From positions 124,001-188,000 of the forward strand of contig NZ_JAJSEE010000005.1 in assembly GCF_023555375.1 (NCBI RefSeq): a DNA stretch of 64,000 nt, in the 5' to 3' direction. The notes below the pieces were generated by a model. It ran no database searches. It saw nothing but the letters and a program-made list of their open reading frames with translations, and was not told the origin of the DNA. This document shows positions 1 to 64,000 of the stretch, one piece after another. A program made the position numbers and the translations under genes. The stretch comes from Guyparkeria hydrothermalis. Lineage in GTDB: Bacteria > Pseudomonadota > Gammaproteobacteria > Halothiobacillales > Halothiobacillaceae. The first letter of the stretch is position 1. Each line of letters starts with the position of its first letter.

Positions 1-1
1 G

Positions 2-730
2 TTCGCCCTGCTGCGGCACGACGGGGGGCTGGCCGGCATCCACGGCTGGCTGGGGCTGCTGCCGATCGTGGCGATGTTGTTGTTCATCGCCCAGCGGGTG
101 GTGCCGCCGTTTTCGGCCAATCGCTTGGGCATTCCGCCGCGGCGCACCGGCCGTTATGTGGCGTTCATCCTGGGTGGTGGGCCGTTGCTGCTGTTCGTTG
201 TCGTGCTCGCCAAACCGATCGTGCCGAACGCCGTGTCGCTGGTCGGGGCGACGATCGCCGCCGTGGTCGCCGTGACCGGCGGTTATGCGCTCACTCGCTG
301 GTGGCACCGCCGGGTGCTTACCGAACCGATGTTGTGGTTACTGTTCCTGGGGGTCTCGGTGGTGCTGCTCGGGCTGGCATGGCTGGCGGGGGTCCTCGTC
401 GGCGTGCCGGCCGGCGGGCTGGACGGCCCGGTGCATGCGCTGGGTCTGGGCATGCTGGTGGTCATGGCGATGGGCATGATGACGCGGGTCAGTGCCGGGC
501 ACACGGGGCGCCCGATTCACCTGCCACGATGGCTCCGTCCGATGCTGGTGTTGATGCTGGCGGTGGTGGCCGGACGGCTGCTGTTGCCAATCTGGCCGGG
601 GTTGGAGCCGGCCTGGCTCGCGGTCACCGCCGGTGGGTTGGCGCTGGTCTATCTGGCGATGCTGTTGGTGATTGGCCCCTGGCTGGTCCACGAACGCGCG
701 GATGCCCGTCCGCCGGTGCGCCGGAGTTAA
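2..730 (+). CDS. nnrS: NnrS family haem-copper membrane protein, 3' part only
   Basis: The gene runs in from upstream of the window. The reading frame is open from base 2, so no start codon is visible; about 242 C-terminal residues are present. NnrS proteins are polytopic membrane proteins linked to protection against nitric oxide and nitrosative stress. The visible part has six or so hydrophobic segments, the FIAQRVVPPFS motif near its start and the GMMTRVSAGHTGR motif in the middle, both typical of the family. The convergent hemN gene follows after 16 bases. NnrS and oxygen-independent haem synthesis together suggest low-oxygen or nitrogen-oxide metabolism, which is inference. Confidence 0.85.
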   Translation, partial: FALLRHDGGLAGIHGWLGLLPIVAMLLFIAQRVVPPFSANRLGIPPRRTGRYVAFILGGGPLLLFVVVLAKPIVPNAVSLVGATIAAVVAVTGGYALTRWWHRRVLTEPMLWLLFLGVSVVLLGLAWLAGVLVGVPAGGLDGPVHALGLGMLVVMAMGMMTRVSAGHTGRPIHLPRWLRPMLVLMLAVVAGRLLLPIWPGLEPAWLAVTAGGLALVYLAMLLVIGPWLVHERADARPPVRRS

Positions 731-746
731 CCAGCGGGCCGGTGCC

Positions 747-2132
747 TCAGATCACCTTGGAGAAGCGCTGACCGTCGAGCGTGCCGTGGTACTCGTCGAA
801 GGCCATGCAGACGTTGCGGATCAGCAGCCGTCCGCGCGGTTGAACCTCGATCGAGTCGGGCGTGATGGTGACCAGTTCGTCGCGGGCCATGTCGGCCAGC
901 TCGTCCAGCGCGTCGGCGAAGTGCTCGGCAAAGTCGATGCCGAAACGCGCCTCGACCTCGGGGATCGACAGCCGGAAGTGACAGATCAGCTCGGTGATCA
1001 CGTACCGGCGCAGCACGTCCTCCTCGGTAATTACCACCCCCTTCTCGATCGGCAGGTGCCCGGCGATCAATGCCTCGTGGTAGGCGGTCAGATCCTTGAC
1101 GTTCTGGCTGAACGCGCCGCCCACCTGGCTGATCGACGAGGCGCCCATCGCGACCATGTCGCACTCGGCGTGGGTGGAGTAGCCTTGGAAATTGCGCTGC
1201 AGCGTGCCTTCGCGCTGGGCGATCGCCAGCGGATCGTCGGGCTTGGCAAAATGATCCATGCCGATCAGCACGTAGCCGGCCTGTTGCAGGTAGCGGATGG
1301 TCGAGCCGAGGATGTCGAGTTTCTCCGCCGGGCTGGGCAGGTCGTCGCCCGCGATCCGGCGCTGCGGTTTGAAGCGCTGCGGCAGGTGGGCGTAGTTGAA
1401 GATCGACAGCCGGTCGGGGTCGAGTTCGATCACCCGGTCGAGTGTGGCCATGAACCGGTCACGCGACTGGTGCGGCAGTCCGTAGATCAAATCGATGCTC
1501 ACCCCGTGGAAGTCCTGTTCGCGGGCGGTCTGGACCACTTCGCGGGTCTCCTCGACGCTCTGCACGCGGTTGACCGCCCGCTGCACCTCGGGGTCGAAGT
1601 CCTGCACCCCGAGGCTGATGCGGTTGAAGCCGATCTCGCGTAGCAGGCGGATGGTGTCTGCATCGGCCTCGCGCGGGTCGATCTCGATGGAGTATTCGCC
1701 GGTGTCATCCGTCTTGAGCGCGAAGTGCTCGCCGGTCTTGGCCATCAGCTCGCGCATCTCGTCGTGCGAGAGGAAGGTGGGCGTACCGCCGCCCCAGTGG
1801 AGCTGGTCGACCGGCCGACCGGCATCGAACAGCTCGGCCTGCAGCGCCATCTCCCGGTAGACGTCCTCGAGGTAGGGGCGGGCCTTGGCGCGATCCTTGG
1901 TGACCACCTTGTTGCAGGCGCAGTAGTAGCAGACCGTGTCGCAGAACGGGATGTGCACGTACAGCGACAGCGGCCCGCCGGTGGCGTTCGACCGCGCGGC
2001 GGCCGCCCGGTAGTCGTCTTCGGTGAAGCCGTCGTGGAACTGCACCGCGGTCGGGTAGGAGGTATACCGCGGCCCGCTGGTGTCGTAGCGGCGGATCAGG
2101 TCGGCATCGAAGGGGATCTCGGTCTGGCTCAT
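747..2132 (-). CDS. hemN: Oxygen-independent coproporphyrinogen III dehydrogenase HemN
   Basis: This radical SAM enzyme converts coproporphyrinogen III to protoporphyrinogen IX without oxygen, in the cytoplasm. The protein is 461 residues, close to the family length. The cluster-binding cysteines are C64, C68 and C71 (CDTVCYYCAC), and the N-terminal RRYDTSGPRYTSYPTA is characteristic of HemN rather than the shorter HemW. I chose the ATG at 2132 because the protein then begins at this conserved region; an in-frame ATG 21 codons upstream adds an unlikely arginine-rich tail. It is transcribed divergently from the TRIC-type gene. No convincing FNR site was seen upstream. Confidence 0.95.
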   Translation of the reverse strand: MSQTEIPFDADLIRRYDTSGPRYTSYPTAVQFHDGFTEDDYRAAAARSNATGGPLSLYVHIPFCDTVCYYCACNKVVTKDRAKARPYLEDVYREMALQAELFDAGRPVDQLHWGGGTPTFLSHDEMRELMAKTGEHFALKTDDTGEYSIEIDPREADADTIRLLREIGFNRISLGVQDFDPEVQRAVNRVQSVEETREVVQTAREQDFHGVSIDLIYGLPHQSRDRFMATLDRVIELDPDRLSIFNYAHLPQRFKPQRRIAGDDLPSPAEKLDILGSTIRYLQQAGYVLIGMDHFAKPDDPLAIAQREGTLQRNFQGYSTHAECDMVAMGASSISQVGGAFSQNVKDLTAYHEALIAGHLPIEKGVVITEEDVLRRYVITELICHFRLSIPEVEARFGIDFAEHFADALDELADMARDELVTITPDSIEVQPRGRLLIRNVCMAFDEYHGTLDGQRFSKVI

Positions 2133-2228
2133 GGGCGGCGGTCGGCGATTGGTTGAACGAGTGGAATCACATCGGAAGTCTAGCGCCACCCGCATTGCCT
2201 CGTCCCCCGAGTAGAATGCTGGGGAATT

Positions 2229-2266
2229 GGGCCGGTTGGTGTCGGCCGGGCTTTTTTCCCGGTCGC
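2229..2266 (+). other. Terminator-like hairpin with T-run in the leader of the TRIC family gene
   Basis: GGCCG and CGGCC arms separated by an 8-base loop are followed by GGG and then CTTTTTT. No plus-strand gene lies upstream, so this sits in the untranslated leader of the gene starting at 2347. It may attenuate transcription or may simply be a stable 5' hairpin. The stem is only 5 bp and I could not match the leader to a known riboswitch. Confidence 0.3.
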
Positions 2267-2346
2267 CGACTGGCTATCCTCCGCGATCTTTATCTTGTCC
2301 CCGGCGGATCGGTGACAGGGCAGGGTGGACACACAGGAGACGGGGC

Positions 2347-2955
2347 ATGATCGGCGAAATGCTGCAGGGGCTGGATTACTTCGGGACGGCGGTGTTCGCC
2401 GTCACGGGCGCCCTGATGGCCGATCGAAAGCGCATGGACATGATGGGCTTTCTGATCCTGGCGACCGTCACCGCCATCGGCGGCGGCACGATACGGGATC
2501 TTTTGCTGGATCGGCCGGTCTTCTGGCTGACCCAGTGGGAGTACCTGGTGATCGCCGCGGTGACGGCGATCGTCACCTTCTACGTCAGCAAGCCGTTTCA
2601 CCAGCGGGCCAACTGGCTGCCCTGGGCCGATGCCGTCGGGCTGGCGGCCTTCTGCGTGATCGGCACCCAGATCGCGCTATCGATGGATGCCAATCCGATG
2701 ATCGCGGTGATGATGGGCATCATGACCGCCGCCTTCGGCGGGCTGATCCGCGACGTGCTCGCCGGCGAGCCGCCGTTGCTGTTGCACCGGGAGATCTACG
2801 CCTCGGCCGCCCTGGTTGGCGGGATCGTCTATGTTCTGTTCGCCCACTGGCTGGACTGGTCGATCGCCGCGGTGATCCTGGGCTTTCTGGTGACGCTGGC
2901 CGTGCGCGGGCTGGGTATCCGCTATCACTGGCACCTGCCCTCCGCCGATCGCTAG
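2347..2955 (+). CDS. TRIC/UPF0126 family membrane channel protein (YadS/YicG-like)
   Basis: A 202-residue polytopic inner-membrane protein with about seven hydrophobic segments. The family has two internal repeats, each with a Gly-Gly...Arg-Asp signature. These are visible as AIGGGTIRDLLL (about residue 44) and AFGGLIRDVLA (about residue 131). Prokaryotic members are homologues of trimeric intracellular cation channels; some are linked to glycine riboswitches, though none was recognised here. ATG at 2347 follows an AGGAGA ribosome site. An ABC exporter pair of YadG/YadH type follows on the same strand after 45 bases. Confidence 0.85.
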   Translation: MIGEMLQGLDYFGTAVFAVTGALMADRKRMDMMGFLILATVTAIGGGTIRDLLLDRPVFWLTQWEYLVIAAVTAIVTFYVSKPFHQRANWLPWADAVGLAAFCVIGTQIALSMDANPMIAVMMGIMTAAFGGLIRDVLAGEPPLLLHREIYASAALVGGIVYVLFAHWLDWSIAAVILGFLVTLAVRGLGIRYHWHLPSADR

Positions 2956-3000
2956 GGGAAGGTCCGCACGCATCACGAATCAACGCATCACGAGTTCCTC

Positions 3001-3954
3001 ATGAGCAATGCCGTCGAAATCTACGAGCTGGAGAAGACCTACGAGGGTGGCACGCGCGCCCTCAAGGGCATCGAGCTGTCCATCGCCGAGGGTGACTTCT
3101 TCGCCCTGCTGGGGCCGAACGGGGCGGGCAAGTCGACCACCATCGGCATCCTCTGCTCGCTGGTGAACAAGACCCACGGGACCGTGCGCGTGTTCGGCCA
3201 CGATCTCGATCGCGACCGCGCGTGGGTCAAGTCCCAGATCGGCGTGGTGCCGCAGGAATTCAACTTCAACCAGTTCGAGCCGGTCGAGGAGGTCGTCATC
3301 AACCAGGGCGGCTTCTACGGCATGACCCGCAAGGCGGCGAAGAAGCGTGCCCACGAACTGTTGAAGCAGTTGGGCCTCTACGACAAGCGCGAGGGCATGG
3401 CCCGGGCGCTCTCGGGTGGCATGAAGCGCCGGCTGATGATCGCCCGCGCGCTGGTGCACAGCCCGCGCATGCTGATCCTCGATGAGCCCACCGCCGGGGT
3501 GGACATCGAGCTGCGCCGCGGGATGTGGGACTTTCTCACCCAGATCAACAAGCAGGGCACCACCATCATCCTGACCACGCACTACCTCGAGGAAGCCGAG
3601 GCGCTGTGCCGCAACATCGCGATCATCAACGAGGGACGGATCGTCGAGCACAGCTCGATGCGGAACCTCCTGGCCAAGCTGTCGCAGGAGACCTTCGTGC
3701 TCTACGCCCGCGAGCCGGTGGAATCGCTGCCGGAAATGCCGGTGGTCGGCTCGCGCCTGATCGACGACGAGACCATCGAGGTCGACCTCACCCGCGGTCA
3801 GGAACTGACCGGCGTGTTCGACGTGCTGCGTGGCCACGGCATCGTGATCGAACGCATGAAGAACAAGACCAATCGCCTCGAGGAGCTGTTCCTGCGCCTG
3901 GTGCAGGACGACGACGAGGCAACGGCCAATGAACAGACCGGAGACCGCGCATGA
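3001..3954 (+). CDS. ABC transporter ATP-binding protein, YadG-like
   Basis: The cytoplasmic ATPase of an ABC-2 type exporter, 317 residues. Walker A is GPNGAGKST at residues 38-46, the signature LSGGMKRR is near residue 138, Walker B LILDEPTAG near 159, and the switch histidine lies in LTTHYLEEAEAL. The C-terminal ~90 residues after the nucleotide-binding domain are the usual extension of this subfamily. Its last four bases overlap the start of the permease gene (ATGA), so the two are translationally coupled. The substrate cannot be read from the sequence; YadG/YadH homologues are common single-pair exporters. Confidence 0.9.
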   Translation: MSNAVEIYELEKTYEGGTRALKGIELSIAEGDFFALLGPNGAGKSTTIGILCSLVNKTHGTVRVFGHDLDRDRAWVKSQIGVVPQEFNFNQFEPVEEVVINQGGFYGMTRKAAKKRAHELLKQLGLYDKREGMARALSGGMKRRLMIARALVHSPRMLILDEPTAGVDIELRRGMWDFLTQINKQGTTIILTTHYLEEAEALCRNIAIINEGRIVEHSSMRNLLAKLSQETFVLYAREPVESLPEMPVVGSRLIDDETIEVDLTRGQELTGVFDVLRGHGIVIERMKNKTNRLEELFLRLVQDDDEATANEQTGDRA

Positions 3955-4787
3955 GCATCCGTTCACAAAGCGAGGCATTCGACCATCAGGGGCCGGGCGA
4001 CAAGGCAGTCGGCCTGACGCCGCGAGGGGCGTGGAACGCCTTCATGATGCTGCTCACCCGCGAGATCCTGCGCTTCGGCCGGATCTGGGTGCAGACGGTG
4101 CTGCCGCCGATGATCATGACCGCGCTCTACTTCGTGGTCTTCGGCCACCTGATCGGCCCGCGCATCGGCGTGATCGACGGGGTGCCCTACATCCAGTACC
4201 TGGTGCCCGGGCTGATCCTGATGTCGGTGATCACGCAGAGCTACGCCAATTCGGTGTCCTCGTTCTTCGGCGCGAAGTTCGCCCGTCACGTCGAGGAATT
4301 GCTGGTTTCGCCCATGCCCAACTGGCTGATCATCGTTGGCTACGTCGCCGGCGGCGTGGCGCGCGGACTCACGGTCGGTGGGGCAGTGACGCTGGTCGCG
4401 CTGCTGTTCGCCGAGTTGTCGGTCCACAGTGTGCTGAACCTGTTCGGCGTGGCGTTGATGACCTCGATCCTGTTCGCCTTGGGCGGGCTGATCAATGCCG
4501 TCTACGCGACGCACTTCGATCACATCTCGATCGTGCCGACCTTCGTGCTGACACCGCTGACCTATCTGGGTGGGGTGTTCTACTCGATCAACATGCTGTC
4601 CGAGTTCTGGCAGCAGGCCTCGCTCTACAACCCGGTGCTCTACATCATCAATGGCTTCCGTTACGCGATGCTCGGTATCAGCGACGTGCCGGTGTGGAGC
4701 ACCTATGCCATCCTCGCCGTCGGCATCCTGCTCGCCTACCTTTACGCCCTGCGCCTGTTCCGCAAGGGCATCGGCTTGCGCGGCTGA
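3951..4787 (+). CDS. ABC-2 type permease, YadH-like
   Basis: A 278-residue inner-membrane permease partnering the ATPase encoded just upstream. Six hydrophobic segments follow an approximately 35-residue cytoplasmic N-terminus. The ABC-2 features are visible: VPGLILMSVITQSYANSV in the second membrane segment region and PLTYLGGVFYSINML before the last third. The start ATG overlaps the ATPase stop. The next gene is convergent and 27 bases away, so the transporter forms a two-gene unit. Confidence 0.9.
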   Translation: MSIRSQSEAFDHQGPGDKAVGLTPRGAWNAFMMLLTREILRFGRIWVQTVLPPMIMTALYFVVFGHLIGPRIGVIDGVPYIQYLVPGLILMSVITQSYANSVSSFFGAKFARHVEELLVSPMPNWLIIVGYVAGGVARGLTVGGAVTLVALLFAELSVHSVLNLFGVALMTSILFALGGLINAVYATHFDHISIVPTFVLTPLTYLGGVFYSINMLSEFWQQASLYNPVLYIINGFRYAMLGISDVPVWSTYAILAVGILLAYLYALRLFRKGIGLRG

Positions 4788-4814
4788 GGCGCTCTCAGGC
4801 AAGGCGCTTTTCCC

Positions 4815-5159
4815 TCACTCGCTGAGGTAATCGGCCAGCACGATGGCGTGGTTATGCTCCTGGTCCTTCGCCGCGTAAAGCAGCGTGACCGTCCGCTCGG
4901 CGGCAATCTGGGCCAGGCGCTCGGCTTCCTGGTTGCCCTCCAATTCCTTGCGGTAGCGGCGGGCAAATTCATCGAAGCGCTCGGGGTCGTGCCCGAACCA
5001 ACGCCGTAGGGCACCGGACGGGGCGACGTGCTTGAGCCACTCGTCGTGCTCCAGGTCGGTCTTCTTCACGCCCCGGGGCCAGAGCCGATCGACCAGTACC
5101 CGGTAGCCATCCCCGCGCTCGGCCGGGTCGTAGACCCGTTTCGTGCGCACCTTGCTCAT
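4815..5159 (-). CDS. DUF488 family protein
   Basis: A 114-residue cytoplasmic protein. The family is recognisable from VLVDRLWPRGVKK near residues 20-33, the DEWLKHVAPS stretch and the RYRKEL segment in the middle. The biochemical function of DUF488 is not established. It is co-oriented with a small membrane protein and msrA upstream (gap 18 bases to the membrane protein), so the three may share a transcript. Length is normal for the family. Confidence 0.85.
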   Translation of the reverse strand: MSKVRTKRVYDPAERGDGYRVLVDRLWPRGVKKTDLEHDEWLKHVAPSGALRRWFGHDPERFDEFARRYRKELEGNQEAERLAQIAAERTVTLLYAAKDQEHNHAIVLADYLSE

Positions 5160-5177
5160 GGCGTCACCCCCGGATCG

Positions 5178-5360
5178 TCACCCCTTTGGACCGAACAACC
5201 ACCAGATGATCAGGCCGAGGACCGGCAGGAACAGGATGATCACGATCCACAGCGCCTTCATGCCCGCCGAGGCCGAACTCTGCGCCACCTTGATGATCGC
5301 GTAGATATCCAGGAACAGGATGATCAGGCCGAGCAGGCCGCCAAAGGGAAGTTCGAGCAT
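5178..5360 (-). CDS. Small membrane protein with PLDc_N-type domain
   Basis: A 60-residue protein almost entirely composed of two hydrophobic helices separated by a short polar turn (residues 26-34), ending WWLFGPKG. The pattern of two helices with LDIYAIIKV and PVLGLIIWWLFG matches the short cardiolipin synthase N-terminal (PLDc_N) membrane module found as a stand-alone protein in many bacteria. ATG at 5360 follows a purine-rich AAGGAGAA site. There is no catalytic phospholipase domain, so the role is unknown, probably as a membrane anchor or in envelope stress. Confidence 0.75.
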   Translation of the reverse strand: MLELPFGGLLGLIILFLDIYAIIKVAQSSASAGMKALWIVIILFLPVLGLIIWWLFGPKG

Positions 5361-5391
5361 CGCGTTCTCCTTGCGTGTCGATGGGTGAAGG

Positions 5392-5856
5392 TCAGAGCGC
5401 GCCGGCGCGCCGCTTCTCGAGGTAACGCTGGTGATAGTCCTCGGCCGGCCAGAAGGCCGAGGCCGGGGTGATTTCCGTGACGATCGGCCGGTCGATGGTT
5501 GTCTGTGCCTCGTCGCGCACCCGTTCGGCGATCGCGCGTTGTTCATCGCCGTGGGTGAAGATTGCCGAGCGATACTGCGTGCCCACGTCCGGCCCCTGTC
5601 GGTTGGGCGTGGTCGGGTCGTGCATGGCAAAGAAGGCGCGCACCAGGGTCTCGTAATCGACCCGGTCGGGGGCGAAGCATACCTCCACCGCCTCGGCATG
5701 CCCGGTTTCACCGCTGCAGACCGCCCGATAGTCCGGGTGGTCGACGTGCCCGCCGGTGTAACCCGAGATCACGTCGATCACGCCGGCTACCTGGCGAAAG
5801 CGGTCTTCCACTCCCCAGAAACAGCCGGCGGCGAAGGTGGCGACATCGGTTTGCAT
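5392..5856 (-). CDS. msrA: Peptide-methionine (S)-S-oxide reductase MsrA
   Basis: Repairs oxidised methionine (S-sulfoxide) in proteins, using thioredoxin. 154 residues, a compact MsrA. The catalytic cysteine is C12 in GCFWG, followed by the conserved [20 protein letters not shown] region and the [19 protein letters not shown] segment. The ATG at 5856 places GCFWG at the usual distance from the N-terminus; the longer open frame upstream is not MsrA-like. No MsrB domain is fused. Start region is divergent from the glycosylase gene. Confidence 0.93.
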
Positions 5857-5930
5857 GATCACGGCCCTGTCCTCGAAATGGGTACCATGCCCAGACGATA
5901 GCGCATCCAATCGTGCCGCGCGCATCGAGT

Positions 5931-5946
5931 CGTGCAGAGTTTCCCA
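5931..5946. repeat. Remnant right end of the long palindromic repeat family
   Basis: TCGTGCAGAGTTTCCC is an exact 16-base match to the outer right end of the full-length copy ending at 59010, and differs from the copy ending at 46355 at one base. No matching left end or internal arms are present nearby, so this is either a decayed copy or a chance match. It lies just ahead of the ribosome site of the glycosylase gene. Confidence 0.4.
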
Positions 5947-5959
5947 ATAGGAGAGCCAC

Positions 5960-6712
5960 GTGCCCGAGCCGACGTTTGATTCACTCGCCGACTGCCTCGA
6001 CTGGGTCGAGCCACGATTGCTCGAGGCCCACCAAAATAAGCTCGAGCGGGGCCAGCCTGCCGAAATGCCCACGGATATGCCGTGGTGGCCAGCGGGTTAC
6101 GCGCACGACGCCGAAGCGCGCGCCTTCGAGATTGCCGTCGGTGCCGTGCTAACGCAAAACACCAACTGGAACAACGTCGAGAAGGCGCTGGCCAACCTGC
6201 ATGCCGCCGAGGTACTGGCCGCCGATCGCATCCTGGCCCTCGACGACGAAACCCTCTCCGACTTGATCCGACCCTCCGGGTTCTTTCGTATCAAGACCCG
6301 CCGGCTGCGCGCCATGACCGAGGCCTGGCAGGACGCCGGTGGACGGGTCGGCCTGCAGGCCCGTCCCACCAACGAATTGCGGGAGTGGCTGCTCGGCATC
6401 CACGGCGTCGGTCATGAGACCGCCGACGACATCCTCCTCTACGCGCTGGAACGTCCCGTCTGGGTAATCGACACCTACACCCGCCGCTTGTTCCACCGGC
6501 TCGGCTTTCCCGAGACCGCCACGAAAAAATACGACCGGTTGGCGGATGACTTGCTGACGCACACCCTTGAGCCAACCGCCCCGCGCCTTGCCCGCTGGCA
6601 CGGCCTGATCGTCGAGCACGCCAAGGCGCATTGCCGGGTCAAGCCGGTTTGTGGGGACTGCCCGCTGATCGAGCGGTGCGCTTATGGGAGCGGGTTGGAA
6701 AAAGGCGAATGA
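5960..6712 (+). CDS. Endonuclease III-like HhH-GPD DNA glycosylase, probably monofunctional
   Basis: A 250-residue base-excision repair protein. The helix-hairpin-helix lies at [14 protein letters not shown] (residues 144-157). The catalytic aspartate is D171 in VIDTYTRR. An iron-sulfur cluster motif is present at C225, C231, C234 and C240, with spacing 5-2-5 rather than the usual 6-2-5. The lysine that makes endonuclease III a lyase is replaced by glutamate (E153), as in the 3-methyladenine-type MagIII group, so a simple glycosylase is more likely. Start is GTG at 5960, supported by AGGAGAG eight bases upstream. Confidence 0.85.
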
Positions 6713-6801
6713 CTCCCGCGTGGCGGTTCGAGTCGGACTGACGTCGTGCCTTTGGCAACGAACGGGGGTTCTTGCGGTGTTTGCTGCAGCCGTTGAGTCT
6801 T

Positions 6802-6829
6802 CTGGATTCGCGCGAAGACGGGAGTCCAG
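6802..6829. repeat. Imperfect palindrome between convergent genes
   Basis: CTGGATTC and GGAGTCCAG arms surround a GC-rich centre in the 185-base gap between the glycosylase and the phosphorylase. The outer bases resemble the CTGGATTCCCGC palindromes at 27778 and 27929, so this may be a decayed member. Nothing else was seen in this gap. Confidence 0.35.
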
Positions 6830-6897
6830 CGACTGAATCGGCCGTAGCGTACCTAGAGCCGATACGAATCAAGCGGACCCGGTCCGCCCATCCCCCG

Positions 6898-9435
6898 CTA
6901 CAACCAAACCATCCGACCCAACTCGTAGGGATGCAGCAAGGTCTCGTGCGTCGGGACAATCCGCAGCCAATAATCGACTTCGCCGGCCAGATCCTCCGGC
7001 AACTGGATTCGATGTCGTCCGCGTATCGGCTCGTCGGTCGATTCGATCAGCTCGCCCACAACGATGCGTCGAAACGCCCCATCACCCAATACCGCCTCAC
7101 AGCGAAGCGACTGGGGCGGCAGGCCCGGGCTCGTGGTCTCGATCTCTATGGTCAATGAATCGCCTTGCCGCATGATCGATCCGGGCGCGCTGATTACCTT
7201 CCCCTCCACACCCGCCCAGTGGGTGGCAAGTCGCTGTTCGACGTCGGCACGCGCTCTAGCGGCCCGATAGCCGTCTTGCGCCAGCAATCGCCCCGCGTCG
7301 ATGGCCCGTCGGTAGTGACGTTCGGCGTAATCGCGCACCATGCGCGAGGCATTGAACCGCGGCAGGATGGTGGCGATGGCATGTCGCTGCCAGGCAATCC
7401 ATTCCAGCGGCAGTCCTTCGGGGACATTATCGGCAGGCGCCTCTCGGCGATCGAACAGCGGGATCACCTCGGTCTCGAGCAGCGTCAGCAGGTCATCGGC
7501 CTCGCGCACGTCGCGGTCGGCCGCCCCCGGCGTCGGTGAAATGGACCAGCCATTGGCAACCCCCTCGCGGTGATCATGGCCCTCGGCCCACCAACCATCG
7601 GCCACGGACAGGTTCAGCACGCCGTTGATACCCGCCTTCTGCCCGGAGGTGCCGGAGGCCTCCATGGGAAATTCCGGCGTGTTCAGCCAGACATCGCAAC
7701 CGGCTACCAGCCGGCGCGCCAGCCCCATGTCGTAGCCCTCGATCAACAGCACGTGCCCGGCAAAGCGCGGATCAGCGCTTAGTTCATGGACCTCCTTCAA
7801 CAGCGCCTGGCCCGGCTCGTCGGCGGGGTGGGCCTTGCCGGCAAAGACGAAGACCAGCGGCCGCGGGCTGGTCTCGATCAGGCGGGCAAGCCGTTCGCGC
7901 TGCCGAAAGAGCAGGCCGGCCCGCTTGTAGGTGGCGAACCGCCGCGCGAATCCCACCATCAGGAAATCGTCGACCGGCTGCTCCAGTACACGGCAACGTT
8001 GCTTGAGGCGCACGTGAGCCTCGCCGAACCGTTCCGATTGGCGCTGCAGACGTGCCTTCAGGTCATCGACCAGATGCGCCTTGGCCGACAGGTGCATGGA
8101 CCAGAGGCGCGCAGGATCGATGCGCTCGACCAGCTCGCCGATGCCTGCCTCGTGCAGATGGTTTCGCCAGTCGCGGCGGGTGGCATCGAACAGGCGGGTC
8201 AGGTCCCGGTTGAGGAAGGTCTCGACGTGAACGCCATTGGTCACGTGCGTGAGGGGATTCTCTTCGGCTGGCACCTCGGGCCAGAAGGCCTGGCTCATCT
8301 GCGCGGCAACCGTGCCATGCACCCGGGAAACGCCGTTGTGCTGACGTGAGCCACGCAGGGCCAGGGCGGTCATATTGAAGTGCTTGCCATCATGGGCCGG
8401 GTCGGTGCCCAACGACAGCACGGTGGGTGCATCGACACCCAGATCGGCCAGAAACGGTTGGACATGCGCCTCGATCAGATCCGGGGCGAATGTGTCGTGC
8501 CCGGCGGGTACCGGCGTGTGGGTGGTGAACAGGGTCGCGGCGGCCACGGCGTGACGGGCCGGATCAAACGCCAATCCGTCCCGTGTGAGCTCCCGCACCC
8601 GCTCGAGAATCGAGAAGGCGGCATGCCCCTCGTTGATATGCCAGGCCGACGGCATGATGCCCAGCGCCCGCAAGGCGCGCACGCCGCCCACACCCAGCAG
8701 CATCTCCTGCTCGAGCCGACGGCGGCGGTCACCGCCGTAGAGTCGGTGGGTGATCTCCCGGTCCGCGGCCGTGTTGTCGGCCACATCGGTATCCAGCAGG
8801 TACACGACCACCCGCCCGACCCGCACTTCCCAGACCTGCGCCGTCACCATCCGTCCCGGGAATTCCACACGCACCTCGACGGGCGCGCTGCCCCGAGTGG
8901 CTGGCCGAATCGGCAGGTGGGAGAACTCCAGGTCCTCGAAGCGCGGGTGCTGGCGGCCCTCGGCATCGATGCACTGCTGGAAATAGCCCTGCCGGTACAA
9001 GAGCCCCACGCCGACCAACGGCACGCCCAGGTCCGACGCCGCCTTGCAGTGATCTCCCGCCAGAATCCCCAGTCCGCCCGAATAGATGGGCAACGACTCG
9101 TGAAAGCCGAATTCCGCGCAGAAATACGCCACCGTCGCGTCCGCGCCGATCACCGAGTCCAGCGCACCGACCCGCTGATCGGCGCAGTGCTCCTCGAACC
9201 CCCGCCAGGCCGCCGCCAATTCCGCCAGAAACGCCGAATCGTCCGCCGCTCGATCCAGAGAGGCTTGCGGCACCAATTGCAGGAACCGCACCGGATTACC
9301 TTCCACCTGCGCCCAGGTGACCGCATCTACGCGATCGAACAGGTCTCGCACCGCCCGTGAGCGGCTGTAGTGGAGATTGCCTGCCAACTCGTTCAAATGC
9401 GTGAGCGCAGGCGGAAGGGAAGGACGAACTTCCAT
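6898..9435 (-). CDS. glgP: Alpha-glucan (glycogen) phosphorylase
   Basis: Releases glucose 1-phosphate from stored alpha-1,4-glucan. The protein is 845 residues, of the shorter AgpA-like GT35 type. The N-terminal DUF3417 region is visible as PALTHLNELAGNLHYS (residues 9-24). AYFCAEFGFHESLPIYSGGL follows near residue 110. The PLP-binding lysine is K600 in EASGTSGQKAGINGVL. A C-terminal beta-rich tail of about 100 residues follows the catalytic region. ATG at 9435 was chosen because it directly precedes DUF3417; upstream in-frame codons lack homology. It stands alone, divergent from the flagellin block. Confidence 0.9.
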   Translation of the reverse strand: MEVRPSLPPALTHLNELAGNLHYSRSRAVRDLFDRVDAVTWAQVEGNPVRFLQLVPQASLDRAADDSAFLAELAAAWRGFEEHCADQRVGALDSVIGADATVAYFCAEFGFHESLPIYSGGLGILAGDHCKAASDLGVPLVGVGLLYRQGYFQQCIDAEGRQHPRFEDLEFSHLPIRPATRGSAPVEVRVEFPGRMVTAQVWEVRVGRVVVYLLDTDVADNTAADREITHRLYGGDRRRRLEQEMLLGVGGVRALRALGIMPSAWHINEGHAAFSILERVRELTRDGLAFDPARHAVAAATLFTTHTPVPAGHDTFAPDLIEAHVQPFLADLGVDAPTVLSLGTDPAHDGKHFNMTALALRGSRQHNGVSRVHGTVAAQMSQAFWPEVPAEENPLTHVTNGVHVETFLNRDLTRLFDATRRDWRNHLHEAGIGELVERIDPARLWSMHLSAKAHLVDDLKARLQRQSERFGEAHVRLKQRCRVLEQPVDDFLMVGFARRFATYKRAGLLFRQRERLARLIETSPRPLVFVFAGKAHPADEPGQALLKEVHELSADPRFAGHVLLIEGYDMGLARRLVAGCDVWLNTPEFPMEASGTSGQKAGINGVLNLSVADGWWAEGHDHREGVANGWSISPTPGAADRDVREADDLLTLLETEVIPLFDRREAPADNVPEGLPLEWIAWQRHAIATILPRFNASRMVRDYAERHYRRAIDAGRLLAQDGYRAARARADVEQRLATHWAGVEGKVISAPGSIMRQGDSLTIEIETTSPGLPPQSLRCEAVLGDGAFRRIVVGELIESTDEPIRGRHRIQLPEDLAGEVDYWLRIVPTHETLLHPYELGRMVWL

Positions 9436-9567
9436 GTGGCGAATGGTGGGCACGGCACGCGTTCTCGATGTGGTGGTTGGCAGAGTGTAGTGCGGCTTTA
9501 TGACGCCTCGGTAGCGGTCGTCGACGTGGTCGCGGCAAGGAGGGAGAGGTCGGCTGGATGACGAAGC

Positions 9568-9594
9568 TAAAGTTTCCGCGAGTGGCGCCGATAC
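9568..9594 (+). promoter_or_regulatory. Sigma-28 promoter 1 of fliC
   Basis: TAAAGTTT, an 11-base spacer, then GCCGATAC. This differs from the FliA consensus (TAAAGTTT-N11-GCCGATAA) at one base. It is 124 bases upstream of the second promoter and 208 bases before the fliC ATG. Confidence 0.85.
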
Positions 9595-9691
9595 CTTCCA
9601 CGGATGCCAGATCCGGGAGTCGAGACCAACCGGCCCGAAGCCCGAGAAAAGCCGAAAAGGCATCCAGCGAAGATCGGATGAAAATCGAGGC

Positions 9692-9718
9692 TAAAGTTTC
9701 TCGCAACTCAGCCGATAA
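9692..9718 (+). promoter_or_regulatory. Sigma-28 promoter 2 of fliC, perfect consensus
   Basis: TAAAGTTT, 11 bases, GCCGATAA: every position of the FliA (sigma-28) consensus is matched. It would start transcription about 75 bases before fliC. The rest of the 366-base gap between glgP and fliC contains only the first promoter and nothing else I recognise. Confidence 0.95.
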
Positions 9719-9801
9719 GCTCAGCAAGGCGACCTGAAAGGCGTCTTGTCCAACAAAGGCCAAGGGCCGGAATTTACGCAACGTCGTAAGGGGTTATCAT
9801 C

Positions 9802-10644
9802 ATGGCAAGTGTCATTAACACCAACATCTTCTCGCTGCAGGGTCAGAACGCACTGCGCGACACCAACAACCAGCTGCAGACTTCCCTGGAGCGTCTGTCC
9901 ACCGGCCTGCGCATCAACAGTGCCAAGGACGACGCCGCCGGTCTGGCAATCACCAGCCGATTGACCACTCAGATCCGTGGCTCCGAAGTCGCCGCTCGCA
10001 ACGCGAACGACGGCATCTCCATGGCGCAGACCGCGGAAGGTGCACTGGGTGCACTGACCGACACCATGCAGCGCATGCGTGACCTCGCTGTTCAGGCGGC
10101 CAACTCCACCAACAGCGCGAGTGACCGTGAGAACCTCCAGTCGGAGTTCAAGCAGCTCCAGGACGAGCTGGGCCGTATCGTTACCAACACCGAGTTCAAC
10201 GGTCAGAAGGTTCTGAACGGTGCGATCTCCAACGGCGCAACCTTCCAGGTCGGCGCGAACACTTCGGCCAACAACCAGATCGTGTTCAGCCTTGCCAACG
10301 TCTCCACCACCATCGGTGCAGCCCTGTCCACCGCGGCTGCCATCGGCTCGGGTGCCAGCTTCGGCGACATCATGTCCACCATGAGCGCCCTGGACGCGTC
10401 GATCACCGCGGTCGACACCACTCGTGCCCAGCTTGGTGCGATCCAGAACCGCTTCGAGGTCACGATCGACAACCTGAACAACTTCATCGTGAACGAGTCG
10501 GCTGCCCGCTCGCGGATTCAGGACGCGGACTTCGCCAAGGAAACTGCCAACCTGTCCAAGGCGCAGATCCTGCAGCAGGCCGGTACTTCGGTACTGACCC
10601 AGGCCAACCAGGCGCCGCAGTCGGCACTGAGCCTCCTCGGCTAA
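9802..10644 (+). CDS. fliC: Flagellin
   Basis: The filament subunit, exported through the flagellar type III apparatus. 280 residues, a short flagellin. The conserved N-terminal D0/D1 region ([18 protein letters not shown], then [19 protein letters not shown]) and the C-terminal D1/D0 region ([19 protein letters not shown] to the final SLLG) are joined by only about 80 variable residues. Ser/Thr-rich stretches between residues 150 and 215 are plausible sites for pseudaminic acid addition by the adjacent Maf protein. AAGGGG precedes the ATG. Expression is driven by two sigma-28 promoters and ends at a strong terminator. Confidence 0.97.
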
Positions 10645-10664
10645 GATCCGATAGGGAATGGGAT

Positions 10665-10697
10665 GGGCCGGTGACCCTTAAGGGAGCCGGCCTTTTC
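10665..10697 (+). terminator. Rho-independent terminator of fliC
   Basis: GGCCGG and CCGGCC arms enclose an inner CCCTTAAGGG palindrome and are followed by TTTT. It lies 21 bases after the fliC stop codon and should isolate the highly expressed flagellin message from flaG. Confidence 0.85.
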
Positions 10698-10804
10698 ATC
10701 AAAGCGGTGGGATCCTCCGGATTCCCGACAGTCACACCGGAACCCAAGTCGAGAAAATTTGAGTTTGTGTATGCTGTAGCCGCTTGATGCTTGAGGACGA
10801 ACCC

Positions 10805-11266
10805 ATGAGTTCGATCAACCAGATTTCCATGACGGGCATCCCGTCCGCGATGAGCGGACCGGATGCCTTTTTGTCTTCAGAAAGGGCAAAATCGACCCCG
10901 ATGGAGTCGAAGGCGCCGACGGCAGCTCCATCGGAGCTGCCGAAGCCCTCGTCCGACCCATCACCTGTCGAGGTCGCGCGCACCAAAAGTGCCGATACTC
11001 AGGCAGAAGGGGAAAGAGACAAGTTAAGAGAGGCCATCGAGGCCATACAGGAGAAGCTCAAGCCTGGACCCAGGGCCCTGGACTTTTCCGTTAACGACAA
11101 ACTGGGGGACGTGGTGGTCAAGGTGGTCGACCCGTCCAACAAGCAGGTGATCCGGGAAATCCCTCCCGAAGAGATCATCGCGATGCGTGAACGTCTCCGC
11201 GAGTTCAGCGAGTTGAATCTTTCGGACGTTCTGCCGGCAGGCAGCCTGCTGTCAGACATTTCTTGA
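10805..11266 (+). CDS. flaG: FlaG family flagellar protein
   Basis: A 153-residue cytoplasmic protein of the FlaG family, associated with control of filament length. The first 85 residues are low-complexity and Ser/Pro rich. The FlaG domain occupies the C-terminal half, seen as LDFSVNDKLGDVVVKVVD followed by VIREIPPEEIIAMRERL. I chose the ATG at 10805 because GAGGA lies seven bases upstream; earlier in-frame TTG and ATG codons lack a ribosome site. fliD follows after 14 bases, so flaG and fliD are probably cotranscribed. Confidence 0.9.
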   Translation: MSSINQISMTGIPSAMSGPDAFLSSERAKSTPMESKAPTAAPSELPKPSSDPSPVEVARTKSADTQAEGERDKLREAIEAIQEKLKPGPRALDFSVNDKLGDVVVKVVDPSNKQVIREIPPEEIIAMRERLREFSELNLSDVLPAGSLLSDIS

Positions 11267-11280
11267 TTTGAGGTACGACC

Positions 11281-12669
11281 ATGGCAAGTTCCAGCGGTCT
11301 TTCCATTTCCGGCGTTGGTAGTGGCCTGGACATCCAGGGCATCGTCAGCCAGCTCGTTCAGGCAGAGGGTGCTCCTCGACGCAATTTGCTCGCCAGCCGC
11401 GAGGCCTCCTATGAGGCCACGCTGTCGGGGCTGTCGAAGCTGAAGAGTGCAGCCTCCGAGCTGAGCTCCGCTGCCTTCGATCTGCGCAGCCTGGACACCT
11501 TCCGCTCCCGCGCGGTGACGTCCAGCAACGAGGACATCCTGACGGCCACGGCCTCGCCGGGAACGGCGCTGGGGAAATACCAGGTCGAGGTAGGGCAGCT
11601 TGCGACGGCGCAGAAGCAGGCCTCGGCCGGCTTTGCCGATTCGACTGCAACGGTGGGTTCGGGGCAGCTGACATTCGATACCAGCAGCAGCTCGTTCAGT
11701 GTGGCCGTGGCGGCAGGCGACTCTCTGGCCACCATTCGCGACAAGATCAACGGCGCGAGTGGCAATGACTCGGTGCAGGCCTCGATCCTGAATGTCGACG
11801 ACGGTGCCGGCGGCACCGAGGCTCGGCTGGTGTTCTCCGCGCGGGAGACGGGTACGGCCAATGCGGTGACCGTCACGGCGACCGATGACGACGGCAACAA
11901 CACCGATGCCGCCGGTCTCTCGCGGCTGGCATCGGCCAACCTGACCGAGCTTACCGCTGCGCAGGATGCCCAGGTGACGATCGACGGGCTGTCGGTCACC
12001 AGCTCCACCAACCAGGTGGACGGGGTGATCGAGGGCATGACCCTGAACCTCAACCAAGCCCAGCCCGGCACCAAGGTGGAAGTGGCCGTCGAGGGTGACA
12101 ACGGTCCGGTGCTCGAGGCGCTGAACAGCTTTGTCGAGAAGTACAACGCCCTGAACAGTACCTACCGGAATCTGACCGCCTACAACGCGGAGACCGAGCA
12201 GGGTGGCGTGTTGCAGGGCGATGCGACCGCGAATGGCATCAACCGTGGCTTGCGGTCGTTGCTGGGCGGTAATATCGGAACGGGCACTATCGATAATCTG
12301 GCCGAGATCGGTATTCAGATCGACTCGGAAGGGAAAATGACCCTGGACGAAGCGAAGGCCGAGGAAGCCCTCAACAGCGACAGCCAGGCGGTCAAGGACT
12401 TCTTGACGGATCCGACCAACGGTCTCTCGCAGCAGGTGGACGAGCTGCTGCAGCCGTATCTGAGTTTCGACGGCATCATCGACAACCGGACCGACAGTCT
12501 CAACCGCTCGATCGACCGTATTGAAGATCAGCGGGCCGCGCTGGACCGTCGTATGGAGAACTATCGAGACAGCCTGACCACGCAGTTCACCGCGATGGAT
12601 AAGATCGTACAGAACATGCAGTCGTCGGCCAGCTACCTGAGCCGGATCGGCATCAACGTTGGCTCCTGA
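11281..12669 (+). CDS. fliD: Flagellar hook-associated protein 2 (filament cap)
   Basis: Forms the cap on which flagellin polymerises at the filament tip. 462 residues. The FliD N-terminal domain is clear (ISGVGSGLDIQGIVSQLVQAE, residues 8-28), followed by the QVEVGQLATAQKQAS region. The C-terminal domain ends with SLNRSIDRIEDQRAALDRR and LTTQFTAMDKIVQNMQSSA, a predicted coiled coil that packs in the cap. The central part is rich in Asp, Thr and Ser. ATG is preceded by GAGGT. The gene is followed by a sigma-28 promoter for fliS. Confidence 0.95.
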   Translation: MASSSGLSISGVGSGLDIQGIVSQLVQAEGAPRRNLLASREASYEATLSGLSKLKSAASELSSAAFDLRSLDTFRSRAVTSSNEDILTATASPGTALGKYQVEVGQLATAQKQASAGFADSTATVGSGQLTFDTSSSSFSVAVAAGDSLATIRDKINGASGNDSVQASILNVDDGAGGTEARLVFSARETGTANAVTVTATDDDGNNTDAAGLSRLASANLTELTAAQDAQVTIDGLSVTSSTNQVDGVIEGMTLNLNQAQPGTKVEVAVEGDNGPVLEALNSFVEKYNALNSTYRNLTAYNAETEQGGVLQGDATANGINRGLRSLLGGNIGTGTIDNLAEIGIQIDSEGKMTLDEAKAEEALNSDSQAVKDFLTDPTNGLSQQVDELLQPYLSFDGIIDNRTDSLNRSIDRIEDQRAALDRRMENYRDSLTTQFTAMDKIVQNMQSSASYLSRIGINVGS

Positions 12670-12696
12670 TGCCGATTGATCTTTGCCTGGACCGGC

Positions 12697-12723
12697 TCAA
12701 GTTTTCGCGTCGGTGGCCGATTA
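12697..12723 (+). promoter_or_regulatory. Sigma-28 promoter of fliS
   Basis: TCAAGTTT, 11 bases, GCCGATTA: one mismatch in each half from the FliA consensus, with the correct spacer. It lies 84 bases before the fliS start and only 28 bases past the fliD stop. Confidence 0.8.
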
Positions 12724-12806
12724 ACTTGGGTAGAGCGAGGAACGGTAGTCACCCGTTTTCACGCTCGGCGCGACCAGCCAGATAAAAGATATTGCAGGAG
12801 ACAGTC

Positions 12807-13211
12807 ATGCGAGCCAATCCCTACGCGCAGTACCAGTCCATCGATCTCGAGGCGAAGGTCGAGTCGGCATCGCCGCACGGTCTGATTGGCATGTTGTATG
12901 AAGGATTTCTCACGCGGGTCGCTCAGGCTAAGGCCGCGATGCTTGCCGGAAACTTCGAGCAGAAGGGCATCAACGTGACCAAGGCGCACAATATCCTCGG
13001 TGGACTCAAAGACGGCTTGAACCCGGAACACAGCCCAGAACTGGCCGAGCGTCTCGGCGAGCTGTACGACTACTGTCAGCGCCGTCTGCTCGACGCCAGT
13101 GCCCAGCGCGATGCCGAAGGGTTCGACGAAGTGGCATCGCTGATCCGCGATATCAAGGAAGCTTGGGATGCCATCGAGCCCGAGGTCGCCCAGATGGCCC
13201 AGGCCAGCTGA
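12807..13211 (+). CDS. fliS: Flagellin export chaperone FliS
   Basis: Cytoplasmic chaperone that binds the flagellin C-terminus and prevents premature assembly. 134 residues, the standard length. The family signature is visible in NPYAQYQSIDLEAKVESASP at the N-terminus and GLIGMLYEGFLTRVAQAKAAM following. ATG at 12807 is preceded by AGGAG with six bases spacing; an in-frame ATG five codons upstream lacks this. Carries its own sigma-28 promoter. A FliT-like gene follows after 81 bases. Confidence 0.95.
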   Translation: MRANPYAQYQSIDLEAKVESASPHGLIGMLYEGFLTRVAQAKAAMLAGNFEQKGINVTKAHNILGGLKDGLNPEHSPELAERLGELYDYCQRRLLDASAQRDAEGFDEVASLIRDIKEAWDAIEPEVAQMAQAS

Positions 13212-13292
13212 AAGGACCGGGTCGACTAGTCGGGTGCATCCCGGTACGGTCCGGTGAAACTGGGTCCACGCTGATCCGAGGACGGGGCTTGT

Positions 13293-13646
13293 ATGACGAA
13301 CGCAGTGTCGATTGACTCATTCATCGACGAGCTCGATGGGCTCGGGCGTTCTTTGGACCAGATCGCCTCGCTTCTCGAGGCGGGGCACCAGGAAGAGGCA
13401 TTGAGCGAGATGGCCGACGGCCTCGATCGGGCCGAGTCGCAGATTGCCGAATTGGTGCTTGAGGCGGAATCGCGCCAACAGCTTGGCGACCCGAGGCTTA
13501 TTGCCCTGAAGTCGGACTGGCTCGGCCGGTTCGAACGCTTCTTCAGCCTGGTCGAACGAACCCGGCATCAGTTGGACGGTGAAGCCGAGTTACGCTTGTC
13601 ACGCCACCGCGCAGCAGATGCCTATCTGAAGAACCAGGCTTCCTAA
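13293..13646 (+). CDS. FliT-like flagellar protein (putative)
   Basis: A 117-residue, highly acidic, all-helical protein predicted cytoplasmic. It lacks a sequence motif I can name with certainty. Its place directly after fliS, its size and its helical amphipathic composition are those of FliT-type export chaperones, which bind FliD and regulate FlhDC or the export ATPase in enterics. Function is therefore inferred mainly from position. A strong terminator follows 32 bases after the stop. Confidence 0.6.
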   Translation: MTNAVSIDSFIDELDGLGRSLDQIASLLEAGHQEEALSEMADGLDRAESQIAELVLEAESRQQLGDPRLIALKSDWLGRFERFFSLVERTRHQLDGEAELRLSRHRAADAYLKNQAS

Positions 13647-13678
13647 CCGGCGCCGCCGGCCGTGCCGCACTTGCACGA

Positions 13679-13709
13679 GCCGCCGTCCTGCGAGGACGGC
13701 GGCTTTTTT
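13679..13709 (+). terminator. Rho-independent terminator closing the flagellar operon
   Basis: Perfect 11-bp stem (GCCGCCGTCCT with AGGACGGCGGC), three-base loop, then TTTTTT. It lies between the fliT-like gene and the convergent maf gene, whose stop is three bases beyond the T-run. Confidence 0.95.
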
Positions 13710-13712
13710 GTC

Positions 13713-16310
13713 TCAGCTTGACTCGCCGGGTGATTCCAGAGCGTTTCGGGCGTCTTTCAGGAATGCCTCGAGTTCGAGCCGGGCGGCCGGCGCGCAGTAG
13801 GGCAGATACTGCTCGCAGAACGGGACCCCGTCAGGGATTTCCAGCGCCACGAACAGGCGCACCATCTGCTTGACCCGCTCCACGTCGCCCGGGAACTGCT
13901 CGAGGTGGCGCGTCAGGGCGGTGATGCCGGTTTCTGCATCATTTTCCAGCAGGGCCAGTCGAGCCACGAGTCGCCAGTGGCCCGGATTGATACTGGCGGC
14001 GGTTTGCAAGACCGTCAGTGCCGTGGCGGGGTCGTTTGCCTCGAGGTTGATATGCGTCAGGCGTAGCAGCGCGTGCTCCAGCAGGACGATGTCGTGCTGC
14101 GTGTCCACCTGATCGATCACGCGAGCATGTTGTTCGGCCGCCTCGGGCAGTTCCCCGTCCAGCTCGTGCTTCAAACCGTGCGCATAGTGTGCGTAGGGTC
14201 GGGCCGTTTCAGCGTCCTGGTGTCGATCCAATGATTCCGCCAGCGACCGCAACCCTTCCGCTTTTCTACTCGAAAACAGGCGTTCGATCTGTCGCAGGGA
14301 GGCTCTTGGCGAACGCTTTTCCCAGTTACGTTGTCGATCCTTCTCGAGCAAACCGTCGATAAGAGTGGCGTAGCTCGACTGCGCTTGTTCGATAGCCGAG
14401 GATGCGACCGTGGCTCGATTGGCTTCAAGCCAACGAACACGCTCGGGTTCGTCGTGTTCGACGTATCGGCGGGCGATTTCGTCCGCGGATGCGTTCTGGT
14501 CATGCTCCAGCAAGCGGGTGGCCACCCGTTCACGGGCAAGTGCTATTGTGCCGGTCAGGCGGCGCGCTTGCTCCCGAATCGCATCGTAGTACTGGCTGGC
14601 GAGGCTCTCGGCCTGGTGGCGGTCGAGTGCAAAGAAGTCGTGTGGCAGCGCGGTTCGCATGATGGCTCGTTTGGCCGCCTGCTGGGCCAAGCGCGCCGCA
14701 CGCCTGAACCGGCCTTCGAAAAGCCGGTCGATGGCTTGCATGCGGCGTTTGTGGCGTTTCTGCCGGTCAGGGTGGGTGAGGTTGAAGTACGCCTGGTTTG
14801 ATTCGAGACCCAGTTGGGCGAGGTTGGCCACCTTGCCTAGGTCATTTTCGATGGTCTCCAGGCTTTCGGCCAGCGCGTTCAGGTGGCGTTTGCGTGCCTC
14901 GTTGTCCGTGTCTTGCCGCATGCGGTCCAACGGATCACGGTCGAAAGCGGTTGTCGGGACGGCGATGCGGTCCAGCGGGACGTGTTCGATGCCATCGATC
15001 ACGGCAGCATTGGTGCTCGGATTGATGAATCGGACGGTGTTGGATTGTTCGGCAATTTCCGACATGGCCTGGATGCCGGCAAAGTAGTCCGGCGTGGTCC
15101 AGGCCGACTCACCGCTGTTGGTCACGACCGGGAGAGCGCTGAATTCCATGATGGGCCCGGCGGAGGCCTCGCTGCTTCCCGCCGCGTGGGTGCGTCCGTC
15201 CGGCGTGTGGCACAGGTCTAGCCCGCAGAAGATGACTTCCCTGAACCCCATGTAGCCGGCGAGCTGGGCGGCCATGTGGGTCACCGTCGGGCCGGCCGAG
15301 GAAAGGGCATCCCGGTCGTTGACGGAGTCGTCCGGCCAGGGGACCAACGGCCCCGTGCAGAACAGGGAGTGTGGCCAGCGATTCGTAATGCGGGGGTAGG
15401 GATGGCTGCTGGCCATCAGAACGGTCTGTTCCGGGAAGTCAAACATTTGACGACTGACCGTTAGGCTGATCGGGAACGGGTCCACGGTGACCACGATATC
15501 CGGCGTGATGCCGACATCCTGCAGTCGGCCGCTGACCCGGGAAACGGCAATAATGAACAGGGTGTCTCGATGCTCGAGCAGCCAGTCGATCTGGTCGTCA
15601 AGTGACGGGCCGCCGGCGATGATGACGGCACGTTGGCCGGCAAACAGGTTCTTGAATCGGTCGATACCCCCGTGGAAATTCGGTGCCGAGAGGATGTTGG
15701 GCTCGATGAAGGGAGCCAGGTTGAGTTCGGCTGTCTTGCGGAAACGCTCGGCCGTCAGGTGCGCATCGAGATGGGCGGTCAGCTCGATATATTGTGGATC
15801 GGTGCCGTCGAGCGCCCCCAGCGAGCGCTCGAGTCTGACGCCGTCGATACGGAAGTAGGCCGGCAGTTGCAGCAGGGCGGCCTGTTCCTGCCATTCGTTG
15901 AAGCCGACCAGCTGGACGAAATCATCACAGAGCGCACTGATGGCGGGGTTCTGGCGCAGCGTCTGGAGAATGTCCTCGGGTTCGATGATCAGCCAGCGAC
16001 TCCCCCGCGGCATGGGGGCGTGTTCGCGGATATAGCGCAGCAGCTGGCCGGAATCGCTGCCGATGATGACGTACAGTCGATCTTCCTGGTGCAGTCGGTC
16101 GCCGAAGTGTTCCGCCAGAACCAACTGGGCATGGCTCTTGCTTCTCTTGTCACCGGTCTCCGGCGTGGCACCTTGCTGTGCACCGAAGTGGCGGGCATTG
16201 ATGGACGGCAATATCCAGTCGCCCTGCTGCGTCTGGAGCCATTCACGGGAGGACGTCAGGCTGCCCCGGTAGTCGGGAGTTGTTGTCGACGAGCGTTCGG
16301 CGGTCGTCAT
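13713..16310 (-). CDS. maf: Motility-associated factor glycosyltransferase (Maf, DUF115 family)
   Basis: Transfers nonulosonic acid, here probably pseudaminic acid, from its CMP form to flagellin Ser/Thr in the cytoplasm. 865 residues. The central Maf domain (about residues 195-420) is marked by RAVIIAGGPSLDDQIDWL, ITPDIVVTVDPFPIS and REVIFCGLDLCHTPDGRTHA. The C-terminal third is helical and TPR-like. ATG at 16310 was chosen because the family-like sequence starts there; the frame stays open into the antisense of pseB, but that stretch is not conserved. It is divergent from the pse operon and convergent with the filament genes, so donor synthesis, transferase and acceptor are adjacent. Confidence 0.9.
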   Translation of the reverse strand: MTTAERSSTTTPDYRGSLTSSREWLQTQQGDWILPSINARHFGAQQGATPETGDKRSKSHAQLVLAEHFGDRLHQEDRLYVIIGSDSGQLLRYIREHAPMPRGSRWLIIEPEDILQTLRQNPAISALCDDFVQLVGFNEWQEQAALLQLPAYFRIDGVRLERSLGALDGTDPQYIELTAHLDAHLTAERFRKTAELNLAPFIEPNILSAPNFHGGIDRFKNLFAGQRAVIIAGGPSLDDQIDWLLEHRDTLFIIAVSRVSGRLQDVGITPDIVVTVDPFPISLTVSRQMFDFPEQTVLMASSHPYPRITNRWPHSLFCTGPLVPWPDDSVNDRDALSSAGPTVTHMAAQLAGYMGFREVIFCGLDLCHTPDGRTHAAGSSEASAGPIMEFSALPVVTNSGESAWTTPDYFAGIQAMSEIAEQSNTVRFINPSTNAAVIDGIEHVPLDRIAVPTTAFDRDPLDRMRQDTDNEARKRHLNALAESLETIENDLGKVANLAQLGLESNQAYFNLTHPDRQKRHKRRMQAIDRLFEGRFRRAARLAQQAAKRAIMRTALPHDFFALDRHQAESLASQYYDAIREQARRLTGTIALARERVATRLLEHDQNASADEIARRYVEHDEPERVRWLEANRATVASSAIEQAQSSYATLIDGLLEKDRQRNWEKRSPRASLRQIERLFSSRKAEGLRSLAESLDRHQDAETARPYAHYAHGLKHELDGELPEAAEQHARVIDQVDTQHDIVLLEHALLRLTHINLEANDPATALTVLQTAASINPGHWRLVARLALLENDAETGITALTRHLEQFPGDVERVKQMVRLFVALEIPDGVPFCEQYLPYCAPAARLELEAFLKDARNALESPGESS

Positions 16311-16430
16311 GTATGGTTGTCCCTGTGCTGATCGTTCAGTGCGGCCGGACGCCGGCCGAGACGGGCCATGTCCGCGGCCCGGTCCAAGGTCAAGGATACA
16401 TAACCCGCCGTTGGGCAAGGGAACACTTAA

Positions 16431-18600
<2,170 letters not shown>

Positions 18601-18604
<4 letters not shown>

Positions 18605-19305
18605 GAGTGGCCGTCATTCCCGCGCGCGGCGGCAGCAAGCGCATCCCGCGCAAGAACATCCGACCGTTCTGCGGCAGGCCGATGATTGCCTGGTCGATCG
18701 AGGCGGCGCTGTCCAGTTGCTGTTTCGATCGGGTGATTGTTTCCACCGACGATGACGAGATCACCGCGATGGCCGAGCGCCATGGGGCGGAGGTGCCGTT
18801 CCGGCGTCCACAAGCCTTGGCCGACGACTACACCGGCACTGTCCCGGTGGTCGCTCACGCGGTCGAATGGCTGCAGGAAAACGGCTCGGCACCCGATGCG
18901 GTCTGCTGCCTTTATGCCACGGCTCCCTTTGTCCGTGCGACCGATTTGCGACGGGGGCAGAAGGCCCTGGAACAGTCGGGTGGCGATTACGCCTTTTCCG
19001 TGACCAGTTACGCTTTCCCCATCCAGCGCGCCCTGCGGATTACCGACGCCGGTCGAGTCGCCATGTTCCAGCCCGAATACGCCACGACCCGTTCCCAGGA
19101 CCTCGAGGAGGCCTGGCACGACGCCGGTCAGTTCTACTGGGGGCGAAGCGAGGCGTGGCTCGCGAACAGGGCGATCATGACAGCCGATGCCGTCCCGGTT
19201 GTCCTGCCGCGGGAGCGCGTGCAGGACATCGATACCCCCGAGGACTGGCGCCGGGCTGAATGGCTGTTCAACGCGATGCAGGCCGAGTCGGGCGAGGGGC
19301 GATGA
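18601..19305 (+). CDS. pseF: Pseudaminic acid cytidylyltransferase PseF
   Basis: Activates pseudaminic acid with CTP to the CMP-sugar used by Maf. 234 residues. The nucleotide-binding motif IPARGGSKRIPRKNI occupies residues 5-19, followed by the cytidylyltransferase STDDDEI and CCLYATAPF segments. ATG overlaps the pseC stop and the stop overlaps the pseG start (ATGA in both cases). It could be confused with NeuA or a legionaminic acid cytidylyltransferase, but the neighbours are all Pse-specific. Confidence 0.93.
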
Positions 19306-20405
19306 CCGATCGGGAGGCCATCGTCTTTCGCACCGATGCCTCGGTGCAGATCGGTACCGGACACGTGATGCGCTGCCTCACGCTGGCTGACGCACTCCGC
19401 GATCAGGGGCGGGAGTGCCACTTCATTTGTCGGGAACATCCCGGCCACCTGATCGAGTCCATCCGATCGCGCGGTTTTCCGGTGCATGTCCTGCCGGTTT
19501 CCAACGAGACGCGTGAGCAAGACGTGACACTAGGGACTGCCCATGCCATGTGGCTGGGTGTCCCTTGGGATATCGATGCCGAACAAACCGCCGACGTCGT
19601 CCGTCGGCTCCATCCGCGCTGGGTGGTGGTTGACCACTATGCGCTCGACGCTCGTTGGGAGGCGTTGGTGGTCCCACAGGGCAGTCGGCTGATGGTGCTG
19701 GACGATCTGGCCGACCGTTCTCACCAGGCCGACGTGCTGCTCGACCAAAACCTGGGCCGCCAAGCGGATGATTATGCCGATCTCGTGCCCGAGCGCTGCC
19801 GGCCCCTGATCGGGCCGCGCTATGCGCTGTTGCGCCCGGAGTTCGCCCGTCTGCGCGAGGACAGCCTGCGGCGCCGGCGGTCGCCTCGGCTGAAGCGGCT
19901 ACTGGTCAGCATGGGCGGTATGGACAAGGACAACGTCACCGGCAAGGTCCTCGACGCGCTTCGCGCCGCGCCCCTGTCGGCTGATTTACAGATCGACGTG
20001 GTGATGGGCGGTAACGCCCCGTGGTTACGACAGGTTCGGGATCAGGCTACCGCCATGCCGTGGCCGACACGGGTGATGGCCGATATCCCCGACATGGCGC
20101 AGCGGATGGTCGAGGCGGACCTGGCCATCGGTGCGGCGGGCAGCACCTCCTGGGAGCGTTGTTGTCTTGGCCTGCCGGCCGTGATGGTGGTGCTGGCCGA
20201 AAATCAGCGGGGTATCGCTGCGGCATTGGCCGCAACCGGTGCCTGCATCTGCCTGGATGATGCAGGCGCGTTGACGGAGCTTCCCGAGCGCTGGAGCGCA
20301 TGGGCCCAGCCGGGCACGCTGCGCGCCATGTCCCGCGCCAGTGCCTCGGTTACCGACGGCGAGGGAGCGGCAAGAGTGTGTCAGCAGCTGAACCAGGAGG
20401 CGTGA
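19302..20405 (+). CDS. pseG: UDP-2,4-diacetamido-2,4,6-trideoxy-beta-L-altropyranose hydrolase PseG
   Basis: Removes UDP from the activated sugar in the fourth step. 367 residues with a GT-B-like fold. The catalytic histidine lies in IGTGHVMRCLTLA near residue 20, and the UDP-binding end contains AAGSTSWERCCLGLP. The stop codon overlaps the pseH start (TGATG). A shorter start was preferred over upstream in-frame codons that lie inside pseF. Confidence 0.92.
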   Translation: MTDREAIVFRTDASVQIGTGHVMRCLTLADALRDQGRECHFICREHPGHLIESIRSRGFPVHVLPVSNETREQDVTLGTAHAMWLGVPWDIDAEQTADVVRRLHPRWVVVDHYALDARWEALVVPQGSRLMVLDDLADRSHQADVLLDQNLGRQADDYADLVPERCRPLIGPRYALLRPEFARLREDSLRRRRSPRLKRLLVSMGGMDKDNVTGKVLDALRAAPLSADLQIDVVMGGNAPWLRQVRDQATAMPWPTRVMADIPDMAQRMVEADLAIGAAGSTSWERCCLGLPAVMVVLAENQRGIAAALAATGACICLDDAGALTELPERWSAWAQPGTLRAMSRASASVTDGEGAARVCQQLNQEA

Positions 20406-20941
20406 TGTCGAGCGAATCGGGTAGTGGTGGTCTGAGGCGCATGCATGCCGGGGATCTGGACCGGGTCCTCGCGTGGAGGAATCACCCCGAGGTCCGTCGA
20501 TACATGTACACCCAGCATGTCATCGGCCGGGACGAGCACCAGGCGTGGTTCGAGCGTGCCCATGCCGACCCGAGCAAGCACCTGCTGGTCTTCGAACGAG
20601 AGGGGCAGCCCGGCGGGTTCGTCAACGTGACGATCGTGGACGAGATCGCCCGGCGGGCGGAATGGGGTTTCTACCTGGCGCCGGACGCTCGCCGGGGGAG
20701 CGGCAGCCGGCTCGGAGAACAGACGTTGGCTTACGTGTTTGGTGACCTGAAGCTGCACAAGCTCTGTGGCGAGGCGCTGGCCTACAATGAGCGCTCGGTT
20801 CGCTTTCACGAACGCCTCGGCTTCCGGCAGGAGGCCCGGCTGCGTGATCACCATTTCGACGGCAGCCGCTATCACGATGTGATCGGTTTCGGGTTGCTGG
20901 CAGCGGAATGGTTACGGGGATCAGGATCTGAGGTCCGATGA
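20405..20941 (+). CDS. pseH: UDP-4-amino-4,6-dideoxy-N-acetyl-beta-L-altrosamine N-acetyltransferase PseH
   Basis: GNAT acetyltransferase for the third step, using acetyl-CoA. 178 residues. The GNAT core is visible in WGFYLAPDARRGSGSRLGEQ (acetyl-CoA loop region, about residue 79) and ALAYNERSVRFHERLGFRQE (about residue 125). AGGAGG directly upstream of the ATG lies inside the end of pseG. In some organisms pseG and pseH are fused; here they are separate and overlap by one base. Confidence 0.92.
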   Translation: MSSESGSGGLRRMHAGDLDRVLAWRNHPEVRRYMYTQHVIGRDEHQAWFERAHADPSKHLLVFEREGQPGGFVNVTIVDEIARRAEWGFYLAPDARRGSGSRLGEQTLAYVFGDLKLHKLCGEALAYNERSVRFHERLGFRQEARLRDHHFDGSRYHDVIGFGLLAAEWLRGSGSEVR

Positions 20942-22005
20942 GAATGCCAAGTATTGAAATCGCCGGTCGCCGCATTGCGGTGGACGAACCGCCCTATGTC
21001 ATCGCCGAGCTCTCGGCTAACCACAACGGTCGCCTCGACACCGCTCTCCGGATCATCGACGAGGCCAAGGCGGCCGGGGCCGATGCGATCAAGTTGCAGA
21101 CCTACCGCCCGGATACCATCACGCTCGACAGTGACAGTGCCGACTTTCGCATCGAGGGAGGTCTGTGGGACGGACGCACCCTCTACGAGCTGTACGAAGA
21201 GGCCCACATGCCCTGGGAGTGGCACCAGCCGCTGTTCGAGCACGCCCGCAAGCTCGGGATTACCATTTTCAGTTCGCCGTTCGACGCCACAGCGGTCGAC
21301 CTGCTGGAGGATCTCGGTGCGCCGGCCTACAAGATCGCCTCGTTCGAAGCCGTCGATCTGCCGCTGATCGACTATGTCGCGCGCACCGGCAAGCCGATGA
21401 TCATTTCCACGGGCATGGCCGATGCAGAGGAAATCCGGGAGGCGATCGATGCTGCCCGTTGCGCGGGCTGCGAGCAGCTAGCCATCCTGCACTGCGTGAG
21501 CGGCTATCCCGCTCCGCCGGGAGACTACAATCTGCGCACCATCCCCGACATGATCGAGCGTTTCGGTCTGGTCACTGGCCTGTCCGATCACACCATCGCC
21601 AATACCACCGCCATTACCAGCGTCGCACTTGGTGCCTCGATCATCGAAAAGCATTTCACCCTGGACAGGAACGGCGGTGGTCCGGATGACAGCTTCTCCC
21701 TGGAGCCTGCCGAGCTCAACGCCCTGTGTCGGGATGCGCGGATCGCGTGGGAAGCATTGGGAGAAATCGACTATGGCAGGAAGTCCAGCGAGCAGGGCAA
21801 CGCGCAGTTCCGCCGCTCGCTCTACTTCACACAGGACCTGCGTGCCGGGGATACGGTGTCAGCCAATGCCGTGGCAAGCGTGCGGCCGGGCTTCGGCCTC
21901 GCGCCCAAGCACCTCCACAAGGTGATTGGCTGCCGGGTGGACCAGGACGTGCAGCGGGCCACCCCGGTGGACTGGGCGGTACTGGACGACGGCGAGCGGG
22001 AGTAA
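20938..22005 (+). CDS. pseI: Pseudaminic acid synthase PseI
   Basis: Condenses the 6-deoxy-diacetamido-altrose with phosphoenolpyruvate to give pseudaminic acid. 355 residues. The NeuB-type TIM barrel starts at VIAELSANHNGRLDTALRII (residues 21-40). It continues through KLQTYRPDTITLDS, ISTGMADAEEI and GLSDHTIANTTA. A C-terminal SAF domain begins near RRSLYFTQDLRAGD. It closes the operon; the gap after it contains a perfect 18-base palindrome. Confidence 0.95.
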   Translation: MRMPSIEIAGRRIAVDEPPYVIAELSANHNGRLDTALRIIDEAKAAGADAIKLQTYRPDTITLDSDSADFRIEGGLWDGRTLYELYEEAHMPWEWHQPLFEHARKLGITIFSSPFDATAVDLLEDLGAPAYKIASFEAVDLPLIDYVARTGKPMIISTGMADAEEIREAIDAARCAGCEQLAILHCVSGYPAPPGDYNLRTIPDMIERFGLVTGLSDHTIANTTAITSVALGASIIEKHFTLDRNGGGPDDSFSLEPAELNALCRDARIAWEALGEIDYGRKSSEQGNAQFRRSLYFTQDLRAGDTVSANAVASVRPGFGLAPKHLHKVIGCRVDQDVQRATPVDWAVLDDGERE

Positions 22006-22018
22006 TTCCGGTCCATCG

Positions 22019-22036
22019 GATCCCCGGCCGGGGATC
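22019..22036. repeat. Perfect palindrome between convergent genes
   Basis: GATCCCCGG joined to CCGGGGATC with no spacer, in the 39-base gap between pseI and the convergent Rossmann protein gene. It could act as a bidirectional hairpin at the transcript ends, but there is no T-run on either side. Confidence 0.45.
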
Positions 22037-22044
22037 GTAGCGAC

Positions 22045-22827
22045 TCAGCCGGCCTGTTTCGCTGCTACGTCGGCAATGTGAGGCATGGCCACATTCAGCT
22101 TCCTGGCCTGCGACAGCGCCCTCTCCATCCGCTGCGGCGCGGACCGGCCCATGCACTGGTGCCGTGGGTCGCCGTCGAAGCCTTTCACCATGCCCTTGAT
22201 CAGGCGCTCGTGGTCGAAGGTCTTGCCTACCTTCGCTTCCTGCAGGGCGATGACGTCCGCCGCGATGTCGCGGGCCAGTTGCTGGTGGTTGGTCCACAGG
22301 TCCTCGACGTCGCCGCCGGTCTCGAGTCCGGCGATGTTGGTGGTCAGGATGTAGACGTTCTTGATCACCAGTTCCTCAAGCATGTCGCTGCTGTCATCAA
22401 CGCGATGGGCGGGGATGTCGAGCGATTGCATCGCGGCGACCAGCGCGTCGGCCCTGGAGCCGTGGACCGGCGAGGAGATCAGCGGCTTGACTGGTTTGCC
22501 GGGCTTTTTCTCGAACCAGATCGAGGCGACGGTGGGCGTCTCGATGCCGTGCTTGCGCCAGTCGTCGGGCAAGAGTTCGTTCTGGATCAGCACCAGGCGG
22601 TCGTACCACGCGTGGGGTATCTGTTCGAGCACCGAATCGAGGTCTTTTTCGCCGACGGCGACCAGCAGGCCATCGAGGAACGGGCGGGCGGAGAGTGCGG
22701 CCTGGATGTTGAAGTCGCGACCGATCGGGAAGACCGGGTGACCGGTTTTCAGCAGACCGTGGGCGAGCACGCCGCCGATCTCGCCGGCGCCGATCAGACC
22801 CCATTCGGTGGCAAACGACTGGGTCAT
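22045..22827 (-). CDS. Rossmann-fold protein, ketopantoate reductase-like N-terminus
   Basis: A 260-residue cytoplasmic protein I cannot assign to a named enzyme. The N-terminus WGLIGAGEIGGVLAHGLL (residues 9-26) is a dinucleotide-binding beta-alpha-beta motif like that of 6-phosphogluconate or ketopantoate reductases. The C-terminal half is helical, with a HQCMGRSAPQRME segment reminiscent of the substrate-binding half of ketopantoate reductases. AAAAGGAGA lies just upstream of ATG at 22827. It follows roxA on the same strand after 12 bases, so the two are probably cotranscribed. Confidence 0.6.
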   Translation of the reverse strand: MTQSFATEWGLIGAGEIGGVLAHGLLKTGHPVFPIGRDFNIQAALSARPFLDGLLVAVGEKDLDSVLEQIPHAWYDRLVLIQNELLPDDWRKHGIETPTVASIWFEKKPGKPVKPLISSPVHGSRADALVAAMQSLDIPAHRVDDSSDMLEELVIKNVYILTTNIAGLETGGDVEDLWTNHQQLARDIAADVIALQEAKVGKTFDHERLIKGMVKGFDGDPRHQCMGRSAPQRMERALSQARKLNVAMPHIADVAAKQAG

Positions 22828-22839
22828 GGAAGTCTCCTT

Positions 22840-24054
22840 TTAGTCTTGTTCGTCTTCGTCGGGGATCAGTAGCTGCCCCGCGGTCAGGATCTTTTCCAGC
22901 AGGATGCGTGCGCTGGCGTTGCTGGCGCGCTCGGCGAGTGCCTCGCCGGAGACGTGGACGTGTTGAGTCAGCAGGCGGGCGAGTGGCAGGGACTCGGCGT
23001 CGAGTTCGTGACTCTGCCCGTCGATGCACAGGTGGCCCGGGTCGTCGCCCCCGGAATCGGCCATGGGTTCGAGCAGCAGCCAGCGCGAGGCCGGGGTGCG
23101 CTGCAGCTCGCTGATCTCGTGCAGGTGGTCGAGGATGCCGACGATCTCCTCCTCGTGATAGCGCGGATAGAGGTCGGCGTGATCGACGGGGCGCTCGGTC
23201 AGCGTCTCCGCGATCAGGCGGTCAAGCTGGTTGGCATCGGCCGTCATCGCCTCGAGCACCCACTCGCGCAGTCGCTGGCGCGTGGCCGGATCGAGTTCGC
23301 CGGGGTTGTCGCTCGGCGACAGATCGGGGTCACGGTAGCGAACCTCGGGGGCAAGCGTCGCCAGTCGGTCGCAGACGCCGCCGACGAGGTCGGCCTGGGT
23401 GGGGGCACGGAATCCGATCGACCAGGTCATGCAGTCGTCGAGCGCGACGCCGTGATGGGGGATGCCGGGTGGCAGGTAGAGCATGTCGCCTGGTTCGAGC
23501 ACCCATTCGTCCGTCGGGGTGAAGTCGGTCAGGATTCGTACGTCCAGTCCTTCGCGGTAGGCGGTGTGGACCGGCGGGTTCTCGATTTGCCAGCGGCGAC
23601 GGCCGTGGGCCTGAAGCAGGAACACGTCGTAGTCGTCAATATGCGCGCCCACCGAGCCGCCCGGCGGGGCATAGGAGATCATCAGGTCGTCGATGCGCCA
23701 GTCGGGGACGAAGCGGAACCGCTCGACGACCTCCATCAGCTCGGGGACCAGCTTTTCGCAGTCGGTGACCAGCAGGGAATAGCCGTCGTCGGGGAGGGCG
23801 CGGAAGTCGTCCTCGGTGAACGGGCCCATTTTCAGTTGCCAGTCACGCTCGTCGCCGTGTTCCAGGATCAGGCGCGAGGGGGCGTCCGCCTCGCAGGCCA
23901 GTCCGGCCAGTTCCTCCGGAGAGATCGGGGTCTCGAAGTCGGGGAAGGCGCCGCGGATCAGCACCGGCTTTTTCTGCCAGTAATCCCGCAGGAACGTCTC
24001 GATGCTGAGGTCGCCGAGGACGTGATTGCTGGAGTCGTGCGTCGATGCGGACAT
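22840..24054 (-). CDS. roxA: 50S ribosomal protein L16 arginine hydroxylase RoxA (YcfD-like)
   Basis: A JmjC-fold Fe(II)/2-oxoglutarate oxygenase that hydroxylates an arginine in L16. 404 residues. The iron ligands are H138 and D140 in GAHIDDYDV, and H200 in LPPGIPHHGV; the 62-residue spacing between H138 and H200 is that of the YcfD family. A winged-helix C-terminal region follows. ATG at 24054 is favoured over 24060 because AGGGA lies seven bases before it but only one base before the upstream ATG. Confidence 0.9.
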   Translation of the reverse strand: MSASTHDSSNHVLGDLSIETFLRDYWQKKPVLIRGAFPDFETPISPEELAGLACEADAPSRLILEHGDERDWQLKMGPFTEDDFRALPDDGYSLLVTDCEKLVPELMEVVERFRFVPDWRIDDLMISYAPPGGSVGAHIDDYDVFLLQAHGRRRWQIENPPVHTAYREGLDVRILTDFTPTDEWVLEPGDMLYLPPGIPHHGVALDDCMTWSIGFRAPTQADLVGGVCDRLATLAPEVRYRDPDLSPSDNPGELDPATRQRLREWVLEAMTADANQLDRLIAETLTERPVDHADLYPRYHEEEIVGILDHLHEISELQRTPASRWLLLEPMADSGGDDPGHLCIDGQSHELDAESLPLARLLTQHVHVSGEALAERASNASARILLEKILTAGQLLIPDEDEQD

Positions 24055-24231
24055 GGCCATTTCCCTGCGAGTGGGTGGGTGTGCGCAAGTCTAACGGATA
24101 ACGCTGGCCGTTGAGAGCATGCGCCCATGGCGGGCGCGGCTTTTGGGGCTGAGCCGTTGTGTGGCAAGAAAAAGGCGCGCTCGAGGCGCGCCGTTGGTGA
24201 AGTCGCATCGGCTCCTCGATCAGACCGATCG

Positions 24232-25599
<1,368 letters not shown>

Positions 25600-25606
25600 C
25601 TACAAG

Positions 25607-25638
25607 GATTGCAATTTGGGCTGGTCGGATGATTGCAA
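25607..25638. promoter_or_regulatory. Direct repeat pair upstream of sqr
   Basis: GATTGCAA occurs at 25607-25614 and again at 25631-25638, a 24-base period, about 100-130 bases before the sqr start (sqr reads leftward). Such spacing could suit a regulator binding one helical face. No known regulator site was recognised. Confidence 0.3.
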
Positions 25639-25672
25639 CGTCATGTATCTGCGCTGGTTTTCTGCCCCGACC

Positions 25673-25686
25673 GAATATTAGTATTC
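25673..25686. promoter_or_regulatory. AT-rich inverted repeat upstream of sqr
   Basis: GAATA-TTAG-TATTC, a perfect 5-bp inverted repeat in an AT-rich patch, between the prmB stop and the sqr promoter region. Sulfide-responsive ArsR-type repressors bind short inverted repeats of comparable composition, but the half-site orientation here is GAAT...ATTC, so the assignment is only a suggestion. Confidence 0.3.
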
Positions 25687-25691
25687 AATAA

Positions 25692-26669
25692 TTAGGTGGT
25701 TTCCTCGCCGCGCCACTGGCCGAGCTGTTCGCGCTTGAAGGCGACGATCGACGACGGCGCCGGTGAGAGGTCCACCCAAAGTCCGTGGTGTCCGGGCCAG
25801 CGCTGGTCGAACCAGTGCCGGCCGTTGCCCATCTCGATGAAGATCCAGCCGCCGGGGGAAAGGTGGTCGGCGGCCTGGTCGAGCAGGCGTTCGACCAGTG
25901 CCAGGCCCTGGTCGGGGGCGAACAGGGCGCCGGCCGGTTCGTGATGGTATTCGTCGGGCAGGTCCTCGGCCTCGTCGGAGTCGACGTAGGGCGGGTTGCT
26001 GACGATCAGGTCGAACACCAGCGGCTTGTCGTCGGCATCCAGCAGCTGGTCGAAGCCGTCGGACTGGATCAGCTCGACCCGGTCGGCGAGCTGGTAGTCG
26101 GCGACGTTGTGCGAGGCGACCGCCAGGGCGCCGAAGTCGATGTCGCTGCCCACCACATCGGCTTGCGGAAAATGCTCGGCCAGCGCAATGGCGATGCAAC
26201 CCGAGCCGGTGCCGATATCGAGCAACCGTTGCGGTGCGGGGTTGCGGGTCAGCAGTCCCTTGAAGTCGTCGCGGATCAGGTCGCCGAAGGGCGAACGCGG
26301 GATCAGCACGCGCTCGTCGACGTAGTAGGGCCGGCCCAGAAACCACGCCCGGTTGAGCAGATAGGCGGTGGGTGTGTGGTCGAGGCAGCGCCGGCGGATC
26401 AGTTCGACCACGGCGCTGCGCTCCTCGCTGGTCAGGCGCGCCTGCCACCAGTCATGCCCCAGATCCGGCGGTAACCGCAGCCCCTCCAGTACCAGCCAGG
26501 CGGATTCGTCCAGGTAGCTGTGGGTGCCGTGGCCGAGGAACACGCCGTGTTCGTCCATGCGGCTGGCGGCCCAGCGGACGAAATCGAGGATGGTCTCGAG
26601 GTGGTCGTGGTTGCCGAGTGCTTCGGGCGCATCGGAGGGGGCGTGGGCGTGGCTCATGCGGTGGCTCAT
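25692..26669 (-). CDS. prmB: 50S ribosomal protein L3 glutamine N5-methyltransferase PrmB
   Basis: Methylates the glutamine of ribosomal protein L3 using S-adenosylmethionine. 325 residues. Motif I is LLDIGTGSGCIAIALAEHFP near residue 151, and the catalytic NPPY is in LIVSNPPYVDSDEAEDLP. The N-terminal helical substrate domain is present. The start is uncertain: ATG at 26669 and 26657 are both possible and neither has a good ribosome site. It is divergent from psd. Confidence 0.88.
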   Translation of the reverse strand: MSHRMSHAHAPSDAPEALGNHDHLETILDFVRWAASRMDEHGVFLGHGTHSYLDESAWLVLEGLRLPPDLGHDWWQARLTSEERSAVVELIRRRCLDHTPTAYLLNRAWFLGRPYYVDERVLIPRSPFGDLIRDDFKGLLTRNPAPQRLLDIGTGSGCIAIALAEHFPQADVVGSDIDFGALAVASHNVADYQLADRVELIQSDGFDQLLDADDKPLVFDLIVSNPPYVDSDEAEDLPDEYHHEPAGALFAPDQGLALVERLLDQAADHLSPGGWIFIEMGNGRHWFDQRWPGHHGLWVDLSPAPSSIVAFKREQLGQWRGEETT

Positions 26670-26783
26670 CGGAAAGGCGTGTTGAAGGGCGTATGGCAGC
26701 AATCGCTGCTCTGGCACAATAGTACCTTCACCGCGACCGAGGCCGGGAGAGCCCGGCCCGTATCCAGGCCAACACGAGGCAAC

Positions 26784-27698
26784 ATGACAAGCCCAAGCAA
26801 TACCGTGAAATGGCAATCGCGCCTGTGGGCGCGTGTCCAGTACGTCCTGCCGCACCACCTGATCTCCGGGCTGGTGTTCCGGGTGACGCGTTGGCGCGCG
26901 CCCTGGACGACCTGGCTGATCCGGCGCTTCGTCAAGGCCTTCGGGGTGAACCTCGGCGAGGCGGCCAAGACCGACCCGGCCGATTACCCGACCTTCAATG
27001 CCTTCTTCACCCGGGCGCTGGCGGAGGGCGCCCGGCCCATCGAGGGCGAAGCGCAGGCGTGGATCAGCCCGGTCGACGGGCGGATCAGCCAGATCGGTCA
27101 CATCCAGTCGGGCAATATCTTCCAGGCCAAGGGCCGGGCCTACACCGCCACCGAATTGCTGGGCGGCGACGAGGCGCTGGCCGAACCGTTCAAGGACGGC
27201 TCGTTCGCCACACTCTACCTCTCGCCCTCGGACTACCACCGCATCCATATGCCGGTGACCGGCACGTTGCGCGAAATGATCCACGTGCCGGGCCGATTGT
27301 TCTCGGTTTCGACCGGTACGGTGGCCGAGGTGCCGCGCCTGTTTGCCCGCAACGAACGCCTGGTCTGCCTGTTCGACACCGACGACGGGCCCATGGCAAT
27401 GGTGCTGGTCGGGGCGATCAACGTCTCGGCCATCGAGACCGTCTGGGCCGGGCTGGTCACGCCGACACCGCAGCGCCAGATCGGCCGCTGGACGTATGGC
27501 GGGGAGACCGGGCTGACGATCCGCCTCGAGCGCGGGGCCGAGATGGGACGCTTCAACATGGGCTCGACGGTGATCCTGCTGACCGCCAAGGGCGTGGAAT
27601 TCGATGCCGCCTGGCAGGCGGAGATGCCGATCAAGCTGGGGCAGCGGTTGCAAGCGAGCGAGATTGCCGGTGAGGGCGAGGTGAAGGCCGAAGGCTAG
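26784..27698 (+). CDS. psd: Phosphatidylserine decarboxylase proenzyme
   Basis: Makes phosphatidylethanolamine at the inner membrane. 304 residues. The proenzyme self-cleaves at the GST motif, here G260-S261-T262 in RFNMGSTVILL, leaving a pyruvoyl group on the small C-terminal chain. YLSPSDYHRIHMPVTG and the FNAFFTRAL segment near the N-terminus are conserved. ATG at 26784 matches the family N-terminus. A palindrome with a T-run 80 bases downstream can serve as terminator. Confidence 0.95.
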   Translation: MTSPSNTVKWQSRLWARVQYVLPHHLISGLVFRVTRWRAPWTTWLIRRFVKAFGVNLGEAAKTDPADYPTFNAFFTRALAEGARPIEGEAQAWISPVDGRISQIGHIQSGNIFQAKGRAYTATELLGGDEALAEPFKDGSFATLYLSPSDYHRIHMPVTGTLREMIHVPGRLFSVSTGTVAEVPRLFARNERLVCLFDTDDGPMAMVLVGAINVSAIETVWAGLVTPTPQRQIGRWTYGGETGLTIRLERGAEMGRFNMGSTVILLTAKGVEFDAAWQAEMPIKLGQRLQASEIAGEGEVKAEG

Positions 27699-27777
27699 GG
27701 TGCGCCTGTCATTTCTGGCCGAAGAGCGTCAGGGCTACTTGGTTAGGCGGCTGCTCCACGTGTCGTGCCGTGGTTCC

Positions 27778-27813
27778 CTGGATTCCCGCGTTCGCGGGAA
27801 TGACGGTTTTTTT
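27778..27813 (+). terminator. Palindromic repeat with T-run after psd
   Basis: CTGG then ATTCCCGCG-TT-CGCGGGAAT, then GACGG and TTTTTTT. The perfect 9-bp stem plus seven T residues should act as a Rho-independent terminator for psd. The same palindrome occurs in inverted orientation at 27929, marking it as a dispersed repeat of the CTGGATTCCCGC type seen in many proteobacteria. Confidence 0.7.
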
Positions 27814-27928
27814 CGGGCTTGTTGGTTAACCGTTGGTGACGTTCGGTCGCGGTGGTGACGCACGCTGCCGTGAATGGATGGCAGCGGGGGCAAAGGTAGC
27901 CGTCAAACGTCGAAAGCCCCCCACCCGG

Positions 27929-27956
27929 CGTCATTCCCGCGAACGCGGGAATCCAG
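27929..27956. repeat. Second copy of the ATTCCCGCG palindrome, inverted
   Basis: CGTC-ATTCCCGCG-AA-CGCGGGAAT-CCAG. It is the reverse complement of the copy at 27778, about 122 bases away. The 308-base gap between psd and epmA contains these two copies and no gene that I can support; a small open frame across them only translates the repeat. Confidence 0.7.
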
Positions 27957-28006
27957 TCATCGGAGCCGCCTGGCCCTGCTGTGATCGACGTGCCTCTTTG
28001 GTTCCC

Positions 28007-28996
28007 CTAAACCCGTCTTGCCGAAAACGGCAGCACGGCGTCGATATCCTCCGCGCCCGTCAGCCACATCAGCAGGCGATCCACGCCCATGGCCACGCCG
28101 CTGCACTCGGGCAGGCCGTGGACCAGCGCGGCGAGGAAGCGTTGTTGGCTGGGTGACGGCTGCCGTGAGCCGGCCGAATCCAATCGGCGGGCCTGCTCGT
28201 CGGGATCGACGAGTTCGTGGTAGCCGTTGGCCAGTTCCAGCCCGCCGCCGTAGACCTCGAAACGAGCCGCGGTGGTGATCGCCTGCCCCTCGAACGAGCC
28301 GGTCTCGAGGCGGGCCATCGCGGCCTGGCTGGCCGGGTAGCCCGTCACCACGGTCAGTGCCGCCGGGTCGAGCCGCGGTTCGATCACCAGGCTCATCAGC
28401 AGGTCCAGCCAGTCGTCGCGGGCCATGTCGGCGGGGTCGGCGACATCGATACCGTGATGCGCGGCTGCTTGAGCCAGGGTGTCGGTATCGGCGTGGTAGG
28501 GATCGAGGGCGCCGTGACGGCGAAACAGCGCGCCGTAATCCTGGCGCTCGACCGGCGCGGGCGACAGGCCGAGCGCCTCTCGGGCCGACTGGATCAGCGC
28601 GAGTGTGGTCGCGATGGCCGACTCGAGCGTGGCGCCGTTGTCGTACCACTCGAGCATGGTGAACTCGGGATTGTGCCGCCGACCGGCCTCATTGGCGCGG
28701 AAGACCGGGCCGAGGTAGTAGGCCCCGGGCAGGTCGGGGCAGGCGGCGAGCAGGCGCTTCATCGTCAGCTCGGGCGAGCTGTGCAGGGAGCCGGCTGGAG
28801 TGCCGTCGGGAAGGGTCGCCCGGAAGAGGGCGATGTTGGGTTCGAAATCGGGGCTGTCGATCAGGACGGGGGCGTCGATCTCCAGCCAGTCACGCGCATC
28901 CAGCGTCTCGCGCAGCAGGCGCTTGAGCCGGGCGCGCTGGCGGAGCGTGTCGGCACTGGCGCCGGGACGCCAGTCCACCTGCTCCGGGTCGGTCAC
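28007..28996 (-). CDS. epmA: Elongation factor P-(R)-beta-lysine ligase EpmA
   Basis: Attaches (R)-beta-lysine to EF-P. 329 residues, a class II lysyl-tRNA synthetase catalytic core without the tRNA-binding domain. Motif 2 is visible as YYLGPVFRANEAGRRHNPEF, and motif 3 as GVAMGVDRLLMWLTG near the C-terminus. It lies eight bases downstream of efp on the same strand, so enzyme and substrate are cotranscribed. Start is ATG at 28996 with no closer competitor. Confidence 0.93.
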   Translation of the reverse strand: MTDPEQVDWRPGASADTLRQRARLKRLLRETLDARDWLEIDAPVLIDSPDFEPNIALFRATLPDGTPAGSLHSSPELTMKRLLAACPDLPGAYYLGPVFRANEAGRRHNPEFTMLEWYDNGATLESAIATTLALIQSAREALGLSPAPVERQDYGALFRRHGALDPYHADTDTLAQAAAHHGIDVADPADMARDDWLDLLMSLVIEPRLDPAALTVVTGYPASQAAMARLETGSFEGQAITTAARFEVYGGGLELANGYHELVDPDEQARRLDSAGSRQPSPSQQRFLAALVHGLPECSGVAMGVDRLLMWLTGAEDIDAVLPFSARRV

Positions 28997-29004
28997 GTCG
29001 TGGA

Positions 29005-29574
29005 TCAGTTCTTGACGCGCGAGAGGTATTCGCCGGTGCGGGTGTCGCAGCGCAGCACCTCGCCTTCCTCGATGAACAGCGGCACCTTGACCACGGCGCC
29101 AGTCTCGAGGGTGGCCGGCTTGGTGCCGCCGGTGGCGGTATCACCGCGCAGGCCCGGGTCGGTCTCGACCACCTTGAGCTCGACGTGGTTGGGCGGCAGA
29201 ACCTGGATCGGCGCGCCGTTGAACAGGGTGACCTGGCACATGTCCTGTTCCTTGAGCCACTGGGCCGAGTCGCCCACGGCGTCCTTGGTCGCCATGATTT
29301 GCTCGAAGGACTCGGGATCCATAAAGTGCCACTCCTCGCCGTCGGAGAAGAGATACTGCATTTCCTGCTCGTGGATGTCGGCCGCCTCGAGCGAGTCGCC
29401 CGACTTGAAGGTGCGCTCGATGGTCTTGCCGGTCTTGAGGTTCTTGAGCTTGGTCCGGTTGAACGCCTGGCCCTTGCCGGGCTTGACGAACTCGTTCTCG
29501 ACGATGGTGGCCGGATCGCCGTCGAGCATGACCTTGAGACCGGCGCGGAATTCGTTGGTGCTGTAACTAGCCAT
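29005..29574 (-). CDS. efp: Elongation factor P
   Basis: Relieves ribosome stalling at polyproline stretches. 189 residues with three beta-barrel domains. The modified lysine is K34 in the loop [10 protein letters not shown], followed by a normal [15 protein letters not shown] strand. K34 is the beta-lysylation type, consistent with epmA and epmB on either side. ATG at 29574 ([10 protein letters not shown]) was chosen over an upstream ATG four codons earlier because family proteins begin here. Confidence 0.97.
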
Positions 29575-29606
29575 GGGAACCTGCAAGTTAATCGAAGTCG
29601 GTGGAA

Positions 29607-30539
29607 ATGGCCGCGATCATACCTGATAACCCCTCATCGTCCCAGCATGCCGCGCGTCCCCGTCGCGATGCCGACTTCGTCGAGCTGACCACGTCGACGG
29701 TCGAGGCACAGATCGATGCCGCCGACCCGGACGATCCCGTGGCGCGCCAGTTCCGGCTCGATCCGCGCGAATCGCTCGAGGTGCCCGGTTTCGATGCCGA
29801 TCCGGTCGGCGATCTCGCCGCCAACGCCGTGCCCGGCGTGCTGCACAAGTACCGCGGTCGGGCCTTGCTGGTGCTGACCGGCGCCTGTGCCGTGCACTGT
29901 CGTTACTGCTTTCGCCGCCACTTTCCCTACGGCGACCAGCGGCTCGACGAGGACGCGCTCGAGCGGGCGCTGGATTACCTCGCCGCCGATCCGGAGATGA
30001 CCGAGGTGATCCTCTCCGGCGGTGATCCGCTGGTCTTGGGCCCCCGGCGCCTGGCGGCCGTCATCGAGCGGCTCGCCGCCTTGCCCCAGCTGCGCCGGCT
30101 GCGTATCCACAGCCGCATCCCCACGGTGTCGCCCGAGCGGATCGACGAGTCGTTGTGCCAACGGCTGGCGAGCTTTCCCGGCCAGGTGGTGCTGGTCGCG
30201 CACGTCAATCACCCGCGGGAGCTGGGGCCGCAGAGCGCCGCGGCGTTCGGCCGGTTGCGCGAGGCCGGGGTCACGCTGCTCAACCAGGCGGTATTGCTCG
30301 AGGGGGTGAACAACGACACCGATGTGCTTGCCGAGCTCTCCGAGGCGCTGTTCGCCCAGGGGGTGCTGCCGTACTACCTGCACCAACTCGACCCGGTCGC
30401 CGGTGCCGCCCACTTTGCGGTCGACGCCGCGGTGGGGCGAGAACGGATCGAGGCCTTGCGCGCCCGCCTGCCCGGCTATCTCGTGCCGCGGTTCGTGGTC
30501 GAGCAGGCCGGCGAGCCGAGCAAGACGCCGATTGCCTGA
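29607..30539 (+). CDS. epmB: EF-P beta-lysylation protein EpmB (lysine 2,3-aminomutase family)
   Basis: Radical SAM and PLP enzyme converting L-alpha-lysine to (R)-beta-lysine for EF-P. 310 residues. The cluster motif is C94, C98, C101 (CAVHCRYC), followed by the SGGDPLVL and [14 protein letters not shown] segments of the aminomutase family. The start may be ATG at 29607 or GTG at 29601; neither has a clear ribosome site. It is divergent from efp with 32 bases between start codons, so their promoters overlap. Confidence 0.93.
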
Positions 30540-30600
30540 CCCGATCTCGTCCGACGGTTTCCGCCCCGCCAGGCGCCGGCCAGCGGGCGTCAGGCGTAGA

Positions 30601-30630
30601 TTGGGGCGGTCACATTGAATACAGTATGAT
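30601..30630 (+). promoter_or_regulatory. Candidate sigma-70 promoter of the PilZ-like/FimX-like pair
   Basis: TTGGGG, 18 bases, TATGAT, 67 bases before the start at 30698. The -10 is good and the -35 is fair. It is the best promoter-like sequence in the 158-base gap after epmB. Confidence 0.4.
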
Positions 30631-30697
30631 CGTACGCCCCCGACGTCCGGGTGCACGGAAGCAAGATCCCGTTCGGGATGCGATAAGGAGTTCGTCG

Positions 30698-32341
30698 ATG
30701 GCCGATTCGTCTCAGCCACCCCAGTCCCATGCCGTGGATGATCTCGAGACCCTGCTCGAGCGGGTCCCGATCGTGGGTCCCACCGAGGCGGCCAGCCTGC
30801 TGGCCGGCTTTCTCGGCCGGACCGATCTCGAGGAGATCAGCGACGAGGCGCTCGATGGCCTGATCGCGCGGCTCGAGCCACAGGTCGAGCGCACGGCCAA
30901 GGCACTGCGGCGCAGCCTGAGGCAAAGCCCGCTGCCGATGTCGAGCCAGGCGCGCGAGCAGTTGTCGGCACTCTTTACCCTGTATCGCGCGGCCCAGTCG
31001 CTTGCCAACCTGCGCCTGGGGCTGGTCGAGGCCGGCGATGCCCGCCAGGCACGCGCGACCGCCCATCGCCAACGGGTCGAGTGGGCGGCGCGCCTGATCC
31101 TCGATTGTTACCAGCTCTACGTCGGCGTGCCGCAGCCGCTGTACGCCGACCTGCATCAGTTCGCCCGTGCGGCCTGCCGCGACCTCGAGTCGGCGCAGCC
31201 CGAGGCCTGGGGCGAGGTGCGCGACGTCTACGTGGCCGTGCTGCTGCTCGCGATGGTCAATCCGTACGCCCTGACGGTCGAGGAGATGGCGGTGCTCTAC
31301 CCCTGCCTGCGCGAAGTGGGGCGGGTGGTCGAGATCACCGCCGACCGGCCCGGCGGATCGGCGCGCTTCGTCGACATGACCGGGCGACTCGCCCCGCATA
31401 TCGCCATCAGCGGCGGCAAGGCGAACCCCGACGGGGCCGTGTACGTCGGCGTCGATGCCCTGTATCGGCAGGAGACCATCGAGGGCCTCGATGCGGAGTG
31501 CCGTCTGGCCCTGCGCGGCTTTCTGCGCCGGTTGCAGTTTTTCCTGAATTCGCGCGAGGCGCGTCGCCACGACCACCTCGAACGGAAGATCGGCGAGCGC
31601 TCGCTGATCACCATCGGCTTTCACAGCGTGCACCACCGGCTGCTCGATGACATGCTCTACAGCCTGCGCGCCTCGCAGCACCTGACCTTTTCCGGTCTCG
31701 ACTGGGAGGGCCTGGAACGCCCGGTGCACGGCCAGGTCAAGGACGGCCCGAGCATTCACGACTTCAAGCTCGAGATCGACTCGGGCGCGCGCGACGACGT
31801 CGACTGGGAGGCGATGCCCGACGCCAACGGCCGTCCCGCGACCCCGCGGCTCAACGAGCCGGCGACCTGGGACGTGGTCAATCTCTCCGAGCGGGGGTTG
31901 CGACTGCACTGGCGACTGGCCGACAACAGTCGCGCGGCGGTCGACGAGCTGATCCTGATCGAACGTGACCCGATGGAGGAGGTCGGGGGGCTGGCCGCCG
32001 TCGTCGGGGTGGGTATCATCCGCTGGGTACGTCACCTCGACGAGGGCAATCGCACCATCGACATGGGCGTCGAGCGACTGCCGGGCGACTGGATGGCGTA
32101 TTTCGCCCACCCGGCCGACGAGTCGCCGCACGCCGCTGGCACCTGGCCGGTGCTCGCGCGCCTCGAGGGGGATCGGATCGATCAACTGATCCTGCCGCCG
32201 GATCTGGCCGATCGCGGCCGTCGCGTGACGGTGATCCGCGAGCGGGGCCAGGACGTGCCCCTGAACCTCGAACGCATCGTGATGGTGGGCTCCCACCTGG
32301 TCGTGATGGAAACCAGCCCCGACAAGGGAGGCAATAAGTGA
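30698..32341 (+). CDS. Conserved protein with C-terminal PilZ-like domain
   Basis: 547 residues, predicted cytoplasmic. The first ~380 residues are mostly helical and unrecognised. The C-terminal part (from about residue 388) has VVNLSERGLRLHW, then GIIRWVRHL and MGVERLPGDW. This follows the PilZ pattern of a (D/N)xSxxG strand, a VRW strand and a final GVxxL strand. The RxxxR c-di-GMP motif of classical PilZ domains was not found, so it may not bind the nucleotide. AAGGAG lies seven bases before the ATG. The stop overlaps the start of the FimX-like gene, so the two proteins are likely partners. Confidence 0.65.
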   Translation: MADSSQPPQSHAVDDLETLLERVPIVGPTEAASLLAGFLGRTDLEEISDEALDGLIARLEPQVERTAKALRRSLRQSPLPMSSQAREQLSALFTLYRAAQSLANLRLGLVEAGDARQARATAHRQRVEWAARLILDCYQLYVGVPQPLYADLHQFARAACRDLESAQPEAWGEVRDVYVAVLLLAMVNPYALTVEEMAVLYPCLREVGRVVEITADRPGGSARFVDMTGRLAPHIAISGGKANPDGAVYVGVDALYRQETIEGLDAECRLALRGFLRRLQFFLNSREARRHDHLERKIGERSLITIGFHSVHHRLLDDMLYSLRASQHLTFSGLDWEGLERPVHGQVKDGPSIHDFKLEIDSGARDDVDWEAMPDANGRPATPRLNEPATWDVVNLSERGLRLHWRLADNSRAAVDELILIERDPMEEVGGLAAVVGVGIIRWVRHLDEGNRTIDMGVERLPGDWMAYFAHPADESPHAAGTWPVLARLEGDRIDQLILPPDLADRGRRVTVIRERGQDVPLNLERIVMVGSHLVVMETSPDKGGNK

Positions 32342-34431
32342 CGCCCGTCGAAACCGTCGAGAACACCCCGTTTTCCATCCTGCACGTGATCGGGTCGGTC
32401 AACGACTCGATCGCCCTGCGTGGCGAGTTGCGCAACGCCGGGCTCCAGGCCTCGGTGCACAATGCCGCCGATTTCGATGCCGCGCGCCACGAGATCACCG
32501 CCACCCCGATCGACGTCGTCTACATCGAGTACGGTGCGAATGCCCTGGAGATGCTGACCGCCCTGCACGAGCTCGCCGCGCGCGAGCCGGCGCTGGCCGG
32601 CGTGCCGATGGTGGTCTACGACGACATCGGCGGCGTCGAGGAGATCGAGGCCTACCTCGAGGCCGGCGCGTTTTCCGTGATTACCCACGAGTCGCTGGTC
32701 GAGCCGATCCTGATGCGGGCCGTGGCCTTCGCGTTGCTCTACCAGGATCGTGAGCGCAAGGCCGCCCAGCTGTCGAAGTCCGAGCTGCGCTGCCAGAAGC
32801 TGATCGACGGCTCCTCCGAGGCGGTGGCCTACCTGCAGGACGGGCTGCACATCTACGCCAACCAGGCCTACCTCGACCTGCTCGGCTTTGCCAGCATCGA
32901 CGAGTTGCGCGAGGAGCCCATCCTGGACCTCGCCGCCGGCGATTCCGCCCAGCGCCTGAAGGCCTTCCTCAAGACCGAGGACGCGGAGGACACCTTCACC
33001 CTCAGGACCAACGGCGGCCACGAGATCGAGGTGCGGATCCACAGCACCGCGGCCTCCTTCGACGGCGAGCCCTGCCTGCAGGTCTTCGCGACGCAGGTGA
33101 AGGAGGACGTGGCCGACATTTCCGAGCAGCTCGAGTACTTCGCGCGTCGCGATCTGCTCACCGGCTTGTATAACCGCAACTACCTGTTCGAGCAGATCGA
33201 GGCCCGCCGGGCGGAGATCGTCAGCGGCGACGAGGAGGAGACCGGCGCGCTGCTGCTGCTCGAGATCCTCAACCACGACGAGATCAAGCGCCACATCGGC
33301 ACCACCGGCATGGACAATCTGCTGACCGAGTTCGGCAAGAAGGTTGAGGAGCGGGTCGGTGGTCAGGGGCTGGTCGCGCGCCACGGCGCGTTCTCCTTCC
33401 TGATCCTGCTGGGACGGCTCGACCGCCACGGCACCGCCGAGTTGGCCGAGGTGCTCAACGAGCTCGCCCGCGATTACGTCTACACCCAGGGCACCACCTC
33501 GGTGACCGTCTCCACCTCGGCGGGTTATCTCGTGCTCGACGAGAACTCCCCGCCCAATGCCGCCGAGCTGGTCGACCGGGTCGAACGCGCATCCAACCGC
33601 GCCGCGCAGGAAGGCAAGTACCAGGCCCGTCTGTACGAGCCGGATCTCAAGACCGCCTCGGAGCGCGAGCAGGACGAGGCCTGGGCGCGCAAGATCAAGA
33701 CGGCCCTGCGCGAAAGCCGATTCTCGCTGGTGTTCCAGCCGATCGTTTCGTTGACCGGCGATCGCGAGATCAGTCGCTACGAGGTGTTCGTGCGCATGCT
33801 CGACGAGGACGGCAGCCTGATCTCGCCGGCCGAGTTCCTCTCGCAGGCCGAGCGCGGCGACCTGATCCAGTCGATCGACCGTTGGGTGGTGCTTTCGGCG
33901 GTCAAGCAGATCCACAACGGCGTCAAGAACGGCGAGAAGCCCAAGCTCTACATTCGCATCAGCGACGCCTCCCTGCATGACCCCGAGTTCACCAAGTGGC
34001 TGACCCAGCGTCTGCAGATGACCCGTCTGCCGGACACCTTGCTCGCCATCCAGGTGTCGGTCGACAAGGCCGGCCACGCCTTGCGTCACCTGGCGGACAT
34101 GCAGCAGGCGCTGCATCCGCTGGGCGGCGAGCTCATCCTCGACGGCTTCGGTTCCGGCGACGACGGTTTCCGCATCCTCGACCACCTGCCGGTCTCGACC
34201 ATCAAGATCGCCCGGCCGCTGTTGGAGCATTTCGCCCAGGAGAGCGCCAACCAGGATCGCGTCGGCGAGGTGGTCAGGCACGCCAAGGACGCGGAGATGG
34301 CGGTGATCGTGCCCAACGTGGAGAACGCAGCCAGCCTGCAGATCCTCTGGCCGATGGGCGTGGATTTCGTGCAGGGCGACTTCATCCAGGCGCCGCAGGA
34401 AAGCCTCGAGTTCGACTTCGCGCAGTTCTGA
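32338..34431 (+). CDS. FimX-like protein with degenerate GGDEF and EAL domains
   Basis: 697 residues in the order receiver-like (1-135), PAS (about 150-265), GGDEF-like (about 275-440), EAL-like (about 455-697). The GGDEF motif is replaced by HGAFSF near residue 348 and the EAL motif reads YEVF near residue 481, so neither synthesis nor hydrolysis of c-di-GMP is expected. VQGDFIQAPQE near the end matches the last conserved EAL segment. This layout is that of FimX, a c-di-GMP sensor controlling type IV pilus assembly. Start is GTG, overlapping the upstream stop. Whether pili are the target here is inference. Confidence 0.75.
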   Translation: MTPVETVENTPFSILHVIGSVNDSIALRGELRNAGLQASVHNAADFDAARHEITATPIDVVYIEYGANALEMLTALHELAAREPALAGVPMVVYDDIGGVEEIEAYLEAGAFSVITHESLVEPILMRAVAFALLYQDRERKAAQLSKSELRCQKLIDGSSEAVAYLQDGLHIYANQAYLDLLGFASIDELREEPILDLAAGDSAQRLKAFLKTEDAEDTFTLRTNGGHEIEVRIHSTAASFDGEPCLQVFATQVKEDVADISEQLEYFARRDLLTGLYNRNYLFEQIEARRAEIVSGDEEETGALLLLEILNHDEIKRHIGTTGMDNLLTEFGKKVEERVGGQGLVARHGAFSFLILLGRLDRHGTAELAEVLNELARDYVYTQGTTSVTVSTSAGYLVLDENSPPNAAELVDRVERASNRAAQEGKYQARLYEPDLKTASEREQDEAWARKIKTALRESRFSLVFQPIVSLTGDREISRYEVFVRMLDEDGSLISPAEFLSQAERGDLIQSIDRWVVLSAVKQIHNGVKNGEKPKLYIRISDASLHDPEFTKWLTQRLQMTRLPDTLLAIQVSVDKAGHALRHLADMQQALHPLGGELILDGFGSGDDGFRILDHLPVSTIKIARPLLEHFAQESANQDRVGEVVRHAKDAEMAVIVPNVENAASLQILWPMGVDFVQGDFIQAPQESLEFDFAQF

Positions 34432-34531
34432 CCCTCGCCGCGCCGCCCTGCAAAAGGGGGTGGATCCGGGCTACCATTGGCGCCGCCCGGCACGCGCCCG
34501 GGTGCCCCATCCACACCCGAGAGCCGACGCC

Positions 34532-34966
34532 GTGACGGACGCCGACCAGCCGCTTGCCCCGCCCCTGCCGACCACGCTGCCCACCGACCGTATCCTGGTG
34601 CAGGGCCTCGAGTTCGAGACCATCATCGGCATCCTGCCCGCCGAGCGGGAGACCCCGCAGCCGGTGCGCATCGATCTCGTCCTCGAGGTCGAGTCGTTCC
34701 GGCAGGCGGTGCTCAGCGAACACATCGACCAGACGGTCGACTACGCGGCCGTCTCCCGGCGCGTCACCGAGATCGCGCGCGAGGGACGCTTCCAGCTGGT
34801 CGAGACCCTGGCCGAGCGCTGCTGCGAGGTGCTGCTGACCGAATTCCCCATTCGCCGTGTCACGATGCGCGCGATCAAGCCGCACGCCCTGGCCGAGGCG
34901 GCCGGCGTGGGGGTCGAGATTACCCGTGAAATGACGCCGGAGGCGGCGGCCGGGGAGGGCGCATGA
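34532..34966 (+). CDS. folB: Dihydroneopterin aldolase FolB
   Basis: Folate pathway enzyme cleaving 7,8-dihydroneopterin. 144 residues with a GTG start. LVQGLEFETIIGILPAER near residue 22 holds the catalytic glutamate region, TVDYAAVSRRV the conserved tyrosine, and MRAIKPHALAEAAGVGVEI the catalytic lysine and C-terminal strand. The GTG at 34532 is supported by a GAGAG site. Its last four bases overlap the start of the MidA-like gene. Confidence 0.88.
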   Translation: MTDADQPLAPPLPTTLPTDRILVQGLEFETIIGILPAERETPQPVRIDLVLEVESFRQAVLSEHIDQTVDYAAVSRRVTEIAREGRFQLVETLAERCCEVLLTEFPIRRVTMRAIKPHALAEAAGVGVEITREMTPEAAAGEGA

Positions 34967-36171
34967 GCGCCGGATCTCGCCACGAAGGGTTCGAGCTGCC
35001 GGCACCGTCACCGGCCGACCAGGCCAAGAGCCTCGCGTTGATTGAGCCGCTGGTCGAGCGGATGCATGAGGGCCCCATCCCGTTCGCCGAGTACATGGCC
35101 ACCGTGCTCTATCACCCGACGCTGGGCTACTACGGCAGCGGCCAGGTCGCCTTCGGCGTGGGCGGCGATTTCATTACCGCCCCGGAACGCTCGCGTTTCT
35201 TCACCCACGGGCTGGCCTACGAGTGGCACCAGGCGCAGGCCGCCGGGCTGGGCGGCGAGATCCTCGAAATCGGCGCGGGGTCGGGGCGTCTGGCCATCGA
35301 TCTCCTCGACCGGCTGGCCGCGGACGAGGCGCTGCCCGCGCGCTACACCATCCTCGAGATCTCCCCGGCACTGGCCGAACGCCAGGCCGAGAACCTGCGC
35401 GCGTCATTGCCACCGGCGGTGGCCGAACGCGTGCGCTGGATCGATTCGTGGTCGGATCTGGGGTGGTCGGGCGGCATCGTGATCGCCAACGAAGTGCTCG
35501 ATGCCATGCCGATGGAGCGCTTTCGCTGGTGGCCGGGCAAACCGGAAACGGCCGAGCGCCTGTTGGTGGGCTTCGACGGCCAGCGATTCGTCTGGGAGGA
35601 ACGGCCCGCCGACGAGGCGTTGCGGGCCACGGTCGAGGCGATCGGCGCGCGCATCGAACGCCCCATCGTCACGCCGCGCGAGACCGTGCTGGCCGAATAC
35701 AACCCGGATCTTGCCGGCTGGCTGGGCGAGATGCACGCGTCACTCGACGCCGGTGGCGAGACCTGGATCTACCTGTTCGACTACGGCAGCCACACCGCCG
35801 ATATCTACCGAGCCGATCGCGACGAGGGCACGCTCAAGTGCCACTACCGGCACCTGGCCCACGAGGATCCGTTCGTCTACCCGGGGCTGCAGGACATCAC
35901 CGCCTGGGTGGATTTCCAGGCCGTCGAGCAGGCCGCGCGACAGGCGGGGTTCGCGATCGACGGCGAGCGCAGTCAGGCGCAGTGGCTGCTGGGCACCGAC
36001 GTGCCACAACGGGTCGAGCGCGAACTGCAGTCCCGCGATTCCCTCGCGGATCAGGCGCGTCTCGCACAGGAATTCCGCGAATTGGTCATGCCCACCGAGA
36101 TGGGCGAGCGGTTCCGGGTGATGCGGCTGCGTCTGGATCAGGCCGAGGCAGGCGCCTCGTCGAGGCGTTGA
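34963..36171 (+). CDS. MidA/NDUFAF7-family SAM-dependent methyltransferase
   Basis: 402 residues. The family signature is PIPFAEYMATVLYHPTLGYYGS (from about residue 37), then GGDFITAPERSRFF. The SAM-binding motif I is EILEIGAGSGRLAIDLL near residue 100, and IANEVLDAMPMERF follows. Mitochondrial NDUFAF7 methylates an arginine of complex I subunit NDUFS2 during assembly; bacterial roles are less clear. The start overlaps folB. The 3' end overlaps the convergent SDR gene by 34 bases. Confidence 0.88.
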   Translation: MSAGSRHEGFELPAPSPADQAKSLALIEPLVERMHEGPIPFAEYMATVLYHPTLGYYGSGQVAFGVGGDFITAPERSRFFTHGLAYEWHQAQAAGLGGEILEIGAGSGRLAIDLLDRLAADEALPARYTILEISPALAERQAENLRASLPPAVAERVRWIDSWSDLGWSGGIVIANEVLDAMPMERFRWWPGKPETAERLLVGFDGQRFVWEERPADEALRATVEAIGARIERPIVTPRETVLAEYNPDLAGWLGEMHASLDAGGETWIYLFDYGSHTADIYRADRDEGTLKCHYRHLAHEDPFVYPGLQDITAWVDFQAVEQAARQAGFAIDGERSQAQWLLGTDVPQRVERELQSRDSLADQARLAQEFRELVMPTEMGERFRVMRLRLDQAEAGASSRR

Positions 36172-36908
36172 ATCGCCCCCGATTCGCCGTGTTCCAGCCA
36201 GTCGAGCAGGGCGGGCATCACCGCGCAGGGCGGCTGGCGGTCCTGGGTGAGCTCGCCGGGGAAGCGCGCGTGGCGCAGGCGGCTGTTGACCGCGCCCGGA
36301 TCGAAGCCGGTGATCCACACCCTCGGCGTCTCCGCGGCCCACTGGCGGATCATCCGCTCGATGCCGGCGTGGGCGATGTCATGCGCGCTGCCGTAGGCAT
36401 CGGTGCCGCGATCGGTGAAGAACAGCACGCGCGGCCGACTGGCGCGCTCCAGCAGTGGCCATGCGCTGCGGGTGAGGGCAAACGGCGCGGTGAGGTTCAC
36501 GTGTAGGCTTTCCTGGAACTTCATCAGGTCGGCCTGGGCGAGCGGGGCGAGTTCGCCGGCCGTGCCCATGGCATGCACCAGCAGGTCCAGGCGGCCGAAG
36601 GCCCGCTCGATTCCCTCGACCAGCGTGGCGTAGTCCTCTGGCGCGGCCCCGGAAAAGTCCACCGGCTGGATTACCGGCGGTTCGCCGCGGACCTCGGCAG
36701 GCACCTCGGGCAGCACCCGTTGGTTGATGTCGTCGGCCAGCCGGTCGAGCTGATCGAGCTTGCGTCCCAGCAGGATCACGGTCGCGCCGCGGGCGGCCAG
36801 CGTCTGTGCGGTGGCGGTGCCCAGCGCGCCGGTCGCGCCGTTGATTAGCACGACCTGCCCGGCAAACGAGGTATCGATCGGCGTGTCGGTGGAAGGGGAG
36901 TCGGTCAT
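36138..36908 (-). CDS. SDR family oxidoreductase, YciK-like, with altered active site
   Basis: 256 residues with a Rossmann fold. The cofactor motif is NGATGALG near residue 27, and DLLVHAMGTAGELAPL corresponds to the NAG strand. At the place of the catalytic YxxxK the sequence is AYGSAHDIAHAG: tyrosine present, lysine replaced by histidine. The protein may be non-catalytic or use a different proton relay. ATG at 36908 gives the normal N-terminus. yciK often follows ubiG-gph in gammaproteobacteria; here it has been separated from them. Confidence 0.75.
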   Translation of the reverse strand: MTDSPSTDTPIDTSFAGQVVLINGATGALGTATAQTLAARGATVILLGRKLDQLDRLADDINQRVLPEVPAEVRGEPPVIQPVDFSGAAPEDYATLVEGIERAFGRLDLLVHAMGTAGELAPLAQADLMKFQESLHVNLTAPFALTRSAWPLLERASRPRVLFFTDRGTDAYGSAHDIAHAGIERMIRQWAAETPRVWITGFDPGAVNSRLRHARFPGELTQDRQPPCAVMPALLDWLEHGESGAIQRLDEAPASA

Positions 36909-36982
36909 CGGGATGTCTCGGCAAGGTGAGCCCGCCATCATTGCCATGATCGGGCCGGAAAGGGTCGGGTTAGCCGTTGGGG

Positions 36983-37858
36983 TTACCAGGAGGCGCGCCA
37001 GGCAAGCCACCACTGGCGCACGGGACTGATTTCAACGCGGCCGCCGGTGAGTTCCGCGGGTGTTTCCTGCATCAGGCGCAGGTGCTCGAGGTCGACGGCG
37101 CGCAGAATGCGGAACAGACGCGGCGGTCGGCCACTCGCCGGCCAGTCGCTCAAGCCGGCGCGAATGCGGTCGAGTTCCTCGCGGAACAGGGCCTCGCGAT
37201 CGGCCGGCGCCGGTTCGCGATAAAGGTCGGCCTCGTCCAGGCCGAAGCGATTCAGCGTGTCCTGTGGCAGGTAGACGCGGCCGATGCGCGCATGCCGCCC
37301 CAGCAGCCGCGCGCGGTCGAGCCGACCATGCCAGCGCCCCAGCCGTGCCGCGGCCTCGATCTGCTCGGCGGGCAGGGCCAGCAGGCGGCCGTACAGGGCG
37401 AACAGGCTGGCGTAGCGCGCGTCGAGAAAGGCCTCGAGGTCCGCCTCGCCGGCAAAGCCCTCGTATTCGAGCTCGATGCGCGCTGCCCCCAGACGCTCCT
37501 CCAGCCGGCCGACCAGCGGCGAGTCCTCGCGACGGGCCTCTTCGCCCAGGCCGACCTCGTCGAGCCCCGCGGCGAGCGACTGGATGACCGGGTGCTCGGC
37601 CCGCCCCTGGGTCATGCCCAGCAGCGCCTCGCGCCACCAATCGAGCTTGGCCATCGCGACCTGCGGTTCGCTGACCGTCTCCGGGATCTCGGCCAGCGAG
37701 ACGTCCAGCGCGCGCAGGGCCGTCACCGCCCGCTGTCGGGCCGGGGATAGCTTGAGGCTGGCCAGCCGGAAGGCGCTGCCTACCGGACGGGCGAGTCGCT
37801 CGCATTCGGCGGCAGCCAGGTGGGGCTCGACCGAGGGGCGGGTGGATTCGGCGTTCAT
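36983..37858 (-). CDS. Squalene/phytoene synthase-fold protein, NDUFAF6-like, catalytic motifs lost
   Basis: 291 residues, all-helical. The terpenoid synthase fold is recognisable in ALRALDVSLAEIPETVSEP and AKLDWWREALLG in the first third, and in IGRVYLPQDTLNRFGLDE in the second. The two aspartate-rich metal motifs of true synthases are absent: the first reads LDVSLAEI and the second LLGRHARIGRVYLP. This matches the NDUFAF6 group, linked to complex I assembly in mitochondria and found widely in bacteria. It is 74 bases upstream of the SDR gene on the same strand. Confidence 0.75.
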   Translation of the reverse strand: MNAESTRPSVEPHLAAAECERLARPVGSAFRLASLKLSPARQRAVTALRALDVSLAEIPETVSEPQVAMAKLDWWREALLGMTQGRAEHPVIQSLAAGLDEVGLGEEARREDSPLVGRLEERLGAARIELEYEGFAGEADLEAFLDARYASLFALYGRLLALPAEQIEAAARLGRWHGRLDRARLLGRHARIGRVYLPQDTLNRFGLDEADLYREPAPADREALFREELDRIRAGLSDWPASGRPPRLFRILRAVDLEHLRLMQETPAELTGGRVEISPVRQWWLAWRASW

Positions 37859-37942
37859 GGGCGCCGATTCTACCAGTTCCCTGCCTTCTGCCCGGGATCG
37901 CCCGGCGCGAACCGTCCCCCCGGATCGGCCAGCGATGGCCCC

Positions 37943-37969
37943 TCAAGAAATCGTCCCACTGACCGATAA
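37943..37969 (+). promoter_or_regulatory. Candidate sigma-28 promoter of the chemoreceptor gene
   Basis: TCAAGAAA, 11 bases, ACCGATAA. The -10 differs from GCCGATAA at one base and the -35 keeps TcAA with the right spacing. It is 57 bases before the chemoreceptor ATG, as expected for a late flagellar-class gene. Confidence 0.6.
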
Positions 37970-38025
37970 CCGATCAGGCGTCTATCCTGTTGCGCCATCC
38001 ACTTCGAGCCAGGTGCCATCCAATC

Positions 38026-39207
38026 ATGAGTCAGCCCAGCATCCTGCGTCGCCTGAAATGGTCCTTTGTCGGCATGGGCGTTGTCATGGGAGCGATCTTC
38101 CCGGTATTCGCGTCGTTCTTCGTCGAGTTCCGCGAGGGCATGCTGGGCTGGTTCGTGGTCGGTTGCCTGGGCGCCGGACTGACCGTGGGCTTCGTCAACT
38201 ACGGGCTGGCCCACCTGATCCTGTTGCGCCGCATGGGCGCGCTGGCGCGTCTGGCCGGGGCCGTGCGCGACGGCAACCTCACCGAGAAATGCCAGATCGT
38301 CAGCCATGACTCGCTCGGCGAGATTGTCGCCAGCGTCAACGGCATGATCGACCAGCTGCATGCCCAGATGGGGAACCTCAACCGCAGCAGCGAATCGCTG
38401 TCCGCCGCCGCCGGCAGTCTGGATGAGAGCGTGTCCAGCGTGATGACCGCGCAGGGGCGGGTCCAGGCGCAGCGTGAGCGCACGCTCGGCGAGGCGCGCG
38501 AAGTGGCCGACGGCGGCGGGCGACTGGTCGAGGCAATCCTCGAGGCCGGTCACCAGGCCGGCGAGATGCAGTCGCGGGCCGAGCAGACCCGCCACGAGGT
38601 AGGCGAGAGCGTCGCCTCGATCAGCCGTTCGCAGCAACGCGTCGAGGAAACCGCGGCCCTGATCACGTCGCTGGTCGCTGCCCGCGACCGCATCAGCGGC
38701 ATGACCGCGACCATCGATGCCGTGGCCGAGCAGACCAATCTCCTGGCCCTGAACGCCGCCATCGAGTCGGCCCGGGCGGGCGAGCATGGTCGCGGTTTTG
38801 CCGTGGTTGCCGACGAGGTGCGCAAGCTCGCCGGGCGCAGCGCCGAGGCGGCCCGCGAGATCGGCCTGGTGATGGAATCGCTGGGGCGTGACGTGACGGC
38901 CGCCGACGAGAAGATGCAGGAGGCCAGCCACTACTCCGCGGATGCCGAACGCTCCCTGCAGACCGCTTCCGGCGGGCTCTCCGAGATGCTCGGGGCGGTG
39001 GCCGACACGGTCAAGCTCACCGACGAGGCGGCCAGCCACGGCCAGCGTCACCAGGCGGCGATCGAGCGGCTCACCGAGGACCTGAATTCGCTGATCGAGG
39101 TGGTCGAGCGCAATGCCGAGACCATGCAGTCCGCGAACCAGGCGGTCGACTCGGTCAATCGCGAGGCCGAGCGCCTCGCCGGCCAGGTCGCCCGTTTCCG
39201 GCTCTAA
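38026..39207 (+). CDS. Methyl-accepting chemotaxis protein without a large periplasmic domain
   Basis: 393 residues. Two hydrophobic segments (about 9-34 and 41-68) are separated by only a few residues, so there is almost no periplasmic sensor. A HAMP-like region follows, then the cytoplasmic signalling coiled coil. The CheA/CheW-binding hairpin is [20 protein letters not shown] near residue 241, followed by [16 protein letters not shown]. It may sense membrane or cytoplasmic cues, or take a signal from a partner. The next gene encodes a secreted binding protein (146 bases on). ATG at 38026 has a weak ribosome site. Confidence 0.92.
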
Positions 39208-39353
39208 CCCGGGATCGGTCCGGTCCGGGTGCTTGTCACCCGACCGGCGTGGCGGCATGCTGCCGATTGAGCCGGCATGACGCGGCCGAGTGGCGTTCTG
39301 CCAAGGTGGCCGGTTGCCGATGCCGTTGGAGACCCCGAACCGATGATAGGCCC

Positions 39354-40610
39354 ATGAATCGACGTGACGTGCTCAAGGCCGGTGGGGCGGGCTTGCTGCT
39401 GGGCGGGGCCGGCTTCCCGGCGATCGTGCGCGCCCTGGATCGCAAGCCGACCTTGCGGGTGATGGGAACGCACGTCACCCTCCAGGAGCCGATCCGCCGT
39501 CGCGCCGAGGCCGAGCTGGGATTCAACATCGAGTTCCACCCCGGCGGCAGCGCCGAGGTGCTGCAACGGGCGGCCACCGATCCGGGGTCGTTCGATCTCT
39601 ACGAGCAGTGGTCGAACAGCATCCGGGTGCTCTGGCAGGCCAACGCCATCCAGTCGATTGACGTCGAGCGCCTGACGTACTGGGACGAGATCAACGATCT
39701 CCCCAAGACCGGCCGCATCACCCCGGATTCGCCCATCGGTCGGGGTGATGCGCCCCACAAGCTGTTGTTCGTCCAGGAGGATGGCCGGCTCGGCGCCACG
39801 CCCTCCGGCCGGCTCAGCTTCCTGCCCTACGTTCACAACGCCGACTCCTTCGGCTATGACACGCGCGCGATCGCGCCGGGCATTCCCTACGAGACCGAGA
39901 GTTGGGGGTGGTTGCTCGACCCGGCGCATCGCGGACGCGTGGCGGTTGTGAATGCGCCCAGTATCGGCTTGTTCGATCTCGCCCTCGCCGCCGAGGCGAA
40001 CGGGTTGATGCGCTTTGGCGAGATCGGCCGGATGACCCGCGAGGAGATCGACGACCTGTTCGCGCTCCTGGTGGACTTCAAGCGCCGTGGGCATTTTCGC
40101 GGCGTGTGGTTTTCCGTGCCGCATTCGGTCGATCTGATGGCGCGTGGTGAGGTGGTGATCCAGAGCATGTTCTCGCCCGCTGCGGCCCAGCTGCAGGGCA
40201 TGGGCATCCCTTGCCTCTACGCGGCGCCACGGGAAGGCTACCGCGCCTGGTTCGGCGTAATGTGCCTGTCCTCGGCCGTGGACAGCGAGCGCCAGGCGAT
40301 GGCCTATGCCTTCATGAACTGGTGGCTGTCGGGCTGGCCGGGGGCATTCATTGCCCGACAGGGCTACTACATCGCCAACCCGCAGCGTTCGCGCCCCTTC
40401 ATGACCCCGGCCGAGTGGGACTACTGGTACGCCGGCAAGCCGGCCGCCCACGCCTTGACCGGCGTTGACGGCCACCGGGTCGCCGCGGCGGGCGAGGTCC
40501 GTCGCGGCGGCAGTTACGAAACCCGTTTCGCCAACATCGCGGTGTGGAACACGGTCATGGATACCTACGAGTACACCCTGACCAAGTGGCAGGAATTCCT
40601 GCTCGCATGA
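39354..40610 (+). CDS. Tat-exported extracellular solute-binding protein (PotD/NspS-like)
   Basis: 418 residues. The N-terminus MNRRDVLKAGGAGLLLGG is a twin-arginine signal, so it folds in the cytoplasm and is exported to the periplasm. The mature part has the pattern of family-1 binding proteins of the spermidine/putrescine group: FDLYEQWSNSIRVLW near residue 81, FLPYVHNADSFGYDTRAI, and a C-terminal MNWWLSGWPGAFIARQGYY segment. No ABC permease or ATPase is adjacent. Instead its stop overlaps the start of a membrane diguanylate cyclase, so it probably delivers a ligand signal to that protein. Confidence 0.8.
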   Translation: MNRRDVLKAGGAGLLLGGAGFPAIVRALDRKPTLRVMGTHVTLQEPIRRRAEAELGFNIEFHPGGSAEVLQRAATDPGSFDLYEQWSNSIRVLWQANAIQSIDVERLTYWDEINDLPKTGRITPDSPIGRGDAPHKLLFVQEDGRLGATPSGRLSFLPYVHNADSFGYDTRAIAPGIPYETESWGWLLDPAHRGRVAVVNAPSIGLFDLALAAEANGLMRFGEIGRMTREEIDDLFALLVDFKRRGHFRGVWFSVPHSVDLMARGEVVIQSMFSPAAAQLQGMGIPCLYAAPREGYRAWFGVMCLSSAVDSERQAMAYAFMNWWLSGWPGAFIARQGYYIANPQRSRPFMTPAEWDYWYAGKPAAHALTGVDGHRVAAAGEVRRGGSYETRFANIAVWNTVMDTYEYTLTKWQEFLLA

Positions 40611-42334
40611 GCCGTCGACGTTCGGCTCCGCGGCGTCGGCTCAAGGCGCGCATCTTCGGCAGCTTCGGCGCGATCGGGCTGGCCGGCTTTCTGATCAGCC
40701 TAGTACTCGCGCTGACGATCACCCGCATCTACGCCGACTTCCAGCGCCTGACCGACATCAGTGAACGGGTCGAGATGGGCGGCGAGGTCGCCCTGCAGAT
40801 GGTCGAACTCCAGCGGCTGTCGGGCGAGTTCGTCCAGTCGGGGCGCTCGTTTCCCGCCGACCAGGCCGGGATCGTGTTCGAGCGTGCGCGCGGGCTGCTC
40901 GAGCAACTCGGCGAGGGGGCGAGCGAGGCGGTGAGCGACCGCGTCGAGCGGATGGAGGAATACCTTTACGGTTTCCGCGAGGCCTTCGTCGAGGTCAAGC
41001 GGCTCCACGACCGCCAGAGCTGGCTGATCGACCAGGGTATCGACTCGCAGGCCCGCCGCTACCAGGACCTGCTGGGCGCCTTTGAGGCCACGCTTCCTGC
41101 CAGTCGGGCAGAGACCATATCCGGCCTCGAGCGACTGCGCGGCGCGGCCCTGCGGATCGACAGCCTGACGCGCAACTACTTCGACTCGCTCGACAACGCG
41201 CGTATCCGCGAGGTCAATGTCGAGGTGCGCGAGTCCCGCCGGCGACTCGACCGGCTGGCCGAGTCGAGCGAGGACCCGGCGGATGGTGCGGTGTTTCGCG
41301 AGATGGGCAGTGCCCTGGATGACTATCAGGAGGCCATCCTCGACGCCGTGCAACTGACGCGCGGTTATCTCTACCTGGTCAACGTCGTCATGGCCGGCGA
41401 GACCTACGAGGTGCTCTACCAGTCCGACCAGCTTTCCGCGGGCTTGCACAAGGAGATGGAGCAGATCGAGGCGCAGACCGCCGAGACGATTCGCCAGGCC
41501 GTGTGGACGGTTCTCGTCGGTATCGCCCTGACCCTGGCCCTGATGGTGTTTCTGCCCTATCGGCTGGGGCGCAGCGTGGTCGCGCCGATCGAGACCCTCA
41601 CGCAGACCTTCCGGCGGTTGTCTCGCGGTCAGGATGCCGCCGACCTTGACCTAACCGAGGCGGGTTACGAGTTTCACGAGCTGACCCGTGCGGCGCATGT
41701 CTTCCGGGAAAAGAACGAGGAAACCGAGCGCCTGCTGCGCGAATACCAGGAGCTCAACGAGGTGCTCGAGCAGCGCGTCGAGGAACGCACCGAGGCCTTG
41801 CAGGCGGCCAACGCCCAGCTGGAGACACTCTCGCGCACCGACGGCTTGACTGATCTCGCCAACCGGCGCGCGTTCGAGGAGGTGCTGGAACGGGAATGGG
41901 CCGTGGCCGTGCGCACCAAGATGGCCCTGAGCATGGTCATGCTCGATGTCGACCACTTCAAGCCGTTCAACGATCGTTACGGGCACCCGGCCGGCGACGA
42001 GTGCCTGCGGCGTATCGCCCGGGTGCTGGAGGGGCCGGTGCGGCGCAGCAACGACCTGGCGGCCCGTTACGGCGGCGAGGAATTCGTACTGATCCTGCAG
42101 GACAGCGACCGGGACGGCGCCTTGACGGTCGCCGAAGGGCTGCAGCGCGCCGTGCGCGAGCTGGCCATCCCGAACGCCGACTCCTCGGTGGGCGTGGTGA
42201 CGGTCAGCGTCGGTGTCGCCACCCGGCTCCCGGATGACGCCGGGCAAACGCCTGCCGATCTGGTGCGACGCGCCGACGAGGCGCTCTACCTGGCCAAGCG
42301 CGAGGGGCGGGACCAGGTCCGCTTCATGCCGTGA
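40607..42334 (+). CDS. Membrane diguanylate cyclase with periplasmic helical sensor, HAMP and GGEEF
   Basis: 575 residues. One transmembrane helix (about 16-38), a mainly helical periplasmic domain of about 260 residues, a second helix (about 300-320), HAMP, a short coiled coil, then GGDEF. The active site is GGEEF near residue 489, preceded by RSND (RxxD), the product-inhibition site. It should make c-di-GMP. The start overlaps the stop of the secreted binding protein (ATGA). The arrangement parallels NspS-MbaA and TorT-TorS, where a periplasmic binding protein controls a membrane signalling partner. Confidence 0.88.
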   Translation: MSRRRSAPRRRLKARIFGSFGAIGLAGFLISLVLALTITRIYADFQRLTDISERVEMGGEVALQMVELQRLSGEFVQSGRSFPADQAGIVFERARGLLEQLGEGASEAVSDRVERMEEYLYGFREAFVEVKRLHDRQSWLIDQGIDSQARRYQDLLGAFEATLPASRAETISGLERLRGAALRIDSLTRNYFDSLDNARIREVNVEVRESRRRLDRLAESSEDPADGAVFREMGSALDDYQEAILDAVQLTRGYLYLVNVVMAGETYEVLYQSDQLSAGLHKEMEQIEAQTAETIRQAVWTVLVGIALTLALMVFLPYRLGRSVVAPIETLTQTFRRLSRGQDAADLDLTEAGYEFHELTRAAHVFREKNEETERLLREYQELNEVLEQRVEERTEALQAANAQLETLSRTDGLTDLANRRAFEEVLEREWAVAVRTKMALSMVMLDVDHFKPFNDRYGHPAGDECLRRIARVLEGPVRRSNDLAARYGGEEFVLILQDSDRDGALTVAEGLQRAVRELAIPNADSSVGVVTVSVGVATRLPDDAGQTPADLVRRADEALYLAKREGRDQVRFMP

Positions 42335-42366
42335 GCCCTGGCGTTGGCCGATGGCGGCGCCGGGGG

Positions 42367-42948
42367 TCAGCCGCGGCCGGTGAGTACCCGCCAGAGGATG
42401 CGCAGCGAGGCCGTTCCCCACGCCACCGGCGAGCGCCGGGGCTCGTGATCGAACCATAGCGCCGGGTCGACCTGCCGTTCGCGCAGGATCTGCTCGACCC
42501 GGGCGATGGTCAGCCGATAACGCCAGCCGGCCAGCCACGGGCGACCCAGCGGGGCCGCTCCCTGCAGGATGCCCCGGATGCGCCCGGCGAAGCGTTCGTT
42601 GAAGCGCCGGAAGGCGAAGTCCACCTGCTGCTCCCGCCAGTGGGCATCGGTGACTCCCAGTTGCGCCAACTCGTTGGCCGGCAGGCGCATTGCCTGGCCG
42701 GCCTCGCGATCGGCCGCGGCGTCCAGCCACCCGTCGACCAGCAGCACCGCCGTGATCAGCCCGTCGACGCGGGCCTGGTCGGTCTCGGACAGACGTTCGA
42801 ACGCGGACGGACGGAAGGCATCCAGGCGCTCGCGGTAGAAGGTGATCAGCTCGCCCATGTCGGTGGGCGTCTCGACCGGCGAGAGCGGTGCGTTGCGCAA
42901 GCGGGCCTCGACCGGCCAGGCGAGCAGCGAGGTGACGCGCGGAATCAT
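42367..42948 (-). CDS. Small protein resembling the C-terminal half of a squalene/phytoene synthase
   Basis: 193 residues, helical, cytoplasmic. LPANELAQLGVTDAHW and RFNERFAGRIRGILQGA followed by WRYRLTIARVEQILRER resemble the C-terminal half of squalene/phytoene synthases, but no aspartate-rich motif is present. The protein could be a shortened, non-catalytic relative or unrelated helical protein; I am not certain. The ATG overlaps the stop of gph (ATGA), so it is translated with gph. Confidence 0.5.
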   Translation of the reverse strand: MIPRVTSLLAWPVEARLRNAPLSPVETPTDMGELITFYRERLDAFRPSAFERLSETDQARVDGLITAVLLVDGWLDAAADREAGQAMRLPANELAQLGVTDAHWREQQVDFAFRRFNERFAGRIRGILQGAAPLGRPWLAGWRYRLTIARVEQILRERQVDPALWFDHEPRRSPVAWGTASLRILWRVLTGRG

Positions 42949-43643
42949 TTGGCGTCCACCGTTTCGGTGTGCGTGGCGTCTTGGTCCGCCCGGCTCAACA
43001 GATGCGCGATGTCCTCGGGGTTATCGATCACGACCGTCGCCCCCCAGGACTCGATCGGCCGCTCGCCGTCGAGGTAGCCCCAGCGCCCGGCGACGGTGGG
43101 CATGTGGGCGGCATTGCCGGCGACGACGTCACGCTCGTGATCGCCGATGTACCAGATGGCATTGGGCGGCAGGCGCAGCTTGCCGGCCGCGAACAACAGC
43201 GGGTCCGGGTGGGGCTTGGCCCGGCGGAGGTCGTCACCGCAGACCACCACCGCCGGGGTGATCTCCAGCGCCTCGAGCAGGCGTCGTGTCAGCTCGCCGG
43301 GCTTGTTGGTCACCACGCCCCAGGGCAGGGCGCGTTGCTCGAGTGACTCGACCAGTGCCTCCAGGCCCGGAAACAGGCAGGTGTGTACCGCCAGGTCCTC
43401 GGCGTAGAGCGCGAGAAAGCGCTCGCGCAACCCCTCATAGCCCGAGTCGTCCGGCGTGATGCCCAGCCCGATCCCCAGCAGCCCGCGCGCCCCGTTGGAA
43501 ACATGCGGGCGGATCGCCTCGAACGGCATGGGCTCGAGGCCCTGCTCGGCGCGCACGCGATTAAGCGCGGCGGCCATGTCGGGGGCGGTGTCGAGCAGGG
43601 TACCGTCGAGGTCGAATAGGATTGCCTTGGGGGCGGGCAGCAT
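42945..43643 (-). CDS. gph: Phosphoglycolate phosphatase, HAD family
   Basis: Dephosphorylates 2-phosphoglycolate, produced by DNA repair and by Rubisco oxygenation. 232 residues. The nucleophile motif is LFDLDGTLLDT near residue 9, motif II is VVTNKPGELTRRLL, and motif III/IV are AKPHPDPLLFA and YIGDHERDVVAGNAA. AGGAG lies six bases before ATG at 43643. It lies downstream of ubiG in the frequent mtaD-ubiG-gph order, but a 265-base palindromic element separates it from ubiG. Confidence 0.92.
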   Translation of the reverse strand: MLPAPKAILFDLDGTLLDTAPDMAAALNRVRAEQGLEPMPFEAIRPHVSNGARGLLGIGLGITPDDSGYEGLRERFLALYAEDLAVHTCLFPGLEALVESLEQRALPWGVVTNKPGELTRRLLEALEITPAVVVCGDDLRRAKPHPDPLLFAAGKLRLPPNAIWYIGDHERDVVAGNAAHMPTVAGRWGYLDGERPIESWGATVVIDNPEDIAHLLSRADQDATHTETVDAK

Positions 43644-43656
43644 CAGGACTCCTTTA

Positions 43657-43921
43657 GGAAAATCTGCATGATTCGATGGCATCTCTGGCTCGCGGGTTTG
43701 TTCGCAATCAAGGCGCCGGCCCGAAGGCGGGCTTGTTGCCCGCCGAGGGGCGGCAACGCCGAGTGCGGGCAAACCCGCGAGCCCCGTCCGGGCGGGTCTC
43801 CAAGGGCCCATCTGCGGCGTTGCAGCCCTTGCAAAGGGCGACGGCCCTTCACGGCGGACTGCGCCTTGCATCTGGACCCTTGGAGTCCCGCAGAGACGTC
43901 ATCGAATCATGCAGAGTTTCC
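43657..43921. repeat. Long nested palindromic element, copy 1 (divergent sequence)
   Basis: 265 bp. Outer stem: GGAAAATCTGCATGATTCGA on the left pairs with TCGAATCATGCAGAGTTTCC on the right. Arm A: GGCTCGCGGGTTTG with CAAACCCGCGAGCC. Arm B: TCCAAGGG with CCCTTGGA at the base, enclosing conserved blocks GCGTTG, AAAGGG, CCCTTC, CGGCGGAC and GCCTTGCATCT. The stem sequences differ from copies 2-5 yet remain paired. The right third lies inside ubiG and encodes its C-terminal tail. The left edge abuts the ribosome site of gph. Confidence 0.85.
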
Positions 43922-44640
43922 TTTACGAACGCCATCAGGTAATTGACGTCGAGATCGCGGTCGTTGAGCGAGAACTCGCGGGTGAGCGGGTTGTAGACGA
44001 TGCCGGTCGAGGCGATCGGCTTGAGCCCGGCGGCACGACCCATCCGGGCGAGTTCGCCGGGGCGAATGAACTGGCGGTGGTCGTGCGTGCCGCGTGGCAC
44101 CATGTTCAGCAGGTACTCCGCGGCGACGATCCCCAGCAGCCACGACTTGGCGTTGCGGTTGAGCGTCGAGAGGAACACGTGCCCACCGGGGCGCACCGCC
44201 GTGGCCAGGGCCTCGATGATGCGAGCGGGGTCCTCGACGTGCTCGAGCATCTCCATGCAGGTGACCACGTCGTACGTGCCGGCGTGCTCGGGGGCGAAGC
44301 GGGTGACGTCGGCGACCCGGTAGTCGATCCCGAGTGTGTCCGGCGCATGGTCGCGGGCGACCGCAATGACGTCCTCGGCGAGATCCAGCGCGGTGACGGC
44401 AGCACCGCTGCGGGCCAGTGCCTCGGCCAGTATCCCGCCACCGCAGCCGACGTCGAGCACGCGGCTGTCGCCGGCGTCGCTGTGGGTCTCGATAAAGGCC
44501 ATGCGCAACGGGTTGATCGCGTGCAGCGAGGCGAACGGGCCGTCGCTGTCCCACCACTGCTTTGCCAGCCGATTGAAGTGGGCCAGCTCGTCGGGCGAGG
44601 CGCTGGAGGCGTTGTCGGCAGTGTCGTGGGTCGGGGTCAT
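43849..44640 (-). CDS. ubiG: Ubiquinone biosynthesis O-methyltransferase UbiG with repeat-derived tail
   Basis: Performs both O-methylations of ubiquinone synthesis. 263 residues. FNRLAKQWWDSDGPFASLHA is the family N-terminal signature and VLDVGCGGGILAEALARSGA the SAM site; the core ends at LDVNYLMAFVK, where UbiG proteins normally finish. The last 23 residues (ETLHDSMTSLRDSK and so on) and the stop codon are encoded by the palindromic element that ends at 43921. ATG at 44640 fits the family N-terminus. mtaD lies 40 bases upstream on the same strand. Confidence 0.93.
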   Translation of the reverse strand: MTPTHDTADNASSASPDELAHFNRLAKQWWDSDGPFASLHAINPLRMAFIETHSDAGDSRVLDVGCGGGILAEALARSGAAVTALDLAEDVIAVARDHAPDTLGIDYRVADVTRFAPEHAGTYDVVTCMEMLEHVEDPARIIEALATAVRPGGHVFLSTLNRNAKSWLLGIVAAEYLLNMVPRGTHDHRQFIRPGELARMGRAAGLKPIASTGIVYNPLTREFSLNDRDLDVNYLMAFVKETLHDSMTSLRDSKGPDARRSPP

Positions 44641-44680
44641 CGCGGCGTGGCCAGGTAAGGGCGAATGGACGGTGAACGTG

Positions 44681-46027
44681 TCAGACGGCGGGCTTGGCCC
44701 GCCGGATCGGCTCGCGCCAAGTGTTTGCCCGCTCGATGATCGCCCGGCTGTCGAGCCCACGCAACTGCCCGTGGCGCAGCAGGGCGCGCCCGTCGACCCA
44801 GACATCGCTCACCTGGGCGCGCGAGGCGCTGTAGACCAGGGTCGAGACGGCATCGTAGACCGGCTGGGTCTCCGGGGCATCGAGATCGACCGCGACGAGG
44901 TCCGCCTGCTTGCCCGGCTCGATCGAGCCGATACGGTCGTCCAGGCCGAAGGCGCGCGCACTCCCCAGGGTTGCCATGTGCAGGGCCTGGTGGGCGCTGA
45001 CCGCCGCGGCATCATTGGCCACAGGCTTGGCGATGAGCGCGGCGGTGCGCATCTCGTCGAGCATGTCGAGATCGTTGTTGCTGGCGGCCCCGTCCGTGCC
45101 CAGCCCGACGTTCACGCCGGCCTCGAGGAGCTTGGCCACCGGGCAGAAGCCGGAGGCGAGCTTGAGGTTCGATTGCGGCGAGTGCAGCACGTGGGTGCCG
45201 GTGACGGCCAGGCGGGCGATCTCCGCCTCAGTCAGCTGGGTCATGTGCACGGCGACCAGGCGTTCGTTGAGGAGCCCCAGCCGATCGAGGCGGGCCAGTG
45301 GCCGCTCGCCGGTGGCGGCGAGGGTCGACTTGACCTCGTGGGCGGTCTCGTGGACGTGCATGTGGACCGGCAGGTCGAGCTGGTCGCTCATGGTGCGCAC
45401 CCGTTCGAGCGCCGCATCGCCGACCGTGTAGGGGGCGTGCGGGGCGAGCGTGAACTCGATGCGTGAATGATGGCGCCAGTCGTTGACCAGCTCGACGCCC
45501 TTGGCCAGTGCCTCCTCGGCGTTCGCCGACCAGGGATTGGGGTTGTCGATCACCACGATGCCGAAGATCCCGCGCAGGCCGGCGGCCTGCACGGCCTCGA
45601 TCGCCGCCTCGGGGAAGAAGTACATGTCCGAGAGCGTGGTCGTGCCGCTGCGGATCATCTCGACGGCGGCGAGCATCGTGCCGTCGCGAACGAAGTCGTG
45701 ACCCAGCATCTGTCCCTCGACCGGCCAGATGTGCTCCTCGAGCCAGGTCATCAGCGGCAGGTCGTCGGCCAGCCCGCGCATCAGGCTCATCGCCGCGTGG
45801 GTGTGGCCGTTGACCAGCCCGGGAATCAGGGCGTGGCTGGGCAGGTCGACCCAGTCGACGGGTTCCTCGGTTGCCCGCTGGCGCTCGCGGGCCTGCTCGC
45901 GGGTCAGGATGGCCTCGATGCGGCCATCGCGAATCCACACGGCGTGGTCTTCCAGCACCTCGTCGCGCGGGGCGACGGGGATCAGCCAGCGGGGGGCGAG
46001 AATCTGGTTGGGATGGTCGTTTGCCAT
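44681..46027 (-). CDS. mtaD: 5-methylthioadenosine/S-adenosylhomocysteine deaminase-type amidohydrolase
   Basis: 448 residues, TRZ/ATZ amidohydrolase family. Metal ligands are visible in LVNGHTHAAMSL (near residue 71), VHMHVHETAHEVK and VGLGTDGAASNND; the signature SIEPGKQADLVAVDLD closes the barrel. Deamination of methylthioadenosine or S-adenosylhomocysteine is the usual activity of members encoded next to ubiG and gph. N-ethylammeline chlorohydrolase is an older database name for the same group. Start is ATG at 46027, 61 bases from repeat copy 2. Confidence 0.85.
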   Translation of the reverse strand: MANDHPNQILAPRWLIPVAPRDEVLEDHAVWIRDGRIEAILTREQARERQRATEEPVDWVDLPSHALIPGLVNGHTHAAMSLMRGLADDLPLMTWLEEHIWPVEGQMLGHDFVRDGTMLAAVEMIRSGTTTLSDMYFFPEAAIEAVQAAGLRGIFGIVVIDNPNPWSANAEEALAKGVELVNDWRHHSRIEFTLAPHAPYTVGDAALERVRTMSDQLDLPVHMHVHETAHEVKSTLAATGERPLARLDRLGLLNERLVAVHMTQLTEAEIARLAVTGTHVLHSPQSNLKLASGFCPVAKLLEAGVNVGLGTDGAASNNDLDMLDEMRTAALIAKPVANDAAAVSAHQALHMATLGSARAFGLDDRIGSIEPGKQADLVAVDLDAPETQPVYDAVSTLVYSASRAQVSDVWVDGRALLRHGQLRGLDSRAIIERANTWREPIRRAKPAV

Positions 46028-46087
46028 GGAAATTGCAGTGGTCCGGTTGAGAAGGGCAATGGCGGCAAAAAGGCTTGCGGAAGCCTA

Positions 46088-46355
46088 GGGAAACTCTGCC
46101 CGAATGCCATGCCACTCTGGCTTGGCGAGTCGTTCGTGATCAAGGCGCGATGTCGCCGGCGTGCCGGTGGCCACGTCAAGACATCGTAACGCGGAGCACG
46201 TGCGACTCGCCAGGCCCCGCAGGGCGCGCCTTGAGCCGGGCATCTGCTGCGTTGCCGTCCTTGGAAAGGGAGTCACCCTTCCGCGGCGGACGGACGCCTT
46301 GCACCTGCCCGGCTCAAGTCGCGCAGAGCGGTATGGCATTCGTACAGAGTTTCCC
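46088..46355. repeat. Long nested palindromic element, copy 2 (full form)
   Basis: 268 bp between the divergent mtaD and argD genes. Outer stem: GGGAAACTCTGC with CGAATGCCAT on the left, ATGGCATTCG and the GCAGAGTTTCCC variant ACAGAGTTTCCC on the right. Arm A starts GGCGAGTCG and ends CGACTCGCC. Arm B starts CTTGAGCCGGGC and ends GCCCGGCTCAAG, with GCGTTGCCGTCC, AAAGGG and CACCCTTCC inside. It is nearly identical to copy 5. Open frames across it translate only the repeat. Confidence 0.9.
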
Positions 46356-46498
46356 TGGCATGCCGCGCCGTGCGGCCCTTTGTCGAAATCGATTCGATTC
46401 GTGATATGCTCCATGACTTGCCCCTCCGAACTCGCGCCAACTGTGTTGGCCAGGCATATCGTTGTTCGTCGAGGGGCACAAAACGCAATGGATTCAAT

Positions 46499-46557
46499 GC
46501 GCTCGTCGTTCCGGGGAGCGCTTTTTTGGTTTTGTGTCGCCCGGAAATATCCGGGCG
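46499..46557 (+). promoter_or_regulatory. argD leader: terminator-like hairpin followed by a second hairpin
   Basis: GCGCTC and GAGCGC arms (46499-46521) are followed by TTTTTT. A second perfect hairpin CGCCCGGA-aata-TCCGGGCG then lies 23 bases before the argD GTG. No plus-strand gene lies upstream, so this looks like an attenuator in the argD leader. No arginine-rich leader peptide or known riboswitch was recognised in 46356-46579. Confidence 0.45.
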
Positions 46558-46579
46558 AAATCGGTTTTCGAGGAATGCC

Positions 46580-47758
46580 GTGAGCGACTTTCTGCTGCCC
46601 ACCTACAATCGACAGCCCGTCCGTTTCGTCCGGGGCGAAGGCCCGTACCTCTGGGACGAGGCGGGCGTGCAATACCTCGACGCGGTCAGCGGAATTGCGG
46701 TGACCGGTCTGGGCCACGCCCACCCGGACATCGCCGAGGCGCTGTGCGACCAGGCCAAGACCCTGATCCACACCTCCAACCTCTACGGCATCCCGTGGCA
46801 GGAGCGTCTGGGCGAGCGGCTCGCCGCGATTTCCGGCATGGACAAGGTGTTCTTCGCCAACTCCGGTGCCGAGGCCAACGAGGCGGCGATCAAGCTTGCC
46901 CGCCTGCACGGTCGCCGCCGCGAGATCGACAACCCGAAGATCGCGGTGATGGAGCACAGCTTCCATGGCCGCACGCTCGCCGCGCTGGCCGCGACCGGTA
47001 ACGCCGCCATCCAGAAGGGCTTCGAGCCATTGCTCGATGGCTTCGTGCGCGTGCCCTACGGCGACATCGAGGCGCTCGAGCGCGTCGCCTCGGACGAGAC
47101 CATCGTCGCCGTGCTGCTCGAGCCGGTGCAGGGCGAGGGCGGTGTCCGCCCGGCGCCGACGGGCTATCTGGCCGCGGTGCGCGCGCTGTGCGACGACCAC
47201 GACTGGCTGATGTTGGTCGACGAGGTACAGACCGGCATCGCGCGCACTGGACGCTGGTTCGGCTTCCAGCACGAGGCCGGGGTGCTGCCCGACGTGATGA
47301 GCCTGGCCAAGGGGCTGGGCAACGGCGTGCCGATCGGCGCCTGCCTGACGGCCGGCCGGGCCACCGACCTGTTCGGTCCGGGCAGCCACGGCTCGACCTT
47401 TGGCGGCAACCCGCTGGTCTGCCGCGCGGCGGCGACCGTGCTCGAGGTGATCGAACGCGACGGGCTGGTCACGCGGGCGGAGAAACTGGGCCGGTCGATC
47501 GCCGATCGTATCCGCGACGGTCTGACCGACCTGGCCGGCTGCCGCGAGGTGCGCGGTCGCGGACTGATGATCGGCATCGAACTGGATCGTCCGGCCGGCG
47601 AGCTGGTCGGCCGGGCGCTGGAGCAGGGCCTGCTGATCAACGTCACCGCCGGTTCCGTGGTGCGCCTGCTGCCGCCGTTGATCCTGAGCGAATCGCAGGC
47701 CGACCTGATCGCCGACCGGGTAATCGGTGTCATCCGCGACTGGTACGCGACCACCTGA
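46580..47758 (+). CDS. argD: Acetylornithine aminotransferase ArgD
   Basis: PLP enzyme of arginine synthesis, converting N-acetylglutamate semialdehyde to N-acetylornithine. 392 residues. [17 protein letters not shown] is the class III aminotransferase signature, [16 protein letters not shown] binds the cofactor, and K244 in SLAKGLGNG is the Schiff-base lysine. Start is GTG at 46580 with AGGA five bases upstream; the longer ATG-initiated frame would run through the leader hairpins. argF follows after 65 bases. Confidence 0.93.
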
Positions 47759-47823
47759 GTTTCCGGGGCTGGTGCCGGGCGTTTGCCCGTGCGCTCCCCT
47801 CAACCGACAGAACCGATATCGCT

Positions 47824-48738
47824 ATGTCCACACGTCACTTCCTGAGCCTGTTCGATCTCACCGCGGACGAGTACCGCGCCCTGTTCGAGCGCGCGGGGCA
47901 GCTGCAGGCCGCCCGTGAGCGCGGCGAGCGCCCCAACACGCTTGAGCGTCGCGTGCTGGGCATGATCTTCGAAAAGGCCTCGACCCGCACCCGGCTGTCG
48001 TTCGAGTCGGGCATGGCGCAGCTGGGCGGGTCGGCGATCTTCCTCTCGCCGCGCGACACCCAGCTGGGTCGCGGCGAGCCGGTCGAGGATTCGGCCCGCG
48101 TCATGTCGCGGATGGTCGATGCCATCATGATCCGCGCCAACGATCACGGCATGGTCGAGACCTTCGCCGCCAACAGCCGCGTGCCGGTGATCAACGCGCT
48201 CACCGACCGCAGTCATCCCTGCCAGTTGCTGGCCGATATCTACACCTACCAGCGCCACCGCGGCTCGATCGCCGGCAAGCGCGTTGCCTGGGTGGGCGAC
48301 GGCTTCAACATGTGCCATTCCTACATCAACGCCGCGCGCACCTTCGACTTCGACCTGGTCGTCGCCGCCCCGCGCGGCTACGAGCCCGACCCGGACGTGG
48401 TCGCCGCGGCCGAGGACCGCGTCGAGCTGGTCGGTACGGCGGCCGAGGCGGTCGAGGGCGCCGATCTGGTGGTCACCGACGTCTGGGCCTCGATGGGCCA
48501 GGAGGAGGAGCGCCTGCGCCGCCTGCGCGACTTCCACGACTACCAGATCAACGACGAGCTGATGGGCCGCGCCAAGGATGACGCGCTGTTCATGCACTGC
48601 CTGCCGGCCCACCGCGGCGAGGAAGTCACCGCCGGCGTGATCGACGGCCCGCAGAGCGTGGTCTGGGACGAGGCCGAGGCACGCATGTTCACCCAGCAGG
48701 CGCTGGTCGAGTTCCTGATGCTGGGGGAGTTTCCCTAA
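47824..48738 (+). CDS. argF: Ornithine carbamoyltransferase
   Basis: Makes citrulline from ornithine and carbamoyl phosphate. 304 residues. The carbamoyl phosphate site is S53-T54-R55-T56-R57 in [24 protein letters not shown] follows, and the ornithine loop is [13 protein letters not shown] near the C-terminus. ATG at 47824 is the only sensible start. Downstream 54 bases lies a diguanylate cyclase gene inserted before argA. Confidence 0.96.
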
Positions 48739-48792
48739 GTCACCGCGAGCCCGGGCCGTCCGCTGATTGGTTGCCATTGACGAGGGATTGCC

Positions 48793-49695
48793 ATGAGTCT
48801 GCCTGCGGACCTGCTGCCGGCCGTGCTGGACGCCCTGCCGGACCCGCTGTTCATCCTGTCGGAATCGGGCCGCTACCTGGCGGTCTACGGCGGCAATGAC
48901 CCAGGCTACTACCACGACGGTCGAACGCTCGTCGGGCAAACCGTCGAGGATCTGCTGCCCGCCGACAAGGCGAGCCAGGTCTTGGATCAGATCCGCCAAT
49001 CGCTCAGCGAAAACCGCCTGCTCAAGGTCGAATACCCGCTCGCCGCCCATGAGGTGAAGGGTCTCGAGTCGGCCGACGGTCCGCGCGAGATGCTCTGGTT
49101 CGAAGGGCACATCCAGCCGCTCGCCGAACCGATCAATGGCGAGCGGGCCGTGGTCTGGGTGGCGCGCAACATCACCCCGCGGCGGGACCTCGAGGAAAAG
49201 CTGCGGCGGGCGAGCGTGATCGATCCGCTGACCGGGGTGTTCAATCGCCGCAAGCTCCTCGAGGTGCTGGCCGAGCGGTTCGGTGAGCACCGCCGTTACG
49301 GCGAGCCCTGTGCCGTGGTGATGATCGACGTCGATCACTTCAAGCGCGTCAACGATCAGTACGGCCATTCCGTCGGCGACGAGGTGCTGATCGCCATCGC
49401 CGAGATCGGCCGGGGCATGCTGCGCGAAAACGACCTGCTGTCGCGCTTCGGCGGCGAGGAGTTCGTGCTGGTCCTGCCGCAGACGGATCTGGATGACGCC
49501 CGCCAGGTCGCCGAACGGTTCCGTCGTGCGGTGATCGAGGGGCTGGCGACCCATTTCCCGGATATCCCCCCGGTGACCATCAGCCAGGGCGTGGCCGCCA
49601 TGCGCGAGGGGGACACCAGCCACGAAGGCGCCCTGCATCGAGCCGACCAGGCCCTCTACGAGGCAAAACGCCAGGGCCGTAACCGCATTGTCTGA
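48793..49695 (+). CDS. PAS-GGDEF diguanylate cyclase
   Basis: 300 residues, no membrane segment. A PAS-like sensor (about residues 8-130) is joined by a short helix to a GGDEF domain. The active site reads GGEEF near residue 219, with REND five residues before it as the RxxD inhibitory site, so the enzyme is expected to be active and product-inhibited. AGGGATTGCC precedes the ATG. It sits between argF and argA on the same strand, which may tie its expression to arginine genes. Confidence 0.9.
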   Translation: MSLPADLLPAVLDALPDPLFILSESGRYLAVYGGNDPGYYHDGRTLVGQTVEDLLPADKASQVLDQIRQSLSENRLLKVEYPLAAHEVKGLESADGPREMLWFEGHIQPLAEPINGERAVVWVARNITPRRDLEEKLRRASVIDPLTGVFNRRKLLEVLAERFGEHRRYGEPCAVVMIDVDHFKRVNDQYGHSVGDEVLIAIAEIGRGMLRENDLLSRFGGEEFVLVLPQTDLDDARQVAERFRRAVIEGLATHFPDIPPVTISQGVAAMREGDTSHEGALHRADQALYEAKRQGRNRIV

Positions 49696-49776
49696 CGACC
49701 GGGGAGTGGCTAGATGGCCTGCCCCTATGCCCACTCTGCGTTATCCTCGGCGTCAAGACTTGCATGGAGCGCCATC

Positions 49777-51123
49777 GTGAACGATCCCTCGACGCCAACC
49801 CCTCCCGGCACCTGCCAACCGACGGGCGCGGCCCGCATGCTGGTGCAGGGGCTGCGTGACGCCGTGCCCTACATCCGCGAGCACGAGGATCACGTCTTCG
49901 TGCTCGCCTTCGGCGGCGAGGCGCTCGACGAGCCGGCCAGTTTCGAGCGGCTGATCCGCGACATCGTGCTGATCGCCGACCTCGGCGTGCGCCTGGTGCT
50001 GGTGCCCGGCGCCCGCCCGCAGATCAATCGCCGTTTTCAGGCGGCGGGCTTCGAGGAGCGGTTCCACGGTGGCCTGCGCGTGACCGAGCCCGAGATGATC
50101 GATCCGCTCACCGAGGCGGTCGGCGCGGTGCAGTTCGACGTGATTTCCTGGCTCTCGGCGCGCCTGAGCCTGGCCTCGGGCTCGGGGCTGGCCCAGCGGG
50201 TGCTGACCGGCAATTTCGTCACCGCGCGGCCCATGGGCGTGATCGACGGGGTCGATCTCGGCCATACCGGGGCGGTACGCCGGGTGGACGTCGACGGCGT
50301 GCGCGACGCGCTCGGCGACGGCTCGATCGTGGTCCAGTCGAACATCGGCTACTCGCCCACCGGCGAGCTGTTCAACCTGCGCGCCGAGGACGTCGCCGAG
50401 AGCATGGCCGTCGCCCTGGGGGCCGACAAGCTGATCTTTCTCACCGACCCGCTCGACGACCTGCCCACCGCGATGAGCCTTTCCGAGGTCGAAGGCCTGC
50501 TCGACCGGGAAGGCGACAAGCTGTCGACCGAGTTCCAGCTGCACCTGCACAGCGCCGTGCGCGCCTGCTCGAAGGGCGTGGATCGCATCCACTTGGTCGA
50601 TCGCGAGGTCGACGGGGCGCTGTTGGTGGAGCTCTACACCCGCGACGGCTGCGGCACGCTGATCACCAGCGAGCCCTACGAGCGCATCCGCCCGGCGACG
50701 CTGGACGACATCGGCGGGATTCTCGCGCTGATCGAGCCGATGGAGCAGGCCGGCGTGCTGGTGCGCCGCTCGCGCGAGCAGCTGGAGCTCGAGACCGATC
50801 GCTTCGTCGTGATCGACCGCGACGGCGACATCATCGCCTGCGCCGCGCTCTACCCCTTCCCCGAGGACGGTACCGCCGAACTGGCCGCCCTGGTGGTGCA
50901 CCCCTCCTACCAGGGCGGCGGTCGGGCGGCGCGCCTGCTTGGCTTCATGGAAAGTCGGGCGCGTTCGCTGGGCCTGAAATCCCTGTTTCTGCTGTCGACC
51001 CAGACCATGGCCTTCTTCCGCGAGCGGGGCTATGCCGACGAAAGCCTGGACCGGTTGCCCGCCGAACGCCGCGCGCTCTACAACCTCAAGCGCAATTCGC
51101 GGATCTTCCGCAAGTGGCTATAG
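49777..51123 (+). CDS. argA: N-acetylglutamate synthase ArgA
   Basis: First committed step of arginine synthesis. 448 residues: an amino acid kinase-like domain (about 15-290) that binds arginine as feedback inhibitor, then a GNAT domain (about 300-448). VLVPGARPQINRRF near residue 74 and DKLIFLTDPLDDL belong to the kinase fold; LVVHPSYQGGGRAARLLGF is the acetyl-CoA loop. This is the classical ArgA type. GTG at 49777 is supported by TGGAG. The stop lies inside rsmJ (10-base overlap). Confidence 0.93.
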   Translation: MNDPSTPTPPGTCQPTGAARMLVQGLRDAVPYIREHEDHVFVLAFGGEALDEPASFERLIRDIVLIADLGVRLVLVPGARPQINRRFQAAGFEERFHGGLRVTEPEMIDPLTEAVGAVQFDVISWLSARLSLASGSGLAQRVLTGNFVTARPMGVIDGVDLGHTGAVRRVDVDGVRDALGDGSIVVQSNIGYSPTGELFNLRAEDVAESMAVALGADKLIFLTDPLDDLPTAMSLSEVEGLLDREGDKLSTEFQLHLHSAVRACSKGVDRIHLVDREVDGALLVELYTRDGCGTLITSEPYERIRPATLDDIGGILALIEPMEQAGVLVRRSREQLELETDRFVVIDRDGDIIACAALYPFPEDGTAELAALVVHPSYQGGGRAARLLGFMESRARSLGLKSLFLLSTQTMAFFRERGYADESLDRLPAERRALYNLKRNSRIFRKWL

Positions 51124-51911
51124 GACAACTCGCTGTAGCCTCGCTGCCGGTGGTCGCCTGTCGCCCCGAGGTGGATGGGGCTGCGGCCGGGCGCCTGCAG
51201 GCGTTTGTCGCGACCCGGGGGCTCGACTGGGTGGAGGCGCCCGGCGACTCGCCGGCCCGCTTCACGCTCGCCATCGATCAGGGCCGCATCGGCCTGATTC
51301 CCCCCCGCGACCATCCCGACCTGGGTTCGCACCCGCTGGTGATCGATTTTGCCGCCGACCCACGGTTTGCCCGGCCTTTGGCGCGCAAGGATGCCCTGGC
51401 GCGGGCGACCGGCTGGAAGGGCGGCTATCGGCCGCCGGTGGTGGATTTGACCACCGGGCTGGGGCGGGATGCCTGGGCGTTGGCGAGCGGCGGTTGCGAG
51501 GTGACGGCCGTCGAGCGCCACCCGGTGGTCTGGCTGCTGCTCACCGATGCGATCGAGCGAGCGGCGGAGGATCCGGCGCTGGCAGCGATCGCCGCACGGA
51601 TCGAACCGGTGTTCGGCGATGTGCTGGGCGCCGAACCGCCGGCGCTTCACGCTAGTGAGGAGACGGTCTGGTACCTCGACCCGATGTTCCCGGAGCGCAA
51701 GAAATCGGCGCTGGTGAAAAAGCCCATGCGTATCTTCCACCAGCTGGTGGGCGAGGACCCGGACGCCGCGGCCCTGTTTGCCTGGGCCCGAACCCAGCCC
51801 GGTGCCCGCTGGGTGGTCAAGCGCCCGCCGGGCGCCCCCACCATCGATGCGACCACCCCGGACATCGACTATCGCTCCGGGCGACTGCGCTTCGACGTCT
51901 ACCTGGGTTGA
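51114..51911 (+). CDS. rsmJ: 16S rRNA (guanine1516-N2)-methyltransferase RsmJ
   Basis: SAM-dependent methyltransferase for G1516 of 16S rRNA. 265 residues. The family-specific catalytic motif is YLDPMFPERKKSALVKK near residue 184; LTTGLGRDAWALASGG is the SAM site. Start is GTG at 51114, which overlaps the end of argA by 10 bases; later candidate starts would lose the N-terminal domain. The next gene is convergent. Confidence 0.92.
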   Translation: MAIGQLAVASLPVVACRPEVDGAAAGRLQAFVATRGLDWVEAPGDSPARFTLAIDQGRIGLIPPRDHPDLGSHPLVIDFAADPRFARPLARKDALARATGWKGGYRPPVVDLTTGLGRDAWALASGGCEVTAVERHPVVWLLLTDAIERAAEDPALAAIAARIEPVFGDVLGAEPPALHASEETVWYLDPMFPERKKSALVKKPMRIFHQLVGEDPDAAALFAWARTQPGARWVVKRPPGAPTIDATTPDIDYRSGRLRFDVYLG

Positions 51912-51938
51912 TCAGGCCCGGGGCGACTCCCGGAAGAG

Positions 51939-53978
51939 TCAGGCCTCGGTGCCGGTTGCCGGGCTGTCGAGGTTGAGCGTCAGGTGCTCGTCGGGGATGC
52001 GATCGGCGCCCCAGGTGCGGTGCACCATCGCGATCACGCGGTCGAGCGATTCCTGCGGTACCGAGGCGAGTTCGCCGTGCTCGAGCGGGTCGTAGTGGAA
52101 GATGTACAGACGCGAGGCGAATTCCTCGAACGGCAGGGAGGACTCGCCGAAGCGCTCGCCGCAGCCGGCCGTGCTCACCTCGACGCCATCCCCCCAGTTC
52201 TGGCCGCTGTCGTTGTTGGGGTTGTAGAAATACGCCCGCATGACGTCCTGCGGGTCGAGTGACACCCGCAACAGGGTGATCGCGTGCCAGCCGATGAAGC
52301 GCGCGGCGCTGTCGGTCGCGGCGATGCCGATCGGCTGCGGGTGGATCAGCGGCTGGTTGCCGTTGAAGTAGGGGTGGTAGCTCGCGTAGAAGTGCCGCAG
52401 GAAGTCCTCCAGCGACTCGAGCTTGCCGGTGGCGACGTCCACGTTGATGCGAAAGCCGCGCCCGGACCACCAACCGTGGAACTCCGGGTTGATCCAGCGG
52501 TGCGGGTCGCCCTCCCGACCGATGCAGCGACGCCCCATCTCGGCGTAGATGCGGTCCAGGTGCGGTACGACCAGCAGGGACACCGGATCGAGGTCGATCG
52601 GCAGGGTGGTGGCGACGCCGCTGAGCGAGGCCATCGAGGAGATCGGCTGGCCCTCGAAGTGGATGATGATCTCGTCGTCGCGCGCCGCCCAGGCCACCAT
52701 TTGCAGCAGGTAGTCGGGGTCGTTGTAGGCCCACATCGACAGGGCGCGGGCCGACTGGCAGGTGGGGTTGTTGCCCTGGCCCACGCCCAGCGGCTGGCCC
52801 AGCATGCAGAGCACCCCTTCCAGCAGGCGGGTCCGTGGCGGCACGGTCTCGCCGAAGGCGATCGCCAGGCGCTCGCGTGACCAGGCCGACAGTGGCAGGC
52901 TCAGCTGGCGCCAGAGGGCCGGGGCCACCGGTGGCTGGTAGAGGATGCCGCGCTCGAGCATCAGGGCCATCCCGTAGATGGCCTGGGCCGTCTCCGCGAA
53001 CACCGCCTGGTCGATCAGCGCGTGCACCAGCTCGCTGTAGCACAGCAGGCAGTCCCGGCCGGTCGACGACAGCCCCATGGCCTCGGACAGCAGGTGATCG
53101 CCGTGATCGGCCAGATGGCGGAGCAGCACGGCGTGGTAGGGCGAGACCAGCCCGGTATCGTGCATGGCCCGCGCGAACCCGGTCGCCTCGTTCTGCAGGG
53201 CCACGCCGTCCATGCGTTCCAGCCGGTCGCGGTAGATCTCGACACCGGGGTCCTCGCGGCAGGCCTGGGTGGGGCCGAACAGGCTGCTGACCAGGCGGTC
53301 GGCACCCTGGCCGCTGCTGCCGAGGTCGATGTCGGGGTTGGCCTGGCAGATCGCGATCTGCGTGATCATCTGCTTGACCGGCTCGGTCTGGATCGGCCGT
53401 TGCTGCAGGATCCGCCAGATCTCCTCGATCAACTGGTCGACGATGTGCTCGTAGCCGATCCGCTCAGCCAGGTGGCCGAGCAGGGCGCGAGCGAGCTGGG
53501 CGAGCCGTCCCTGGCTCTCGCGCTCGGCCTCGCTGGGCGGCATGAACAGCCGTTGCAGGTTAATCGCCAGCACCTGGGTGAGGTGATGGTGGGCGTTCTC
53601 CGCCGAGAGCGTGGGATGGAGGTAGGCGCCCCGGGCTACCGCGAGGATGCGCAGGTCACTGAGGGCCTCGATCACCACGGTATCCGCATCATGGCTACCC
53701 AGCGCATGCGCGGAGAGCGACGGGATCAGGATCTCGGGCCAGGCCCAGTCCGAGCCGGTGAAGGTGCCGGCGGCCTCGATGGCCTGGGCACGTGCCTCGA
53801 TGGCCGCCGGGCCGCCTTCCTGCAGCAGCACCCGCTTGGCCCCGTCCAACACCCGACGGAGCCGCGTGGGCTTGGAGAAATCGGGCGCGGAGTCGAGGGC
53901 TTCGATCGCCTCGTCGAGTCGTTGCAGAAGGCCGGGCAGGAGGGCCCCGGGCGCTTGGTCGTCGACGTCGCTGGTCAC
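51939..53978 (-). CDS. Unrecognised 679-residue protein with papain-like Gln-Cys-His-Asn pattern
   Basis: I do not recognise a named family. The first ~380 residues are helical, possibly repeat-like. The C-terminal part has the order of papain-fold catalytic residues: Q401-x5-C407 in GQGNNPTCQSARALSMWA (papain Q19-x5-C25), H565 in FIGWHAITLL, and N586 in FYNPNN followed by QNWGDG (papain N175 and its SWG). No signal peptide or membrane segment is seen, so it is cytoplasmic. It is the second gene of a pair with an ATP-grasp protein, 33 bases apart. It could be a cysteine peptidase, transglutaminase-like or amidotransferase. Confidence 0.5.
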   Translation of the reverse strand: MTSDVDDQAPGALLPGLLQRLDEAIEALDSAPDFSKPTRLRRVLDGAKRVLLQEGGPAAIEARAQAIEAAGTFTGSDWAWPEILIPSLSAHALGSHDADTVVIEALSDLRILAVARGAYLHPTLSAENAHHHLTQVLAINLQRLFMPPSEAERESQGRLAQLARALLGHLAERIGYEHIVDQLIEEIWRILQQRPIQTEPVKQMITQIAICQANPDIDLGSSGQGADRLVSSLFGPTQACREDPGVEIYRDRLERMDGVALQNEATGFARAMHDTGLVSPYHAVLLRHLADHGDHLLSEAMGLSSTGRDCLLCYSELVHALIDQAVFAETAQAIYGMALMLERGILYQPPVAPALWRQLSLPLSAWSRERLAIAFGETVPPRTRLLEGVLCMLGQPLGVGQGNNPTCQSARALSMWAYNDPDYLLQMVAWAARDDEIIIHFEGQPISSMASLSGVATTLPIDLDPVSLLVVPHLDRIYAEMGRRCIGREGDPHRWINPEFHGWWSGRGFRINVDVATGKLESLEDFLRHFYASYHPYFNGNQPLIHPQPIGIAATDSAARFIGWHAITLLRVSLDPQDVMRAYFYNPNNDSGQNWGDGVEVSTAGCGERFGESSLPFEEFASRLYIFHYDPLEHGELASVPQESLDRVIAMVHRTWGADRIPDEHLTLNLDSPATGTEA

Positions 53979-54011
53979 GTGGGAACCTCATCCCCGGGAA
54001 TTGCCGCCGGA

Positions 54012-55235
54012 TTATACATAGAAGTCCAGGTCCTCCTGGCGCTTGAGCAGGTCGCGCATCGTGTGCGGATCGTCGCCGAAGAAGTAGATCAGGCCCCAGT
54101 GCGTGCCGAAGGCCGTGCGCTTGGTGACGGTTTCTTCGATCGGCGGGGTCAGTTCATGCGACTCGAAGTAGGGGTGGTCCTCGGTCTCGGCCGGCATCTC
54201 GAGCTTGCTGACCACGCGCCGACGCGGGTAGACGCCGAAACAGCCGGCCACGCCCTTGGCGTCCACGACTTCCTTGGGGAAGAACGCGGTGATTTCCTTC
54301 TCGGTGGTCTTGGGGTCGAACGACAGGATCAGGCCCTGGTAGGCGTTGAAACCGTAGGCCCGCTCGAGCAGTTCGAAGACCTTGAAGCCCGGCGGGCGGT
54401 AGGCCACCTCGCCAAAATACATCTCGCCGTCGTTGGTGACGAAGTACTCCGGGTGGACGAAGCCGAATTCGATGTCGAAGGTCTTGATCAGCTTCTCGAT
54501 CTGGGCGGTGATCTGCTCGCGGTACTTTTCCAGCTCCGGGGTGGCCGGTACGAACCCCGAATAGCCCAGCGTGACGTACTCGGAGATGTTGAGAAAGCGG
54601 ATCTTGCCGTTGTGGACCCAGGCCTCGACCGCGAACTCCCAGCCGTCGAGATGGGATTCCATCAATACCGGGAATTCCTCGTCCGGGATGGTATCGACCT
54701 CGTCGGGCGTCCGGATCACGCGGTGACCCAGGCAGCCCGCCTTGTCGAAGGCCTTGAGGTGGATCGGGTCGTTGGGATCGCCGTCGAGCTTGAGCAGGGT
54801 CTGGTTGACCCGCTTGAGGAAACGCACCACGTCCTCCTTGTCGTGGGCCTCCTCGAAGATGCCCACGCGAATGCCGCCCAGCTGGGCGCGACGCTTCATC
54901 AGCGCCTTGTCGCGCAACAGCATGGCCTGGCCGAACAACTTGGGCTTGTCGAGCAGCACGGAGTTGATCGCCCCGGCCCATTCGACCGTCTCCTCGTAGA
55001 GCGGGATCGCCACGTCCACGCCCTTTTCCTGCAGGGTGTGCGCGATCTCCATCGAGCGGTCGTTCAGCCGCTCGAAGTTCCACGGGATGTAGGGAATGTC
55101 GTGCTTCTCGCAATATTCCTCGGCCCAGTCGGGGGCGACCACGACGTAGCGGCGATCGAAGGTCTCGGCGGCCTCGACCGCGTTGAGCGACCAGCCGAGC
55201 AGCGCGACAAAACCTTTGTCGGGATTCTTCTCCAT
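54012..55235 (-). CDS. ATP-grasp domain protein, substrate unknown
   Basis: 407 residues, cytoplasmic. The N-terminal pre-ATP-grasp fold starts at FVALLGWSLNAVEAAETF. The ATP-grasp core is seen in PVLMESHLDGWEFAVEAWV and in EFGFVHPEYFVTNDGEMYFG followed by EVAYRPPGFK, which supply the usual metal- and nucleotide-binding acids near the C-terminal third. ATP-grasp enzymes join a carboxylate to an amine or thiol. AGAGGT precedes ATG at 55235. Paired with the papain-like gene downstream, suggesting ligation and cleavage of the same peptide or amide bond. Confidence 0.75.
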   Translation of the reverse strand: MEKNPDKGFVALLGWSLNAVEAAETFDRRYVVVAPDWAEEYCEKHDIPYIPWNFERLNDRSMEIAHTLQEKGVDVAIPLYEETVEWAGAINSVLLDKPKLFGQAMLLRDKALMKRRAQLGGIRVGIFEEAHDKEDVVRFLKRVNQTLLKLDGDPNDPIHLKAFDKAGCLGHRVIRTPDEVDTIPDEEFPVLMESHLDGWEFAVEAWVHNGKIRFLNISEYVTLGYSGFVPATPELEKYREQITAQIEKLIKTFDIEFGFVHPEYFVTNDGEMYFGEVAYRPPGFKVFELLERAYGFNAYQGLILSFDPKTTEKEITAFFPKEVVDAKGVAGCFGVYPRRRVVSKLEMPAETEDHPYFESHELTPPIEETVTKRTAFGTHWGLIYFFGDDPHTMRDLLKRQEDLDFYV

Positions 55236-55324
55236 GGGGTACCTCTGATTCGTGCGAAATGGAATGTCGAGCCGACACGGGCTTACCGGCACGTCCATTT
55301 GTGCCGCGCGAATCGGGAAAGCCA

Positions 55325-55494
55325 GGGAAACTCTGCACGGATGCCATGCCGCTCTGGCTGGGCGCGCCTTGAGCCGGGCACTGCTGCGTTGTCGTCCGAG
55401 GATGCGGTAATCACCCTTCCACGGCGGACGAGCGCCTTGTATCCGCCCGGCTCAAGGCACGCTTCAGCGGTATGGCATCCGTGCAGAGTTTCCC
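55325..55494. repeat. Long nested palindromic element, copy 3 (short form)
   Basis: 170 bp between the divergent ATP-grasp and DUF4174 genes. Outer stem GGGAAACTCTGCACGGATGC on the left with GCATCCGTGCAGAGTTTCCC on the right. Arm A is missing. Arm B is present (CTTGAGCCGGGC to GCCCGGCTCAAG). The G at the ninth-from-outer position differs from copies 2 and 5 and is matched by C on the other side. The rest of the 424-base gap (55236-55324 and 55495-55659) shows nothing I can identify. Confidence 0.9.
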
Positions 55495-55659
55495 TCAGGC
55501 ATAGAGCCTAGTCGACAAGGCATGGCTACGCGGACCGGATATCGAGTGGCCCGCCGATATTGGCGCCCCGGAACCCCTGTACCCGGGACTTGTTGCCGCC
55601 AAGACGGTCGGCGGGTTCAGGTCTACCCTCGTTACCTGATCCAGTACGCCGGAGCCTCC

Positions 55660-56151
55660 ATGACTCGAACCAGCCGGACCGTTCCTCTGCTCGCCGTTCT
55701 CGCCACCGCCCTGAGCGTCGTGGCCCCCTCTGCCTGGGCCGGTGACTACTGGGAGGAACTCGCGTGGCAGGTGCGCCCGCTCGTGCTCGTCGACGGGGAC
55801 GGGTCTGCCGATGATTGGGCCGAGCGGCTGCTGGCGGCGCGTTGCGCGATGGCCGAACGACGTATCCACTGGCTGACGATCGGCGCGGATGGCCGGGTGT
55901 GGCGCCGATTCGGCGGGACCGACGAGGCCCAGGTCGAGCGGACGCGGCTGGACGAGAGCGCAGCGGGGGATGTCCGCGACCAGGTGGGATGGTCGGCCGG
56001 GGACAAGACCGCCTTGGTGCTGTTCGGGCTGGACGGGCAAGAAAAGTACCGCGGCCGTCCCGACTCGCTCGAGACGATCTGGTCGCTGATCGACCGCATG
56101 CCGATGCGGCGGGCCGAGATGGCGCGCGAACCGGACGACTGCGCCGACTGA
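55660..56151 (+). CDS. DUF4174 family secreted protein
   Basis: 163 residues. A Sec signal peptide (residues about 1-27, cleaved after SAWA) is followed by a DUF4174 domain: ELAWQVRPLVLVDGDG at its start, then AERRIHWLTIGADGRVWRR and KTALVLFGLDGQEKYR. The family resembles a thioredoxin-like fold without the CxxC motif, function unknown, and is predicted periplasmic. ATG at 55660 has GGAG five bases upstream. Further upstream codons lie in frame but lack a signal peptide. Confidence 0.8.
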   Translation: MTRTSRTVPLLAVLATALSVVAPSAWAGDYWEELAWQVRPLVLVDGDGSADDWAERLLAARCAMAERRIHWLTIGADGRVWRRFGGTDEAQVERTRLDESAAGDVRDQVGWSAGDKTALVLFGLDGQEKYRGRPDSLETIWSLIDRMPMRRAEMAREPDDCAD

Positions 56152-56306
56152 GACCGGCATATCGCTCGACATGACCGGAATCAGAAAATTCGATTGAGCG
56201 GATATTGATTCGAGTGACGCATCGCGCAAGGATGACAGGTGAGGCTAATCGTTTGCCGGCTTGGTTTTGTCGGCCCCATCAATCGGCCCCATCAAGGAGG
56301 AATCCC

Positions 56307-56819
56307 ATGATCCGTCGTGTCACCCGTCTTCTTCGGGCCGCCGGTCTCGCCATGGCCGCGCTTGCGCTCGCGCCGACCGTGGCCGCCGAGAACTTGCACA
56401 ACCGCGCCGCCATCGGTGGTCTGGAGAACATCAAGGCCGTCTACGACGTGCGCAAGTCCAACCCCAATGCGCTCGACATGTACCTCAAGGCCATCATCAC
56501 CAATGTCGAGAACCTGGAGAAGGAGGGCGTGCAGGCCGATCTGGTCATGGTGTTCATCTCCCACTCGGTGAAGTTCATCAACACCGAGCCGACCATGGAG
56601 ACCGAGGCCGACTATGGCGACGCGCTGGCCAGCATCGCCCGGAGCATCGAGACCCTGCAGGACCTGGGGGTGCGCATCGAGGCCTGCAATGGCGCCACGC
56701 GGGCGTTCAACGTCGACAACGACACCCTGCTGCCGGGCATCGAGCCGGTGCGTTCCGGCTTTATCTCGCTGATGGGCTATCAGAACAACGGCTACGCCCT
56801 GATCCCCGTGTACGATTAA
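56307..56819 (+). CDS. Secreted DsrE-like protein, first of two
   Basis: 170 residues with a Sec signal (about 1-27, cleavage after VAAE region) and a DsrE/DsrF-like fold: KAVYDVRKSNPNALDMYL, ADLVMVFISHSVKFI and a single cysteine in GVRIEACNGATRAF. Cytoplasmic DsrE proteins carry sulfur atoms; secreted members with one conserved cysteine are common in sulfur oxidisers. AAGGAGG lies six bases before the ATG. A repeat element begins at the base directly after the stop codon. A paralogue is encoded at 63469. Confidence 0.75.
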   Translation: MIRRVTRLLRAAGLAMAALALAPTVAAENLHNRAAIGGLENIKAVYDVRKSNPNALDMYLKAIITNVENLEKEGVQADLVMVFISHSVKFINTEPTMETEADYGDALASIARSIETLQDLGVRIEACNGATRAFNVDNDTLLPGIEPVRSGFISLMGYQNNGYALIPVYD

Positions 56820-57004
56820 GGGAACGGCCGGCGCGGGTTCGATACCACTCTGGCTCATAGAGCCCCGTCGGGCACGTCTTGAGCCGGGCATCTGCTGCGT
56901 TGCCGTTCTTGGAAAGGGAATCACCCTTCCACGGCGAACGGTCGCCTTGCATCTACCCGGCTCAAGGCGTGCAGAGCGGCATCGAATCCGCGCCGTCCGT
57001 TCCC
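56820..57004. repeat. Long nested palindromic element, copy 4 (changed outer stem)
   Basis: 185 bp starting directly after the DsrE-like stop codon. Outer stem: GGGAACGG then CGGCGCGG and TTCGAT on the left; ATCGAA, CCGCGCCG and CCGTTCCC on the right. This stem differs in sequence from copies 2, 3 and 5 but is still paired. Arm A is reduced to GGCTC-ATA-GAGCC. Arm B keeps CTTGAGCCGGGC, GCGTTGCCGTTC, AAAGGG and CACCCTTCC. Confidence 0.85.
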
Positions 57005-57027
57005 GGGAACGGCACTGCCGGATATCA

Positions 57028-57049
57028 CCCGCCTTCAGGGCGGGTTTTT
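57028..57049 (+). terminator. Rho-independent terminator after repeat copy 4
   Basis: CCCGCC-TTCAG-GGCGGG followed by TTTTT. It terminates transcripts from the DsrE-like gene that run through the repeat, and lies 25 bases before the patatin gene start. Confidence 0.85.
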
Positions 57050-57073
57050 CGATGGAACGAGAGGAACGAAACC

Positions 57074-58012
57074 ATGACCGACGGCAAACCGACGATCGGC
57101 CTGGCACTGGGCAGCGGGGCGGCCCGTGGCTGGGCGCACATCGGCGTGATCCAGGCATTGGAAGCGGCCGGCATCCGTCCGGCGATGGTGGCCGGTTGCT
57201 CGATCGGCGCGTTGGTCGGGGCCGGGTACGCCGGCGAGTCGATGGACAAGCTCGAGGCCTGGGCTCGCGGCATTCGCTCCTGGGACGTGATGCGCCTGCT
57301 CGACGTGCGCCTCGGTGGCGGGCTGATCGAGGGCGATAACCTGATGCGCTCGCTAGCCAAGCAGGTCGAGCCCGTCGATATCGAGACGCTGCGCGTGCCG
57401 TTCGCGGCGGTCGCCACCGATCTCGAGGCTGGTCGCGAGGTCTGGCTGCGCGAGGGCAGCCTGATGGATGCCGTGCGCGCGTCGATCGCGGTGCCCGGGC
57501 TGATGTCGCCGGTGCGCAACCAGGGCCGCTGGCTGGTCGACGGCGGGCTGACCGACCCGGTGCCGGTCTCGTTGTGCCGCGCGCTGGGTGCGGACGTGGT
57601 GATCGCGGTGAACCTCAACAGCGACCTGGTCGGCCGTCACATCCGCGACATCCGCGGGGCGGCGCGCCACGACACCGACAACGACAGCGGGCTGCGCAAG
57701 TGGGTCGACGGCCTGGACGAGCGCTTCCTCGACGGCCGGATCGGCAAGTGGCTGGAAGAGCGCGGCAAGGACGAACCGACGCCCGGCATGCTCGACGTGA
57801 TGGCCGGCGCAATCAACATCATGCAGGACCGCATCACAAGAAGCCGCATGGCCGGCGATCCGCCCGAGCTGCTGATCTCGCCCAAGCTCTCGCACATCGG
57901 CCTGCTCGAGTTCGAGCGCGCCGCCGAGACCATCGAGGTCGGCCGCAAGGCCGCCGAGCGGGCGCTCGATGGCAGTGACCTCGTCCCGGAGGTGGGCGGA
58001 ACGTCAGGTTGA
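57074..58012 (+). CDS. Patatin-like phospholipase, RssA family
   Basis: 312 residues, predicted cytoplasmic or membrane-associated esterase/lipase. The oxyanion loop is GSGAARGWAH (residues 13-22), the nucleophile S43 in GCSIG, and the catalytic aspartate D156 in VDGGL. Bacterial RssA-type proteins are near RssB in enterics, which is not the case here. GAGGAACG precedes the ATG. Substrate unknown. Confidence 0.85.
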   Translation: MTDGKPTIGLALGSGAARGWAHIGVIQALEAAGIRPAMVAGCSIGALVGAGYAGESMDKLEAWARGIRSWDVMRLLDVRLGGGLIEGDNLMRSLAKQVEPVDIETLRVPFAAVATDLEAGREVWLREGSLMDAVRASIAVPGLMSPVRNQGRWLVDGGLTDPVPVSLCRALGADVVIAVNLNSDLVGRHIRDIRGAARHDTDNDSGLRKWVDGLDERFLDGRIGKWLEERGKDEPTPGMLDVMAGAINIMQDRITRSRMAGDPPELLISPKLSHIGLLEFERAAETIEVGRKAAERALDGSDLVPEVGGTSG

Positions 58013-58019
58013 CGAGGCC

Positions 58020-58130
58020 AGAGGGAAGACGGTAGAGGAAAGATGTCAGAGGGGAGAGGGCTGGGAAATTCCGGCAGCGAATGCCCCCTTTCTGATCCCT
58101 GCTATCTGACGTCTGGTTTCTCCCGGCCCG
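58020..58130. other. Purine-rich then pyrimidine-rich stretch between convergent genes
   Basis: 58020-58070 is GA-rich on the plus strand (GAGGGAAGACGGTAGAGG, AGATGTCAGAGGGGAGAGGG) and 58085-58125 is CT-rich (CCCCCTTTCTGATCCC, ATCTGACGTCTGG). The two halves are loosely inverted in composition and both contain ATGTCAGA/TCTGAC-type words, but do not pair base for base. Confidence 0.3.
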
Positions 58131-58682
58131 TCACCAGACCAGGTCGTCCGGCACCTGATGTTCGGCGTAGGCCTCGTCGCGGATCTCCCCGCCGGAGGGC
58201 AGGGCGACCAGGAAGGCCGGGTCGCGCTGGGCGATCTTCTCGGCGGTCTGCGCCGACACGATGTAGTAGCGCTTGTCCCAGGTGGCCAGTCGCAGCTTGC
58301 GGGTGGCCAGGCCGCGACGCAGGCGGGCGTTGACCGGCAGGCTCAACACGCGGAACTGGTCGGCGAAGTGGAACGGCTCGCCGTGGCTGGGCAGTTTCTC
58401 GGCGTGATCGAGGATGAGCTGGCGTATCTCGGCGCGCTGGGCGCGGCGCTGCTCGGCCTCGCGCTGGCGCGCCCCGGCTTCGCGCGCCTGGCGGCGCTCA
58501 CGCTCGAGCTTCTCGGCGGCGGCCTTCTTGGCCGCCTCGATCTCGGCAGGCGGTTTGGTGTTCGCGTCCTTGTCGTGGCGACTGACGCGTCCCCAGGCGG
58601 ATTTCTTCTGCTTGGGTTGCTTGCCGCCCTTCTTGGCCAGGCCTGCCTTGAGTAACTGATCCTGAAGCGATGCCTTGCTCAT
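58131..58682 (-). CDS. DUF2058 family protein
   Basis: 183 residues. The N-terminus SLQDQLLKAGLAKKGGKQPK and the following lysine/arginine/alanine-rich coiled coil (about 45-85) are diagnostic of DUF2058 (YaiL-like); the C-terminal half RYYIVSAQTAEKIAQRDP forms the conserved domain. The basic coiled coil suggests nucleic acid or ribosome binding, but no function is established. Repeat copy 5 lies 58 bases upstream of its start. Confidence 0.85.
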   Translation of the reverse strand: MSKASLQDQLLKAGLAKKGGKQPKQKKSAWGRVSRHDKDANTKPPAEIEAAKKAAAEKLERERRQAREAGARQREAEQRRAQRAEIRQLILDHAEKLPSHGEPFHFADQFRVLSLPVNARLRRGLATRKLRLATWDKRYYIVSAQTAEKIAQRDPAFLVALPSGGEIRDEAYAEHQVPDDLVW

Positions 58683-58740
58683 GATGGTTCGCGATGCCGG
58701 TCGGTGAAACGGGTCGGCAGTCTACCAGCACGCCCGCTTC

Positions 58741-59010
58741 GGGAAACTCTGCACGAATGCCATGCCACTCTGGCCTGGCGAGTCGTTCGTGATCAAGGCG
58801 CGATGTCGCCGGCGTGCCGGTGGCCACGTCCAGACATCGCAATGCAGAGCACGGGCGACTCGCCAGGCCACGCAGGGCGCATCTTGAGCCGGACATCGGC
58901 TGCGTTGTCGTCCGAGGATGCGAGAACCACCCTTCCGCGGCGGACGAGCGCCTTGCATCGGCCCGGCTCAAGGCGCGCTTCAGTGGTATGGCATTCGTGC
59001 AGAGTTTCCC
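58741..59010. repeat. Long nested palindromic element, copy 5 (full form)
   Basis: 270 bp between two leftward genes. Outer stem GGGAAACTCTGCACGAATGC with GCATTCGTGCAGAGTTTCCC, extended by CATGCCAC/GTGGTATG. Arm A from GGCGAGTCG to CGACTCGCC. Arm B with bases CTTGAGCCGG and CCGGCTCAAG, containing GCGTTGTCGTCC and CCACCCTTCC. It is near-identical to copy 2 and shares an in-stem word order with copies 3 and 4. The remaining bases of the 337-base gap hold no gene. Confidence 0.9.
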
Positions 59011-59019
59011 TCGCAGGGA

Positions 59020-60891
59020 TCACGGCGCGGCGCGTTCGGCGGGGTCGTCCGGCCGGATCAGGCATTGCAGCGGCGCAAGCTGCGCGGTCTTCTTGTGCTG
59101 ATGACGGTGCATGCGCTGCACGATCTCGACCAGGATGCGTACGGCCCGTTCGATGTAGGGCCCCTTGTTGAGCATGATGCATTCGGCCCGTTCGGCCATC
59201 GCGGCGTCGGTGAGTTCGGGGCGCGAGATGCTGCCCTTCTTTGCCAGCGTCTCCAGCACCTGGGTGGCCCAGATCACCGGCGTGCGTGCCGCCTCGGTCA
59301 ACCAGAGCAGGGTTTCCTGAGCCTCGATCATCGCCTCGGGGTCCAGTTCCACGGCCAGGTCGCCGCGGGCGATCATGATGCCCAGCGGTCGCCGGTCGAG
59401 CGCGGCGAGCATGATTTCCGGCAGGTTGGACACGGCTCGGCGGGTCTCGATCTTGGCGACGATCGGCATCCCCGCGGCTCCTCGCGCGTCCAGTTCGGCC
59501 ATGAGCACTCGCATGTCGTCGCCGGATTCGACGAAGGAGAAGCCCACCATGTCCGCGTGCCGGACCACGAAATCGAGATCGGCGAGATCCTTGTCGCTCA
59601 AGGCGGGCAGATTGAGCGGGGTGTCGGGGAAGTTGAGCCCCTTGTCGGGCTTTATCGACCGGCCCTGCGGGGCGGCATGCTCGATGGTGAGGAGGGCGCC
59701 GTCGGTATCCACCTGGCTGACACGTGCGCCGATCTTGCCGTCGTCGATCCAGACCATGTCGCCGTCCGTGAGGCGTTCGAATACGCGCGGCTCGGCGCAA
59801 GGCACCCGCGCGGGCTCCAGGATGTTGCCGGTCGGGTCGATGCGGGCAGGCTCGCCCGGCGTCGGGTCGGCGGAGAGTCGCAGCGGGTCGCCCTCGAAGA
59901 CGCGCACCTTGGCCGGGCGGGTGTCGAATCCCCGCGCGACGAACTGTTCGCCGGTGGCCGGGTCGTGGAACACGGTTGTCTGGTCGATGTGCGCCGGGCC
60001 GTCGAGCGCGGCGCGGAAGAAGCGCGTCGTGCCCGACGCGGCGAGGCGCATGCGCCGTTCCCGGCCCAGCGCGTCGACGAAGTACAGTTCCTGGTGATCG
60101 TGGAGTCGGTCGATCACGGCGGAATCCAGCGCCAGGTGCCAGTTGCGCCTGCGTCCCTTGCCCACGGCCTCCGAGCGCAGAAAGCCGTCGCTGATCTCGA
60201 CCACCGGGGCCCGGTTGCCTTCCCAGTCGATCTCGAGCGCCTTGTGGCGACGACGGATGTCGCCGGTGCGTACCTTGTGCCCGGCGAGGTCCATGAATAC
60301 CCGGCATTCCCGCCCACAACGTTCGCGGGCCGCCTTCAGATTGGCGATCATCCGGCTCCATTCGCGGGCGCTGTCATGCGCGCAGTTGATCCGGGCGCAG
60401 GTCATGCCGGCGCACAGCAGGTCCTCGATCAGGTCCGCGTCATCGGCGGCCTGGGTGGGCAACGTGACCATGATGCGCACCCCGTGTGGGGGCTCGATGC
60501 CGAACAGGCGCCGGGTGTTGCTCTCGAGCGTTCGCTCCCCGGCGAGGAAGCGTGTCGCCGAGCCGGCTTCGGCATTGACGTCCCGGCCAGAGGCGAGACC
60601 GAGGAGGTGGATGATCGCATCAAGCGTCGCCACGACGTGGGATTCGCTGCGCCCCAGGGAGGATAAGCCGTGGGCCGCCAGCAGCGGTTGCAGCTCGCGC
60701 AGGTCCTCGGAGCGCAGGGCAAGATAGCAGGCCAGGTTCCAGCTGCTCTCGCTGGCGAGAACCGGATCGCCCAGTTCGCGTTCGAGCCACCGGCGGGCCT
60801 GGTCGAGCACCCGTTCGCGCAGGCCGATGAGCTGGTCGAGCAGCCAGTCGATGGAGCATTCGGATATCGGGGATCGGGTGGCGATACACAT
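59020..60891 (-). CDS. Atypical pyruvate kinase-like protein
   Basis: 623 residues, longer than normal pyruvate kinase (about 470-480). The first ~135 residues are an unrelated helical extension. The kinase barrel begins at RIMVTLPTQAADDADLIED (residue 139); RINCAH (167-172) replaces the usual RLNFSH. KIETRRAVSNLPEI supplies the catalytic lysine and metal-binding glutamate, IMIARGDLAVELDP and WATQVLETLAKKG are conserved. A long insertion with beta-barrel character (about 215-400) is larger than the normal B domain. The C-terminal allosteric domain is absent. AGGAGG is eight bases before ATG at 60891. Confidence 0.75.
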   Translation of the reverse strand: MCIATRSPISECSIDWLLDQLIGLRERVLDQARRWLERELGDPVLASESSWNLACYLALRSEDLRELQPLLAAHGLSSLGRSESHVVATLDAIIHLLGLASGRDVNAEAGSATRFLAGERTLESNTRRLFGIEPPHGVRIMVTLPTQAADDADLIEDLLCAGMTCARINCAHDSAREWSRMIANLKAARERCGRECRVFMDLAGHKVRTGDIRRRHKALEIDWEGNRAPVVEISDGFLRSEAVGKGRRRNWHLALDSAVIDRLHDHQELYFVDALGRERRMRLAASGTTRFFRAALDGPAHIDQTTVFHDPATGEQFVARGFDTRPAKVRVFEGDPLRLSADPTPGEPARIDPTGNILEPARVPCAEPRVFERLTDGDMVWIDDGKIGARVSQVDTDGALLTIEHAAPQGRSIKPDKGLNFPDTPLNLPALSDKDLADLDFVVRHADMVGFSFVESGDDMRVLMAELDARGAAGMPIVAKIETRRAVSNLPEIMLAALDRRPLGIMIARGDLAVELDPEAMIEAQETLLWLTEAARTPVIWATQVLETLAKKGSISRPELTDAAMAERAECIMLNKGPYIERAVRILVEIVQRMHRHQHKKTAQLAPLQCLIRPDDPAERAAP

Positions 60892-60977
60892 GAGCGGCAC
60901 CTCCTGCCTGGGAGGTCCATCGATACCATCCCGATATGACGGGTAGATGGCAGCGACGACTCCCACGAGAAAAAGCG

Positions 60978-61004
60978 TTGACCCCGCCGCGAACGTGCTA
61001 GTAT
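60978..61004 (+). promoter_or_regulatory. Candidate sigma-70 promoter of rhlE
   Basis: TTGACC, 15 bases, TAGTAT (or 18 bases to TATGCG). It is the best promoter in the 312-base gap between the pyruvate kinase-like gene and rhlE. It would leave an untranslated leader of about 190 bases, long enough for post-transcriptional control. Confidence 0.4.
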
Positions 61005-61203
61005 GCGCCGCCTCGGTCTGACCAGTCCTGCCGATTTCATCATCGATGCCCTGTCCGACGACACGTCATCACCCCGCGTTTTCCTTGCCGACTGGCGTGC
61101 GCTCCCTCCCCGGGACCGTGTGACGGGAAACGCCACGCCATTCGAGACGCCATGTTTGCCATGGCCTCCATGCGCCTAGCGTCTCCCAAGGAAAATCATC
61201 TCT

Positions 61204-62571
61204 ATGTTGTTTTCAGAACTGGGCCTCCGCCCGGAACTCCAGCGCGCGATCGAAGAACGCGGCTACACCACCCCGACCCCGATCCAGGCCAAGGCCATTC
61301 CGGAAGTTCTCTCCGGTGGCGACCTGCTCGCCGCCGCGCAGACCGGCACCGGCAAGACCGCCGGCTTTACCCTGCCGCTCCTGGAACGCCTGATGGCGAC
61401 TCACCCGGAAGGCGGCCACAAGGGCGGCAAGCGCCCGATCCGCGCGCTGATCCTCACCCCGACCCGTGAGCTGGCCGCCCAGGTCGAGCAGAGTGTGCTC
61501 GATTACGGTCACCACCTGCCGTTGAAATCGATGGTCATGTTCGGCGGCGTGGGCATCAATCCGCAGATCGACAAGCTCAAGCGCGGCGTCGACATCCTCG
61601 TCGCCACGCCGGGCCGCCTGCTGGACCACCAGAACCAGGGCACCGTCGATCTGTCGAAGGTCGAGATCCTGGTGCTGGACGAAGCCGACCGCATGCTCGA
61701 CATGGGCTTCATCCACGACATCAAGAAGATCCTCAAGATCGTGCCGGAGCAGCGCCAGAACCTGCTGTTCTCGGCCACCTTCTCCGACGAGATCCGCACC
61801 CTGGCCGGCAAGCTGCTGGATAGCCCGGCGGAAATTTCCGTGACCCCGCGCAACACCACCGTCGAGGCGGTCAGCCAGTCGGTCTACGAGGTCGATCGCG
61901 ACAAGAAGCGCGAACTGCTCGCCGAACTGCTGATCGACCAGGACTGGCAGCAGGTACTGGTGTTCACCCGAACCAAGCACGGCGCCAACCGCCTGGCCGA
62001 GTACCTCTCCAAGCGCGACATCCCGGCGATGGCTATCCACGGCAACAAGAGCCAGACGGCCCGGACCAAGGCGCTGGAATCGTTCAAGAACGGCAGCATC
62101 CGGGTACTGGTGGCCACCGATATCGCCGCGCGCGGCATCGACATCGCCCAGTTGCCCTACGTGGTCAACTTCGAGTTGCCCAACGTGGCCGAGGACTACG
62201 TCCACCGCATCGGTCGCACCGGTCGCGCGGGCGAATCCGGTGAGGCGATCTCGCTGGTCTGCATCGACGAGCACAAGCTCCTGGCCGGCATCGAGCGCCT
62301 GACCAAGCAGAAGTTCACCCGCCACGTCGTGCCCGGCTTCGAGCCGGACCCGAACGCCAAGCCCGAGCCGATCCCGAACGGTCGCAACAATGCCGGCGGC
62401 GGCCGTCGTGGCGGCGGTGGTCGACCCGGCGGCGGTGGCGGTCGCGGTGGGCCCGGCGGTGGCCAGGGACGCGGCCAGGGCCGTGGCCCCGGTGGCGGCG
62501 GTCGCGGCCCGGGCGGTCGTCCCGGTGGCCGTGGCGGTCGTGGCGGCGGTGGTCGCAGCGGCAACCGCTGA
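61204..62571 (+). CDS. rhlE: DEAD-box RNA helicase, RhlE group
   Basis: 455 residues. Helicase motifs in order: Q motif [11 protein letters not shown], motif [11 protein letters not shown] (near residue 45), motif Ia PTRELAAQ, motif II DEAD at 159-162, motif III SATFS, and [12 protein letters not shown] and [10 protein letters not shown] of the second domain. The last ~60 residues are an arginine-glycine repeat tail typical of RNA-binding helicases. AAGGA precedes the ATG. It acts in ribosome assembly or mRNA turnover, often at low temperature; the long leader is consistent with autoregulation. Confidence 0.95.
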
Positions 62572-62616
62572 TCCGCACCCCTCAATCCTCGGCCGAGATC
62601 GAGGATCACGGAATGA

Positions 62617-62642
62617 AACGCCCGGCTGTCCAGCCGGGCGTT
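62617..62642 (+). terminator. Hairpin after rhlE, T-poor
   Basis: AACGCCCGGCTG-TC-CAGCCGGGCGTT, a perfect 12-bp stem, followed by GCTCGTTC. The stem is very stable but the T-run is poor, so it may serve more to protect the 3' end than to terminate alone. Confidence 0.6.
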
Positions 62643-62715
62643 GCTCGTTCTGATGCGGGTTCGCCATTCGGATGAAACAACCCGTGGCGGACGAATCGCT
62701 GATGTGAATGCATTG

Positions 62716-62730
62716 AGCACACGTTGTGCT
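62716..62730. promoter_or_regulatory. Operator-like palindrome before the toxin-antitoxin pair
   Basis: AGCACA-CGT-TGTGCT, a perfect inverted repeat 20-35 bases before the toxin start. Ribbon-helix-helix antitoxins such as BrnA bind short palindromes at this position to repress their own operon. Confidence 0.5.
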
Positions 62731-62750
62731 GCTTTCGTGCTATGAGAACG

Positions 62751-63014
62751 ATGACATGGAATCCGTCGAAGAATCGGTTGCTCAAGGAAGAGCGAAACGT
62801 TTCGTTCGAAGACGTGGTGTACCACATTGGTGCTGGCGGGATTCTGGATACATTCGATCACCCGAACCCGGCCCGCTATCCGGGACAAAGAATTCACGTG
62901 GTCGATATCGAGGGCTACGCTTACCTTGTTCTTGTTCCCTTCGTCGAGACGGAAGACGAGGTCTTCCTGAAGATCGTGATTCCGAGCCGGAAGGCGACGA
63001 AGACGTATTTGTGA
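62751..63014 (+). CDS. BrnT-like toxin (putative)
   Basis: 87 residues from ATG at 62751; an in-frame ATG three codons earlier is possible. WNPSKNRLLKEERNVSFEDVV near the N-terminus matches the W(D/N)PxK...VSFE pattern of BrnT, a RelE-fold ribonuclease, and FLKIVIPSRKATKTYL matches its conserved C-terminal IxSxRKA...Y segment. The gene order, toxin first then antitoxin eight bases later, is that of brnTA. Confidence 0.6.
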   Translation: MTWNPSKNRLLKEERNVSFEDVVYHIGAGGILDTFDHPNPARYPGQRIHVVDIEGYAYLVLVPFVETEDEVFLKIVIPSRKATKTYL

Positions 63015-63022
63015 GGTCTGAT

Positions 63023-63295
63023 ATGAACCGATTGGATGATGAAGAACGCGAGGTTCTCGAGGCCTTTGAAGCAGGCGCCCTAAAGCGTGCGGAGCAGGCG
63101 GACGAGATCAAGCAGGGTCACCAGACCTACGCCGAGGCGACCTTTCGGAAAGACGCTCGGATCAACATCCGACTGTCATCGACGGATCTGAGGGGGCTGC
63201 AAAAGAAGGCGTTGGCCGAGGGCATTCCCTACCAGACGTTGGTCTCCAGTATTTTGCACAAGTACGTGGAGGGGCGTCTGCACGAGGACGGTTGA
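63023..63295 (+). CDS. Ribbon-helix-helix antitoxin, BrnA/CopG-like (putative)
   Basis: 90 residues. An acidic N-terminal helix is followed by a CopG-type DNA-binding region: RINIRLSSTDLRGLQKKALA forms the strand and first helix, and GIPYQTLVSSILHKYVEG the second. Unlike most antitoxins the DNA-binding fold is at the C-terminus. It neutralises and represses the toxin encoded just upstream. Ends at a strong terminator. Confidence 0.7.
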   Translation: MNRLDDEEREVLEAFEAGALKRAEQADEIKQGHQTYAEATFRKDARINIRLSSTDLRGLQKKALAEGIPYQTLVSSILHKYVEGRLHEDG

Positions 63296-63312
63296 TCGTC
63301 CGCAGACGACGA

Positions 63313-63343
63313 ACGCCCGACCAACCGGTCGGGCGTTTTTTTT
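63313..63343 (+). terminator. Rho-independent terminator of the toxin-antitoxin operon
   Basis: ACGCCCGAC-CAACCG-GTCGGGCGT followed by eight T residues. It lies 17 bases after the antitoxin stop. Confidence 0.93.
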
Positions 63344-63468
63344 GCTGCGCGTGGCCGGTTGGGTAGGCCGTTATCGAATAACAGACAAAGTAATTGGTAT
63401 TGCCCGTGGGGTCGGCTACCGTCGGATGGGAGCACACAACAATCCCTCGAGGATTCACGGAGGAAGCG

Positions 63469-63936
63469 ATGATCAAGCGAGCCCTGCTGTTTGCCTGCCT
63501 GATGCCGGCCATTGCGATGGCCAGCGACAACCGCCCCTGGGGCACGGCCGAGCTGAACGAGAAGGACTACCAGCCCGACAAGGTCGTCTACGACGTGGCG
63601 GCAAAGGATGCCGAGGCGCTCAACAGCATCATCGGCCGGGTCAGTCACCTGAACAACGAATACGCCGGCGATGTCTTCGACGCGCATATCGTCGTGGTCC
63701 TGCACGGCGACGAGATCCCGCTGTTCACTCACGAGAAGTACGAGGAGAACAAGGAGCTGATGGAGCGCGCGCAATCGCTCACCGTGGCCGGCAATATCGA
63801 GTACCGCATGTGCGCGGCTGCCGCGGCACTGCACGACGTCGCGCCCGAGGACGTGCATGGTTTCGTCAAGGTGGTGCCCATGGCCGACGCCGAGATCATC
63901 GAGTTGCAGCACCAGGGCTATGCCTACATGAAGTGA
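63469..63936 (+). CDS. Secreted DsrE-like protein, second of two
   Basis: 155 residues with a Sec signal (about 1-18, cleaved near AMAS). VVYDVAAKDAEALNSIIG and HIVVVLHGDEIPLFTHEKY follow the same fold as the protein encoded at 56307, and a single cysteine lies in EYRMCAAAAAL. Both proteins share KxVYDV and a final GYA motif. GGAGGAA lies four bases before ATG at 63469. Probably a periplasmic sulfur-handling protein; the partner is unknown. Confidence 0.7.
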   Translation: MIKRALLFACLMPAIAMASDNRPWGTAELNEKDYQPDKVVYDVAAKDAEALNSIIGRVSHLNNEYAGDVFDAHIVVVLHGDEIPLFTHEKYEENKELMERAQSLTVAGNIEYRMCAAAAALHDVAPEDVHGFVKVVPMADAEIIELQHQGYAYMK

Positions 63937-63972
63937 TCGTCGGGTTCTCGAGAGGCCCCGTCGGCTCTATTT

Positions 63973-63993
63973 AAAGGGTTCTGACCCCTTTTT
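63973..63993 (+). terminator. Hairpin at the window end, possibly part of a REP-like repeat
   Basis: AAAGGG-TTCTGAC-CCCTTT followed by TT. It can terminate the DsrE-like gene. AAAGGGTTCTGACCCCTT also resembles the AAAGGGGTCTGACCCC words seen around REP-type repeats and transposases in other proteobacteria; the window ends too soon to decide. Confidence 0.5.
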
Positions 63994-64000
63994 CGCGGGT

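Follow-up and report, generated by a model that had tools for sequence, protein, structure and literature searches.

Solute-binding proteins (SBPs) are paired with histidine kinases in TorT-TorS, LuxP-LuxQ and AioX-AioS. In the ScrB-ScrC system of Vibrio parahaemolyticus, reportedly the subject of work by Trimble and McCarter in 2011, no transporter is involved: the SBP ScrB acts on a c-di-GMP enzyme, its partner ScrC, a GGDEF-EAL protein that senses a signal made by ScrA. MbaA, the partner of NspS, carries an SGDEF motif and an EAL domain and lacks an RxxD site, and the polyamine contacts of Vibrio cholerae NspS are W41, Y233, D236, W261 and D263 (PMC9993111). Neighbouring SBP and kinase genes are sometimes without a functional link, as in AgtB/AgtS and PA4985/AruS (PMC11113362). 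Control of c-di-GMP enzymes by SBPs is already known; what the locus described here, in a 64,000-nt stretch of Guyparkeria hydrothermalis DNA (the window), appears to add is a cyclase variant of a family of SBP-kinase pairs.

Organisation of the gene pair

The pair comprises co-directional, overlapping genes for a secreted SBP and a membrane diguanylate cyclase (DGC) (Table 1). The overlap described in an earlier note on this DNA is evident in the sequence as ATGA (40607-40610), in which the TGA of the SBP gene occupies 40608-40610 and the ATG of the cyclase gene 40607-40609. The AGGA upstream of the cyclase start lies at 40591-40594, and the two genes are presumably translationally coupled through the overlap. 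No ABC permease adjoins the pair, and a genome search found no other copy of either the SBP or the cyclase sensor.

Table 1. Positions of the features at the locus (window numbering)
Feature	Position	Strand	Basis
Chemoreceptor (HAMP + MCPsignal)	38026-39207	same as SBP	Pfam
Segment missing in nine congeners, where the chemoreceptor adjoins a 193-aa gene	39231..42343		congener comparison
SBP, secreted, 418 aa	39354..40610	+	SBP_bac_8, PotD/PotF/YdcS fold
SBP signal peptide, Tat-type, MNRRDVLKAGGAGLLLGGAGFPAIVRA	39354..39434	+	sequence; cleavage site placed by eye
AGGA (Shine-Dalgarno-like, within SBP gene) and ATGA stop/start overlap	40591..40610	+	sequence
DGC, membrane, 575 aa	40607..42334	+	Pfam, structure model, alignments
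Periplasmic sensor domain, all-helical, residues ~46-293	40742..41485	+	common to histidine-kinase partners of relatives
Family signature RGYLYLVNVVMAGETYEVLYQ, residues 252-272, last periplasmic helix	41360..41422	+	near-invariant alignment columns
HAMP domain, residues 320-362	41564..41692	+	Pfam, E 3e-4
GGDEF catalytic domain	41837..42316	+	Pfam, E 2e-46
I-site RSND, R480-x-x-D483	42044-42055	+	sequence, alignment
GGEEF motif, residues 489-493	42071-42085	+	sequence, alignment

The SBP belongs to Pfam family SBP_bac_8 (E 1.7e-9) and its top sequence match in the PDB is the polyamine-binding protein SpuE (E 9e-6). A fold search with its AlphaFold model (mean pLDDT 87) retrieved PotD, PotF and YdcS with Z about 30 (29-30 to PotD/PotF), and the N-terminus carries the signal MNRRDVLKAGG, in agreement with the PotD-like protein with a twin-arginine signal that had been described from the letters alone. 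Tat export had been thought unusual for such a pair but is family-wide, since an RR motif is present in 66 of 80 SBP relatives and a KR, RK or KK pair in the remaining 14. In the cyclase, two TM segments (residues 14-45 and 294-321) flank the helical periplasmic domain, and the HAMP domain, a coiled coil and the GGEEF domain follow. Its complete GGDEF domain, 46% identical to that of WspR, contains both the GG(D/E)EF motif and the RxxD I-site, as had been recognised earlier; Foldseek matches of the full-length model are dominated by GGDEF domains and Pfam detects no EAL domain. The protein is thus predicted to make c-di-GMP.

A family of SBP-linked sensors and the origin of the cyclase

In 80 relatives of the SBP (57-77% identity), drawn from several phyla, a gene for a homologous sensor lies directly downstream. 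The family extends through many gammaproteobacteria to Zetaproteobacteria, Nitrosomonas, Desulfobulbaceae and Planctomycetota, and because the next gene encodes the homologous sensor in relatives from so many phyla, the adjacency of SBP and cyclase is evidently not a matter of chance. The window pair has the same hallmark, a sensor domain with the signature RGYxxLVNVVMA followed by HAMP, immediately downstream of the SBP. A scan of 73 of these partners identified 67 as histidine kinases (HisKA/HATPase), whereas six, including the window copy, have a GGDEF output; two further cyclase-type loci were found in other genomes (G540 and G744). The kinase-type members, which occur in Colwellia, Pseudoalteromonas, Nitrosomonas, Mariprofundus, Planctomycetota and others (SBPs 57-70% identical), share the sensor domain, signature and gene order with the window pair, but their output is HisKA/HATPase, often hybrid, where the window partner has GGDEF. 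Twelve kinase loci have a GGDEF gene downstream, with a receiver domain in all eight scanned, so c-di-GMP output appears common in the family. In a search of 369 gammaproteobacterial genomes, the weak matches inspected outside the family revealed no new output type for the sensor domain, being either chemoreceptors or of undecided kind. The chemoreceptor matches mostly end short of the RGYLYLVNVVMAGETYEVLYQ signature, which we propose as a candidate docking or transmission site.

The closest relatives of the cyclase sensor are histidine kinases. Profile-profile comparison with the kinase sensors gave E 1.8e-62 over 321 columns, and the similarity to the nearest kinases stops at residue ~405, just ahead of the GGDEF domain. 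The TorS profile TIGR02956 matches the cyclase weakly (42.5 bits against a cut-off of 676.5; residues 174-407, a stretch that includes the HAMP region), and a search of the PDB with the sensor profile gave no convincing match to TorS. In the sensor tree the cyclase partners form a single clade (support 98/95) nested among kinases, which strongly supports one exchange of kinase for cyclase; the SBP tree is compatible with a single origin, but strong support comes from the sensor tree only (46/71 in the SBP tree).

We therefore favour, at a probability of roughly 0.78 for the explanation as a whole, a transport-free sensory unit in which the SBP gates the cyclase, the pair having arisen from a widespread SBP/sensor-kinase family by trading the kinase for a cyclase once. 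The SBP would be exported via Tat and capture a small solute in the periplasm, where it would dock onto the helical periplasmic domain of the neighbouring gene's product. The signal would then pass from the last periplasmic helix, RGYLYLVNVVMAGE, through TM2, HAMP and the coiled coil to the GGEEF cyclase, which would make c-di-GMP subject to product inhibition through RxxD. In evolutionary terms, a GGDEF domain probably took the place of the kinase module, in a single event, behind the HAMP and coiled coil, turning a phosphorelay into a single protein. The proposal that the SBP gates a membrane c-di-GMP enzyme is well supported. We found no description of the SBP-kinase or SBP-cyclase family, and no characterised member, in the open-access literature. 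For the study of how receptors evolve, the pair is a ready-made experiment by nature, since one type of SBP and sensor domain is joined, at a junction after HAMP, to either a kinase or a cyclase. Since the SBP is strongly conserved, it probably binds one widespread compound, and identification of this ligand would reveal the input of many sensors together.

Alternative readings of the locus

The earlier note likened the pair to NspS-MbaA with a polyamine as input, and a true relative of that system would account for the PotD/PotF fold of the SBP, the gene overlap shared with nspS-mbaA (PMC9993111) and the retention of aromatic W299 and Y339. These two are the only polyamine-pocket residues that remain: G301 replaces the acidic contact D278/D257 (PotF/PotD) and A212 replaces E185/E171, each invariant in 34 of 34 aligned relatives, while D247 becomes A/G276 and W37 becomes T39, as judged from alignments at ~15% identity and strand parity in the predicted model. 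Because the acidic contacts are gone, the ligand is probably not a polyamine, and an anionic or zwitterionic compound is more likely. Together with the GGEEF-RxxD cyclase without EAL and the kinase kinship of its sensor, this leaves NspS-MbaA descent only a slight chance, so that of the proposed gene logic the gating of a c-di-GMP enzyme by an SBP stands as the best reading, whereas polyamine sensing and kinship with MbaA find no support. A small chance attaches to the view that the SBP serves an ABC permease encoded elsewhere and lies beside the cyclase gene by chance or for regulatory reasons only. PotD-fold SBPs are mostly transport proteins and three distant copies (28% identity) adjoin ABC genes, but a PotB/C/H/I-like (PotBC-type) permease gene is missing from all 80 loci of close relatives, which nevertheless keep the sensor, and the sole PotD-like match in the genome is weak (E 5e-5). 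The pair is conserved in other genomes with no such permease near it, so neither outcome that the earlier note had named as refuting its reading came about.

The chemoreceptor that precedes the pair has adjacent hydrophobic segments (residues 10-36 and 38-62) and hence almost no periplasmic part, as first described. Its supposed link to the pair did not survive comparison with other genomes: it is a genus core gene, 77-93% conserved in nine congeners, none of which has the pair. A single taxis/c-di-GMP unit made up of chemoreceptor, SBP and cyclase is scarcely credible, despite the shared strand and a gap of only 146 bp to the SBP gene, given that in these congeners the chemoreceptor lies beside the 193-aa gene and that the MCP query matches only two unrelated MCPs among the relatives' loci. 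As the chemoreceptor abuts the next gene there, the pair fills a slot of ~3.1 kb. The congeners first suggested that the pair had inserted recently and in this genome alone. We rejected this because genome G008 retains, at the corresponding site, the degraded 3' end of a GGDEF gene; this remnant makes loss from an ancestral copy possible. The idea that horizontal transfer left behind a pair that is now inactive or in decay could draw on the same remnant, on a stop codon that interrupts one relative's copy and on the rarity of the pair, which is missing from 26 members of the taxonomic family save for distant homologues in one. We consider this a remote prospect, since the window copy is undamaged and lacks none of the catalytic motifs, its GC3 resembles that of neighbouring genes, and mean column identity of the SBP is 71% across phyla. 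A broader extension of the preferred reading, in which the transport-free family spanning phyla would sense a non-polyamine ligand, possibly prosthetic or metal-dependent and requiring folding before Tat export, with output rewired from phosphorelay to c-di-GMP, is speculative and rather unlikely in full.

Comparison with known systems

The window pair resembles NspS-MbaA of Vibrio cholerae and Sinorhizobium meliloti in that a gene for a PotD-fold SBP lies just before, and overlaps, the gene for a HAMP-containing membrane protein that has a periplasmic domain and makes (here by prediction) c-di-GMP. It differs in having GGEEF with RxxD in place of SGDEF and EAL without RxxD, in an SBP devoid of the polyamine-binding acids, and in a sensor that apparently descends from histidine-kinase partners; these domain and sensor differences, with MbaA taken from its published description, speak against kinship with MbaA. 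With ScrB-ScrC it shares the proposed transporter-free control of a c-di-GMP enzyme by an SBP, whereas ScrC is a GGDEF-EAL protein responding to a ScrA-made signal and no ScrA-like partner is seen at the window pair. The logic of an SBP acting with a membrane sensor is also that of TorT-TorS, LuxP-LuxQ and AioX-AioS, but TorT and LuxP are SBPs of other types and the output of the window pair is a GGDEF domain.

The SBP-cyclase pair and its relatives

The genes for the solute-binding protein (SBP) and the membrane diguanylate cyclase (DGC) overlap in an ATGA that joins the stop of the former to the start of the latter; an AGGA precedes the DGC start by 12 bases. The SBP model (pLDDT 87) adopts the PotD/PotF/YdcS fold (Foldseek E ~1e-17), with structural Z scores of 33 to YdcS, 30 to PotD and 29 to PotF. 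Two hydrophobic segments in the DGC (residues 14-45 and 294-321) enclose a long all-helical periplasmic domain (AlphaFold model, mean pLDDT 86), and the GGEEF and RxxD motifs are both intact. Overlap, Pfam matches and AlphaFold models thus agree with the earlier note, which had described a PotD-like protein overlapping a GGEEF/RxxD cyclase with a helical periplasmic domain. Elsewhere in the window, a 697-aa protein has a low-score GGDEF match (E 8.6e-19), degenerate by appearance; the whole genome contains 44 GGDEF matches in 2.43 Mb and is thus very densely stocked with c-di-GMP proteins.

Coordinates of features in the window and in loci of relatives (L numbers)
Feature	Position	Strand	Remark
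Chemoreceptor	38026-39207	+	window
SBP	39354-40610	+	Pfam SBP_bac_8
DGC	40607-42334	+	Pfam GGDEF, weak HAMP match
193-aa gene	42370-42948	-	no Pfam match
697-aa protein	32338-34431		window
GGDEF match in 697-aa protein	33145-33618		window
Broken cyclase-type pair	L014:7917-10950		Vreelandella azerica
Split sensor partner	L027:9233-12245		Mariprofundus sp. EBB-1
Degraded, frameshifted GGDEF-gene C-terminus	L138:2682-2900 (G008:C241)		slot of the window's pair
SBP cousin	L006:8007-9185
SBP cousin	L007:7941-9161
SBP cousin	L009:7980-9188
SBP cousin	L010:10780-12003

One scan of genome contigs identified SBP relatives at 80 loci (57-77% identity across most of the protein), mostly gammaproteobacterial (Marinobacter, Halomonas, Colwellia, Pseudoalteromonas, Glaciecola and others), with further loci in Zetaproteobacteria, Nitrosomonas, Desulfobulbaceae, Magnetococcales, SAR324, Planctomycetota and one Verrucomicrobiae bacterium. 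The next same-strand gene downstream encodes a membrane sensor, so that SBP and sensor are kept together across several phyla; a few loci are truncated by contig ends, and two are broken. In L014 a stop codon interrupts the SBP and the DGC is split, through either decay of this copy or assembly errors, and in L027 the sensor is split across three overlapping frames, reflecting either assembly frameshifts or a broken gene.

Among 73 partners scanned with Pfam, including the window DGC, HisKA and/or HATPase_c is present in 67, of which many also have a receiver and some Hpt. The six with GGDEF are the window DGC and those of Halomonas salicampi, two Marinobacter, a Halomonas MAG and Marinobacterium stanieri. 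Later searches of two families added two cyclase-type loci (genomes G540 and G744); these searches counted 3 such loci among 163 Marinobacter-family and 2 among 201 Halomonas-family genomes; the remaining matches were kinase-type or distant. We found no description of this SBP-histidine kinase family in the literature searched.

Shared sensor and probable exchange of output domains

Cyclase and kinase partners share a homologous sensor domain (profile-profile E 1.8e-62, 321 columns), whose best-conserved stretch, RGYLYLVNVVMAGEAxExLY, lies in the last periplasmic helix. Against 369 gammaproteobacterial genomes, the sensor profile gave few strong matches: the window, G137 (on the same contig as SBP locus L021), and frames of hybrid-kinase size in G265 and G372. 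The next-ranked matches inspected were chemoreceptors or undecided; since these mostly stop at model position ~245, before the conserved stretch, we propose that it may serve as a docking or transmission element.

A tree of the sensors groups all six cyclase partners in a single clade (98/95) that lies inside the kinases. Its nearest neighbour is a hybrid kinase (L018), followed by a gene encoding receiver, GGDEF and partial EAL domains. The window DGC resembles the nearest kinases, L017 and L018, up to residue 405, a point after the HAMP/coiled-coil region and before the GGDEF domain. With the nesting, this makes a single exchange of the kinase module for a GGDEF domain the most likely origin; SBP tree support (84 in a quick tree, 46/71 in a careful one) is compatible with a single origin of the cyclase type rather than proof of it. 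Because 12 kinase loci have a same-strand GGDEF gene within 4 kb downstream, compared with two on the opposite strand, signalling from kinase to c-di-GMP seems to be widespread in this family; the swap makes that route shorter. A receiver is present in the downstream gene at all eight of these 12 loci scanned with Pfam; upstream GGDEF genes, on either strand, occur at seven kinase loci (L014 being omitted from the same-strand downstream and upstream counts).

Chemoreceptor and genomic slot

The chemoreceptor, which the earlier note had linked to the pair, is found in nine of ten congeners (77-93% identity), as is the 193-aa gene (68-82%). In eight of the nine these genes are a few tens of bases apart, so the pair fills a slot of ~3.1 kb (roughly 39231-42343). 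In the ninth, G008, a gap of ~270 bp holds the C-terminal part of a GGDEF gene with a frameshift (E 1.8e-7 at the nucleotide level). We therefore rejected the chemoreceptor as a component of the pair. Given this remnant, the pair may equally well have been present in the ancestor and lost repeatedly, or gained once. That the closest SBP is from Marinobacter oulmenensis suggests horizontal transfer at some point; composition does not flag the pair as foreign, its GC3 (0.87) nearly matching the chemoreceptor's (0.89).

Export, ligand and comparison with NspS-MbaA

BLAST queries with E. coli PotB, PotC, PotH and PotI and two rhizobial permeases found no similar gene at any of the 80 loci, within flanks of up to 8 kb (shorter in some); for permeases of this type, the lack noted for the window pair extends to the relatives. 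PotD finds only a weak best match in the genome (E 5e-5), and the permease match next to it is weak too. ABC genes were seen only beside more distant SBP cousins (copies at 28% identity in L007, L009 and L010). Another set of cousins, in L006, L007, L009, L010 and L163 (~40-49% identity), have no evident signal peptide and follow a CobW/G3E-type GTPase gene, in many cases together with genes for an amidase or asparaginase and for a polysaccharide deacetylase; they may be SBP-fold proteins of the cytoplasm that work with a metal chaperone. Since a basic-residue pair precedes the mature SBP in all 80 relatives (RR in 66), Tat export is probably ancestral in the family and says nothing special about the window copy, contrary to the earlier note's suggestion that it was unusual for such a pair.

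The SBP would be exported by Tat, bind a solute and dock to the helical periplasmic domain of the DGC; the signal would pass from TM2 through HAMP and coiled coil to a GGEEF domain predicted to be active with product inhibition. Adjacent SBP and kinase genes may be functionally unlinked (PMC11113362).

Opine and GABA binders are among the structural neighbours of the SBP model. In a remote alignment to E. coli PotF and PotD, the contact positions of these proteins are mostly changed in the SBP: D278/D257 corresponds to G301, E185/E171 to A212, D247 to A or G276, and W37 to T39; only W299 and Y339 are kept. All 34 aligned SBP sequences share G301 and A212. R297, which has the same strand parity as W299 and G301, and R383, aligned with PotD Q327, are invariant as well. 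With the acidic contacts replaced and both arginines invariant, the pocket more likely suits an anion or zwitterion than a polyamine.

What stands of the earlier proposal is a conserved SBP-gated cyclase, to judge from sequence a real pair of a known kind and, in our verdict, a variant from output-domain exchange in the SBP-histidine kinase family; the lineage is different and the ligand class probably so. We reject identity with the polyamine-sensing NspS-MbaA, whose norspermidine contacts are listed in PMC9993111: the polyamine-binding acids are replaced in the SBP, and MbaA is an SGDEF-EAL protein without RxxD (PMC9993111), whereas the window DGC has GGEEF with RxxD.
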